A DNA stretch of 64,000 nt, taken from Apostichopus japonicus. Lineage: Eukaryota > Echinodermata > Holothuroidea > Aspidochirotida > Stichopodidae. The notes below the pieces were generated by a model. That model was not told the DNA's origin. It was given only the letters and a program-made list of their open reading frames with translations, and searched no databases. A program made the translations under genes and the position numbers. The stretch lies in the NCBI RefSeq assembly GCF_037975245.1, contig NC_092568.1, forward strand, positions 4,413,001 through 4,477,000, read 5' to 3'. Below, in pieces: positions 1 through 64,000 of this stretch (position 1 is the first letter of the stretch; each line of letters starts with the position of its first letter).

Positions 1-169
1 AAAACCTTGAAAAGTGGGGCTGACGGGTATTGTGGGCCGCGACGTAGAATCACCTTCAAAAGCAAAGACCCACAGGAGATGCGATCAGGTCGAACGTGAT
101 GTGTGCCGGGTTGACAATCTTCAAAAAGGTTATGGATGGAAAAAAAAACTATTAGGAAATACTTGGTTC

Positions 170-343
170 TCAGGCAAAAATTGTACATCTGGTTGGTTAT
201 TTCAAGCCCGAGAGGTGCCGTCTCCGGTGATCTGGGGGGTATCAAAATAAGAAACTTTCTTGTACGCTGCGCGCCAACCGATGGTGGCGCTCCGCTTAGA
301 TAGTAATTCGCGCCCCCCGGGTTTGAAAATCCTGGATACGCGC

Positions 344-345
<2 letters not shown>
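170..345 (-). mobile_element. Family A hAT-like MITE fragment
   Basis: Inverse copy of the family A core (cttgtacgctgcgcgccaac, ggtggcgctccgcttagat), ending in a ggatacgcgcctg-like terminus that abuts a (TA)n tract. The left boundary is not defined. Confidence 0.6.

Positions 346-390
<45 letters not shown>
346..390. repeat. (TA)n microsatellite
   Basis: About 45 bases of TA next to the family A fragment at 170-345. Confidence 0.9.
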
Positions 391-394
<4 letters not shown>

Positions 395-2386
395 ACATAA
401 TATTTTAAAAGCCCCCCCCCACCCCCTGGGTCTCACCAAGTGTAAATCCGGAACTAGTTGAAACGCACATGAATTCGTGTCACAAGGGCTATTCCTCCTT
501 TCATGTTAAAGGAATAATGAAATATTTAGTTTGATTTGACATTGCATGATGTGAGCATGTACATTTATTAATGCATATATATCGAGGCTGCACAGTTGTC
601 ATAGTGGAACATTGATTACATCAATCATTATTCATCAATCACTTACTATAGGTTGTCTAACTATGATCAATCGTAATCATAATAGCGTTCATAATATCCG
701 ATATGATATATATGACGAATAGCTTTACATGCATATTCCATAAGCCTGGAAGACCTTTGTATGCCCTTAAGTTACATCAAAACCACGATTTAAACCAAAT
801 ACCATACAGTTAACATTGGTCGGATGGAGAGGGCGGGGGGGGGGGGGTGTTGTAGAGGAAGGAGAGGGGAGGGAACTGGGGAGACCAATCGTGGATGCAG
901 GTATAGTTGTCAAAGCGCATAGAACTTGTGGATTATGCGCTATATAAATAACGGCGTAAAAATAATAATATATAGGATCCTTATGTTTTAATGTAGGGTT
1001 GCTTAGCTTATCTGGTACTTTTTCCCATTAATGAGATATCCTGTGGAGGGCCGGGCTAAGTTTGAGAACATATACCAAACAACACGCCTGTGCTTGTAGC
1101 CCAATGTAAATCATACAAGATTAGAACAGCCGTGACATCGCTGTAATATTTTTTATATATAGTACTGATGTCGCGTTCGGTTCGAGAGCGATTCATCCTT
1201 ACTGTGGTATTTATTTGTTCTGTTTAAAACTTTATCCACGGACCCCTCCCCCTCCCCTCCCTCTCCCTCTCCCTCTCCCAGTTCATTCAACGTTAACCCC
1301 TCACTCTTACTGACACTGATAATATGTTCTATATTATAGAGTTTCTGTGAATAATGGATAACTATATTTCTGATATTCTTTTCTGTTCCTTTGTATACTT
1401 AAAATATCTCTCTATAAGATAAATACCAATTTCTTTAGCCTAATGGCGGAGGGTCTGCAACTTCTGTGACGTCGGAATTAATTTATCAGGCACAAACTGT
1501 TTACGGCATATAAGTGATTGTATGTTCTTTCTAGATGTAACGAAGGGTAGGGAGGGAGGGGGGTCACAAATGCTGACCTCGGTTTGTAAACGCTTCTCCT
1601 TGAACACATACCATCTGTATCACTAGTCCTCCTCTGCCTTTCCACTTCACCTTCCATCACATGCGAGAAATAGATCCATACCAAGAAAACCTCATTCGAA
1701 TCTTACAAAAAGACTGTACTCATCTTCCTCAGTGAAATGTTATCTCTGTGTCTGTCTGTAGGCTATAACGAGGCAAAGCAATCTTGCACTTTTGAGAGGA
1801 ACGTATAAGTATAGAATATGTTAGAACCAGTTTAAAAGATCTATGTTATCGACAATTATCCGTGTTTAACGATCTATGACAATTTACAAAGAGTAACAAC
1901 TGAATCCTGTAAATGTTCGACATTTGTTCAATTTGTGGAGAAAGAAGATAGATTACAGTTAAGACATGAAATGAGTGAAATGGGGTATGATACGATCTTT
2001 TTAAAAACGGAGGGACTGCAAAGAAAGGTTTGTTTTTATCTTTTCCTTTCTGTTTTTAGTTTAACCAAACGAATTGTCTCTTTAATTTTCTCTACATCCG
2101 GATGGAAAGTCACGTTCACGCTCGTAAATGTATCCTCTGTGGTCGTTTACATTGTTACAATAATCTAGTAAACTATAAAATGTTATACGCTTAACCTAAA
2201 TAGACTATAAAATAAGATATTTAGAGAGGAGACTGCCTTTATAACTCTTTTTTTTGGGGGGGGGGGGGGGGTGGCGGGGGATGGGGGGTGTTGCGGTTAA
2301 TAAGGTACTTTCCTTTTAAGTCACAAGAGGTGTTTGTTATGCAACGTAAAAGAGTTAGTAAACATTTTCTACAGTAGAAGTAGGTC
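391..2386. other. No gene seen
   Basis: AT-rich sequence with C-, G- and CT-rich low-complexity patches (408-426, 834-847, 1243-1280, 2253-2300). No reading frame here resembles a known protein or has convincing splice context. Confidence 0.6.
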
Positions 2387-2389
2387 TTA

Positions 2390-2794
2390 AGGCCCGGTCA
2401 CACTATACCGATTTTTTATCGGAATACTACCCGATTTTCCCGGAGGAATCGAAACAGCCAGGTTTTCGTTCGGATCTTCTAGCCACAGTGATAAAGGACC
2501 TGATTTGCTATCTGTTGAGCCATTCCGATGTGGAATAGCCCTCTCCTAACTTTTGACATTGACTCCGTTTCCTTTTATCGGATAGCTATCCGATTACTCT
2601 TCCGATTTTTATCGTTTTTCGATGTGACGTCACTTCAGAATGTAGTCCGTTCCAGAACCCCTCAGATTTGGAGTAGGTATTCGAATATTCCACTGCATTC
2701 ATTACATTCACTACCACAAACCTCACTCTTCGGCCTACAATCGGAAAAATCGGACCGTATTCCGATAAAATATCGCTGTAGTGTGACCGGGCCT
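2390..2794. mobile_element. MITE with 38-bp TIRs and TTA duplication, 405 bp
   Basis: The termini aggcccggtcacacta and tagtgtgaccgggcct extend to about 38-bp inverted repeats (about 34 matches). The flanks are TTA on both sides (2387-2389 and 2795-2797). A 3-bp TTA duplication suits PIF/Harbinger-like elements, but the superfamily is inferred only from that. The interior repeats 'ccgat' motifs on both strands and has no transposase. Confidence 0.75.
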
Positions 2795-2797
2795 TTA

Positions 2798-4214
2798 CAT
2801 TTCTGATTTTGGATAAATAAGTTTGCAAATAAAGGGGACAAAATTCCAACAAGTATCTTTAGGTTACATCATTGTGAAGAACAACTCCGTCAAACAACTA
2901 AGAAACATCATATTCCGTTTGGGTGATATCATAGCTTAAAAGCCATATCTGGGAGTTGCCATTTTGTAAACCTGTGTCATCGTACCACAAGGATCTGAAA
3001 AAGTCTAACTTTCTCTTGTTTTTTTTCTCTTGTTTCTCATGTTTTTCTTTTTCATATTTTCAAGGTAATATGTCGATATGTTTGACACCCGAATGTCCTG
3101 CCATGAGTAGGTCATGTTAAGAGCCTCAGTATGCTTAATTCAACATTCCTACACACAATTTCATTACAGAAAATAAACATTGTAATCAACTTGATAAAGA
3201 GAAACATAAGACGAAATACAGCACACTAGCACAGGTGGCTCGATAATGTCATATTTTCAATATTATTTTAATTAACATATATGTCTATAGTAGCTCTTGT
3301 TTCAATATAGGAGAGACATCATAACAATATACATATATTATATTATATATTATATATATATATTAAAGTAGAAGAAGAGGACAGTGTTATCATGATACTG
3401 TATGTGTACCTGAAGCCATGCCTGAAGGACTTGTATTTTTGGTGACATTTTGTCATACGGTTAGAAACTATCCTTAATTTTTTACTTGGGTTACTATATA
3501 CGATTGAAAAAGATGGCGGTATATAGATATAAATGTTCCACGTGATAAGCATCCAATTCGCTGTAACTCAAATGTATATACGTCGTGCACCATGGCCGTG
3601 TTTATTTGTATATATTTGTATATACCACAGTAGGCTACCAGTTGCCAGGTGAAAATCTAAATTTTACCTGTCTATATTTCCTGTCTATTTCACTTCTAGT
3701 CCTCTTCTAGTCACCGGAATGCGGTAGAACTTTATACCGAGACAATATTGTCCCCTCGTCTGTTCGTGTGTCTACATGTGGAGTATCCGTTGAAACAGCC
3801 ACTGTTGTAGTAGGCTACGGTATATTTGATTCTCTTTTTCACATGTTACACACGAAGGAGGAATCACATCTTCGTTTATCACGGCTTCGAATTTGAAACA
3901 GTATCGAAAAGTTCAAGAAATGCATCAAATGTACATTTATTATAAAAAAAAGTGAAAAAGTAGGAGTTAAACAATATACGCGTGCAACATAAAATTATAG
4001 TCCAACTGTTAGGAATTACTAACCAGTTCTAACGAAGTTCTATCTGAATGGCTGAAACACGTTTCTTCCCTCGAACACAGCAGATAACTAACGTATATAT
4101 CACCTTAACATTATTGCAATCCTATAATGATATTGGATTTGTATCAAATCTGTATATACAGGGGATCTATTCTCGAGAAATTAATGAACTGTTAGGATAC
4201 AGTTAAAACCAGTG
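2798..4214. other. No gene seen
   Basis: AT-rich sequence; the only structure noticed is a short TA-rich stretch at 3328-3365. Confidence 0.6.
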
Positions 4215-4410
4215 GCGGAGATTTCTTGTCAGAAGTGGGGGGGGGGGGGGGTTGCAGGCCATTGATGAAATAAAAAGTCATAACTGCTGGCTCACTATCT
4301 AAGTGGAGCGCCACCATAAGATGGCGCGAAGTGCACAAGAATCTTTTGGCAAATATTGCCTCCCAGATTGCAGTAAATGGCACTGCACTGCCCAGGCCTG
4401 GAAAAGCTGC
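4215..4410 (+). mobile_element. Family A hAT-like MITE fragment
   Basis: A cagtggcggagatt-type terminus, a G-run of 12 or more, then the core ctatctaagtggagcgccac and gcctcccagattgcag. No target duplication was identified. Confidence 0.6.
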
Positions 4411-4718
4411 ATTTAACCATTTCATACTTTGAAAATTGAAATCTCATGTTCTGTCACTGATGTGTTACTATAATGAAAAGCAAGAATTTTCGTTTCTTCA
4501 TGTTGTATTCTCAACTTGTAAATAAACGGTCACCATGGATTTTCTGAATCGCATGCGCTCTACCAGTGCAACATATAGGATACAGTAAAATTCATTTCAA
4601 TGCAGTTTTCCCGCGTGGGTGCAAAATATTCTGGAGCACCGTATGTTGTTTTATTAGCTGTCCTTGATACTCTCAGTCAGTTACAGCATAATAGTTCTAC
4701 ACTAACCATATCACAGGC

Positions 4719-4885
4719 AGGGGCGTCGTGCGAAAATAAATTTGGGGGGGGGGGGGCCGTGAGCAGGTGATGACTATCTAAGCGGAGCGCCACCACAGGT
4801 TGGCGCGCAGCGTACAAGAACATTTTTCGTCTGGCACACCCCTCAGATTGCAGGAAACGGCACTTCCCGTGCCTTATGGCAGTAA
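4719..4885 (+). mobile_element. Family A hAT-like MITE fragment
   Basis: It starts caggggcgtcgtgcg, has a G-run, then the core ctatctaagcggagcgccac and cacccctcagattgcagg. The right terminus is not recognisable. Confidence 0.6.
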
Positions 4886-5221
4886 GCAACACCCCTAAAA
4901 TTGATAACAATTTCAGGCAATTTTTTATGATCGCCATTTATTCCTCAGTTTACCAATTCCTTGCTCCCAGAAGCGCTCAAAATTTAAGAAATCGAAACAT
5001 CTTTGTGTTGGCTGATCCATGATCGCCGCCCATGCCCGTGAGAAGTGGTGACTGGGTGAAGAAAAAGCAATCTTTCTTGTTTGCGACCTTCCTGCAAATT
5101 CCCGAGCTAGTTGAATAATGTCCACTGCATCCAGCTTTTTCTTGTGCACGTTCAAAACTTTAGGGAGAAAAGTGTTCAGAATCTTAACACAAGTCAGTTC
5201 AAAATTATTTGAACACCAGAT

Positions 5222-5882
5222 CAAGGGCGGCGGAAGCACTTTTAATCTGGGGGGGCACCGACATCAAAGGGCACTTTGCAGAAATTCGATTGGACTGATG
5301 TAGCCTGATATTTAGTACCCTTTAGTACCCTTTATATCTCTTATTGTATTATCTTATTTGCGTATACACATCACTCCATCCCCCCCCCCCCCTGAAGGAA
5401 AATACTAGCACTACTATACTAGCACTGCAATATCCAATGTGCAAATTGGGAAACAGGGAACAAGTTTTCTATTGAGACAAATGAGGTGAAATCATGCTAG
5501 TTGCTAATGTAGGAATCTTCCGAATTAGAGTTTATTTCTTGTTAATATCTTAACAAATTGTTTCCATTCGAAATAGCTTTGAGTTTGACCCACATATATT
5601 CATTAAAAGTCAGGGGCGTAGCCAGCATTTGCAAAGTTGTATGTACGACTATCTGAGCGGAGCGCCACCATCAGTTGGCGCGGAGCGTACAAGAAAAATT
5701 TTGGTTTTACAAACCCCTCAGATGGCCGGAAGCGGCCCTTCCCGAGTGTTCATTCTGGTTCCCTGGCCTCTTGCTAACTTGAGACACCTCAATTTTTATG
5801 TAGAAAAAGGGCACATTTTTAACCCTGAGGAAAAGTGGGGGGGCACGTGCCCCCTGTGCCCCCCCCGGTTCCGCCGCCCTTG
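5222..5882. mobile_element. hAT-like MITE, 661 bp
   Basis: The inverted termini are caagggcggcggaagc and cggttccgccgcccttg. The 8-bp duplication caccagat is perfect at 5214-5221 and 5883-5890. A family A fragment starting caggggcgtagccagc (about 5613-5790) is inserted inside. There is no coding capacity. Confidence 0.85.
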
Positions 5883-8800
5883 CACCAGATTGCGTGTGTT
5901 ACATTCTGGTGTCAAAAGACTGAATTTGCAGTGTACAGAAACCGAATGAGTCATTAATTTTCTACACGCTGCGTTTTTATAGAGTAGGCCTACCGAAGTG
6001 TGACGTCAGTTATGCATGACTATCGTGCCGTGTGGTCTAAACAAACTTAAAACAAATTAAACTTAAACCAATTAACAAACATAAACCGTAACGCTATAGG
6101 CTTTTGAATCGATCATGTTTTGATCATTCTTTTTCTTTATTTTTGTTTGGAATTTCACTCTTTATGACCCACGAACAAGTTTGACCATGATTATAGGCCA
6201 ACATACTTGCATTTGTAGAGTTTCCTTTCGTAAGTATGACTCACTGACGATTAAAAACAGAAGTGCCCAAATCGTAAATATTTACGTTGACTTTATACGA
6301 AAACTGTCAACAAGTTACAGTTCCGCGAAATTGTGTGGGCTTGTGGCCATAGCAAGTTAGCAACAGGCAGTTATTTCAATCTACAGTCATCACATACTCC
6401 AAACTTTGCCAAAATAGTCCTAACTCCTAAGGTAGTCCCCTACAACACAACCAATGTAATTATCAATTCATGCCTAAAAACAATAAGAGTACATTTTTAC
6501 CAAACGGTGCTGTGTAGGACGTAAGGCACGTGCGGCGAAATCGACCTCGCATTGATAGTGCCAAAGCGCGCTAGCCTAGCGACAGATTTCGACACTCATA
6601 TTGCCTACGTACATGTACTTAAAAACACCTCGTTGAAGTTGGCAAGTGTATGTATACAGTTCCAAATCTATTCAACAGCAACAAAACGTTATTTTGTGTA
6701 TGTCTGTTGTGGGGTGAAGTTAGCGCTATGAGCTACAAGTTCCAATGCGCAAGGTGGGGGAAAGGGGCTAGAAATAATGTGTGGGTCAATTCTAACTCGG
6801 TTTTGTTAATTGTTGATGTATCAGGTAAAAGGTTGAAATGACTTTAACAATTTCAAATTTAATAATTTGATTTATTATGCCATTTGGAGCACATAACATA
6901 GGCTATAACAGAACATTACTGGCAAAAACTGGGGGGGGGGGGGGTTGATTGTGTGGGCCAACCCCCCCCCCCTTCAAAAAGTGGGGGGTTAAAAATCCCA
7001 ACCCCCCTGTTTCTCCGCCCATGGTTAAAACTGCAAGTTATTCGTTTTGTAACTTAGCATAAAATAACAAAACAATTTTGAATTATCACAAAGATATACT
7101 CTACTATAGATATAGTCCAAATGTTCCGTGAAATTCTAAAAAAAATTACTCCGAAAGTAGAGCTCGTGAAAAATTATTGAATTCCGTAGGCTACATTTAG
7201 CCCGACTTGCCTGTTAATGACAATAACGATCGTGTACATCCCGATACCCATAATCAAGCATACAAAATCGGCTAGAATTTAGCTACGTCTCCTGTAGATA
7301 TGCTATAGGCATAATCGGCTAATGATGTTAATTCAGATCAATTCTTTTACTCTGCTCTCTGAAGGCCTAAAGTGGTCTAAATTTATAACTCTACAAGATA
7401 TACCGTGGATCAGTCTATTAACGGGATGAGTTATATATATAAACGCAACCAACGAACCAACTTCAACTCAGGACTCGTCGGTGATGAAGATATAATGAAC
7501 ATTTCATTAAGATCTGAAAGAACCGTTGAAACCAAAACCGAAAACAAAAGCTGGCAATTTGAAGTTTTCTCATTTTAGTTTTAGTTTTCACTGGTTGGAA
7601 GGTTTTATGCAGGATTTATATTGATCTTATTGTTTTCGAGAAGATTTCTTTTTCGTTTTATTTAATGTTGTAGACCTATGTCGTAAATTGGATGAGGAGA
7701 TCATAAAATGCTCTCAATTAAGTTTGTACTGTTTGCTGTAGACTGCGGGGAGATAATTATAAATGGCGAAGATGATTCTAGATTGGTCCTTAATATGAAA
7801 AATGGGGAAAAACAAGCCATTTCGAGCACATATATTGTCAACCAACCTACTGACGGTATTGTTTATACGGTACAATATATGCACATGCAGTGAAACACCA
7901 TACATATTTTGCATATGTATATACTGGAATAATGCTAGGTCTGTGTCTTAAAGGTCAAAGGTCCGGCCATTGAATTCTATTATACAGAGAGTCAAATAAT
8001 GATCATTAATGTTCAAATGATTTATGATTTCTCTCACTGACACGGTCATAGCACTGTACCTGGGAATAAACTTTGAAGATTTGTGGCAAACCTTTAGTAT
8101 GATAAAATTTAATAGCAATAAGTCATGAAGGTCATTTGTCATTTTGTGAACACAAAATAGATAGGATTATTCATATTGCCCAAACAACTGCACACAAATA
8201 TGAAAAATTGCTGATTTCTGGTGGGCAACTATATAGAATGCATATATCATTCAGAAAACCTTTTGTTTTTGGGAAGTGGATTTGAGAACTTTGTTGTTCA
8301 AGGATCCGTGTTTGAAGTCATCACACATGTCCATGCCGTTAAAACACATATCCAAGGTTCAGCACAGCTACATGCTAGGGTATATACAACTGTTCTAAAT
8401 AAGATTTGCAACCCGAATGTGCACAAGACCGTCACGCAACCGACCCCCCCCCCACCATCATCCCATCCACCTGAAGCCCGTCATTAAATTAACTGAATTT
8501 TTTTTCTCTGTTTTATACAAGCTCTGATATCAAAAAGACACACCAAGATTAAAACTTATAATTATCAATAATATAACAATTCGAAAAGTTGTGTATGTAT
8601 GTATTTCAGTGGCGGCGGAACCAGGGGGGCTTGGGGGGGCTCAGCCCCCAATGAAAAAGTTGAGGGGGCAAATGCATGATAAGCCCCCCCCCCCCCAATA
8701 TTTACCAAGGCTCCGAAACGTGCATCTGCCCATTTTTCAATGCATACTTGTCGATCTGTCCGATATACTATTATAGGTGTAATAATTTTAGTAAATGCTG

Positions 8801-9429
8801 GGGGACCCTCGGCCCATCCCCTGGCTATAGACCACATTGTAACCCCAACCGCGTCTTCACGCCCCGTGAAAAGTGGAAGCAGTGAGTGTGAGTACCGGTA
8901 AGCGCAACACAACTTCGTCTTAGGCCAATGACTTGCCTCATTTCAGCCAGTTCTCCAACATCCCCTGAAGGATATATCCTTCTAATGGTAGCACATTTCC
9001 CATGGATATATCCTTCAGGGACATTTTCTTCTAATTGGAGATGTATCTTTCGTAGGGTTTATCCTTCTAAAGTGCCTTAAGTGTGATAACAAAAACACAA
9101 TATTAGCATTTCACCTGTACTGTTTAGGGTACATGCATTCGTGACAGTGGTTCATAGAAATTTGTTGGCAACTGCACATGGTTTGGAATTACCCATTTGT
9201 TGACATTAAGAAATGCTTTCAGTTTTTTCTTATAACATTTATTTAATTATTGCATTTAATTGCAAGTAGTAATTTACTACACTCAAAAACGTCTTTGCGA
9301 GCACACTACGAGTAATAGCTACTCTCTTAAAACACCATCGAATATACAAATTACCATGTTTTTACAGATTTTTACGTGCAATTTGAGAAATTGCAGGCTT
9401 GAGACCCATATTTTAGGGCTAGGTATTCG
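5883..9429. other. No gene; eroded DNA-element ends
   Basis: G-run/C-run remnants that look like ends of hAT-like MITEs lie at 6925-7025 (ending ctccgcccatgg) and 8608-8720 (starting cagtggcggcggaacc). Their partners and target duplications were not found. The rest is AT-rich with no supported gene. Confidence 0.5.
8963..9020. repeat. Inverted repeat, 17-bp arms
   Basis: ccctgaaggatatatcc (8963-8979) and its exact inverse (9004-9020), spacer 24. Part of the arm, aggatatatcct, is itself palindromic, and diverged 'tatccttc' words follow to 9075. Function unknown. Confidence 0.75.
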
Positions 9430-9588
9430 CAGCATAAAACACTCGGGAAGTGCCGTTTCCGGCCAACTATGGGGGTTTGAAAAACCCAAAATTTTCTTGT
9501 ACGCTCCGCGCCAACTGATGGTGGCGCTCCGCTTAGATAGTTTCCACATTTTAGCCCCCCCAATAATTTTCCCGTTCCGCCGCGCCTG
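9430..9588 (-). mobile_element. Family A hAT-like MITE, inverse copy
   Basis: Inverse core (cttgtacgctccgcgccaac) and terminus gttccgccgcgcctg ending at 9588. The left boundary was not found. It is directly followed by a SINE copy. Confidence 0.65.
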
Positions 9589-9591
9589 ATG

Positions 9592-9830
9592 TATTTTAGA
9601 TCCTCCTGTAAGCAGGAACTCGCGAAGAAGCCTCATTGGCTTATCAAAGCCGCAAGCTGACCGAAGTCAGTCTCTTAGATTCATATTTAACGTCAATGAT
9701 TATAAATTGTCAATTGTCAACAACTCATGAAACTGGACGACATACATTAATCTTGGATTGACTCGAACTCGGGACCTTATGATTGAAAGTCACCGGCGTT
9801 AACCACTGAGCTAACACTCGTAGATGTATG
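9592..9830 (-). mobile_element. tRNA-derived SINE, near full length
   Basis: Read on the minus strand it begins with a tRNA-like head: A box tagctcagtggttaacgcc, B box gagttcgagtc. A body containing gacttcggtcagcttgcgg and cttcttcgcgagttcctgc follows. The same body occurs on the plus strand at 44171-44363 and 46265-46480. Three copies with a polymerase III promoter head fit a SINE family; I cannot name it. Confidence 0.75.
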
Positions 9831-10537
9831 TGGGTGACATGTGTGAAAGCCTTCTTCCCGGATCATGAACAAAGCTATGATAACTTAAATTTAGTTCTTA
9901 CTTGAAAGTGGCGTCGGAAGTATTTCGATCATATATTTATATATTCCGAAGAAACTCGTGTTGGATAATGTACGGTAGATGAATTTTCACATAAACAAAA
10001 AAACTAATTAAGAATAGTTTTCAAATATTACTTGAGATGTCTGATGCTTTTAATTTTAATAATAACCTTCAAATATATTCTCGTTTATGGCCGAGCCATC
10101 CAAACTCAATCCGTTTTTAGTTCTTGAGTGGATTGTTTTTATTATTATATTGAGTATAAGCAATACTTCATCGATTCATTTAAGCATCAAAAAGGAATTA
10201 GCCTTGAAAACATTTGAATTAATTTCTGTTCGATTCATATACAATAGGTCTATTACTGAAGTGGTGCCAATAGCCAAGTACCAACTGAATTAAATACGAT
10301 AAACATCGGTTTTTGTTCTTGTCTTAGACGAACAAATAAAACTCTGTCTCGCCAGTAGAACGATTTCTAACTTCCTTTGAAAAAAGGAAAGAAAAATAGT
10401 CATTTTAACGGTAGCAGTGAAGCGAAGCATAAATCAAATTAAGAGGCTGATAATGGTTTGAATAGCACTACTCCTTCAACATCATAAATTGAGTTAGTGC
10501 ATGTGAATGTTAGGTTCGGTCCTTGTAAGGATATTAA

Positions 10538-10834
10538 AGGATTGGTTCAGTTGTCATACATGTTTATGTTATATGAAAGAGGACAATAAAAGAAACACAA
10601 TGGTGAAAAAACTGTTCAAATATCTTTTTTCGGTTAAATATATTTTCAAGTGTAAAGTTTTATCAGATTGTGTAGAAACTGCTGAAATCTGACTAGCTGT
10701 GATGTCACATCCTCACATTCCTGAAAAGTCTTTGTTTTTTCCCCAAAATATTTTGTGAGATTTCATGACCATTGTGTTTCTTTTATTGTCCTCTTTCATA
10801 TAACATAAACATGTTTGACAACTGAACCAATCCT
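10538..10834. mobile_element. MITE with about 72-bp TIRs and TTAA duplication, 297 bp
   Basis: The left arm aggattggttcagttgtc and its inverse at the right end form inverted repeats of about 70 bp with very few differences. TTAA flanks both ends (10534-10537 and 10835-10838), as for piggyBac- or Kolobok-type elements. It has no coding capacity. Confidence 0.82.
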
Positions 10835-10838
10835 TTAA

Positions 10839-12205
10839 AGGTACAACAAGTTGCATTGATCAATTCTAAGGTCCAAGGTATAACCATGTTACTAGCCATG
10901 GATCAGACTAAAAAACCTCCGTGAACATAACCGTGAATTGTCTGGTGAGGTTTGCTCTATCTATCATGGAGCAAAATTATCAACCCGTCCATAAACGTTA
11001 CCATCTTTTAGGTTTTGAGTTTCATGGTTAAGTTGCAAGTTCATTTAGAATCCAAATCAATCACTGCATCTCAAAGAATGTTTTTCACTTCTGAGCTAAA
11101 ACATAAAATTTACAAACAAAGAACACAACAAAAAAATGAAAAATAACATATACAAACAGAAGTAGAGAATAATGAAAAGCAGATTATAAAAAAGTTCAGA
11201 AAGCCAATAAAAATATGGAAAAGAACCGTAAGATATCAAAAGAATTCAAAAGTAAGTGGTTCGGTGTATTTTTTAACGTTACCGCTTAGTACTAAGGTAA
11301 TAATGAAGACATTCGACTGACCACTGTCATATCTTTAACAAACATACGGGGGACAAGTGAGGATTTTGTTAATTCTTGGAAAGGTCGTCCCCCCCCCCCC
11401 CCCCATGTATTCTTGCTTTTGTTTTGGCAGGTGATAAATGATTCCCGGTGTTTCAAATAAATTGGAAAATCTAGATACTCAACTCAGTTACGAGGTTTCA
11501 AATGAATCTTTACAAGTCAGACTAATGGCGTGTAGAATACGTGTTTTATTGGAAAATTGAGCAAAATATTTACTTTACCAATCCAGCTTGGTACTTTCAG
11601 TTTACAGCAAGTCCACAGCGCAAAGTGTAGCTTTAACTTGTATCATATAGGCCTATTATCACTGCGATCGTGTTCAAGATTTCTCTATTGACCTTCAAAC
11701 TGAACACGGAGCAATATTTAAGTTTCCGATAAATTACATCAGGGTCAGAACTCTGGAAAAAACATGGGTTGACATTTACAGCAACTGACAATAGAAGAAA
11801 AAAAAACATCTCCACGGTTACGTAGTGGACGATTGTCATCTTCTCATTAGAAACTGTATAAAACAAACTGTACCTTTTATTCAATCATTGGTATCTTTTC
11901 CTGTCTGTTTGATGACAAATGAGACAAATGAGACAAATAAACCTACAGCTTCCTTACATTGCTATTAGAGTAGAAATAAAGATTATTGGTGGAATAACAG
12001 TTCCATACTACCTGGCGGTTTTGACGTCTGCGAAAAGCAAATCGCGCCAACACAACAAACACAAGCGCACGAACCTTACAACATATCGTTGTGAAATACC
12101 TAGGGGCCTAACGTTAGGCTAGTAGTATATGAATTCTTTTTAATAATACTAGTATAGTGTGTTACTCATTAGTCTTCGCTAAGAGTAAGCGTTTTATAAA
12201 CGATA
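10839..12205. other. Upstream region of UBR7
   Basis: It contains the UBR7 5' UTR and promoter, whose start cannot be placed. No TATA box is obvious near 12150. A C-run (11391-11404) resembles a MITE end. The region 11990-12120 is slightly richer in CpG (gcgaaaagcaaatcgcgcc). Confidence 0.4.
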
Positions 12206-15200
12206 ATGCAGGAGCCATCGAGTAGCGACGGAGGCGGTACGCTGTCCATGGTGGATGTGTTAGAAGAAAATGAAGAACTGGAAGAGGAAGCTAAAGCTGT
12301 TCTTGGTGACAGCGATGACAGATGTTGCACATACACAACGGTATAGAACTTAGGCCAGCCCAACGTTATGGATTCCAAAGTAGACTACTGTAGGCCTACT
12401 AGTAATACTGTAACTACCAGTTTAGCACTTGGCTAGTAGTTAGGACTGGTCTACGCCTCACTTCAAGTTCATGCGAGCCCTGTAATTTTATAAATAGTAG
12501 CCTAGGCCATTACCTAATAGTGTAACCATGCCGGTGACCAGACACACCATTACCAGATTTCTGGGAACAGTCCCCAGATTCCATGAACGGACCCAGATGA
12601 CTAGTGTCCCTGAAAAGGTACCTGAAATTAAAACCGTCTCTGGAATCCCAGAATTTGTGAAACTGTCAATCACAACTTTACCTGTTTGGCCATCCGTTCA
12701 TAGAAGAGCTTGACTGCAGGCTGTGAAGCAAGCTTAAATGTAACAGGCAGTGTTCGATTTTTCCGGTATCGCATCGCAAAATGCGATCCAAAACGACAAA
12801 CTTGCGAGACGTTCCAAATCAGCATCGCACATTGTGCCGATTTGTGCGATACAAATTCCTAGTCAGATTTGGGAGCAAACACTCAAACCTTAACTTACGA
12901 ACTGTCGATCACAATGTAGAAGTTATAATTTATTGAGTTTATACGCAATGTACAACTTATTCACTTGACCGTATAGCGAAAAAAAACCTGAAAAAATAAT
13001 ATCCTACCATAGTTCAGTGTAAAGCGAATAGCCTAACCACCTCGGCGGTTACGGATCTCACGTAACTAAAAGGTTCCCTGGCAACGTGCCAAAAAATGTT
13101 AACAAACAGGTGTTACACAGGGGATGAGCTCACAGTTGTTGGGAAGGTACCTGGGCAAATTCGCAGCACATGTACCCTGGTACAGTAGTTGGGTATAGGG
13201 TTAAACACTGCAGTTGTAAAAATGTACGCATAGTGCACGCTATTCATTGTTAGGCAGTCTAGAAACGGGGCTTTGCTGAACGTTGTTTGTTTCATAATAT
13301 CAGAAGTTTTGTAAGTTGCACTTTTTAAAGATTGAAAGACAGATTAAATCTCTTTTCATTTTATAACATAATATAGCTACTTTAACTTGTCATTTTAAAA
13401 TTTTCATCAGTGACAATTTAATTTTCATCGTGACAATTTAAATAAAAAAAGTTATCAGTATTTTGCATCCTCAACTGTGAATTTTTTCATCGCCAGACAT
13501 CGCAAAAAATGACAACAATTTTCGGGGGCTTTCTCCCCCAGGATCCCCACGAGGGGTTCTACCCCATGACCCCACCATAGCCCTAAGACGGGCCCCTGGA
13601 CACCACGCCTTTATGCTCGCACGTTACGCGTGCTAGGCAGGCGAACACCGGCGGGAAATCGGCAGTGTGTTCGCGGGAAATTGAACAAGGTTTTCCAACA
13701 CTGCTGAACTGTGCACTTACTGTATGCATCATGTTCAAGGTTTTCACGGAGGCCTTTGAGGAAATGAATGGTTAGTACAGTGTATATATGCTGCACTAAT
13801 GCTGTGTGTAGGCCAAAGTTCACGAAGGTCATTGGTTATATTCGCGCGCCGTAGAGGTGTTTTTAGATGTTAAGGAGAGTCAGGTTTCCATGGATATTAA
13901 TCGTAAATGAATCTGAGTTTAACTGACGCTAAAGAAATGGATCGTCTTGGGCAGATTAACAAATCATTGCAAGTATAAATAAGTACAGGTAGCTCTGCTG
14001 TTAAAAAGAAAAGTTCAATATCGGTTTGCTGTTATCGGCAATTAGGCAAAATTTTACCGATACCGATATGCTGCCGATATTGCAAATATCGGCCGATACC
14101 GATATTGAAAACGAATATCGTAGCAACACTAGTATAAATAATAATAATAAACAAACATTTTCTAGTTAATACATTGATCGCCAACATTTGGTCCGTTTTG
14201 TGGTAATTTCAAAACTGCTATTCAATATTGGGGAACTGCTATGCAACAAAAATTTTGTATAGCAATTGTCGAAATTTGTTGCTATGCAATTTTTTGGCCA
14301 TAAGTCGAACACTGGTAACAGGCAACCCAAATTTTCGCACAATTTCGTAGGCTGTAGTCCACATGGAAAACATCGTTTTGCACTTAGTTGGTAGTGATAA
14401 ATTATGAGACTTGCAGCTACCAAAGAAAGTCTTGGACATAATACTTGTTTCTGGATGAGATGTGATTTTTCATCATCCCTGAAACAGTAAAACTGCCAAA
14501 ACACAAAGAGGCTTTCAATATTCCACCATCCCTTTTAATGCACACAGTGTTGTTAATAACCATGGATATGGTCATCATCAGTGCCATTGCCAGGGGGGGG
14601 AGGGGAGGGGGCTGGGCCTCTTCCTAATCTCTCAGACTTTCTTCAGAATTGCTTACATTTAATAACAAATGCTACAAAAATGAAAGCTTGTACAACACAA
14701 ATGTAGTTAAAAATTATAGAAATTATAGCACCATTGGCATGTAATTATCCTCCTTTCCAAACCTAATGTTCTCCTGGAACGGGCAACATTAGTGACCTCC
14801 TCTTCTCCAGCATGCACAAAAAGAAAAACAAAACATATATACTGGCTACAAGCCTGGACAACACTATATTCCCAGATTTCCTGGAAAAAGTATCCAGGTC
14901 ACCTTAACCAAGGTACGTTACTTATATCACAAAGTGACTAAATATATGTTAGTTTTAGTACTGTTGCAATGTAGCCAAGGCTTGTGCAAGTTTAAATTAT
15001 TAATCATGATGTTAACAATATGTTGTAATAAAAAAATGTAAACACTCTGTACAGTAGCTTGGTCTACACAATACTCAAACGTACAGTACTTGAGATACCA
15101 TAGTGTACAGTATGAATTCAAACAAAATTTATAAAATAACTCATGTATTAAAGTTTTTGCTTGTTTTCAAGCTGTCAAAGTTGTGTGTACTTAAAAATTT

Positions 15201-18200
15201 CTTTAAAATGTATCTTTTTTGGTTCTGATGATATTCATAACCTTTTTAGTCATGCAGGGGGATGATTGTGTGTGTGTGTGAAGCCTTGCTTGTAAACAGG
15301 ATATCTCAAGAAGGTAAGCTTGGAACTATCTATTTTTGGTGTGTAGGAGTACCACAATTGAGTAGAAAAAGCATATTGTTTTGGGGAGGTCAAAGGTCAT
15401 TTGGGGTCTGCAGGGGTCAAATTGTGTACACCTTGTAAACATGATATCTCAAGAAGGGAATCTTGGACCAATCTCATATTTAGTATGTAGCTGTGAAATG
15501 TTGAGTTTAAGATCTCTATATTTCTTGCTGGAGGTCACAAAGGTCATTTGGGGTCACTAGTAGTCAAATTGTGAAAACCTTGTAAATACTTGTTTTATAA
15601 TCTACTGTATCTCCCACCTTCCAGCCTATTAGATAACATGCGTTTTGCCTCGTAAGAATCGGAGAGGCTATTTGCAAAATTTGGAAATTAGCTTAAGGGC
15701 ATCTGTAGATAGGAATCAGAAGTCTGGACCAAATCTCCATTGACTTAAGTGTGTCAATAATTTTTGCAGCTGCTATATACATCGCTGCATACATGCCTGT
15801 GCACAAAGATGTGTAATGAATGTTGTTCTGATATTCATACAACATTGCTAAATGAATGGACGATATCATTGTGAATCATCGGTATTTTATCATTGCTGCC
15901 CTTGATTTAAGTTTTCCGTCGTATTTGGCAATGGTAGAGATTCAGTGCCAAATAAAAACTTCAGGTTTGGATGTAGTAACGTTGGGGAAATGACCAGGTG
16001 TGTTTACGAAATTAATTGTCGCCTAGTTAGATGTTTTAGAGGCAAACCAGATGCTAAATCTTGGGGACCAGGGGGTAAAAATCGTCCGGCGCCTGCTTAA
16101 TGTACGGCTTGTAGGTGTACCACATTGTGTAGAAGAAGGCTGTTGTCTTTGGTAGAGATCAATCAGTATGCTGAATACAAGAACATTTTCCAGCTCGGTC
16201 ATCAGCTCCCAATGTGAATATTGTTTGTCATATCTCAATTGCTTCTTGCTGTACTACTTAGAGTAAAGTACATAGTTCATCCTGGTTATACCCTACAGTC
16301 TAGTGTGTCACATACATATAAGATTATTCATGTAGCATCATCAAAACCACACTGCAGTTTTGCCTCCGGTTTGTAGAAACGTTTTTTTTTTCTGTGGATA
16401 AAATGTTACAAAGTAAAGAAAAACAAAGACATTTTCAGCTGAAGTGCCCTGATGACATCATCCAGTCTACTGTTGCCAGATCAATAATTTCCAAATATCA
16501 CAAAATTTCATAACTTGCGCTAAAAAATTCTACTCAAGTATGTGGTTTTTGTCCAAAAGTTTCAAAAAAATGTTAAAAGCAAACTTTGCTAAGCAATCAA
16601 CCAAAAAATCCTTTTAACAAAAGTTGTGGGTTATACCTTTTTATATTGTTATAAATTCAAAAGTTTTGAGGTGCAAATTTTCATCTAGTTACAGTACATG
16701 AGGTCTTACCTATCACAATGTAATAGAAGGACGGTTTAAATTATCTTCCCATAAGTTACATTTTAGGTTAAAGAAAAATCCCAAGTAAATTAAAAATTAA
16801 AGTTTGTATGATCATGTCCCATTATATCCTGTTTTTGGTCCACCTTTGGCTAATTGTTAACAAGATTGTATTTCCAGGCCTTGCTGTTTCTTGTGCAACC
16901 CTACATTTCGAGAATGTCTGTATATGTTTCCCATAAGCAATTGCTATGCTGCTTTCTAGTTCATTAACTTTCATTAGGTACCTGTACATGAAATTTTAAT
17001 TAATTTAAAATTTAACATTCACACTTTAAACATTATAAAACAGGTAAAGGCATTGTTAAGAATGATCCCAGAGAGAGTTTTATGCTGCCTGAATCAGTGT
17101 TAGAACTATAATTCTGTAGTTTTCATATTTCATGAGTATCTATGCTATTTTCCTATCTTTTCACTGTAGAGATAATATGGTGATCTGCTACTGTATCAGT
17201 GGCTGTCCGATTCAGTGTTAGAACTATAATTCTGTAGTTTTCATATTTCATTAGCATCTATGATGTTTTCCTATCTTTTCACTGTAGAGAACAGATAATA
17301 TGGTGAGCTGCTATCAGTGGCTGTCTGATTTAGTGTTAGAACTATAATTCTGTAGTTTTCATATTTCATTAGCATCTATGATATTTTCCTATCTTTTCAC
17401 TGTAGAGAACAGATAATATGGTGAGCTGCTATCAGTGGCTGTCTGATTTAGTGTTAGAACTATAATTCTGTAGTTTTCATATTTCATTAGCATCTATGAT
17501 ATTTTCCTATCCTTTCACTGTAGATGTGATATGATGATTTGCTATCAGTGGCTGTTTAAATGCTGATTTATTATTGACCTTTAGGCTAATATATATTCTT
17601 TTGCCTGTTTTGTTACTGTAGGGCTATCAAGATAGGCAGGCTTTGTATGCTTGTAACACATGCACATCATCATCAGAGGGGACCCTGGCAGGCATCTGCC
17701 TGGCCTGTAGCTATGCTTGCCACGACGGACATGAGATGTATGAGCTGTACACTAAAAGGTAAACCATTACTCATAGACATACATATCAAACACGAATAGC
17801 TTATCATGGTGCTGTTATTTAAAGTGGATTGCATATCCTATAGAATGGCCGCACAAAGAGTAAATTGAATTCTGACAGTGATTTAGAGGGGGAACTCCAA
17901 TATTGTAAGATTTATGAAAATATTCAGAGCAATTTTTTTGGCATCAAGTTATTTGAATATTTCCCTTCATTGCTTTCAAGGTTGCTTTGTCCTCTTTTAG
18001 GTTTGCACTGTTTTGAGTGTTTTCCCCTTAATTCTGCCCTTTGCTCCTTTAACTTTGACATGTTCTCCTTCAGGTTTGCCTTGTCCTCCTTCCCTTACTC
18101 TCCCCTTCCCTCCCATTCCTTCCACCCCTTCCTTCCACCCCTTCCTTCCACCCCTTCCTCGTTTGTGTTGTTTCCATTATTCCTACTGTTTCATCCCATC

Positions 18201-21200
18201 CCCACAGTTACCCTCTCCCCTCCTGTTGCTCTCCTTCCCTTTTTGTGTTGTTTATCCTTCTCTTACTGCTTTGTCCCTTCCCCTCCTGTTTTCCCCTCCT
18301 TTGTGACCTCTTCCCCCAATCTTTGTGTCCCTTCCCCCCTGTTTCTTTTCCTTCCCCTCCTGTATCTTTCCTTCCCCCTCCTTTGTCTCCCCTTCCCCAG
18401 AAAAGACATAACAGAAACCCTTCCTGCCCTCCTTTCTTGACCTCCTGTTCTCTTCTTCCCCATTGTAATTCCAGTCATAATGATGGTCACTGAGCATTGT
18501 GATATACTATTACAATCTTTCAATCCTTCTCCCTTCCCTCAAATCGCTTCCCACATTTCCACAAGTATTAGTCACCTCTGAGAAAATCTAATCACACAAG
18601 TAAACTACTACCTTGTAATGTAAATGGAACTTACAACCCTCCTTAGACTTATGCTCACATTCATTTACAACCAGCAGGTGATGAACTAACCTAGTTTCTA
18701 TTTGCAGACCGAAGTTGCACATGTTTCATTTACATACAACATTACATGTTCGCAAAACATTTCTTCCAGCTTAAAAATAGCCAAGACCAACGTGCAGTAG
18801 TCTGTACAGTATTGTACAGTAGATGTAACTTTAACCAATGCCTAAATCATCTTATTTCATCTAGTTTCTCTCATATTAAGATTCCCAATTTCACTGTATT
18901 TTTATTTTCATCTTCTTGTTATCTCTCTTTCATATGCTAATACTCAGCAGGTGTTGTTTCCCTAATTTTGATATTAGTCTCTCAACTCTGCTCTTCCTTG
19001 ATTACATTTATGCAAATTGAGATCATGAATATTCGATATGTGTACATTTACATCTTTATTGCAGCGTGTGGATCTAATTGTGCTCTGCTTGATCACGAGT
19101 ACGTACTTTAAAGAAAGCATAAGACCCTTACCGTTCCAAAAATGGAGATTAGCTACAGTACTTTCAATAACAAAATAGCTGAGGTAAAAAAATTAGTCCA
19201 AGCCAAAGACACTTTGCACTCAAATGCAGTGAAATGTTCAGTAACGATAACAAAAAAATTAGTTTTCTGAACTGTGGTACTGCGGCTTAATGGTGGATAT
19301 TGTTTCTACCCAGCGACGTAGCCAGGAATTTGAAAGGGGGGGAGCACTTTTGCGATGGATATGGATTTTCAAAGTTGTAGGCACGACTATCTAAGCGGAG
19401 CGCCACCATCGGTTGGCGCGGAGCGTACAAGAAAATTTTTGGTTTTACAAACCCCCCAGATGGCTGGAAACGGCCCTTCCCTAGTGTTCATTCTGGTTCC
19501 CTGGCCTCTTGCTAACTTGAGACACCTCATTCAATATCACTTTCAAACCCAAAAAACAAACGAGTTAAAATAGTACGTAATTCAATAATACATAATGTAT
19601 TAAAATTAGCAAGGTACATACACAAGGGCGGCGGAAGCACTTTTAATCTGGGGGGGGGGCACCGACGTCAAAGGGCACTTTGCAGAAATTCGATTGGACT
19701 GATGCAGCCTGATATTTAGTACCCTTTATAAATCTTATTGTATTATCTTATTTGCGTATACACATCACTCCATCAACGCCCCCTCCCCCCCCCCCCCCCG
19801 TCTTAGTAGTCTTACTTTTCAACTTCTGATACTTGTAGATACAAAGATAGGCCAGAAATGTCTTTGATACAACCATAGCCAGTATTTGTCTTTGATACAA
19901 CTGTAGCTAGTAAATGTTTATCGAAAAGGCTGTTTTGGAACTTGTAACGCCGATCGTGACAACAACAGGCAACAAAGTGCTGCAGCTCTATACATATAAA
20001 GTCTGTTAATCAACGATAGGTTTATTTGACTGTGGAATGTTCTCAACTGAAATTTTATCTGCGTAAACGGGTTCTTAAGTAGATGTTAAAAAACTGACAA
20101 GATCGTATCCTAGTCTTTTTCGGCGGGTAGAGTATTGAATGAAACGGCACGCGATATGAATGACAGCCTAGATGACAGAAGAATAGGTCACCTTATTTAG
20201 CCATAATCTTGCTACGTTCATTTCAATAGTTTTTCCTGTCTAGACTCTTAAACTCGTCCAGCAAGCTTATGGATTTGAATTATGGGTGTTTTAATAAAAA
20301 AGATAACTTGGCCAAAAAAAGTGTACGCCCGGGCCTACAGTGCTACACACTGGCTACGCCCCTGATAGTTCTAAATTAGCATTAGATCTCTTACTGAAAT
20401 ATCGCTGACCTAATAAGGTGATCAAGAGTACAAGTTTTATGTAGAAAAAGGGCACATTTTTAACCTGAGGAAAAGTGGGGGGGCACTTGCCCCCTGTGCC
20501 CCCCCGGTTCCGCCGCCCTTGAAGGTACATGTACAGAGTAGTCTTACTTTTCAACTTCTGATACTTGTAGATACAAAGATAGTCCAGAAATGTCTTTGAT
20601 ACAACTGTAGCTAGTAAATGTTTAAGTTAGCCTAATAAGAGAAGGCGAGAGCTATCCGACGATTGCCATCTGATGCAAATTTTTCAAGTGTTTTCTCAAC
20701 TGAAATATTATCTGCGTAAACGGGTTCTTAACTACATGTTAAAAAACTGACAAGATCGGATCCTATAGTCTTTTTCGGCGGGTAGAGTGTTGAATGAAAT
20801 TATCGTGCTACATACTGGCTACGCCATGATCATATGATATCAGTATCAGCAGATTTTGTTTCCTGTTTAAATTCTTTTACATGTTCTTTTACATAATATA
20901 TCAGAAAGACAAACATAGTGCTCTTTTACAAGTTTTCCAGTAGGATGATTCTTGTTTATTGTCCAATGTCTGGACTTTAATACATTTGACGAACTTAACT
21001 GATGGACAAAATAAACTTTCATATTTTGTAATACAGCCAGATATGCAGTGGCCTAAAAACAAATATCGTTATCGCAGTGTATTAGCAGTGTAATAATTAT
21101 TTATAGGAAGTGCGTATCACGTACGATTGCTAGCTTAGCTTCATAACATGCTGTTCGTGCAACAACTTAGGACGACTCATTGAACGAACATTGTCGACGT

Positions 21201-24200
21201 TGTTGTGCATACAGTTCGTGACATTCCATAGAGTGCGGTTAGGTAGGCAATATGTATTTTATTATGCAGTGGCCAACTGTAGGCTTGTAATTGGCTATAA
21301 GCTAAATTTAGCTAATTGCATCTGCCAAACTAAGTAAGTAGTTGAATCAGTAGGCGTGAATGTTACTACGATTACAATCGAGTTAACGGAGCTGACGAGT
21401 ATTCAAGACCAAAAGAGCACTGACAAAATACCATGCTAAAAAAACGACAGTTTAAAAAAAAAAAAATCGACACTGAAAGGGGGGGAGCGGTCGCTCCCCC
21501 TGCTCCCCCCCTGGCTACGTCCCTGTTTCTACCGCTGACATAGAGGGAATGAAAAGTAAACAAAGTTCATTTGATCTTCTTGCACGGACTGAAATCGTGA
21601 AAGAAGCCTACAAGTTGTGCCGAGAGAAAAAACAGCAAAACAATACTGTACGTGGAATATATCAAATTCAAATAAAGACTATGCACAAAGCGTGAAATAG
21701 TCAAATGGTTCAATAGGGTCTTGTTTCATGTTTTAGTGAATTGTAAAGCCGACCAACACATCGAACACAACGTGCATAACTTGTGTTTTAGTTTTTTTTT
21801 TAAATTTGAAACTTATTACCTTTCATTTGTAATCTTCAGTCATCTCCAGTGTTTTAAGTTGAACGTCCTTCACTCCGACACATTTAATGTACAGAAAATA
21901 TTGTACAATGTTTCATTTTATCTTTGACAAACTTTGAGAGTCTATTTCGTTTATCTTTTCATACTCCTCTCAACATTGTCTATGGCTCTCATGAGATACA
22001 TAAAGTTTTTTCTAAGTTAAGTTTGAAAATTTCATGAAAATCTGTCCATTCGTAAGGTGCACTACTGCTTCTCTGTCTATTGGATTGCAGGAACTTCAAG
22101 TGTGACTGTGGAAACAGCAAGTTTGCAGACCTGACATGTAAACTAGTATCCGTAAGTCATGTCGTGAATAGTCAATCATGTTGTCATTAGTATCATTGTC
22201 TTCCCTGCCTCACTTACCTGTTACCTTTCTAAATACTGCGCTCTCTACTGTGTGACCTGGGAACCATTTTGAAACTCACCCCTTCCCCCACATCCCCCCC
22301 TCCCCACAGTGACCTCTGGTCTTAGTGAACGAATGTCAGTTTCACAACTTTGAGAGGCAAGTCTGCTGCGGTAGGTTGAGTCAAAGTCAGTTGTGACGAA
22401 CATACAAGATGATGAAACATCATATTTGTTACTAGATTTGGGGCTTTGGCAACTCCAAACCGTTTGGATTCAGTGATTACCGTGGCTTCCTAGGATTCAA
22501 GACTGGGATGTGTCAACTCTTCAACGATATCTTTCAAAAGATGTTTTCATGTAGTTCAATCGGATTCATTTTCAGCTTCTGGCATAGGCTGTATATTAAG
22601 TTGAATCTACACAGGATGACAGCAGGTCTTTTGGTCAAGCAGGTTTAATTGTTAAAGTGTTTTAAACATTTGCTGGGTACCAAGTTCCAGCCACACTGGG
22701 AAAGTAGATATGCGGCTCATGATATCGGAAATTGGTAAAGACGACCATTGCCAACTGACTCACTACTGTGCACTACTCTACTCTTTGGAGATAAGACTTC
22801 AAAACCAGAGCCTGCTTGAGCATAGACACACTCCAATTAAAGATGGAGAATTGTTTAGCCAATTTGATTGACTTGATCAAAACATACGAGGACAAGATTT
22901 GCTCTTTGTAGGTATAGTAGAGTGTAACAATGGTTAGAGGGGTACAGAAAGTGTTTGGATTGCTTCCAGCATATATTTACAGTAAACACAGACTTAAAAA
23001 TGGACAGCCAAAGAGGTTGCGATTTGTTGTAATAACTCCTGCCTTTGTTGGTTTATCAGATGCCTTAGGGAATAACTTATCTGGTATCGCATCACAATAT
23101 ACTATGCAAGATTATTACATTGCTATACAACTCAAAAGATGTATAGTAGTCTTTTTACACAGGAACACATAGTATTTTACTAAGAGACAATATGTGAAGC
23201 CCTCAAACTACAATGCATATAATTAAACACTAAAATTATTTACCTGTGCGTGTATGTGTTATTTGGATCAATAAGAAAATAGATGGTACCAATATGGTTT
23301 TGGCAGGATTCTAAAACCTTTAAATGCTGAAGAATCAACTTAGCAGCAGAATCAACCCTGTAGCTTTATTTTTATCTGGAATTCAGAAATATCTTTTCAT
23401 ATTGTCTCTGATATTTTTGTGTCAGAAATGTATCAATTTTTATCGGGTGTAATTGAACTTTTTTTGCAGGATAAAGATCCCCTGAATGAGGAGAACAAGT
23501 ACAATCAAAATTTCAATGGACTCTACTGTTCCTGCAAGAGGCCGTACCCAGACCCAGAAGACAATGTAAGTTTTTCTCTCAATTATCGCCCCCTTTCCCC
23601 CATCCCATCTTCATACCTACCCCTTCCCCCCTTTTCCTGGCAGTTGTCTGTAGAAATTGGGTTAACCCTTACTCATTTATTCTCAAACCATACCTCTCTC
23701 AATAGATTCGAATCGACCAAAGATTTACAACTCCCTCAGAAGACGAGAGGGGTCACAGAAAATTTAGAACAGCCAGTGTTCAGGATATGTTTGCTTAAGT
23801 AGTATATCCTATTTTAACTTGTCACTGGTTTTAACTCAACAACACAGGTCTATATCGTTTCAATGCACTGCTTATGATGTTCTTGATAACATTTTGGAAG
23901 GTAATTCTTTATTTTGGTGCAGCTTAACACTTTAAATGTTCTCTGCTTCGTGAGTCATGTAATGTTCGTCCTTTCTTCTGATCTTTAAAAGGTCGATGAT
24001 GAAATGATTCAGTGCGTAATCTGTGAGGACTGGTTTCATGGCAGGGTAAGTAAGTAGGCTAGGTATGATTAAACTTAGTGAGACTAATTCCTTTAATTAC
24101 ACTTTCTTCTTTCTAGAGCTGTATTCATTTAAAGAGATATTTACAATCCTTCATGTCTGTTTCATTGCAAGATTGGTAGCCTACAAGACATAGCTTATAA

Positions 24201-27200
24201 TCAAACAGAGTAAAGCACTAATCTTTGTTGTTGTTTTTGTTGTCGATCTGCATTTTGTGTCGTATTTGCCTACCATCGGGTGGCACCACCCCCAACCGTT
24301 AATGCAAAGATAGTAGGCCCCTAGCGAGTCTGCAGCAGGAAGACCAATGTGCATTTCCCAAACCTACCAAAATCTTTAAGTTGTACTTCCCAATATTTTA
24401 TATCAAACTATGGTAAAAGGTACAGTAAAGTGATGATGGCATTTTTTGTACAAACTAGTACTATGCCATGAAATCTGCAATATTATCGGCTACGATTTCT
24501 TAACCTTTAATATAGCAGATTTTTAGCTTCTAGAATGGTGACACACCACTTGAATTTGTTTCACTGCAAGCTACAGGACACAAATATTCCTTTAAATATT
24601 GATGTCCCATCCAACTGATTAACTCCTGCCCACAGGTATGAGTACCGTGACTTGATTGTGTATCTCCGTAGCAACATTGCATCACATAAAGGTTTTTTTT
24701 AAATATCCCAATATACCCAAAAAATTAAAGGGTAAAATCATAAGTTGGAGAGACTTTTGGCCCAACTTTGCAAAATCTGACAGTGTATATTGATGGAACT
24801 TCATTTTGTTTTCAAATGTTACCAATCCAGCTTCTGTTAATTTTCTTTTTTATACTAATTCCTTACAGCATCTTGGTATCCAGGAACTCCCTTCCAACTA
24901 TGAGTACCAAGAGATGGTTTGCACAAACTGTATGACAAAGAATGACTTTCTCTGGGCTTATACACTACATTCTGTCGGTGAGTGTGATTTATAATTTCAA
25001 GTTTCAGGATTTAATTCTACTTTCATGGATCAGGAAGATTACAATTAATTTGATACAAACAAAGAGTAAGCTTAGAAATGGAGAAAGAATAAAACTAATT
25101 TTCTAACCAGAAAGCAGAGAAGGTCTAAGGAAAGCAGAACTTGTGCAAGTAGACCCCTATGGAAGAACAAAAGGAACCAAAAATGGACAAACTTATATGG
25201 AAAAAAAACGAAAATTGCAATTTTATACAAGAGAACATAGAAAAAACTATGAAATAAGGTTCAAACCTGAAAATAGACATAGATTTCAGTGAAGGCCCTG
25301 AAGGTTCTAATTTCATCATGGAAGTAGATGTACATGTCAGTGAATCATCTAATTTGTTCCACAGCAGTTTTTATTGCGTGTTCTATATTTAACTTTTCCG
25401 CCAAGAAATGTATTTCTGCTGATATTGAGACTCTTAAAGCAGCTACCAAACTATGATTCCAATTTCCTAATTATAAATTCAAAAATTCATGAAAGTTAGG
25501 AATAACCCAAAAAATGATCAAAATTTTGTGAACATAGGTTTAATGTTTTCATATGACTGGTGTATCCAATATACCCAATATCAGCTGAACCTGAGAAGGT
25601 CGCCTAGAATTCCCCAAAATTCATGTTTACTTTGGCATGGACATGACCTATTTTTTAACCTTGAATATGTCTTTCGAAAGGCCTATTCACATTGGGTAAA
25701 GTACTCTGTTGTAGCTTCCTAATATTATCCTAAGGCTAGACTAATTTAGCTCCATATCTGGGGGCATTGCCGCAACAGAGATGACATTTATAAATTTGAG
25801 AAAGACTACTGTGGTGAGTTTTATCAGCAAACTGCAGATTAAACCTAATCTTTCTCCATTAATGCATCATACATGTTGTTTTCAAATGTCAAGGAAGATC
25901 ATCTGTCTAATGCCAATGTACTTTGGAATTAACACGCCCGGGCGATCTGTGAAGACCTTTTCATTTCCAGCACTAACGACAGAGTTCACAAATCTGCCAA
26001 TATCTGTCAAGTCATCGCTGGTCCACGAAGGATAGATATCTGATTAAATGAAGCCGAAAGTTACTTTATATGGATGACTGATAACTGATATTAAAAACAT
26101 TTTTCATCGCAGATGAACTTAGTGTTACTTATTCGAAAAAGCAAAAGAAATAGAAAATAGATACTTGTTACTAGTATTCTTCAGACTTCTGCTTGTCCGT
26201 TGAAACTATAGATATTGCTTCGTGTATTAACCATGTACATGTTGCATAGGATTTGGTGTGAATAAGCTGGTGTTCATAATGCAGATCTTCTACTTTTCAG
26301 AAAGCCAGTTTTATGCTTAATGCTAAACACGGAAAGAAACTGTTACATTTATCTCGAAAGAATGTGGTAAATTTATTCATATATTCCAGATATTACAGAA
26401 GTCAAGGATGAAAGCAACGTCAAACATGAGATTGATGTCGATTCGGTACCAACTGATGTTATCCAAGTCGCTGGGAAGGTAAATTAGAAAACAGATTTGT
26501 TAAAATGTCATCAAGTTAAGATTGCAGTCCTTATGCTCTTAGAGCCGATGGTTACATTTGCCTTGCAGTTCAAATTCACTTTGAGGACAAACTTGTTTCG
26601 TTACTTCATGCATAAGTTTTACCCCAGATGATTAAGATTGTTAGAAAATCCAGTGGCGTACAGGATTGCAAAATTGGGGTCGGGGGGGGGGGGGGGGAAT
26701 CCAAAATTTCCCTCACTGAGTTAGGTATAAATGTTTAAACTTTTATAGAAGGGCCAGAGGCATATAGAAGGATTTCATAGACTAGAGGGTGCTTCCTTCA
26801 GGTCATTGAAGGTGACCCTTGTGTATGGGATGGTCGAGGGGGTGTAATTAATCCAGAAAAAATCCAATTTACATCAAATGGTGCATGTTGAGATATCTTT
26901 ACTCTATAAATTATCTATTAATAGCTCTAAAATGCTAATCTATGCTAATAATATAATCATATTTATTTTTTTTATTTTTTCGAGTGAGGTTGAAAGGTAG
27001 TGTACACAGAAAGCATTTGTCTCATTATTCCTCAGGCTGAAAAGGGACCTTCTTGATTACAAAAATGGTAAAGGGCCCTTTTCTGTTACAAAAAAAAGTA
27101 ATGCTTTGTATTTACTGAAAAAAGAGGTACTTTTGATACATTTCTTGGCATTCATACAGAACATGGCTCTCATAGCTTCCTGAATCAGATGCGAGTTGCA

Positions 27201-30200
27201 TCATGTTTAATGAAATGTTTAACCTAAAATGTTAGTAATTAAACAATCCAGTTGCTCTAAAAGCCACATTTTTTTTTAGCTCATACCAGCATGCTGGTGT
27301 GAGCTATTGTTACAGTGCAGCGTCTATCACTCTATCCGTCAACAATTGGTAAAACCGCTCCCACTCGCACAGTGTTTGATGGAATTTCATGAAACTTGGA
27401 CACAAGGACCATAAGGTATAGGGCCATCAGAGATGGTCCGAAATTTGGGGTCAAAGGTCACCTGTGGGCCGTAATGGGCCATTTTGTGGAAATACGCAAA
27501 ATGCTTCTTCTCCTACAGATTCCATGTTACAATGTTGAGGGTTTGTCACGACAGTACTATGGAAGTTTTACCTTCAGGGTGTTCATGAATTTGAGATCAA
27601 AGATCAACTAGGGGTCTTTTGTGGCCCGGGCCGTGGCCCTATATTTTCAAATTGCTCCTGTTCGTACAGTGTATGGCCAGTTATAATGAAACTTGGTCAC
27701 AATGTTCCTCTCGATGATAGTTACGAGGGGTGTTCGGAAAATTGAGGTCAAATGTCATTTAGAGGGTCATCGGGGGTCATTCTTTGTAATATTTTCAAAT
27801 ATCTCAATCTCCTCAAGATTTTGATGGATCATATTCAAAGTTGAACTGATGATTGTTTGATTGTGTATGAATAAGGTGATGCCTTATAATTTTTGGTCAA
27901 AAGTTAATTAATTACAATTAATCCCCATTGTTTAAAAAAATCTGAGCCTTCACCTTTTGCCAAAGCTCCTTTAATTTGTCTCCCAGTCTCTGCAGTGTTT
28001 GTTTACATTTGTGGTTAAGCTCTGCAGAGGTTGTTAGTTGAATTAAAGCAGGACTGGGAGTTGTTATTAACTGTTGAACTGTAAGCATGAGAGCCCTATA
28101 GCCAATCAGCACTTGCCGATTCTTAGAAGTCTTTGAGCCTGAGGTATGTAGGCAGCCAGCCAAAATTTTGGCAAGGAGTGCTTCAGGTCTGCTCTGGTAG
28201 AGGGGAGAAAGTTTAATAGGGTAGGTCAGTGGTATTGTTTGAGAGAGTGGGTAAAATAGGATTTAAAGGGGGAAAATAGGAATTATAGCCAGTGGTGTGG
28301 CCAGGGTTCTGCTATTGGAGGGGGGGGTTATCCCTCATGGGCCCAAAATTGGTGGAATCTGAAAAATGGCCTGAAATATGGTGGGCAATAAAGTTTTGTG
28401 GGCCCTACATTTTTAAGCTCGAAAAGGTTTGAGCTTCTGCACCATTGGTGCTCTAGTTTAAATTTTAATGTAATTGCAAAACAGATCCGTCTAAATCTTA
28501 CTTTTTAAATCTGACAGTTTAATAGGTTACATCAGCTCATTGATCGTTTCCTTTATTTGCAACATTTGCTCAGTTTCTCAAACATATTGATAGTTAGTTC
28601 AAAGGCGATGATGGTCCAGGAGGAGAAAGAATTCACATATTATATATTCTCTCCATCCCCTTGTCAGCTAATCCTCTTACATCTATCTCTTTTGTGTTCA
28701 CCCTGTTCATTAACCTATCTGTATTCTGTGCTTGTATTTGTCCCTTCTGTTACTGTTACTTGTCATTCAGCCTGTGAAGAAGATCCTGCTAGGATTGAAA
28801 CGTCAGGCCCTCTTACTTTTACACAATTATTACATACCTTAGATTTGCTCCAGGTTTAATGTCAATTGCCATAGGCTGACACAGCCAAGATTAAATTAAG
28901 TATAAAAGTTAAAGGACAAAATAAAGAGCTGTTATTCAAATTAAGTTTGATTATATCTTCATCAAGACATGCAATGTGGTTTCAAAACCTTGAAACTGGA
29001 ATATTTCCCATCATTTGTTGACCTTGTGCTGACAAATGGGATGCCACCCATCCATCCTCCTTGTTGAATATGCATTAATTCTCATGTTTATGCAGGAACA
29101 GGGTGTTTCCCAAGATGTCTTCCAATCTTCTAAATCTGCCGATGCTGCTGCAATTAAAGACGAGGTAAAATCAGATTCCAAGGAGGAGAAGCCAGAGGCG
29201 GACAAAGATAATGCCAATCACAAGGATGACACATCATCCTCATCCCATGTAAGTTAAATCTAGCTGTGTATGTAAATTCCATATTGGTGGTAATGTATGT
29301 TGCTGTTAATGTCGCCGTAGCATTATTGTGGAGATGTGTTTGCATCTTTACTAAATCAGACATACAATGCATGTGGCTAGTGAAGTGGTATACATTTCAG
29401 TGTCCAATGCCCTCCCCATGCATTACCTTGTCTACTGCAGCAGTGAGGAGCTGGTTTGTATCCGCCAATATATGAATCAGCCAATAGCAGTGTAAAATCT
29501 GAGATAACTTGGTCACTTTACCTTCAGTAGAAGCGTAAGCCAGAGAAATGATTCTCAACATGGTTTTATAGTAGAAGATTTTGTTGTGTGCTTCATCACT
29601 ATGAATTCCAATAAGTTTGTCCAAAGTCTAGAGACTGTTTCAAAATATTCAAAATGTAATTTTTTGATAATGACTAAGGACACTGCTTTGGGCCAACATT
29701 TGTATATTTTAGGAATAAACATAGATCCCATGCTGTGTTTACCTGGCAGTATTTAGCGGAAAGACAACCCAAACTTGTTTGCATTGGATTTTAAAACATT
29801 GCAAAGTGTTTACTCTCATAGCCTGTAAGAATAGTAAAACTTGAAAAGGTGCCAACAAGTGTCTTCAAACTTATCTGTAAATCAAAAGATGATCTTTCAT
29901 GTTGGTTGTAACTGTACAGCATTTTGTTATATGCTTTACAAGGTGAATTATTTAAATAGTTGTTTACATGTTTAATAGACAGAGTGGTGGTCCTCACGAG
30001 ATAATGTGTTTCATGATATATCAAAGTGTTTGTTTTATCCCTCGTCTGTCGTAGACGAAACCCTCTAGCGTTGTGGATTCTGATTCCAATGGAAAGCCTT
30101 CAGAAACGAACAACGAGGAGAAAGAAAAATCCAGACAAAGCTCAGGTGAAACCACCGATAAAACAGAAGATGGTAAATCTTCATCATCTTCATCTTGTCA

Positions 30201-33200
30201 ACTGGAGCAGCTGAAGAATCGGACAGTGAAGAAAACGGATGGTGCTGTCTTTTGGAAGAATAGTTGGAGATCTAAGCTATGTGCTTGCCACTCATGCATG
30301 GTAAGTTTTAAATTTGTCTTTAGGTCATGTCTTGATGTTATCAGCATTCACTGACAAAAAAAAAAAAAAAATAGTCTGCAAAGCGTTAAAGGGGATAGTT
30401 TAGTGACAGACAATTCAACATTTGTATCAAAAACCAAAATATGTATCTCGCTGCTAACTTCAAAATACCAAAGCAATAAACCCGCCGGTAACTCCAAATT
30501 TGTTTATAATATGAAGGTAAACTCATGTTTTGTTTTGCAAAAAAAAGCTCTTTGTTACTCTGAGAGATACATTATTTGCTCTATCTGTGATGTCATTCAT
30601 GGCAGACGCTTTGCACAAATGTTACTTGTGAAATGTGAACATGTATGAGAAGCTGTTGATGAGCTCAGCATTGAAGCCATAACTGTTTCTGCTTTAAGAT
30701 TATTTATGGTACATTGTGGATATATTCTCTTTGCATGATGAAGAAAACCGAAGCCATTTCAGCTCAATCACCATGATGATTTCACTCTCTCTGTTGCCAG
30801 ATGCATTTTGTAAAATTTGACCTCAAAGTACATTCTTTAGAGCATAGCTATCACTGTTGATCCGGAAGTTTTTGCAACAAATCTTTCCAATTTACACAAT
30901 ATACAGACGATTAGGTCAGTTTCATCAGATGCAAACTATAGTATTACTTCACAAGGAAAATAAGACTTTTGGATGGCCTCAAATAACATATGGTTACAAT
31001 GCATTACAATTTTGTCAAGAACCACTGACAAATGAATGGCTATCCAAAAGTCCTACATTTCAGTTAATTTTAATTGGAATTAATATAACAGTGGATTTCC
31101 ATAAACATTTATCCCTGCACTGAGGAGGAGTGGACATCGTTATCAAGTAGCCTTAAAGGAACATTCCAGAGATCCACCATATCATGAAACCGAATATCTT
31201 GAAAACCAGAATAGCTACAGTATAGAAACATTCAAGTTATTCTTTCCTTTGTAGATGATGACATGTGAAGGCTCATCCTTTAAGTGAAAGTAAACTTGTT
31301 ATCGTTTGTCAGAGATCTGGTTCGTGGTTGGATTAATGCTAGTAGATCATCGTCGATCTTTGTCGGCCGGGAGGAATCGAAATTAGATTAATTCAAACTT
31401 GCTCATGTGTAAAATTTGAAAGTACACTGGCATGAGACAATCTGTTTTGACATCTTAAAACAATGTTTCTTGTTGAGGAAGCATGTACTGAGAAATTCTA
31501 AGCCTATTTCTACCTTCAGGATAAAATGAAAAGGCTTTGTTTGCAAGGTTCAAATGATACAGATCTGTTTGTGTAAACTTTTTCTTTAGATAATATAGAA
31601 ACATAAGAAACAGCATTGATGTTATTTTTAATCATATGTGTTGTTTGTGATTGTAATTCATTGAGGTTACAAAGCCAACTATTTTTTTTTAAAGACTTAT
31701 CCAATCAACAGAAAGTGACATTAGTTCAATATTAATTAAAATTATTATTCTCCATTCTCAGGAAATGTACCAGAGGTTACACGTAGAGTTCCTGGTCAGA
31801 GAGGACGACACAGTCCTAGCGTACGAAGAGAGAGGCAAGCTGAATCAATCTGGTATGTCGCAATACGAGAAAGGAATTCAGGCTCTGTCTCATCTTGACC
31901 GGACACAGCAGGTGGAAGTCCTGCAAGGTATTCTTGACATGCTTATATTATCATCACTATTTACTGGAAGTTTTATGTTTGTTTGTGATATAAGACCCTG
32001 CTATTCAAAGTTGTTTGCTTGGTCACATCCAATTTTCAGCTTCATCATCATCTTGGCACCCCGACCCCCCGGCTGTGGAGTTTGTGGCTGTAAGAAAGAT
32101 TTATCCCCTTCCTCCTTTGAGCAACTTTTATCTGATAAAGGGTGCTTAGTTGCAAAATGGTGTTACAGTTTGCAACATTTGAAGTCAGTTTTTTTCAAGG
32201 TTGTCTCCATTTCTTTTCTGCTTTTTTTTTTGTGACCCCAAAAACCCTCCAAAAGACATTGAGGGACCCCTAAAATGGTCATGGTCCCCACTCTTTGAGT
32301 TGCAGAGATATAAGACTTCATTGTCATATGGCTATAAAGGACTTCACTTTGTGTTGTTATTTCAAATGTCAGGTCCTAATATAAATTGGATGAACATTAA
32401 GACTAGATATAAAGTGAAGTTCATAGTGTAATGCATAAAGCCCATCAACTTGTGTATTAATATCTCCAATTGTCACCTGCATTAGAGTTTACAATGACCA
32501 TTGAGAACCAACTACAGGCGGGGGTCTTTGAGTACTTTGTAAGTTTTTTATATATATTTTTCATCTTACATGTAATTTTGTTTTTAATACATTCTTTTCT
32601 ACCATTGACAGGATACAATGACATGAAAACCGAGCTCAGAGACTTTCTGCAGTCATTTGCTGACAAGGGAAAGGTGAATACTATTTATCTCCTTACATGA
32701 GTCTTACATATCGTGTAGATTAAGGTTGAACAACAGCGCACGTTTGCCCCAAAGAAATACTTATTTTGAATCAAGCTATGCGGCAGAATGTCAAAGAACA
32801 TACCCTGTATACCATAGATATGTAAATTCCAAGTCAGTGTTCATAAGTCGTTCATTCATCAGTCCTACATTCATTTGCTAATTCATCCATTCATTCCTTG
32901 GTCAATTGTCTGTACCAAGTGAACAGATATGTAAATTCCAAGTCATGTGTTCATTAGTTGTTCATTTATCTCTCACTTGTCCTTGTGTCAATCATCCATC
33001 AGTCCTACATTCATTTGCTAATTCTTCCATCCATCCTCTTGTCAATTGTCTGTACCAAGTGAACAGATATGTAAATTCCAAGTCATGTGTTCATTAGTTG
33101 TTCATTTATCTCTGACTTGTCCTTCTGTCAATCATCCATCAGTCCTACATTCATTTGCTAATTCATCCATTCATTCCTTGGTCAATTGTCTGTACCAAGT

Positions 33201-34064
33201 GAACAGATATGTAAATTCCAAGTCATGTGTTCATTAGTCGTTCATTCATCTCTGACTTGTCCTTCTGTCAATCATCCATCAGTCCTACATTCATTTGCTA
33301 ATTCATCCATTCATCCCTTGGTCAATTGTCTGTACCAAGTGAACAGATATGTAAATTCCAAGTCATGTGTTCATTAGTCGTTCATTCATCTCTGACTTGT
33401 CCTTCTGTCAATCATCCATCAGTCCTACATTCATTTGCTAATTCATCCATTCATTCCTTGGTCAATTGTCTGTACCAAGTGAACAGATATGTAAATTCCA
33501 AGTCATGTGTTCATTAGTCGTTCATTCATCTCTGACTTGTCCTTCTGTCAATCATCCATCAGTCCTACATTCATTTGCTAATTCATCCATTCATTCCTTG
33601 GTCAATTGTCTGTACCAAGTGAACAGATATGTAAATTCCAAGTCATGTGTTCATTAGTCGTTCATTCATCTCTGACTTGTCCTTCTGTCAATCATCCATC
33701 AGTCCTACATTCATTTGCTAATTCATCCATTCATCCCTTGGTCAATTGTCTGTACCAAGTGAACAGATATGTAAATTCCAAGTCATGGGATAATTTGCTG
33801 TTCATTTTATCTCCTTTGTCCATCTGCTTGTTCCAAATGAACATTTTTCTTCGAGCGTTTTCTCCAAATCATGTGTTCATTATTCCTTCCTTCATCTCTT
33901 TCCTGTCTGTGGAAATAAAGGGATCGGTATCCACCGTGCTAACACATTTTTTTCGCTACATTTCACCACAGGTCGTCAAAACAGAAGATATCAACAATTT
34001 CTTTGGAGAGATGCAAGCCCGGAAGAGACAAAAGACGGACTCGATGCAGTATTTTTGTCGATAG
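12206..34064 (+). CDS. UBR7: UBR7-like putative E3 ubiquitin-protein ligase (12 exons)
   Basis: Coding exons: 12206-12340, 17622-17758, 22091-22151, 23470-23565, 23992-24045, 24869-24977, 26390-26478, 29096-29248, 30055-30300, 31762-31927, 32612-32673, 33972-34064. All introns are GT-AG, phases join exactly, and the total is 1401 nt (466 residues plus stop; human UBR7 is about 425). The start is the first ATG after an in-frame TAA at 12197. An acidic N-terminus (VDVLEENEELEEEA) is followed by a UBR box, residues about 40-107 (C56, C59, C71, C74, C78, H79, H82, C95, C97), then an atypical PHD finger, about 131-182 (C131, C133, C151, C154, H159, C179, C182; CEDWFHG). Next comes a Ser/Glu/Lys-rich, probably disordered linker (about 200-330), then the conserved C-terminal block with WRSKLC and a final MQYFCR. 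The family binds N-degrons through the UBR box, and human UBR7 is reported as a histone H2B ligase. That function is known of the family and only inferred here. Confidence 0.95.
12341..17089. other. UBR7 intron 1, first 4.7 kb
   Basis: The longest UBR7 intron (12341-17621). At 12750-13600 is a probable old DNA element: repeated catcgca words at the left, and cccccaggatccccacgagg at the right. At 14020-14130 is a palindromic 'atatcggccgataccgatat' block typical of element ends. The rest is unremarkable AT-rich DNA. Confidence 0.45.
15290..15610 (+). repeat. Degenerate tandem repeat, about 145 bp
   Basis: tgtaaac-atatctcaagaag blocks at 15291 and 15434 and a weaker one at 15591. Each unit contains ggtcatttggggtc, and the first contains AGGTCAAAGGTCA at 15387-15399. 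A related diverged sequence lies at 27290-27860. Confidence 0.6.
17090..17560 (+). repeat. 118-bp tandem array in UBR7 intron 1
   Basis: Four units: agtgttagaactataattct begins at 17096, 17214, 17332 and 17450, an exact 118-bp period. Each unit ends in a pyrimidine tract and cactgtag, resembling a splice acceptor. The array stops about 60 bases before the true exon 2 acceptor (17621). Confidence 0.92.
18050..18480 (+). repeat. Polypyrimidine tract in UBR7 intron 2
   Basis: More than 400 bases that are overwhelmingly C and T, with imperfect ccccttccttcca repeats. Apparent reading frames on both strands are low-complexity artefacts. Confidence 0.85.
19623..20521. mobile_element. Non-autonomous element nested in the intron 2 hAT-like element
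   Basis: It starts caagggcggcggaagcac and ends with ggttccgccgcccttg. The same family occurs complete at 5222-5882, where it has a perfect 8-bp target duplication. Here the flanks share aaggtaca, but the left copy is separated from the terminus by four bases (taca), so the left boundary is slightly uncertain. The interior holds an extra segment ending at a tggctacgcccctg terminus near 20364. Confidence 0.7.
19802..20838 (+). repeat. Direct duplication of an unidentified sequence
   Basis: A block beginning agtagtcttacttttcaac occurs at about 19802-20145 and again at about 20533-20800. The shared parts include gatacttgtagatacaaag and gcgtaaacgggttcttaa, and the two copies are about 90 percent alike by eye. 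Each copy is followed at some distance by a ctggctacgcc terminus (20350 and 20815). Copy 1 carries extra sequence. The identity of the block is unknown. Confidence 0.65.
27275..27870 (+). repeat. Diverged dispersed repeat
   Basis: Contains two related halves, each with tgaaacttgg-cacaa followed by ggtcaaaggtca or ggtcaaatgtca and ggtcat. It resembles the repeat at 15290-15610. No terminal structures were found. Confidence 0.45.
28770..28808 (+). ncRNA. Hammerhead-like fossil in UBR7 intron 7
   Basis: Stem I GCCT/AGGC encloses GTGAAGA, a stem ATCCT/AGGAT with a 3-base loop, GAAAC (28797-28801) and GTC. The arrangement matches the minimal hammerheads of Penelope-like elements. However, the first core base is G where the consensus CUGANGA needs C, so cleavage is not expected. 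It is probably the end of an old retroelement copy whose remainder is not recognisable. Confidence 0.35.
29249..32611. other. UBR7 introns 8-10, non-exonic parts
   Basis: Mostly AT-rich without structure. A family B-like fragment occurs in intron 10 at about 32085-32260 (gtgcttagttgcaaaatggt). An A-run of about 14 at 30356-30370 may be the tail of a retroposed copy that is no longer recognisable. Confidence 0.4.
32818..33788 (+). repeat. 140-bp tandem array in UBR7 intron 11
   Basis: gtcaattgtctgtaccaagt begins at 32901, 33041, 33181, 33321, 33461, 33601 and 33741, an exact 140-bp period. There are six full units with partial units at both ends, the first with an internal deletion. Neighbouring units differ at only a few bases. 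Short reading frames inside are a by-product of the repetition, not genes. Confidence 0.95.
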
Positions 34065-34136
34065 AGATGAGGCATAGCCAATGCATCATACATCCAAGTT
34101 TTAAGCTCTGCACAACTCATTCTTTGAAATCATGAA

Positions 34137-34142
34137 AATAAA
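34137..34142 (+). promoter_or_regulatory. Poly(A) signal of UBR7
   Basis: A canonical AATAAA lies 73 nt after the UBR7 stop codon, so the 3' UTR is probably short (about 100 nt). No competing signal is closer to the stop. Confidence 0.7.
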
Positions 34143-34491
34143 GTGTCGTTTGTCTATCTACATCATTGTGAAAATTTTGCACTATCGTTCGTTAATTAAT
34201 GTTATTAATGTTTCTACAAAACAATCCGCTGATTAGAAGCGTTCCTTTGACTGTGTATTTAGCCTTGCATCAGTTGTGAAAAGAATTTTAACCATTAATT
34301 TATTTCTGAAAAAAATATCACTGAAGTCTTTAAACATGAGATGGTTCATGGGTACCTTGTAATATATAAACTTCATGTGGCAGAACTAAGCATGGAAGGT
34401 TTCCATATGGTTCATTGGTTATTAACTAATTATGCTGGCAACATAAGCCATATAACATGCAGCAATGCATTCAAAGGAAGTTTGAATGAAA

Positions 34492-34785
34492 CAGGCGAGT
34501 AGCCAGGAATTTGCCAAGGGAGGGGCGAAACTGTAGATTCGGCATTGCAAACTATCTAAGTGTAGCGCCACCATGGTTGGCGCGAAGCGTACAAAAAAAA
34601 TTTGGCTGAAAATGCCTCCCAGATCGCTGGAAATGGCACTTCCTAGGCCTTGTTAGTTGATTCTTAGCATTTTCTCTTTTGAAAATACTAGCGATATCAT
34701 AAAAACATTTAATTTTTTTTTTTAAATATGCTCAAGGGGGGGGGCGGCTGCCCCCTTTGCCCCCCCCCCTTTGGCTACGTGCCTG
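34492..34785. mobile_element. hAT-like MITE (family A), 294 bp
   Basis: This is the best-bounded copy of the recurrent family A. Its termini are caggcgagtagccagg and tttggctacgtgcctg, with a perfect 8-bp duplication gaatgaaa at 34484-34491 and 34786-34793. The conserved core (34552-34650) contains gcgccaccatggttggcgc, a short hairpin shared by all copies in the window. Confidence 0.88.
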
Positions 34786-35139
34786 GAATGAAATAAAATA
34801 CAGCTTCTTGTCTGGAATATCACAGATTGTCTGTCATCTTTTTGGGAGTTGCATTTTATTTTTTTGAAAGTAAACATGAAATATTAAATTACAAGTATCT
34901 GATGGAATTTAGGGAAATTGTGTGAGCCACCTTGGTTGTAGATTCACACAAACAGCAGTTAGGCTTTCATGTAATCTCTGTGCTTCAAACTGACAGAGTT
35001 TATGGTTACAGTAGAAGAGATGATGATGGTTACAGTAGAAGAGATGGGAAACATTAAAGAATGCAAAAATATGTAGTGTTTGTCTTCAACTTAACATGTA
35101 TCTTGGATCGGACAGATATGCTAAGTTGTGATTACATAA

Positions 35140-35480
35140 TGATGCATTGCACAATGATATATTATACATTGATGTGCTACACAATGTAGTACAGTTTGAT
35201 ACATTACATATGGATACATTACACATGGACTGTTTTATACACTGATACATTACACAGGGATACATTACACAGGGATACATTACACGATGAGAGAGCATAC
35301 AGTGATACAATAAACATTGATACATTACACAATGATAGAGCATTATACAGTGATACATTACATATGGATACATTACACATGGAATGTATTATACACTGAT
35401 ACATTACACAGGGATACATTATACTGGGATACATTACACAATGAAAACATACAGTGATACACTGCACATGGATCAAATAC
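35140..35480 (+). repeat. 15-bp minisatellite, degenerate
   Basis: Repeats of a unit close to acacagggatacatt with a period near 15, broken by diverged units. The period is a multiple of three, which keeps frames open on both strands and mimics small Cys/Tyr-rich proteins. Confidence 0.8.
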
Positions 35481-35790
35481 AACACTAAACCAGCTGGAAG
35501 ATCATTAAATACTGAACACTGGTAATGACACTGATTGTGTCAAACTTATCGGAAGTGGCAAACGGGAATCTATCCACATCCATAATTACCTTTGACCTGC
35601 CAAAACTTACTGAAAGTGTCAAAACTGCATTCTTGTACTTTGTAACTCTCTAGATTCAAAGGAACAAACTTGCAGATGGGCTAAATTTGATAATGAAATG
35701 TTTCAGTAAGGGGCAGGTGATCAAGCAAGTGCGATAAGAGGTTGGTTACAATATTTGACAGTGGGTGACCGGACCACTTTAGTATAGCAT

Positions 35791-35796
35791 TTTATT
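35791..35796 (-). promoter_or_regulatory. Candidate poly(A) signal of the complete NAALADase gene
   Basis: TTTATT on the plus strand reads AATAAA on the minus strand, about 320 nt beyond the stop at 36117. It is a plausible 3' end, but this hexamer is common in AT-rich DNA. Confidence 0.35.
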
Positions 35797-36116
35797 ATCT
35801 TAGTCACCATGGTTATTTGGATACTTTCAGTCGATATAAAGTCTATGTTGGTATACATCAATATAGTAACACTACTTATATAAGACATTAGAAACGAAAC
35901 GAGGTCTTGAATTTCCTTTTTAAAGTATAAGACGAGAAAGGGGAAGTGTGATGTAAGGGGTTGAGGTTGAACCTGTAAAGAAACCTGTAGTCTCACCTCC
36001 CACTTGGTTACCCAATTTCTCGGCAATAATAATAACAAATGAATAATAAATGAAGCTGGTAACTCTATATATTTTTATGAAATTAAAATATTGTTAACTG
36101 TTATATAAGTATTCGC

Positions 36117-39100
36117 TCAAGAGTTGTATCTTGATTCGTCGCTAGAAACGTCCTTGGCAAGTATGTCGACTTCCATGAGAGTGGTGGCAGCAGAGTCCAA
36201 TACAAAGGCAGCTATGGCCATGTAGCGTTCAACCTCTTTCCATGCGAGTTCAGGATCATCTGCTCTCTCAACTTCTAGCATTTTATCAGCAATCACCGCA
36301 AAGGCGTCCCTGTAAGCCTTGTTTATGTTGGCGGGTGAGAAGACAGCGTGCCTGAAATGAACAGGAGGAACAACTTGAGTGTTAACTTCTCCGGGTTGCA
36401 AATGCGCAGGCGCGCGTTGTAGACTTTCATCCGGGTACGGTCATTTGATGCTCTCATGTGAGACACATATCGTGCAGCATACCACAGTTGAGGCGATTGC
36501 CGGCTCTGATCTACCTATTCTCAGTCGTTTTCGGTGAGTGATATTATTGAGTTAAACCGTCTTGATATCGTCAAGTGTGTCCGTGACTTTCAAATAAGTG
36601 CACAGGCAAGTCCCAAATCTTATGTACCGGATCCTATGACAGGAATACGCATTCAAACTAGGGGCGAACAACTTGCGACCTACTGACTACTCAAATATTT
36701 GTCTGAAAGTCAGAATTTGAAGGGCACTCTCATCTTTCATTTATTTTCTGGATGGATGCTTAGATGTGTTCATGAGTTGCAGTGGTGTAGGAAGGTACTT
36801 TTGAGTGGGGGGAGGGGGGCTGAAGACTGATGGCCGGCCTGGGGGAGGGGTCTAAGGAGAGGGGATTCCCCCTTTGGAATTTTTTTGCATTTCCAGGTGG
36901 CCTCAGATGCAATTTGGTGCAATATAGCACACTTCAACCCACCCACTCCATTTTGTATATAATTTTGCATTTTCACCTGGCCTTAGATGCAATTTGGTGC
37001 TCCAAATGAGATTTTTTTCTCATTTGGAAATGAAAAAGGGGTTTTCTGACTTGCGAAGCGGGGGGGGGGGCGGAATGATACTTCCGCCCCTCCACATTTT
37101 TCACTGGGGGCTTGCGCCCCCCCCCCAGCCCCCGGTTCCTACGCCCTTGATGAGTTGTCAGTCCATTACAAATCTCATTCTAGTGAAATCCTCACTCTAA
37201 TAGGACCCTCATGCTTAATTGTATTGAAGCAAAAAAGAGAGAAAAGTAATTATATGCTTGATGGAATCGCCTGGTAGTAGGTTCGGTAGATAGATAGTGT
37301 ATAAGTTAAACCTCACCACGTGGCCCATACTGCACTGACGAAGAATACGAAGTTGAAACCATTGAAAGCTCATAGTTAAGGCAATTAGGGTGTTACTGAC
37401 CTGTGATAGGGTTTTCCCGGCATGCCTTGCGGTTCTATGAAAGCCCGCTCTAACAGCATTAACTGGTCATTGACAGCACGAACTGCAAACGGACTAAAAG
37501 AAATCAAAACAAAAATGGGCTTTCGTTTCTCTTGCAAATTTCGCTCTGTAGAGCTCTAAAAGGACTTAGTCTTATTCTATCAACCATTACCTTGGCAACA
37601 TGAACTGACAAAATGAAGAACAATGAAGTAAAATCAAAAGATTTCCACGTGTGGTTAAGCATCGGGGTTTAACTGTAGGTTGTTTGCTGCTAATCTGTTT
37701 CACTATAACCACAGTTACTGTAGCGGAAATGAAGTTAAGTGCAGGGAACGGCTCTTTTTATACAATATATCTTTAGTAAAATGCAATTTTACTTCAGGGG
37801 AACTAATTTCACCTAATGTTAGCTGTATTTAATTGAGTAAAATTACTTCTACTTAAGTAAAAAAGAGAGGTAAACGTTAAAACTGCTTGCCATACTCCAT
37901 ACACTCTGTTAATAAATGCCAAGCTGTGTATGCCACACTTTGCAATATCGGCATAAGCCCCTCGTTTTCCACGAAACTTTACTAAAATACAAAGATTGTC
38001 CCCAAATGAGCTTATAAATGGTCGACCGATTTCAATGGCCGTCTGTAGTTGCCTCTCTGGGTTAAGATGCTGATCAATTCGTCTTAGTTTCAAGAATTTA
38101 AATAAATGGTCAAGGTTCTTACTCGCTTTTGTCCATGTTCTCAATCCTTTTATGTAGGTCGGCTGCTGCCATTGTGAATTTTTGGAGCTGCTCGTCTATC
38201 GCAGCTGAAAGGAAAAGAATATAAACAAGTGGAATATTTGTCTCTCACACAGCTTCTCAAATTAGCCCTATAAGACCAGTCACTAAATCGTTCATGTTTT
38301 CATTTCAAATAAATGACATGAACTATATAGAAAAGCTACAAAGAAACTACGATATATTTGTCTTCGTTAAATCCTCTTGCTTTAAATGTGTTCCAAATAG
38401 GGATTGACAAACTCCTTAAATCAAGCAGAGCCGAAATACCAGGTTCAATTAACTACTGGCTTTCTACTCCCTTACGTAGTGAGTCTGATAATTACTGACA
38501 CAAATAAGACTGACTCTGTTCTGTGACTTGCATATCAACCGCCTCCACTCATCGCTATAGCCCAGCCACACCCACCACGCCCCACCCTCAACTAAAAACA
38601 GGCAATCTATGTGTGATAAGATCGATCAGATCAGATCGATAATCGGATAATATTGCTAACAATCTCACTTTACGTACCAAAAGTGATTGGCTCTGGACGA
38701 ACTGCCATTTTGTCTTCGTATAGATCTTTGAGCTGATCCACGCCTGATTTGATTCTTTCTGCGTAAGCCGAACAGTTTATAGGTACGATGTGCGCATCGG
38801 ACAATGATCGGGCAAGTTCGGCCCATACTCGTGCTAAGGCAAGGTGATACTGAAATGTAGGGTCTAATACAGCAGACACGAAGTGAAAGGTTTCGTACAT
38901 TGTGTGGTAGAGAGGGTAACTCGGCGTTCCAAGGCTCTGGAATTTTCGATGAAAACGAAATCATATAAAGAAAGGTTCATTATTTTGTTTACAATAGTTA
39001 TCGCAGTTTTTCCCCCATTAAACATGCTGCTAGACGATATCACATAACAATAATTATACCCATTGATAAGATGAGTTACCTGGGTTCTAGATACTTTTGA

Positions 39101-42100
39101 GGATAGGGTATAGGTCGGTAGGATAGGACAGAACATAATAGGATAGTATGGGGTGAGAAATAAGCACGATCATAAGTGGAGTGGAACGGTTTACCATATT
39201 TCGTTCATATCTGATGTCAATTGACGGGATACCTGTCACCATAATGAAAGGTCGAAAGTCACTTCCGGTTCGTATTGTCGACACTCTAAAAAGACAATAA
39301 AATGAGTTTTTGGTGTTAAGTTAGGTCGCACTGACATATTGTTTCCATTTGGACAGACTAGACCCTCCAGACGTCCACAAAGTGAGAGGTATTACCTATT
39401 TAGTTATTTGAATTACACTGGGCAATTCTTAGCCCAAACTATTCAAAATTGTGCCCAAACTTCAAAACCATTACCACCTGTACACTTTACTTGACTATAT
39501 GTCTTCCGTCGGTCCGTGGAGAAAAGCAACTGGTATCGTGAATGGTCGCCATTGTGACGTAATGGATCACGTTACCCCCACCAACTCGCTTCAACCTTTT
39601 CATACCTATGAAACTACAACCCTATGAAGATATAAAATACTATTTATGTAAGTCAAATTTCTCGCCATAATTCATAACATGTTAGCGTATTACAACATAT
39701 ACAACGACAAGTATACTTACACAGGTAAGTCAGCATCTTCACGAGGGTTTCTCGCAAGCCATGTATCAAATACTGTACCACCGTGGTCAGGTGTGTCTGG
39801 AATCTGAAACATAATAAGAAATGTTATCAAGATTCCATTTCAAGCATGACTGATCTCATATTTTTTTTCATTATCCACATATTCTAGTCATGAGTAGTGA
39901 ATCTGCATTCTGATTTATAGGAAAAGAATATTGTCATGTGTATTTTATATACATATCGTTACATCATTAAACTAGGGCCAGTGGCCAGGATTTTATAGGG
40001 GAAAGTTTGTGGCCCTGGGTCCGTTGAATCCGACTCCTATGTAGGGGGTTTAGAGAGAATCCCCCGAAGGAATAAAAAGGTAGAATTTTATATGTCATAT
40101 GATGCATCCTGAGGCACATTTCGACTATAACAAAGGTCTAAAATTAGATAACTACTTTTGACTTTTGTGCGAGAGGTTGACAAAATGGTTTGGGGGGGGG
40201 GGGGGCTGTGCACCCCTGGATCCGCGTACGGGGGTAAGTTGTTTATAAAAGAAAAACTTATTGTACTGAAATGAAACATCCTTGGCGAATCGCTTGTTAT
40301 GATTTTGTCTTTCACCGAATGATTCTGTATAACATATTCATATTCTTTTCAAACAATCTATTCTCGTGATGTTTGACATATCAGTTTTCACCATCGGCTA
40401 GTTACTCTATACCCCACCCTCCCCTCCCCCACCCATTCCACACCCCTCCCCACCCCTCCCCCACCCATGAAACTACTAGCTGATCATTTACGTTAGACTT
40501 TCTAATGTGGTTGTAACTGTGTGTTTGGTTTACCTTTTGGGTAGCTTCGTAAATCATGTCAAAAAGACTTGGACTGGAACGAGCTCGAAAAGCGTGGTTT
40601 CCTGACACCGCGATGTCGACGTTTAGGTATGCTATCGTCCTTGGCGAAACAGTCTTGGCAAATTCCTTACGGAGAAAATAATAGACTTAATGCAAGGGAT
40701 AACATTTATTCCGTACCGTATGTGTTAAATAGTATTGCTGCTGTATGATTGCAAAGGGAAACGTTACAAGTAAGGTAGAAATGATTGGAGGGTCGAAATC
40801 CCACTTTGCAGTATAAGAAGTGATCCATTTCACTATAAATGTTATTTGAACATCTTTGAAATTAGTCTACATTAAACCGTTCGAGAATAAGAGACTACAA
40901 GACCCCAGGAGTTATACATGTTTAAATTCTTAATTGTCTTACCAAGTATGAACAGTTTTGAAAGACAGATTTGTTTCATTCGACGAACGATCTACACATT
41001 CGATCTTAAGAATTGTCACAATTTAGGTTACTCTGACATGATCATTAAAACTCACTTCTATCCATTCATATGCTCCCATTATACCGTACTCCTCCGCTCC
41101 CCAGCTAATGAAGAGAATAGACCGGCGAGGGCGCCAGTGTCCTGCAGTTTTGAGGGGGGAGAAACCACCAGGTAAGAGTTATATGACACGTTAACGTTCA
41201 CGCCAACACACACCATGCCACCCCACATCACTTCATATCACTTCATGTTACGTCACCACAGGACACCACACGTCACCAGGTACGCAACCAACGATTTTGT
41301 ACTGGAGGGCTGAGTTGGCGTCAAAGGGAGGGGTCTATGGGGTGGTGTGTCTCCTTCCTTTTGAGGAGGGTGCTTAGATGCAAAATGGTGCTATATTTGA
41401 AAATTTTGAAACACATACTCGTTGTATATAATATTTCAAAGTATTCTGTCCGCCTGTTGGGAGGAGGGTGGGTGGAGGTGAGCCCCATTGATTTTATCCT
41501 GGGGAGGTATACGTCCTTTCTCGACTCTCACGCCACTTCACGTTAATTAAACACGTGACGTCACCTTTCGTCATCCTTGTCACATCACGTACCATCACTT
41601 AATACACGTAACGTCATGTCATCTCATCCCATCACAAGACACGTCACCTCACGTTCAATCATTTGACGTCATAACAAACACGTACCGTAACGTCACCTCG
41701 CGGCACTAATGATCACCTTACGCTAGATCATCCCAATTCATTTCAAGCCATGCAAGTTAAATATATAAAACAGTAGACTTACATAGTAAGGACTTAGTGT
41801 GTATATGGTACAGTAGGAAAGAAATCAACTACTAATTAAGCTCGACAAAGAGCGTACTCCCTAATTGTACTATTAACATGATTTACTACTCGCCACACAG
41901 ATGTAAACATATCCGCGTAGATAGTTCACGTTATCACAACGTCCTTTCAAAGTTAATACTGTGATTTTAATTAATGGAGTTTGATTCTTGACGAATAACA
42001 TTTTTTTTAATCCTTAATAAGAAGTATTGTAATAACAAGTATAGTGATCGGCTATACCTTCTTTCACCAACTTTGCAAATGTTCTGCTGATTTCAAGCAT

Positions 42101-45100
42101 TGCAGCTGTCCCACTTGAGGGATCCAGTGCCCCATAATTCCATGCATCTCTATGGTTACCGATGATGACGTAACGATCTGAAAGCCAAGAAAAGCAAAAA
42201 GGCTGACGTTTCGCGAATTTAGTTTATCACTAAAAGGTAGCATTGAACAACTTTTGTTGGAGTCTACGCTATATAAGACTATTTGTTAGTATTAGTATTA
42301 CTCCATATAACCTTCCTATTGACTTTAAAACGATAAATCGTCAAACTAAATGTTTGCCGAGTAAACGATACCACTCACATGAAAGCTGAAAAGTTAACCA
42401 TTCATGCCACTTTCAACTTTCCATATCATGACATGAAATTTTAGCTTTAAGAGCTGCATTTGTTCGTCATTTTATAAAAAAAGCTTCTTTTCTCACCGGT
42501 AAACAAATTTCCTACGCTGTTCTTTGAAAGTCTAAAAGGAAATTAAAGTTGTCGGAAATTTAACCAACTTTCGCACCACATGTACTTCCATTCATACTCT
42601 CCGACATGCAAGCCAAGCAAGACAAATACTACTTGCTAAAATATATCAAAGATTTGCTTCTGCAGCTTTTTGACTTTTTGCACTGAAAGGAGAACAGTCT
42701 GGCGGTTTGATATCGAATCTGTGTAGGCTACCATTACGCCAATCGCATGCACTATTACCCTACATACGTTCTGGCTGTCCCGTCTCTTCGGCTACAGAGC
42801 TTACATGTTACAATACCCGACGAACGGTTTCATGAAATATACCTCTGCATAGGAAGACCATGGAATATTTCAATTATAAAATAATCGCCTAAATTTAGCA
42901 TATACCGTATGTTTATGTATATTCGGTTAAAGGTTGACCCCAAGCAGGATTTCATATTTTGTTTTCATCCCGTTTTTTATAGCAGAACAATAACTTGCTG
43001 TTCACCTTACCTGGTTCCAGGGTACCCTTTATAATCCCCACAACGTTGTGTACTGGTCTGATTTCGTTGAAGTTATTCACTTCAAGTTTTACCTTTCTGT
43101 GGATTGTGAAAAGAAATATATGCAGCCTGAAGGAGATAACAAACGCAAAATCAAAGATATGGAGGGATTTGGTTGAATGTTATACATGTAGATGTAGCTC
43201 TCTCTATATGGCATAGAACTGTGTGAGGTGTTGCGTTTAGTACTGTCTACCGTACGTTGACCTGAGGCCACTTGCGAGGTTTAACGGTTATCGTATACTC
43301 AAGGCAAAGAAAACGTACACAAATAAAACCGAATAAACGAATTGTAGTAACATTGGATTACTGCAAAAGTAAAAGGTAGTGTGTTGTCTTTGACAATATT
43401 TCCAAAGCTTTATACTGAACACAGCAACAATGCCAGTGTTTGTCGTGATATCAAGTCAGCGTAACTTGGCAACGCAATAAAATGTTATATATGTTTGTTA
43501 TGTATGTTTTTCCAATTCAGAGTATACAGCACAGCTAATCGATCATTGACATATTTATTGGAGTAAATTTTTCATGATGTTCTACTCAATCCTTACACAC
43601 GCATAACTGATCTTCATACAGCATGTATGGGCCAAACGCCATCATCACTGAACCGCATATCAGTTCAGTGATAATAGCCATACTGACCTGTTACCAGACA
43701 AACCTGGCCCGGTCTTGTAAGTTACACCTGGGATTGCACCTTGCCAATCGTCTGGAACTTCGGTTCCGTCCATTAGCCTGTTAAAGGAATATAAAATCAA
43801 ATAAAACTTACGCAAGTTTAGGAAAACAGTTTTCTGGTATGTCATTTTAGTTCAGTCATGATAGATTTGATGATTTATAAAAACGCGATATTGATATGTT
43901 ATTTGATCAGAGATAGCACATGATCGTCATTGCTTGGCGAGGGGAGGATGGGGTGGGGGAGAGGAGGGGAAGTGGAGAAGGGGGAGAGGGAGGAAGGGGA
44001 GTTGGTTAAGACGTATGAAATAACCGGTCAAGATAATAAAACCAAGTACACACATATTTTTGAAGAAAATTCACTTAAGATAGAAACCTGGGTGCGAATA
44101 CCAAACAACTTGATCCACTCTCAACCCCAGTCCCCTTACAACAAGACTAACCGAATGATCATGACAATATCACTCCCAGTTCGAGTCACTCCCAGATTAA
44201 TGTATGTCGTCCAGTTACAGAGTTGTTGACAATTAACAATTCATACTCATGGACGTTAAATATGAATGTGAGAGACTGACTTCGGTCAGCTTGCGGCTTT
44301 GATAAGCCAATTAGGCTTCTTCGCGAGTTCCTGCTTGCAGGAGGATCTAATATACATACATATCACTTCAAATGAGTATTACAAGTACACACACATACAT
44401 CAAAATACCTTCACTGCTCTGTAATGCACGGTAAAATCCAAGTGAACTACAATATGCCATGTTCAACCACTAATGCAGTAAAACGTTGTACAACTATGAA
44501 GATACAGTATATGAATGTCTGCCAATAGCATAATATTCAAATCACATTTAGTAACTGCTATTACACTATAATTCTCTATTATACACTACACTTCGTTGCT
44601 GCACAGTACTATTTATTGCTCTACGAACAGTGTTGGGTTATATCGCATAGACAAAGTAGACCACGGCATTTAATAGGCCCCGCAAAATTTTGGAGCCCCG
44701 CGCGTAGGTAAATTTCCTGAAAATTAACACGAGGCTTCATGTATTGGGAAGATATATTTCATCATTAAAAGTAGCATTAAGTGTGTACTCAGAGATTATC
44801 TCAGTATGGACCTCTATAATGACGCTGAGACTATTTTCACTGAGGTTCAAAATGGAAATCAAGCTAATGTCAATATGTCATCAATGGTGTAATTTATAGG
44901 CCACCTGACAACAAAATGGCGTCGTTTAGTAATTCCTAGTGCAGCTGTCTGAACGCTATATGCAAAGGAAAGAAAGATCGTTTTCTGGTGACTTCAATAT
45001 TGATTTGTTCAATGATGTTTCTTGCTCTAATATCTAACTTATTGTAGATGCATTATCTTCCTTTCGTTTTACCCAACTATAAATAAATCTGAAAGAGTGT

Positions 45101-48100
45101 GCGAAACGTCATCTACGTTAATCAACAATATTGTATACAAATAAACCTCTTAATGTTGTACTGGCATTGTTATTTCAGATATTTCGGATCATGTTCCTAT
45201 GTTTAATATATTTAAAGAAAAATGTAAGAAATCATATTCCAAGAGAAATAGCTATTTCCATAATACAAGTGTTAATAATATCTTATACGACTAAACCAGG
45301 AGCTCTTAACTATTGGTTGGACAGGTGTTACGTGTAATCCAGATGCCGATTCGGCTTACAGCAAATTCTAAAGCACTCTCCAGTTTACATTTCAGCCTTG
45401 CTGTGATTTAATCAATCGTAGGAATAAAGTTAACTATTTTAAATCCCCTTGGGTGAATAAAGGTGTCTTAAAATCCATCCGGCAATAAAGCAAGTTGTTC
45501 TCTCATTTTAAGCGTACACATTCTCAAAGCGATAACGTACCAGTATACTCATAACAAGTATGTCCTCTCCATTGTAAGTAAACACGCGAAGAAAAAACTT
45601 ATTATGATGGTTTGACTGAGCGTTCAAAAAAAGACAACACCAGCGAACCCTGGAAGATCCTTAATGGCATCCTTGGTTTGTAAAATTATGAAAGTTCTCC
45701 TTCTGGATTCAAATGTGAGAACTTAGAATTTAATGATAGTATATAGTATTACAAATGAATGTATGGCCTATGTCCCGCATAGTCTAAATCCGGGTATGTC
45801 TACAATATACCCTTGAACTGGCTAATGGGTTTCACTATGATATATATATACATTACAATACTCTGAGATGATATGACGACATACGTTGTGTTTTATACTT
45901 AAATTCTAATCAACGTAAAATGTGAAATGGAAATATTACTTGATAAATTCTTCAGCATCCTTATAACTGATTGGTTGAACAGGAATCTTTGGTAGAATCG
46001 CGTCTTCTTCAGATATTCGAAACATGTAATCTAAAAACAAAACGATGTTGAAAAGAAAATTCTTTTTAAATGTTATTCGTAGGGCCCTCTATACTTGCCA
46101 TAAAACTATTGTGCTTTCATGTTACTCTTAAAAATAGCTGCTTACGTTTACTATATAAGTTATACAACCCTGGTGCAATTATATGATTTTTTCTGTTGTT
46201 TAGCTTAAAACAGCGGATTGAGTTTAAGTTAAGCGATTGTTAAGCGAAGTTAAGCGAAGTTAAACAATCATAAGGTCCCCGGTTCGAGTCACTCCCAGAT
46301 TAATGTATGTCGTCCAGTTACAGAGTTGTTGGCAATTAACAGTTCATAATCATGGACGTTAAATATGAATGTATGAGACTGACTTCGGTCAGCTTGCGGC
46401 TTTGATAAGCCAATGAGGCTTCTTCGCGAGTTTCTGCTTGCAGGAGGATCTGAAATACATACATACATACATACATTGTTCAATGCTATTTTTTACCCAA
46501 ATTATATAACAATAGACTTAATTAGTTTGATTATAATCTCGATTAATTTTTAAATAGCAAGATAAGAGACTAAAATTAGAGATTTTCAGTTTGGTTTTTA
46601 CATGTGATAATGTGTCAAGGAATCGAATCAACTTCGTCCTGTTATTAACCCGCTGATGTAACATTCACTTCAATGCTTGAACACGTTATGATAGTTATTT
46701 TAGTTTGATTATAACTGTATTCTCATTTTAGGTTATTTTTCGTATTTTTGTAAAATTGTTTACCATAATAATCATAAGCTGAATCTGATTTAACTCATTC
46801 TAGCGCATTGTTGTTATTCATTGAGTATCTGAATGAAGCATCTCAATTTTCTCGTCCAGGATGAAAAAGTTACTATAGTTAGCCCCCTGAGTCGAATAAA
46901 CTTGTTGACTATAAAACATTTCGAATTAAATATTGAATGTTTCTTCAAATTACGCCAGTACTTCTGATAAATATGTACTTGTATTGAAAAAAAAGCAAGG
47001 AATATCAACTAGCCTTTTGCTGGGTACCCTTGCGTCAGAGGGTCACCCTGCTCTGTTATAATGTTCCCACGTTGTACCCCAGTGCTAGGGAGGAACACCG
47101 TGTCTGGGTATACCTGGTCTACACCGTAGATTGCGTAATCGGCTGGGTCTGAGTACAGAATAAGTCCAATCGCACCATAGAGATGAGCTTGCTTGGCCTA
47201 AAGTGGTACGATGCGAGGCAAAATTAACGGCGAAAAGAAGAAGGAAAGAAGTTATTCATACATAAATCAAACATCGTTGTTAACTCTATATATATTGAAA
47301 TGATAAACAATTTCTCCTAATATAGTAAGAAAAAAAGCTATTAGTAATGATCATGCATTCATCTATTCTATACATATGACATCACGGTGCAATAACTATC
47401 GCAAATAGGTTTCTATTTACATAACTCCTTCAACGAAAGTGGTTGCAATGTTAAAGTGATCGTTACTAAATAATCAATTGGCTGTATACATAAACGAAAA
47501 TGGAGCTATACAAACCTTTTCTCCTCGAAATCCTTTGCCATATCTTGCAATTACAATTTTCCCACTGCAATTGACACCGAGCTCTGTTTGTAATTGTTCA
47601 AAATCGGTTGCGCGTGCGTAGTTTGCGTACACTAAATCACCCTGAAGTTTGAAAATAAGACGTTTTTTTCACTGTTCTGAATTTTTCAACTCATTACCAT
47701 TTCAATTGCATTTGGTTGGCATGAAAACAAACAACTGGATACTCATAACTCATAGTATTATGGTATAAATCTGATGATAGAGTTAGAGGAGACTGGTTGG
47801 ATGTCCAAGATAAGGAGCACAAAGTAAAAGTTAACTAAAAATATTAGTTAGTTCCTGGAGAACAAGTCCCTATACAGTTTTGATGATCTTATTTTGAGCC
47901 TGGACATATTTCTCACCAAAATCCTCTGCATTGCCTCTCATCAAGTAAAATTGACCTTTATACGTCTCTTGAGACAAAATTTTACTGTAGTTTTACTTGA
48001 GGGACAGACAAACATATCCCTTGAGAAACGCACCTACAATATATAACTCATAAACCTTTATCACATCTTTACGAAAATTACGCAACTTTTTCAATTTGCG

Positions 48101-48524
48101 CTTAACTTGACAACTATATATAAATTTCTTATTTTAACGTTCTGTCTACAACTCGTCTGTCTCTTCACGGCTACCGTAAAAGAAGGTGCCTTAACATTGT
48201 TTTTCATTATGTATGCGTTACCTCCACGACACCAGCTTTTGCGTATGCATTAAATGGTGGCACCGCGTTATCTAGTGTATCTCCTGGCACTAGTTCAGTC
48301 TCCTCAACAGCCGTTTTGAAGAGTTCGCTGTTATCCTCTGATAAAATATAAGCCTGAAAAACAAATCACACCAAAATTAAAAAAAAAACATTCGTTGACT
48401 AAAATACAAATATAATTATATCTGAATAAAAATAAATAAAAAAATGTCCGATGACAAACTCGCACCGGGTGAGGGGTAGGGATGGGGTGAGGTACGGGCT
48501 TACTCGGCTCTCGATGCCAAAGAT

Positions 48525-48560
<36 letters not shown>

Positions 48561-48567
48561 GTATATA

Positions 48568-48625
<58 letters not shown>

Positions 48626-49957
48626 CATATATTTATATATATATACAACTCAGCTATAGTTTAGAGCACACGACCTAAACTCATGGCGTTACTGGTAACT
48701 CAAATCCTATCATTAACACACTCATAGACTGACATGGTTATAGGTTGATCCTTCCTTGGGTAGTAGGATAATATTCTATTTAACTATTCAACTGGAATCC
48801 AGTCCTTTGTATATACTTACATGGTTAGGTTGATCTTTCCTAGGGTAGGATAATAAGATATTCTATTTAACTATCCAACTGGAATCCAATCCTTTGTATA
48901 TACTTACATGGTTAGGTTGATCTTTCCTAGGGTAGGATAATAAGATATTATATTTAACTATCCGGCTGGAATCCAGTCCTTGGTCATCCCATTGACCTTT
49001 AACATATTCAGCGTTCTCTTTCTCTTCATCTGTTCCGCCCAGATGAGCTCTTGAAGTGAGATACCTGATGACGAAAAGAAAGTGATCTGTCATCTCAGTA
49101 AAATAATAAAGGGGTGCGGGGGATGGGGGAGGGGATAGGGTTAGGCGACATAACGATCAGCAGATATTCCTAGACACAACGTAGCCATCAAACAGTATTC
49201 AAAATGGCGGATCCTTTTGAAGCGGTACATGAAAGTATGAAGATACTACTGCTTGATATTAGACCTATACTATTTAGCAAAGATACACGTCAGGGGTAAG
49301 GGAATGGGATGGGGTCTCCTAATATTCCTTTAAGTTATCCATTTCAGAGTGTGACCCATAAAGGTTCAGACCCCTACCTTAATCAGTCGGGGGGAGGGGG
49401 GATTTTGGAATTTCTGATGATGTATTAGCACCGTCTTACGGTTAGAGCTACTTATGTAGTCCTAAATTGTAATCTAAATATGTATTCATATGTTACAATA
49501 ATTTTAACATGAGGGAGGACCTCCACACCCCCTACCTTAATCCGTCGGGGATATTTTGAATTTGCCCCCCCCCCCACCCTCCTCAGCTTTGAAATACTAT
49601 GAACTCCACTTTCTGTTGTGACGTCAGTGTTTTTGGCATGTTTTTCGAAGGTTAGTATGACATTATGCTATTTCTGATATCAAATCAAGTATTTACGATT
49701 TATAATTTGACTAACCTTAAACTCTCTTTGATATTCTCTGGGTTCATCTCGTCAATTATCATCTTGGTCAAGCTTCCGTCATCTTCATCCTCCTCCACTG
49801 CCTCTCTCCATCTTTGATATATTTCATCATTCGATGGAGGAGACACCGAATCTCGGTTTAAACTTCGTCCAATGAGAATTCCAATAACTAAGGAAACAAT
49901 TGTTGCTATTACAACAATGGCTAGCAAGAAGTATGTTGATTGTCGTTTATTTCCCAT
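36117..49957 (-). CDS. FOLH1-like: NAALADase / glutamate carboxypeptidase II-like M28B metallopeptidase (17 exons, complete)
   Basis: Exons in transcript order: 49957-49716, 49064-48908, 48353-48222, 47641-47516, 47197-47014, 46030-45940, 43777-43688, 43096-43011, 42177-42058, 41141-41056, 40665-40534, 39803-39721, 39285-39195, 38936-38678, 38204-38123, 37493-37401, 36351-36117. Total 2289 nt, 762 residues (human FOLH1 has 750). An in-frame TGA at 49999-49997 supports the start. A short cytosolic tail and one hydrophobic segment (about residues 9-31) indicate a type II membrane protein. A protease-associated domain ([29 protein letters not shown]) leads into the peptidase domain. Zinc and catalytic residues are all present: His and Asp in [16 protein letters not shown], Glu-Glu in WGAEEYG, Asp in [10 protein letters not shown], His in YPLYHT. 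A helical dimerisation domain ends the protein ([14 protein letters not shown]). The family trims C-terminal glutamate from peptides such as NAAG and folyl-polyglutamate at the cell surface; the substrate here is inferred. All introns are GT-AG except one GC-AG donor after exon 5. Confidence 0.94.
36780..37149. mobile_element. hAT-like MITE (family B core) in the last intron of the NAALADase gene
   Basis: The termini are cagtggtgtaggaa and ttcctacgcccttg. The 8-bp duplication atgagttg is perfect at 36772-36779 and 37150-37157. The interior twice carries cttagatgcaatttggtgc, the family B signature. Length 370 bp. Confidence 0.85.
37494..42057. other. Intronic DNA of the complete NAALADase gene, exons 9 to 16
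   Basis: Introns of 0.2-1 kb between the listed exons. The one at 39804-40533 carries an eroded element (about 39978-40235, ggccaggattttatagggg to ctggatccgcgtacggg) and a C-rich stretch at 40410-40468. The remaining introns show no structure beyond the CACGTCA repeat. Confidence 0.45.
41210..41715 (+). repeat. CACGTCA-rich degenerate repeat, interrupted
   Basis: Short CACRTCAC-like words repeat at 41210-41285 and 41525-41715. The intervening piece has family B sequence (gtgcttagatgcaaaatggt), so a DNA element probably split the array. It lies in an intron of the complete NAALADase gene. Confidence 0.6.
44171..44363 (+). mobile_element. SINE copy, 5' truncated
   Basis: Begins at the B box (cagttcgagtcactcc), then the shared body gactgacttcggtcagcttg and gaggatct, with a (TACA)-type tail. 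It lies in intron 7-6 of the complete NAALADase gene, next to a LINE remnant. Confidence 0.75.
44800..45700 (+). mobile_element. Fossil non-LTR (LINE) retrotransposon, endonuclease region
   Basis: Conceptual reading across frameshifts gives [51 protein letters not shown] and [11 protein letters not shown]. In this order these match the apurinic endonuclease domain and the linker of Jockey/CR1-type LINEs. Many stops and frameshifts are present and no reverse transcriptase follows, so this is a dead fragment in the intron 43778-45939. Confidence 0.7.
46265..46480 (+). mobile_element. SINE copy with ATAC-repeat tail
   Basis: Begins caatcataaggtccccgg (anticodon arm to B box), has the full body, and ends with a clean (ATAC)n tail at about 46459-46477. 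It is closely similar to the copy 2 kb away and probably young. Confidence 0.78.
48528..48646. repeat. (TA)n microsatellite
   Basis: Almost pure TA dinucleotides with a few interruptions, in the intron between exons 2 and 3 of the complete NAALADase gene. Confidence 0.9.
48732..48985 (-). repeat. 87-bp triplication of the 3' end of NAALADase exon 2 with its splice donor
   Basis: Units start at 48732, 48819 and 48906 on the plus strand. The rightmost unit is the end of the real exon (to 48908) plus its donor. The middle copy keeps an intact CAT-GTAAGT donor at 48815-48820. The leftmost has decayed to GTCAGT. The middle copy has an in-frame TAG, so use of the second donor would truncate the protein. 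Confidence 0.88.
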
Positions 49958-52900
49958 ATTAACAAACCACCAAACTAATAGAACAACGTAACAAAATCAA
50001 TCTTTTGACTAAAATGTCAAAATTCGTAGTTTTAATTTTCAAGTTCTCTTACAGTATGAGCAAACACGAGCATACATAAACTAATCCAGTATATGATACG
50101 ACACCTTGCAAGCAATATACAAGTATTCAACTGGTTAGTACTGAAGGGCTCACACTTTTAACAATATACAGATACCATGCCTTATACATGTATACGAGAT
50201 CTCCTTGAAATGATTTGGGTCGTGCATACACTCTCCACAGACTATAGAGGTAACGTTAAAGGAACACATTGAGTGAAGACTCGATATTTGTATACGAGCG
50301 GATTAGGAAGCTAGACTTAGCTTACAAACTTCCCTATCGTCTTGGTTGGCATGTTGTAGCAATCTTCGTTAGTTAATGTTGTTGTCATTCCTAGTCGGAC
50401 GGTGGGACCGCCATCTAAATACCTTTACCTAGAGCAGGGGCGTAGCTAGACTTCTTTGTTTACAGGAGAACGGGGGAGGGGTAATGTTTTTTTGTTGTTG
50501 TACATATTGAGCAGGCAGAACCTATAAAGTTTCTCATCCACTACCCCACAATAACAAATCTAGCCATTATTTCGGCGGAGGGTTTAGACAGATATTAACG
50601 ACCCCCTGCCCCAGTAGTTGCGCCCGACCTAGAGTCAGTCTGATGCAAGAATCATTCTCTTCTCAGTTAGACTTGTAGCGACTGTACTCGCTCACGACTT
50701 GTAGCTTTACTGTTACTCATACTTAGCCTACGAGTACACGACTGAAGTACTCGCTTAGTTCGTGTTAAGAGCCTTGTACTGGTACTTAATAAGTACAATG
50801 TGGAATTAAACTTGCACTCATACTTGAAGCTGCTGTACTCGTACTAATTATCTGAAGGTCAGACTCTAATGTCTGATGGACGATTATGACGTATATCGGA
50901 GTCTAGTCACTTCTAGTTTGTCCATTTTCTGGTATTTTGTTGAACAGTTGAATGAACAAAGTCATTTTAAGAACAGATAGGAAAATACATATCCCAAATT
51001 CACAAACAAGAGACAACAATTTTTTATATTTTTGATATTATTTATGAAAGACTCATTTCGCGACCATGTTTTGTATACAGCGCATGTTATTTGGAAGTCT
51101 ATTACTTAAACTCTATATTTTGGTTGTCTTGGTATACTGGTAACCTGGGACTTGTAATGCGTGTCACCGTGGGCAGACAATGTAACCTATACATCAAACC
51201 AAATCCCGCAGGCAGAGAAGGTCAAACAAACTATATTTGTCCAAACGTAGCACGGCTGAAAATAACATGGATAAAACGATGGAATAGATATATGCACCTT
51301 TGCCATGGTTTCAAAAGACTCCTTCGTATGGTGATGAAAGTTCAATGAAATGCAAGCTGCTAACGTCAGTTCTAGGAATTATCATCATGCAAATGTAAAT
51401 TTATTTTTTAATAAAGGGACGCGGATAGGGGAATGTGGAGAGGTGTCGCCTTATTCCTCCCTAAAATTGCATCATATGCACCGTTCAAGAGGAACTCAGT
51501 ATCTAACTCATAAGATATGCATCCAAAAAACATATTGTAGCTGAAAGAAATTTTTAAATCAAAAATGGCAATTGCGACGCAAATAGTTGAAGAAAATCAA
51601 TCACTTCTGACGCAAAGAATCGGGTCATATTTTGGCTGCAGGTTATAAGTAAAGTGCTATACCTTTAACCATAACATGATTTATAACCTTGACATTAAGG
51701 CATATCTTATTTATCATTTAGGTCTGCACCATTTTGTAAACTGATTTTGTAAGATAATCTTATTTACCTGTTGCCATAAAAAAGCTGAGTAAATTGCCAA
51801 TGGCAATATTGGCAGTGTTTTATACAATGGACATATTGACACAGATAACCCGCTCATGTAGGATAATGTATTAAAGGCATTGAAGACTCGCCCCAAACCG
51901 CGTGCCGCCCTCTGTAAAAGTTAACTTTCCGTTGCTTGCAAGTGAAGTTTTCTACTTGTCGCTACAAAATGCAGACAGTAATGAAACGTGATACTTTGTT
52001 ATCTTTTATCTGGACCTGAGATCAGGGAGTTCCATAACAACTCCCTGCTGAGATGTCCACCGCTGCTATGTACACTGTGTTGTGGGTATTGACCGTAGCT
52101 GCATTTATTGACTGTACACTAGTGTCTAATTACCGACGTTAGCAAGCTGTGTGTGTATTTTCAGAGATCGATGGTGGTGTATAAAACTTCTGTTACACCT
52201 CATTCGAATGTAGGTCAGATTACCGGCATCAGACGATTCATTGTGCGCGAGTCTTCACTCCCTTTAAGTCATGGAACTATAGAGGATTTCAAATGCACTC
52301 ATGCCAAATATGTCAAAAATGTAATTGTCAGATTGAGAATCCATAACGCAGGTTTTCATAATGTAGAAGTGTCTTCCTTTGTTTCCGGTCAGTGTTTTCG
52401 TAAAGTAGGCGAGCCAACGAGCAAACTGCGTATAGGAATAAGGGAGAAAGATACCGCCATTTTGGTTCATTAGGAATATTATCCAATTATATATAGTTCA
52501 GTATACACGGCGACCGATCATTATAGGTAGCGAATTCGGGAATGCGTTTAGAATATTTTGTTTTTCGAGTTGAACCAGTTTAACATCATCACATTTTTAT
52601 TTGTTGCTTATTTGACATACTGGGGCATTCTCTTTCGCTGTTTCTGCTCCTCCCTCGTGAGCATCTCAGGTGATACAACAAGCAGTGATGAAGAATACGT
52701 CATCTCATTGAAGGAACTTTTAAGAGGGCGATAGTTTTAGATGAGAAATAAGACCATAATCGATGATCATTAGTAGCAAGAAGATACTACTGTTAATGAT
52801 TAGCTCATTATGATATTTTCTTGTATTAACAGAGGTTTGATTTTTTTTTTGCTGGCCGCAGAAAATTCATCAGAGGGTCTGCACTTTACCAGTTTCTCCA

Positions 52901-53855
52901 TGAAGTACATATGGTTTCTTATAGGCAACCAGCTATCTTAATGCTCAATTATAATTAAATAGACGAAATGCCAAATAACGACCGAATAAGAGTAGTCTCA
53001 TTATAATGTGGAAAGATATTTAATAAAAAATATTCATTGCATAAATTCGCACTAATCACACTGAACACTTCACAGGCAATCCCTACAGTATCATAATTTC
53101 GTACTATTATATACGAATTAAGAACAGTGTTTATGAATATTTGTGGCCCCTGTTGGAGATTTAATTGATGATTATGCGAATCAGGAAGACACAGTACACG
53201 AAGTAGAAACAAGAATTGATATTTTTATTTCTTACAATACCGATTCGGGGAAGCAAAGGGAAAATAATTTCAGAAGAAATTTCATATCAATCATAAATAG
53301 AAAGTTTCTTGTGGAATTAAATAATTACCTGTAAGAGAAAATAAACTAAAAAATGTACATTTGCCAAAGCATCAACTGACATTTTATTCTGGTATATATA
53401 AAAGACAACGAAATCATTGTCAAGAATGGGACATATTGAAAAAAAAGTAGAAATATTGTTATAATTTTTAAAATATTTTAGTTCATTAAGTGACAGTTCT
53501 GACATGATTCAGATTTGCAACGAAACCTCCCTTGCAATAGACAACAACTTCCATGTAACTGCCGGAAATTCGCTTGTCCAAATAGATTAATTGAAGAAAA
53601 TAGAGATATGAATATTGAACACTTTGTCAGCAAACAAAGCAAGTAAATTTTCTGATATGATACAATTTTATCAAGTATTTTCTGACGTAACCTACATAGA
53701 AATAGTGCGACTACTTTCTATGAGAGTGCCGCGAGTGTTAATGTCCAAATAGAGAGATTGAAATCGTATTGTTGTTACTACAAAAAAATGTCGGTGAGTC
53801 TGGTGACCGTTCTGATATAATTCAGATATGCTAGGTCGTTTCTTCCACGATTCGA
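49958..53855. other. Intergenic region between the two NAALADase genes
   Basis: Contains the promoter side of the complete gene (49958 upward) and the 3' flank of the second gene. Only the 192-bp MITE at 50435 and variants of gtactcg-tactt words at 50680-50850 were noticed. A 106-residue open frame at 52153-52473 has no recognisable similarity. Confidence 0.45.
50435..50626. mobile_element. Short hAT-like MITE, 192 bp
   Basis: It starts caggggcgtagctag and ends gttgcgcccg. The flanks acctagag at 50427-50434 and 50627-50634 are a perfect 8-bp duplication. The right terminus is eroded. Confidence 0.75.
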
Positions 53856-56800
53856 CTATTCTCTAGCGAGGATGTCTACTTCCATGAGAGTGGTGGCAGC
53901 AGAGTCTAATGTGAAAGCGACAACAGACATGTATCTCTCAACCTCTTTCCATTGGCTCTCTGGATCCGGTTGATTTTCTATATCAAACATAAGATCAACG
54001 ATACCAGGGAACGCCACACCAGTGTAGGAGTCCTTACTGCTAGGCGCGAAAACGACATGCCTGATTGTATAAAAAAGAACACAAGGATATAAGGTCACGG
54101 ATTCGATTCGACACACTTTAAATAATATATGCCTTTACCTTTAATTGGTTTGAACTTTTCTAGTCTCATGCCATAACGTAGCGACCGTAGAAAAGGGGCA
54201 TAAAGGCGAGAAAACAACCTAATGCTCAGTATTACGTTGGGTCCCCAAAATATTGAGTTTAAATTAGTGTAATACAAATAGTAAACTATAATTCCTTTCA
54301 ACACCATCCCTAAAATAAAGTTTCCATTCTCACAAAGACGAGAAGTTTGACGCTGTTGGAGTATATACAAAACTAATTGCACTCCTTGATTCAACAGAAA
54401 GATTACTGCATGATATAAGTTGGGCAGCTGTCATAGGACATTCTCGTATAGCCCCTCTCGCCGCCCCTCCCCTCTTACCCCGTCTTTTTACCTTTCTCGT
54501 GGTCTTCCGGGCAGACCAAGTGGGTCAATGAAGGCTCTCTCCATAAACATGAGTTGATCATTAACTGCACGGACTGCGAAAGGGCTGAAAAGTAAAATAT
54601 AAAATGAACTCAAAACAGAGCGTTAATGAAGGGCTGTATATATACGAACTACTCTTATTCTTAAAATTTTCGTGACTATTTCTTAAAACATAATTCACTA
54701 AGAATTTTTCGTATTTAAGTTCGAGAAACTGGAAATTAACAGAAAGTAGTACTTACTTTCTCTTGTCCATTTCTTCTATTCGTTCATGAAGTTGATTCGC
54801 GGCATCCGTAAACTTGTTCAAATTATCATCAATTGCATCTAAAAAAAAGTGAATTATTGAGATAAATTGTTATCTATACGCATATATTGTTCGTCACGGA
54901 GAATATTATGGCGTATATTATGTAGGCCATGTCTGTAAATCACGTCATTTTCTGAAGTTACTTAATCCGTAACAGTTAACGTTTCCTGTAAAATCATTCG
55001 TAAACCACACAGTTTTGCTTCACTATTTGAAACGTGAATAATCGATAAAAAATCATACTAAAAACCAAACATTTACTTTCTACAAAACTTTAACCGCTTT
55101 ACAAAGAAATTGAATCTGATAACAGAGACAGTCATCTTAACGCAGTACTGTATGTACGATATGTACTATATGCAGGGGCGGGTCCAGGATTTTGAGAAAG
55201 GGGGGGCCGACATCCCGATGGTAGCACTTTAGTGATCTGTGTACTGGGGGAGGGGTCTAGGGGGAGGGGTTGTCCCCCTCCCCCTTGGAAATTTTTGGTT
55301 AATTGTGAGTGCTTAGATGCAAAATGGTGAAACATTTCGCCAAAAACTAGAAAAACCAGAAACGTTGCAGACACGCTTTTTTGTGCACATATTTTTTCTC
55401 GATAGACACATATTTAACAACGCTCAACAGTGCATGTACAATGGATACACTATTATTGCGTCGATTCGTTTTTTCTTTTGCGCGAAAATTATGACACCAG
55501 ATTCACCCCAAGAAAAAACATAAAACAAGATATATTCAATGAGATAATTATGATATACTTATTGATGAAAGGGGGGTGTAGGCGGTTTTACACTATCTAA
55601 CGCAACGTAGTCGCTAAGAACCTGAAGTATTTTTAAGGGAAGGCCCGATAATAAGCGGAAACGGATCACCGTCCGAAAAAATATCGGAATTTGTGGACTA
55701 TTTCTTGCTTCCTATTGTATTAAAACAAAGCACCTATGTGAAAGACACAAATCACATTCTGAAAATTGTGGAAGCCACCCCTTTACCAAAAGCAGTAGTA
55801 CTTGCTACACTCGATGTCGTCGCCATGTATACCAATACTCCCCAAGAGGAGGCATTAGATATATGTCAAGAAGTCTATGAAAAGGCGGAATAAAGCGAAT
55901 ATGGAATAAATAAAATATCTTCCATATCCATGCGCAAACTAATTGAACTTATTTTTAACAAGAAACTGTTTCAAGTTCAATAACCAATTCTATCTACAAA
56001 AGATCGGTTGCGCCATGGGTAGCCAAGCCTCTCCGGAAATCTGTGATATCGTCATGCATAGACTGGAAAACCAGATTTTACCGACAGATAATAAAATCTT
56101 AAAATGGCTCCGCTATAGAGATGAAATTCTATTGCTTTACGACGGTTCACCTCAGGAACTTGAACAACTAGTAAACAGGTTGAATGAAATTCACCGCTTC
56201 TTAAAGTTTACGGTAGAAATATTACACACCGAGGTAACATACCTAGATTTGAAAATCTTCAAAGGTCCAAGGTTTGAAACCAATGGGTTATTAGACACCA
56301 AAGTCTACACCAAACCCACGGAAACCTTCCAATACCTCGACAGAAACTCTGCACACCCACTTGCCACTTTTAAAGGCTTCATTAAAGGGGAAGTCTTACG
56401 ATACGCACGTCTCTGTAACAATGAGACTGATTTCTTACAGAAAAAGAATGCGTTCACAGAGAAACTGTTACTCCGTAACTATAAGAAAGAGGAAATTGCC
56501 TTAGCCACGAAAGGCATAAAATTTGAAAACCGTGGGCAATACCTCACTACCAAACCTAAACAAAAGGAACCACCAATGGTGTTCAAGCTTACCTATACAC
56601 CCCATATCAAAACCACGCATTTGAAAAATGTACTTTTGAAACATTGGCACTTAATCTCGCAACACGCGGTCAGGGGCGTAGCGAAGTTTTTTTTGTTGGG
56701 GGGGGGGGTATGGAGGATTAGATTTTCCGACGGATCTGGATGTGGTGACTGAAATGGGGGAGGGGTCTAAGGGGAGGGGGTGTCCCCCTCCCCTTTGGAA

Positions 56801-58893
56801 AATTTTTATTTTTGAAACGCCCTTAGATGCAGTCTGGTGCTTATTTTAAGTCAAATTTGGCACCGTAGAATTTCCATTTCGATATTATTTTTATGGCAGT
56901 CGGCAGAAGAAGAATTAATTGGGACCAATTATCGAACTGTGTTTTCTCTTTCACCGATCGTTGAAATAGTGAAACTTCGTGATGAAAATGTTCAGAAGAC
57001 TTTCCGGTAATGAGAAATAACAACATTCATTGATATACAAGCGAGAAACGTTAAAAATTGTGTACAATTCGTGAGCCGTGTCCTTAAGTTTTCCACGGAG
57101 AACGAATGACATCTGCGATGACGTCATTCTGAACAGCGGATAATAACAACACGTTGTCACACGATAGCACGACTCATGGGCTGCGGCCTATACGGAAGCC
57201 TTTAATTCCATTTCTTTCACTGAGTTGCCGGCAAATCTGGCACTCGTCTAGCTGAGCCTGGCTACAGTATAGCTATACTGACGGCCGTGACATTATCAGT
57301 TATTTGCCGAGAGGTTTTTAACTTGCAGGCGTCGGGTGATTGGATTGGTGAATGAGTTTATCAGATGAATAACTGGAAAATCGAAATAACCGATAAAGAA
57401 GCTCCCGTTCTCCTTTTCTCTATTCAGCTTTCCTTCTTTCTTCCCCTTCCGCTCTCTTCACCTTTTCTCCTTTTGCCGACAGACCCAAAATTTGCCGACA
57501 GCGACCAAATTATTGGGGGGTGTGACACCCCCACACCCCCCCCCCGCTCGCTACGCCCCTGCACGCGGAATTATCCAAACTGTTTCCAAAAGAACCGATT
57601 CTAGCCTACAAAAGGGCCCCAAATCTCAAAGATTTACTTGTTAACTCAAGGTTTCATACTAACGAAGAATCAGCTGACTCTCAAGGTTCACACGAAGCTC
57701 TTTTAGATGCTCTTATATCTGCACTATGAGTCCATAAAAACTCGTGCACAGAAAATAGATGCATTTTGAGAACGAGACGCCCAGGCCGAATATAAAAAAT
57801 TCAAAGGCTACTACTGATGAAGCTCCTCCTATAAAGTTTGAGAGCAGAAACCGGTCTAGTTGGTCATAAGAACCTACACTAGTCTCTCCTACTATTAACA
57901 GTACACTCAATTCACCTAATAGGTGCAATTATGTTTCACCACGAGGAGCATGCTATAAGTTCATGTTCCTCGGGCCCTCCCTTAAAAATACTTCAGGTTA
58001 TTGGCGACTACGTTGCGTTAGATAGTGTAAAACCGCCTACACCCCCTTTCATTCAGATAATTATGATATACTTGCTAACTGTGCATTGATTTTCCCTGAC
58101 AGTAATAGTCAGCACTATAGTACTGAGCCGTATCTAATTAATACGTGATGTCGCGTAGGCCTGATAATTGCCTTAGTTTCAAATTTGGAATAAAAACGAT
58201 CGCGTTTCAGGAAAGAGCAGCTGGATATATATTAGGCTTTTCTTTCACCAAGTTATGCCTATTAGGAATTTGAAGTACTCCCACATAAAAAAAACGCAAC
58301 TGATTTCCAAAAAGGGGGGGCCGGGGCCGGGTCGGCCCCCCTGGATCCGCCCCTGACTATATGTACGATATGTACTGCTCTGCTCTGTTCTTCGTCGTCT
58401 GTGTTTTGCTCACCGAATGTAATCGGATTGGGTCGTGCAGCCATTTTAGCTTCGTAATTCGTCTTCAGCACGGTAACCGATGATCTCATACGTTCCGCAT
58501 AAGCCTTACAATTAATCGGGATTATCAGACTATCCGACAAAGCTAGAGCGATCTCTGCCCAAACACGGCCAACCACCAGATGGTGTTCAAAGGTCGGATC
58601 CATTATGGCAGACATGAGATGAAATGTCTCGTACATCGAATGGTAGAGAGGGTAACTGGATAATCCTAGGCTCTGAATTTAGAGAGATTAAAAATCAAAA
58701 GTTTTAATTAGTAAAATTATGACAAAGATATATGATGAAGAAACGTTTACAACTATAATAAACTTGAGGTAGTGGTTGGTTAGTCTTGACGTATTTTTTT
58801 GTCAATCTGAGAAATCTTTAAGTGCCAGCAGGAGGTGAAATCTGTTGCTTAATTCCTTTTGTTGTTGTTTTCCTTTCATATTTGTAACTTCTG

Positions 58894-58953
<60 letters not shown>

Positions 58954-61900
58954 CAACTATTCTGTCCCGATTCCTAAATGCAAATTGCCATCATGATAGT
59001 TTACTAAACTTACTTATCCCTCCCCACCCCTACCTCCTTTAAATTGATTGAACGACTGCCTAAAGGGCCTTTTGATCATAATGGCAGTCTTTAGTTTATA
59101 AGGCGTTTATACTTTAAAGTGCATATACGTACGGAGTCCCTCGTGTATCTGATGTCGATAGCTGGTATACCAACGAGTCCAATAAATGGTCGGAAATCAC
59201 TTCCGGAACCTAAATCTGGTGTCCTGCAGAATAAGGAACAGATTAATGAAGAGCAAATATTTTTCTGATGAAACAATACACATGACACGTGACCTTAACT
59301 TTGTGCTTATATCTGAAACATTAACAAGAAGGTTAAATAAATATTTTCCTAACTAATTATAAGGTGTCTTTAATTCACATTAACGGTACTATAGGCAGCG
59401 ATACCGTTCGCCATTTTGTAACAATACCGTGGTAGATTGGACCCTTCGCTTGGTGTTTTCTCCAACCAGTTATTATACAGAATTCCACCATGATTCGACG
59501 CATCTGAAACCTGTTAATATAGAGATGTATATACCCTTATAATTGTTAAACGTTCTCAGGGGGTACGTAACCACTTTACCACTCCATACATGTATGTACC
59601 AACATATTATCATTATTATACACTTCATATTATTGCAGGGTGTCTCTAACTTTATCCCCCCACGAACCCCCTGTGGATGTCAGAGTTGTCCACGAACCCC
59701 CAACTTTTCGAGACACGATCTGAGTCCTTATTATACTATAATACGCATAACAGTGCTTCGTAAAAGATCAAGTTCATAGTGTAATATTGTAATGAAAAAA
59801 CACAAGAGATGAAAATATTTATCTGGAAACTTCAAGATCAGATCAGCTCTTTATCTTCACGAAGTACTGTCATGCATTCACCAACTTCACCATAGTCATG
59901 CGGCCGGTGTCTGTTCATAATTCAGTTATTTATCACATGCACGGTACGGTACTACTATTGCAACGTATATGTATGGAAAGAGAAAAGAGGTACGACTTTT
60001 GTACATTACTAAATTATATCAGATTTTAGTACAACAAGAAGTACTCTAGTTTTGACTTTCAGAAACGTCTCACGAACCCCCTAGGATGGACTCACGCACC
60101 CCATGAGGGTTCATGTACCCCAATTAGGGGAACTTAGGGAATCCCTGTATTATTGTCTTGAATAATGTAGGTACGAAATAAATTTAATATTTGAGAACCA
60201 GAGAACATCTTAGAAAATGGTTAAAGTATACTACAGTTTGCCCCATATTCAGTGCATTTTGTTGTGTGACATAATCTCATTCAAAATGTGTTGAAATCTT
60301 TGAAAAGGCTCTTTTCGTTTCCAAGACATACACATTTGGGAAATTTAATAAATCTCGGAAACTCGTTAAATATGTGCAAATTATAACATGGAGTGTTGCA
60401 CTCACTAAAATCTCTTGTGTTAGGCTATAATAAGTTAACTCCTAATCACAAACCCACAATAATATGATGTTCCTCTTTTCAAAGAAGACACCTTTTATAG
60501 GCCACAAACTTGTGATTAGTGTCCTTGAAAGAAGGTTGTAAAAACAAAGGAATAACATAACAGAAAATTAGGCAGTCACTCCCTTTACATCACCAATATA
60601 CATAATTAGCTAATGTTGATTCATGAATAACACTAGAATTAAGAAAAGACTTTAAAAATGGTCAATCTTTGATGGATTTTGATAGGAGTTGCAGCTATTT
60701 TTATGATTTCTAATGCCTTTTAGAGTGATTAGGACGATGTTGTTCATAGGTGTCCGTAGACCTTTAACTTGGAAGTAAAAGCAGTACTTCTCAGTCCATA
60801 GTTTAAACTTGATTCACTCAGAAATTGAAGAATACAGATTGAATGATTGTAATGAAATTAATTTAAAAAAAAAAGAAGAAAAAAAAGAGGTACAAAATTG
60901 TCAATATCACTTACTTTCTTTGTAGCTTCGAAAAGTACATCAAAATAGTTGGGGGTTGAGCGGCCTTGAAAGGTGTAATTGCCACTTACTGCACTATCAC
61001 AATTAACATAGGCAACGGTTCGCTCACCAATCGTCTTCGAGAATTCCTAAAATAAAAACCGACCATCAACAGTATAAGACACGAATCCAAATTTCAGTAT
61101 ACGTACACTATTCGGAGCCGTTGGACATAGGAGTCGCGGGGTTTGGAAAGGAGGGCCGGATGAGGGGAGGGTGGGGGGGGGGGGTAAAGTACTTCCTCGA
61201 CCTCTTGTAGAAATAGCTCAACCAATAGCATAACCCTCTTGTAAGCTCGAACAGCTATACTGTATTCTGTTACCGTTTGGCGATGAAACATATTTTTATT
61301 CCAGCGAGAAGAGTAAAAATAATGCAGAAAGATTTTTAAAACAAATAACACTTTATGTGCAAACCTATTTTCATTTGTTAAAATTTTAAGTCAATCAAAG
61401 TATATTAAATATGCTTATCTTATACAAAAGATAAGAACAATTTTCCCCACCTATATACTACCCATCAGGCACCTGGCGTCCGGTGAGATATGATCACTGT
61501 ACAGTGTATATGTCTGCTCACGTGCAAGTTAATATCTTGGGCAATGCCTTGTTAATTATCAGAATGATAGACTGTACACATTGTTTACCTCAACCCATTC
61601 ATAAGAACCCATCAGGCCGTATTCTTCCGCTCCCCAACTGGCAAATACAATAGATCTTCGAGGCCGCCATTTACCTGTAACAGAGTCAATGTATCGACAA
61701 TATCAGCAAGTGTCGTAAAGCGGGCGGGGATGGGACTGAGAAAGGGAGGGAGAAGGGGGAGGGAGAAGGGGAGGGAAATATTAATAAAAAGCAAAGCTTT
61801 GGTAGTATAATATTCGTTTATTGCATAGCTGGTCATTTACAATTTACCGGAAGATATACGATTTCATTTCTTCTTTTTTCCTTTTTTCTGTTTTCTTTAG

Positions 61901-62291
61901 GGGAAGGGGGGGTGAGGGGGTCTGTCTTTATGACAGGATTGGGGGGGTGGGGCGTTAGGGAGTGCGAGGGAGGATCCTGGTCAGAACAGGAAGGACAAAC
62001 CTATACACAAAGTCCTGTGTTTGTCCTCGCCCCCTTCACCATGTAGTTATACCATTACTCCTCCTTCTCACCTTCTTTGACAAGTTTACCAAGACTGCGA
62101 GATAACTCAAGCATGGTGGCAGTACCACTTGAAGGATCTACAGCTCCAAACACCCAGGCATCTCTATGGTTACCCAGAATGACGTAACGATCTATGATGT
62201 AGAAGAAAACAAAATATGATTGGTGACGAATTCCAGGATTTTTCTTTTGCTTGTATATTGTATGTATTGTATTGTATATATATATATATTG

Positions 62292-62329
<38 letters not shown>

Positions 62330-62584
62330 TATTAAAATCGTAATGAGTTGGAAAATCAACAACAGTGAAAAAACTTCCAGCCTCCACCGGGATTCGAACC
62401 CGGGCCTCCCGCTTTGTACGCGGACACCCTAACCAACTAGGCCATGGACGCTGATTGTATGTCCAGAGGTTCGAAACCGGTAAGGAAGGTCGTAATTCCA
62501 CTGTAGGCGTTTGACACCTGTATCGAACAATACTAGTTCTGTTTTTGGTGACATATTTTGCCTTACTCCAGAGATCAAACATGA

Positions 62585-62634
<50 letters not shown>

Positions 62635-62649
62635 CATACATCTATATAA

Positions 62650-62718
<69 letters not shown>

Positions 62719-63194
62719 GATGTATGTCTGTATGTATTTTTTTTTGAACAACTCGTTACGTCACAAACTCTTCTACTCGTTTTCACCCCCTTCTTTCTCT
62801 CCCACCCCTCTCTCCACACTCGCTCTGTTCTCTCTCTTCCTTACATGTAGCCAATATTGTATTGCTAACGTCACTGCTAGGACAATATTCCCTCTTTTTC
62901 AATCTGAAAAGAAAAGTTATTTTGGGTGATTATAAAGGTCAGAATTGTAGTCCTGGTGCCACTGATTCGAATCCCGTGTTAGACAAAAAAAATATATGCT
63001 CCTTTGAAATTGTTCATAATATCCAAGTAAGATTTCCAATGTTCATATATATATATATTTTGTTCATCTACTCTGGAACTCTCAAACCAGTTCCTATATC
63101 TTTCTTACCTGGTTCTAGGCTTCCTTTGATGATACCGATTACATTGTGAACCGGTCTCCTTTCATTGTAATTATTCACCTCTAACCGTACCTTC
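53856..63194 (-). CDS. FOLH1-like: Second NAALADase-like M28B peptidase, 3' part (10 exons; 5' end outside window)
   Basis: Exons in transcript order: 63194-63109, 62191-62072, 61674-61589, 61046-60915, 59510-59428, 59223-59133, 58672-58414, 54838-54757, 54584-54492, 54060-53856. Lengths 86, 120, 86, 132, 83, 91, 259, 82, 93 equal exons 8-16 of the complete gene at 36117-49957, with the same phases; only the last exon differs (205 versus 235 nt). The missing 5' exons lie to the right: a donor-like GTAAG on the minus strand ends exactly at the edge (63999-63995), so base 64000 is probably the last base of exon 7. Zinc and catalytic residues are intact: [32 protein letters not shown] and YPLYHS. 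The C-terminus is shorter, ending VDILARE. A membrane-bound glutamate-type carboxypeptidase role is inferred from the family. Nothing suggests a pseudogene: there are no stops or frameshifts and all ten introns' visible sites are GT-AG. Confidence 0.93.
55650..57728 (+). pseudogene. Degenerate Penelope-like reverse transcriptase
   Basis: Family landmarks read in order: [39 protein letters not shown] (the first catalytic Asp), [16 protein letters not shown], then [13 protein letters not shown] where a YxDD motif is expected. After the inner insertion come [18 protein letters not shown] and LKDLLV, a block typical of Penelope-like elements. The N-terminal part of the polymerase is missing. There is a stop at about 55891, a frameshift near 55980, and the second Asp of YxDD is Glu. 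Removing the insertion 56671-57561 with one copy of its target duplication restores the reading frame across the junction. The copy is clearly inactive. Confidence 0.85.
56671..57561. mobile_element. hAT-like non-autonomous element inserted in the Penelope reverse transcriptase
   Basis: The termini caggggcgtagcga and tcgctacgcccctg are perfect 14-bp inverted repeats. The flanks are cacgcggt and cacgcgga, an 8-bp target duplication with one difference. It is 891 bp with no transposase. The left part carries the recurrent core 'ggggtctaaggggaggggg ... ttagatgcagtctggtgc' also seen near 36850, 41380 and 55250. Confidence 0.85.
57806..57860 (+). ncRNA. Hammerhead-ribozyme-like motif (candidate, probably degenerate)
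   Basis: CTGATGA at 57814-57820 is followed by a stem GCTC/GAGC (57822-57825 with 57842-57845) and GAAA at 57847-57850, then CCGG and TC (57855-57856). Bases ACTA (57810-57813) can pair with TAGT (57857-57860) as stem I. This is the order of a type I hammerhead with a minimal stem III, a form reported in Penelope-like elements. The pair next to the core is A-A, where G-C is usual, so activity is doubtful. Confidence 0.4.
58896..58952. repeat. (TA)n microsatellite
   Basis: Pure TA run in an intron of the second NAALADase gene. Confidence 0.9.
59636..60147. mobile_element. hAT-like MITE, 512 bp
   Basis: It starts cagggtgtctctaac and ends cttagggaatccctg. The 8-bp duplication tattattg is perfect at 59628-59635 and 60148-60155. 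The motif cacgaaccccc recurs inside. It lies in the intron between the 61046-60915 and 59510-59428 exons. Confidence 0.8.
62380..62451 (-). tRNA. tRNA-like sequence, probably pseudogene or SINE head
   Basis: On the minus strand 72 nt fold as a cloverleaf: acceptor GCGTCCA/TGGAGGC (6 of 7 pairs), D arm GCCTAGTTGGTTAGGGT, anticodon stem TCCGC/GCGGG with loop GTACAAA, T arm CCGGG-TTCGAAT-CCCGG. The anticodon would be ACA, which standard eukaryotic tRNA sets do not use. The sequence abuts (TA)n tracts. A tRNA-derived repeat or pseudogene is more likely than a working tRNA. Confidence 0.5.
62586..62730. repeat. (TA)n tracts with a long perfect palindrome
   Basis: A (TA)n run (62587-62630) precedes cagacatacatctatata (62631). 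Its exact inverse ends at 62730, giving arms of at least 24 bases around a second TA run. The sequence can extrude as a cruciform and will be unstable to clone or assemble. Confidence 0.85.
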
Positions 63195-63724
63195 CTGTAG
63201 GGCACAAGTATAGCAACATAATAATTATAAAATGTTATTGTGAAAGGATTTGTGAAAGGATTGTCAATGTGATATGTAATCGCTGTTAAAACATTTCCGT
63301 TGATTTGTAAGAAAGAGGAGGTTTGGATTTATACATTTAAGTCCTCCAAACTTTACATTTGCTATCAGATACTTCACCGATTGCTATCATATACTGTATG
63401 TGTCGTATATGCTTAAAGAGCAATCAACCAATCAAGGACATTTATGAAACGCCAAATCTTTCAAACGCTCTCTAAGGTGCAGAGGCACAAAAGTACAGTT
63501 CATGCTGATATTACATGTAATACAATAGGAAATTCAGGAGAGTGTTAAAAGTTTTCCGCACTGCAGTCAGCCGGTTAGTTACTCTGCTCGCCACTAAATG
63601 ATAACCAAAGGGTGGGGATCTAGTGGGGGGGGGGTGGTAAGGAAGAACACTGTTTGTCGACAGTTTTAAGGTACTGTCTCTTAAATAATATTTACGTGTC
63701 TAATTGTATTTACCAATGCCACTA

Positions 63725-63915
63725 TTCCATTCCCTTCCCTTCCATTCTCTCCCTCCCTCCCTCCCTCCCTCACCACCCATCCTTTCTCGCATTCTTCCGT
63801 CCATTCATTCATTCATCCATCCATTCATTCATAATCCATTCGTTGATCATTTATTCAACCGTCCATTCATCCCTCCATTCGTTTCATTTCATTCATCCAT
63901 TCATACATTCGTTCT
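63725..63915 (+). repeat. (CATT/CATC)n microsatellite
   Basis: ccattcattcattcatcc-type tetranucleotide repeats preceded by (CCCT)n, in the intron just before the right edge. Confidence 0.85.
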
Positions 63916-64000
63916 TAGTCTAGTGTGGTGTATAGTGTACATGTATAGCTTTCTAAATACAGTAAATTAGTTGAGTATCCCTCAATATATATTTCTTACC

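Follow-up and report, generated by a model that had tools for sequence, protein, structure and literature searches.

A Penelope-like retroelement remnant and a second hAT element as probable cargo of a non-autonomous hAT5-like transposon in Apostichopus japonicus

Here, we describe a three-layered transposon from Apostichopus japonicus that very probably moves as a single element. It occupies 3,183 bp of the window, by which we mean the whole 64,000-nucleotide stretch that was analysed (NC_092568.1, positions 4,413,001 to 4,477,000). We read the structure, with a probability of about 0.92, as one non-autonomous hAT5-like cut-and-paste transposon that received first a Penelope-like element (PLE) and then a hAT element with 8-bp duplications, and that was amplified as a unit. 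On the best reading, the unit has spread to about 185 places or more, and one of these jumps was its arrival in the present intron. It would thus clearly exemplify the dispersal of a retroelement fragment by a DNA transposon. It also indicates that target duplications stacked at a locus are not necessarily a record of events there; here, comparison with other copies reversed the local order. As an element the unit is of an ordinary kind; what is unusual is how clear its arrangement is.

Three pairs of direct repeats bracket the three layers, each found by reading the window and by script. The outer ends, CAGGGGCGGGTCC...GGATCCGCCCCTG at 55173-58355, are flanked by ACTATATG/ACTATATG (8/8 identical). 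The 19-bp sequence AGATAATTATGATATACTT stands at 55542-55560 and again at 58055-58073 (19/19 identical), bracketing 55561-58054, and CACGCGGT/CACGCGGA (7/8 identical) brackets 56671-57561. By simple arithmetic, abutting exact repeats are expected by chance at about 1.5e-5 for 8-mers and about 4e-12 for 19-mers, so these pairs are not chance matches. A preliminary description of this DNA had proposed three nested elements with a target duplication for each entry, and this much is confirmed. The mismatch in the inner pair is a later change, since the left copy is CACGCGGA in 14 of the 15 loci with a readable left side. The sole exception, L002, shares the window's T and is also the window copy's nearest relative in the copy tree.

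Features, in window coordinates:
55173..58355, plus strand: proposed mobile unit, a non-autonomous hAT5-like transposon with two nested passengers, 3,183 bp (59-copy comparison, 185 right-junction matches)
55165..55172, no strand: left outer target duplication ACTATATG, 8 bp (5 bp in most other copies)
58356..58363, no strand: right outer target duplication ACTATATG (window reading and script)
55240..55296, plus strand: subterminal block of the outer element, rich in G/C (89% identical to 56750-56806 of the inner element over 57 nt)
55542..55560, no strand: 19-bp duplication, left copy (internal to the unit, shared with other copies)
58055..58073, no strand: 19-bp duplication, right copy (internal to the unit, shared with other copies)
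55561..58054, plus strand: 5'-truncated Penelope-like passenger; a piece of its own 3' end is inverted and placed on the 5' side
55565..55648, plus strand: inverted pLTR-like arm, left (pairs with 57970-58052)
57970..58052, plus strand: PLE 3' end, right arm of the inverted pair
55943..56670, plus strand: reverse transcriptase (RT) fragment, split by the inner hAT element (Pfam RVT_1)
56671..57561, plus strand: inner non-autonomous hAT element, 891 bp, with CAGGGGCGTAGCGA / TCGCTACGCCCCTG-type ends (8-bp duplications, empty sites)
56663..56670, no strand: inner target duplication, left copy CACGCGGT (CACGCGGA in 14/15 readable loci)
57562..57569, no strand: inner target duplication, right copy CACGCGGA (locus comparison and script)
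58481..58663, minus strand: host exon of a glutamate carboxypeptidase 2-like gene, preceding the unit's intron in gene direction (phmmer against PDB, E 1.6e-12)
54756..54842, minus strand: next host exon of the same gene (phmmer, peptide joined to that of the following exon at about 54491-54583, E 2.1e-14)

The same stack recurs across the genome. With a query that starts outside the outer end and runs into the PLE, 1,214 first-look candidates were obtained, of which 40 were scored. The window itself is among the 40; the remaining 39 align from at or near the first base of the outer element into the PLE, at 96-98% identity. Together with 20 loci from the best 40 of 876 inner-element candidates, these make up the 59 other copies that were compared. 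All five segments (two outer arms, two PLE parts and the inner element) are present in 49 of the 59 and four in a further nine, while L008, which is cut short, has two; some of the missing segments reflect the limits of the fetched stretch. By segment, the outer left arm is found in 56 copies, the PLE 5' part in 59, the inner element in 58, the PLE 3' part in 58 and the outer right arm in 52. Longest-piece identity to the window ranges from 80.9 to 99.4%, with the minimum in an outer left arm. Among the window and the 39 loci chosen by outer element plus PLE, the 19-bp junctions are found in 40/40 (left) and 36/40 (right), and the inner junctions in 32/40 (left) and 37/40 (right). The right PLE/outer junction has 185 matches genome-wide within 3 mismatches, against 0 for the control.

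The 19-bp and inner 8-bp duplications occupy the same internal places in other copies and are thus inherited cargo. As both were carried in with the unit, the outermost duplication records the most recent of the three events. The preliminary description had taken all the flanking repeats to lie outside the elements, the stack to have been built at the window locus and the outer duplication to be its oldest event. The comparison overturns each of these points: two of the three repeat pairs belong to the element in other copies, and only the outermost marks a local insertion, the latest of all.

Mean pairwise divergence among 32 copies is 2.2% for the outer element, 2.0% for the PLE and 2.7% for the inner element. 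The copy tree is star-like, with 79% of its length in terminal branches and a few nearly identical pairs. Recent activity had been proposed from the perfect outer repeat, which is insufficient by itself; the low divergence between copies does favor it. Between-copy distances of the PLE and inner element are correlated across these 32 copies (rho 0.465, 0/1000 permutations), those of the outer element and PLE only weakly (0.300, 25/1000), and those of the outer and inner elements are uncorrelated (0.142, 158/1000). The copies may therefore have exchanged sequence, or the short arms may be noisy.

The unit's assembly can be partly ordered from empty sites. The preliminary description predicted empty sites with a single target sequence at each level. 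For the inner element, PLE sites with a single CACGCGGA do exist, with 134 genome-wide matches within 3 mismatches, 42 of them exact (control 0). Patterns allowing substitutions only, applied to 63 loci, gave three inner-empty sites (L061-L063) and no outer-empty site; none of the three is an outer-plus-PLE unit that lacks the inner element. Patterns allowing up to 4 edits were non-discriminating (outer-empty 39/40 and 15/20; inner-empty 29/40 and 14/20) and were set aside. The nesting and the inner-empty sites uphold part of the proposed order of outer element, PLE and inner element. We infer that the outer element existed before the PLE entered it; because an outer element without PLE has 0 genome matches within 3 mismatches, the evidence for this step is the 19-bp duplication.

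The duplications themselves are compatible with the reverse order, in which the PLE already contained the inner hAT when it inserted into the outer element. We consider this order unlikely, because all 20 of the further loci chosen by inner element alone (from the best 40 of 876 candidates, and thus the best-scoring ones only) show one or both outer arms, suggesting entry of the inner element into a PLE that was already in place. In addition, one candidate place, C20:16295191-16295707, picked by eye among the matches listed, looks like outer element plus PLE without the inner element. There, a PLE/outer junction stands 449 bases from an empty inner site of the same strand; the corresponding distance in the window is 459.

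We therefore favor insertion of the PLE first, and propose the following steps. A Penelope-like retroelement would have inserted into an ancestral hAT5-like transposon, generating the 19-bp duplication, and a second non-autonomous hAT would then have entered its reverse transcriptase, generating the 8-bp duplication CACGCGGA. Because the package would have kept its outer ends, it could still be bound and moved as a whole by a hAT transposase supplied from another genomic site. The package would then have spread as a unit, with one jump landing in the present intron.

The junctions of the unit with surrounding DNA support this scheme. Perfect 5-bp duplications flank 44 of the 48 copies in which both outer ends are readable. 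The misfits are the window (8 bp), L014 (7 bp with one mismatch), L027 (none) and L031 (5 bp, one base off). Among 29 duplications tallied from L001-L039 there are 28 different 5-bp sequences, and alignments of copies to the window end at the unit's two ends or within a few bases of them. Segmental duplication or satellite-like spread, which the unit's abundance might bring to mind, is extremely improbable given these defined ends and varied 5-bp flanks. Three independent insertions piled up at the window locus, outer element first, would give each layer its own flanking repeat, as is seen; this history is scarcely credible, however, since both inner duplications recur at the same internal places in copies elsewhere that have their own 5-bp duplications.

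Transposition by a trans-acting hAT transposase that recognizes the outer ends is probably the simplest driver. The outer terminal inverted repeats, CAGGGGCGGATCC/GGATCCGCCCCTG, are of hAT type, and we take them to represent the hAT end motif. A similar end adjoins a hAT with a 772-amino-acid open frame. Among 150 scored hits, 18 slices next to hAT open frames were examined, and an autonomous partner with the unit's exact ends was not found among them. Two of the 18 (L081 and L074) have outer-like ends, neither identical. The L081 hAT, which has the 772-amino-acid frame, ends in TGGATACGCCCCTG and aligns to the outer left end at 70% over 98 columns (E 9e-9, pairwise and without low-complexity filtering). 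Its terminal region occurs in multiple copies.

The hAT group that makes 5-bp duplications is hAT5 (Kapitonov and Jurka 2007, as cited in PMC12730594). The outer element fits this group in its hAT-type ends and in the 5-bp duplications of 44/48 readable copies. A further likeness is that its terminus resembles the end of the hAT with the 772-amino-acid frame, which also has a Pfam hAT dimerisation match. The outer element differs in being non-autonomous and in holding two other transposons, and its classification is by ends and duplication length. The window copy departs from the group by its 8-bp duplication. Judged by the duplications of the family, the outer element does not count as an ordinary 8-bp hAT.

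The unit also lends itself to testing whether the length of hAT duplications is set by the enzyme or by the element. If the enzyme sets it, the perfect 8-bp duplication in a 5-bp family, taken with the CAGGGGCG start shared by the outer and inner elements and with their 89%-identical subterminal blocks, which lie 67 and 79 nt from the respective left ends, would point to a jump driven by another hAT transposase, one that makes 8-bp duplications. That two or more hAT transposases can mobilize the outer unit is nevertheless a tentative suggestion, and we hold it to be doubtful. The outer insertion site lies within a short imperfect direct repeat, ACTGTATGTACGATATGTACT (window 55147-55172 and 58356-58376), which may bear on the window copy's odd 8-bp duplication.

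The inner element resembles MITE-like non-autonomous hATs with 8-bp duplications. It has CAGGGGCG ends and an 8-bp duplication in three insertions: its duplication is CACGCGGA in most readable copies, and two further insertions of the family, in L004 and L046, have cctcgtgg and tatctaat, respectively. It differs in that its best-scoring copies (best 40 of 876) travel as the outer element's cargo and in its length of 891 bp; typical MITEs are shorter. Its match to the L081 hAT is limited to a short subterminal stretch (25 nt at 96%). The second inner-family insertion in L046 lies in the PLE and contains a locally repeated segment, with inner positions 46-188 present several times.

The Penelope-like passenger is a remnant. 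Its inverted arms pair over 80 nt at 95% complementarity, with an 11-nt outer extension, and the left-arm sequence recurs at the 3' end of L062, a free PLE copy, within a terminal tandem repeat of 237 bp (97.5%); L062 lies outside the unit. The window's RT fragment, whose motifs we read as those of Penelope, matches RVT_1 at E 1.5e-6 and 28.5 bits, slightly below the curated cut-off of 29.6. One frame of the free copy L062 reaches 35.6 bits against the same profile and thus exceeds this cut-off; its upstream frame has no Pfam match. By eye, RT-like sequence in L062 extends upstream of the point where the window's PLE starts. The RT had one PDB match, a group II intron RT (E 6e-5). The GIY-YIG endonuclease gave no Pfam match in the few frames tested, and the PLE remnant may simply lack this domain.

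The presence of an RT fragment raises the alternative that the unit was moved by retrotransposition through the PLE reverse transcriptase and not by a hAT transposase. This is highly improbable: copies end at hAT-type and not PLE ends, with constant 5-bp duplications, and the RT lacks its 5' part and is split by the inner element. Furthermore, the RT columns that vary among copies number 45, 45 and 58 at the three codon positions, and compared with the window, a stop in register or a net change in length is seen in 26 of 32 copies. These values also speak against the RT as a driver, and on their account it appears to be largely neutral cargo of the hAT5-like unit.

Penelope-like elements of Adineta vaga have inverted pLTRs and target duplications, according to passages of PMC3846280. 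The passenger resembles the elements described there in having a truncated RT between inverted pLTR-like arms and a target duplication. It differs in the length of the duplication, 19 bp versus the 8, 9 and 10 bp given there, in being a remnant in which no endonuclease was found, and in that it now rides in a DNA transposon.

The PLE 3' end (window 57815-57858) contains a CTGATGA...GAAA arrangement. We take this to resemble a hammerhead core; an Rfam search of 57740-58060 gave no hammerhead match at E up to 10. Rfam returned only two insignificant microRNA matches for the PLE 3' end and an insignificant snoRNA match for the unit.

The same PLE family also sits in a second, different TIR element. 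At L061 (about 1275-2492) and L063, the PLE 3' part lies inside an element with the right end TTAAGACGGCCCTG, and in L061 ATGACTCC flanks both of its ends. The PLE junction of this second element has 20 matches genome-wide. The PLE family's occurrence in two such elements may mean that it repeatedly spreads as cargo of DNA transposons, a reading that we hold to be doubtful as well. Among the open-licence papers listed, we found none on point for composite or nested co-mobilised elements, and passages of PMC4726161 proved unrelated; we do not claim that such accounts are absent from print.

The placement of the unit in a gene intron, as first described, is supported by the flanking minus-strand exons, whose predicted peptides match glutamate carboxypeptidase 2; judged from these similarities, the host is a glutamate carboxypeptidase 2-like gene on the minus strand. 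Pfam did not recognize the upstream exon (58481..58663), with only a sub-threshold AAA_31 match. An AT dinucleotide repeat run lies near the host exon (window 58900-58952). Elsewhere in the window, another hAT-like element of 661 bp (5222-5882) has CAAGGGCGGCGG ends and a perfect 8-bp duplication, caccagat. The window also holds a tRNA gene match on the minus strand at 62379-62451 (Rfam, 54 bits).
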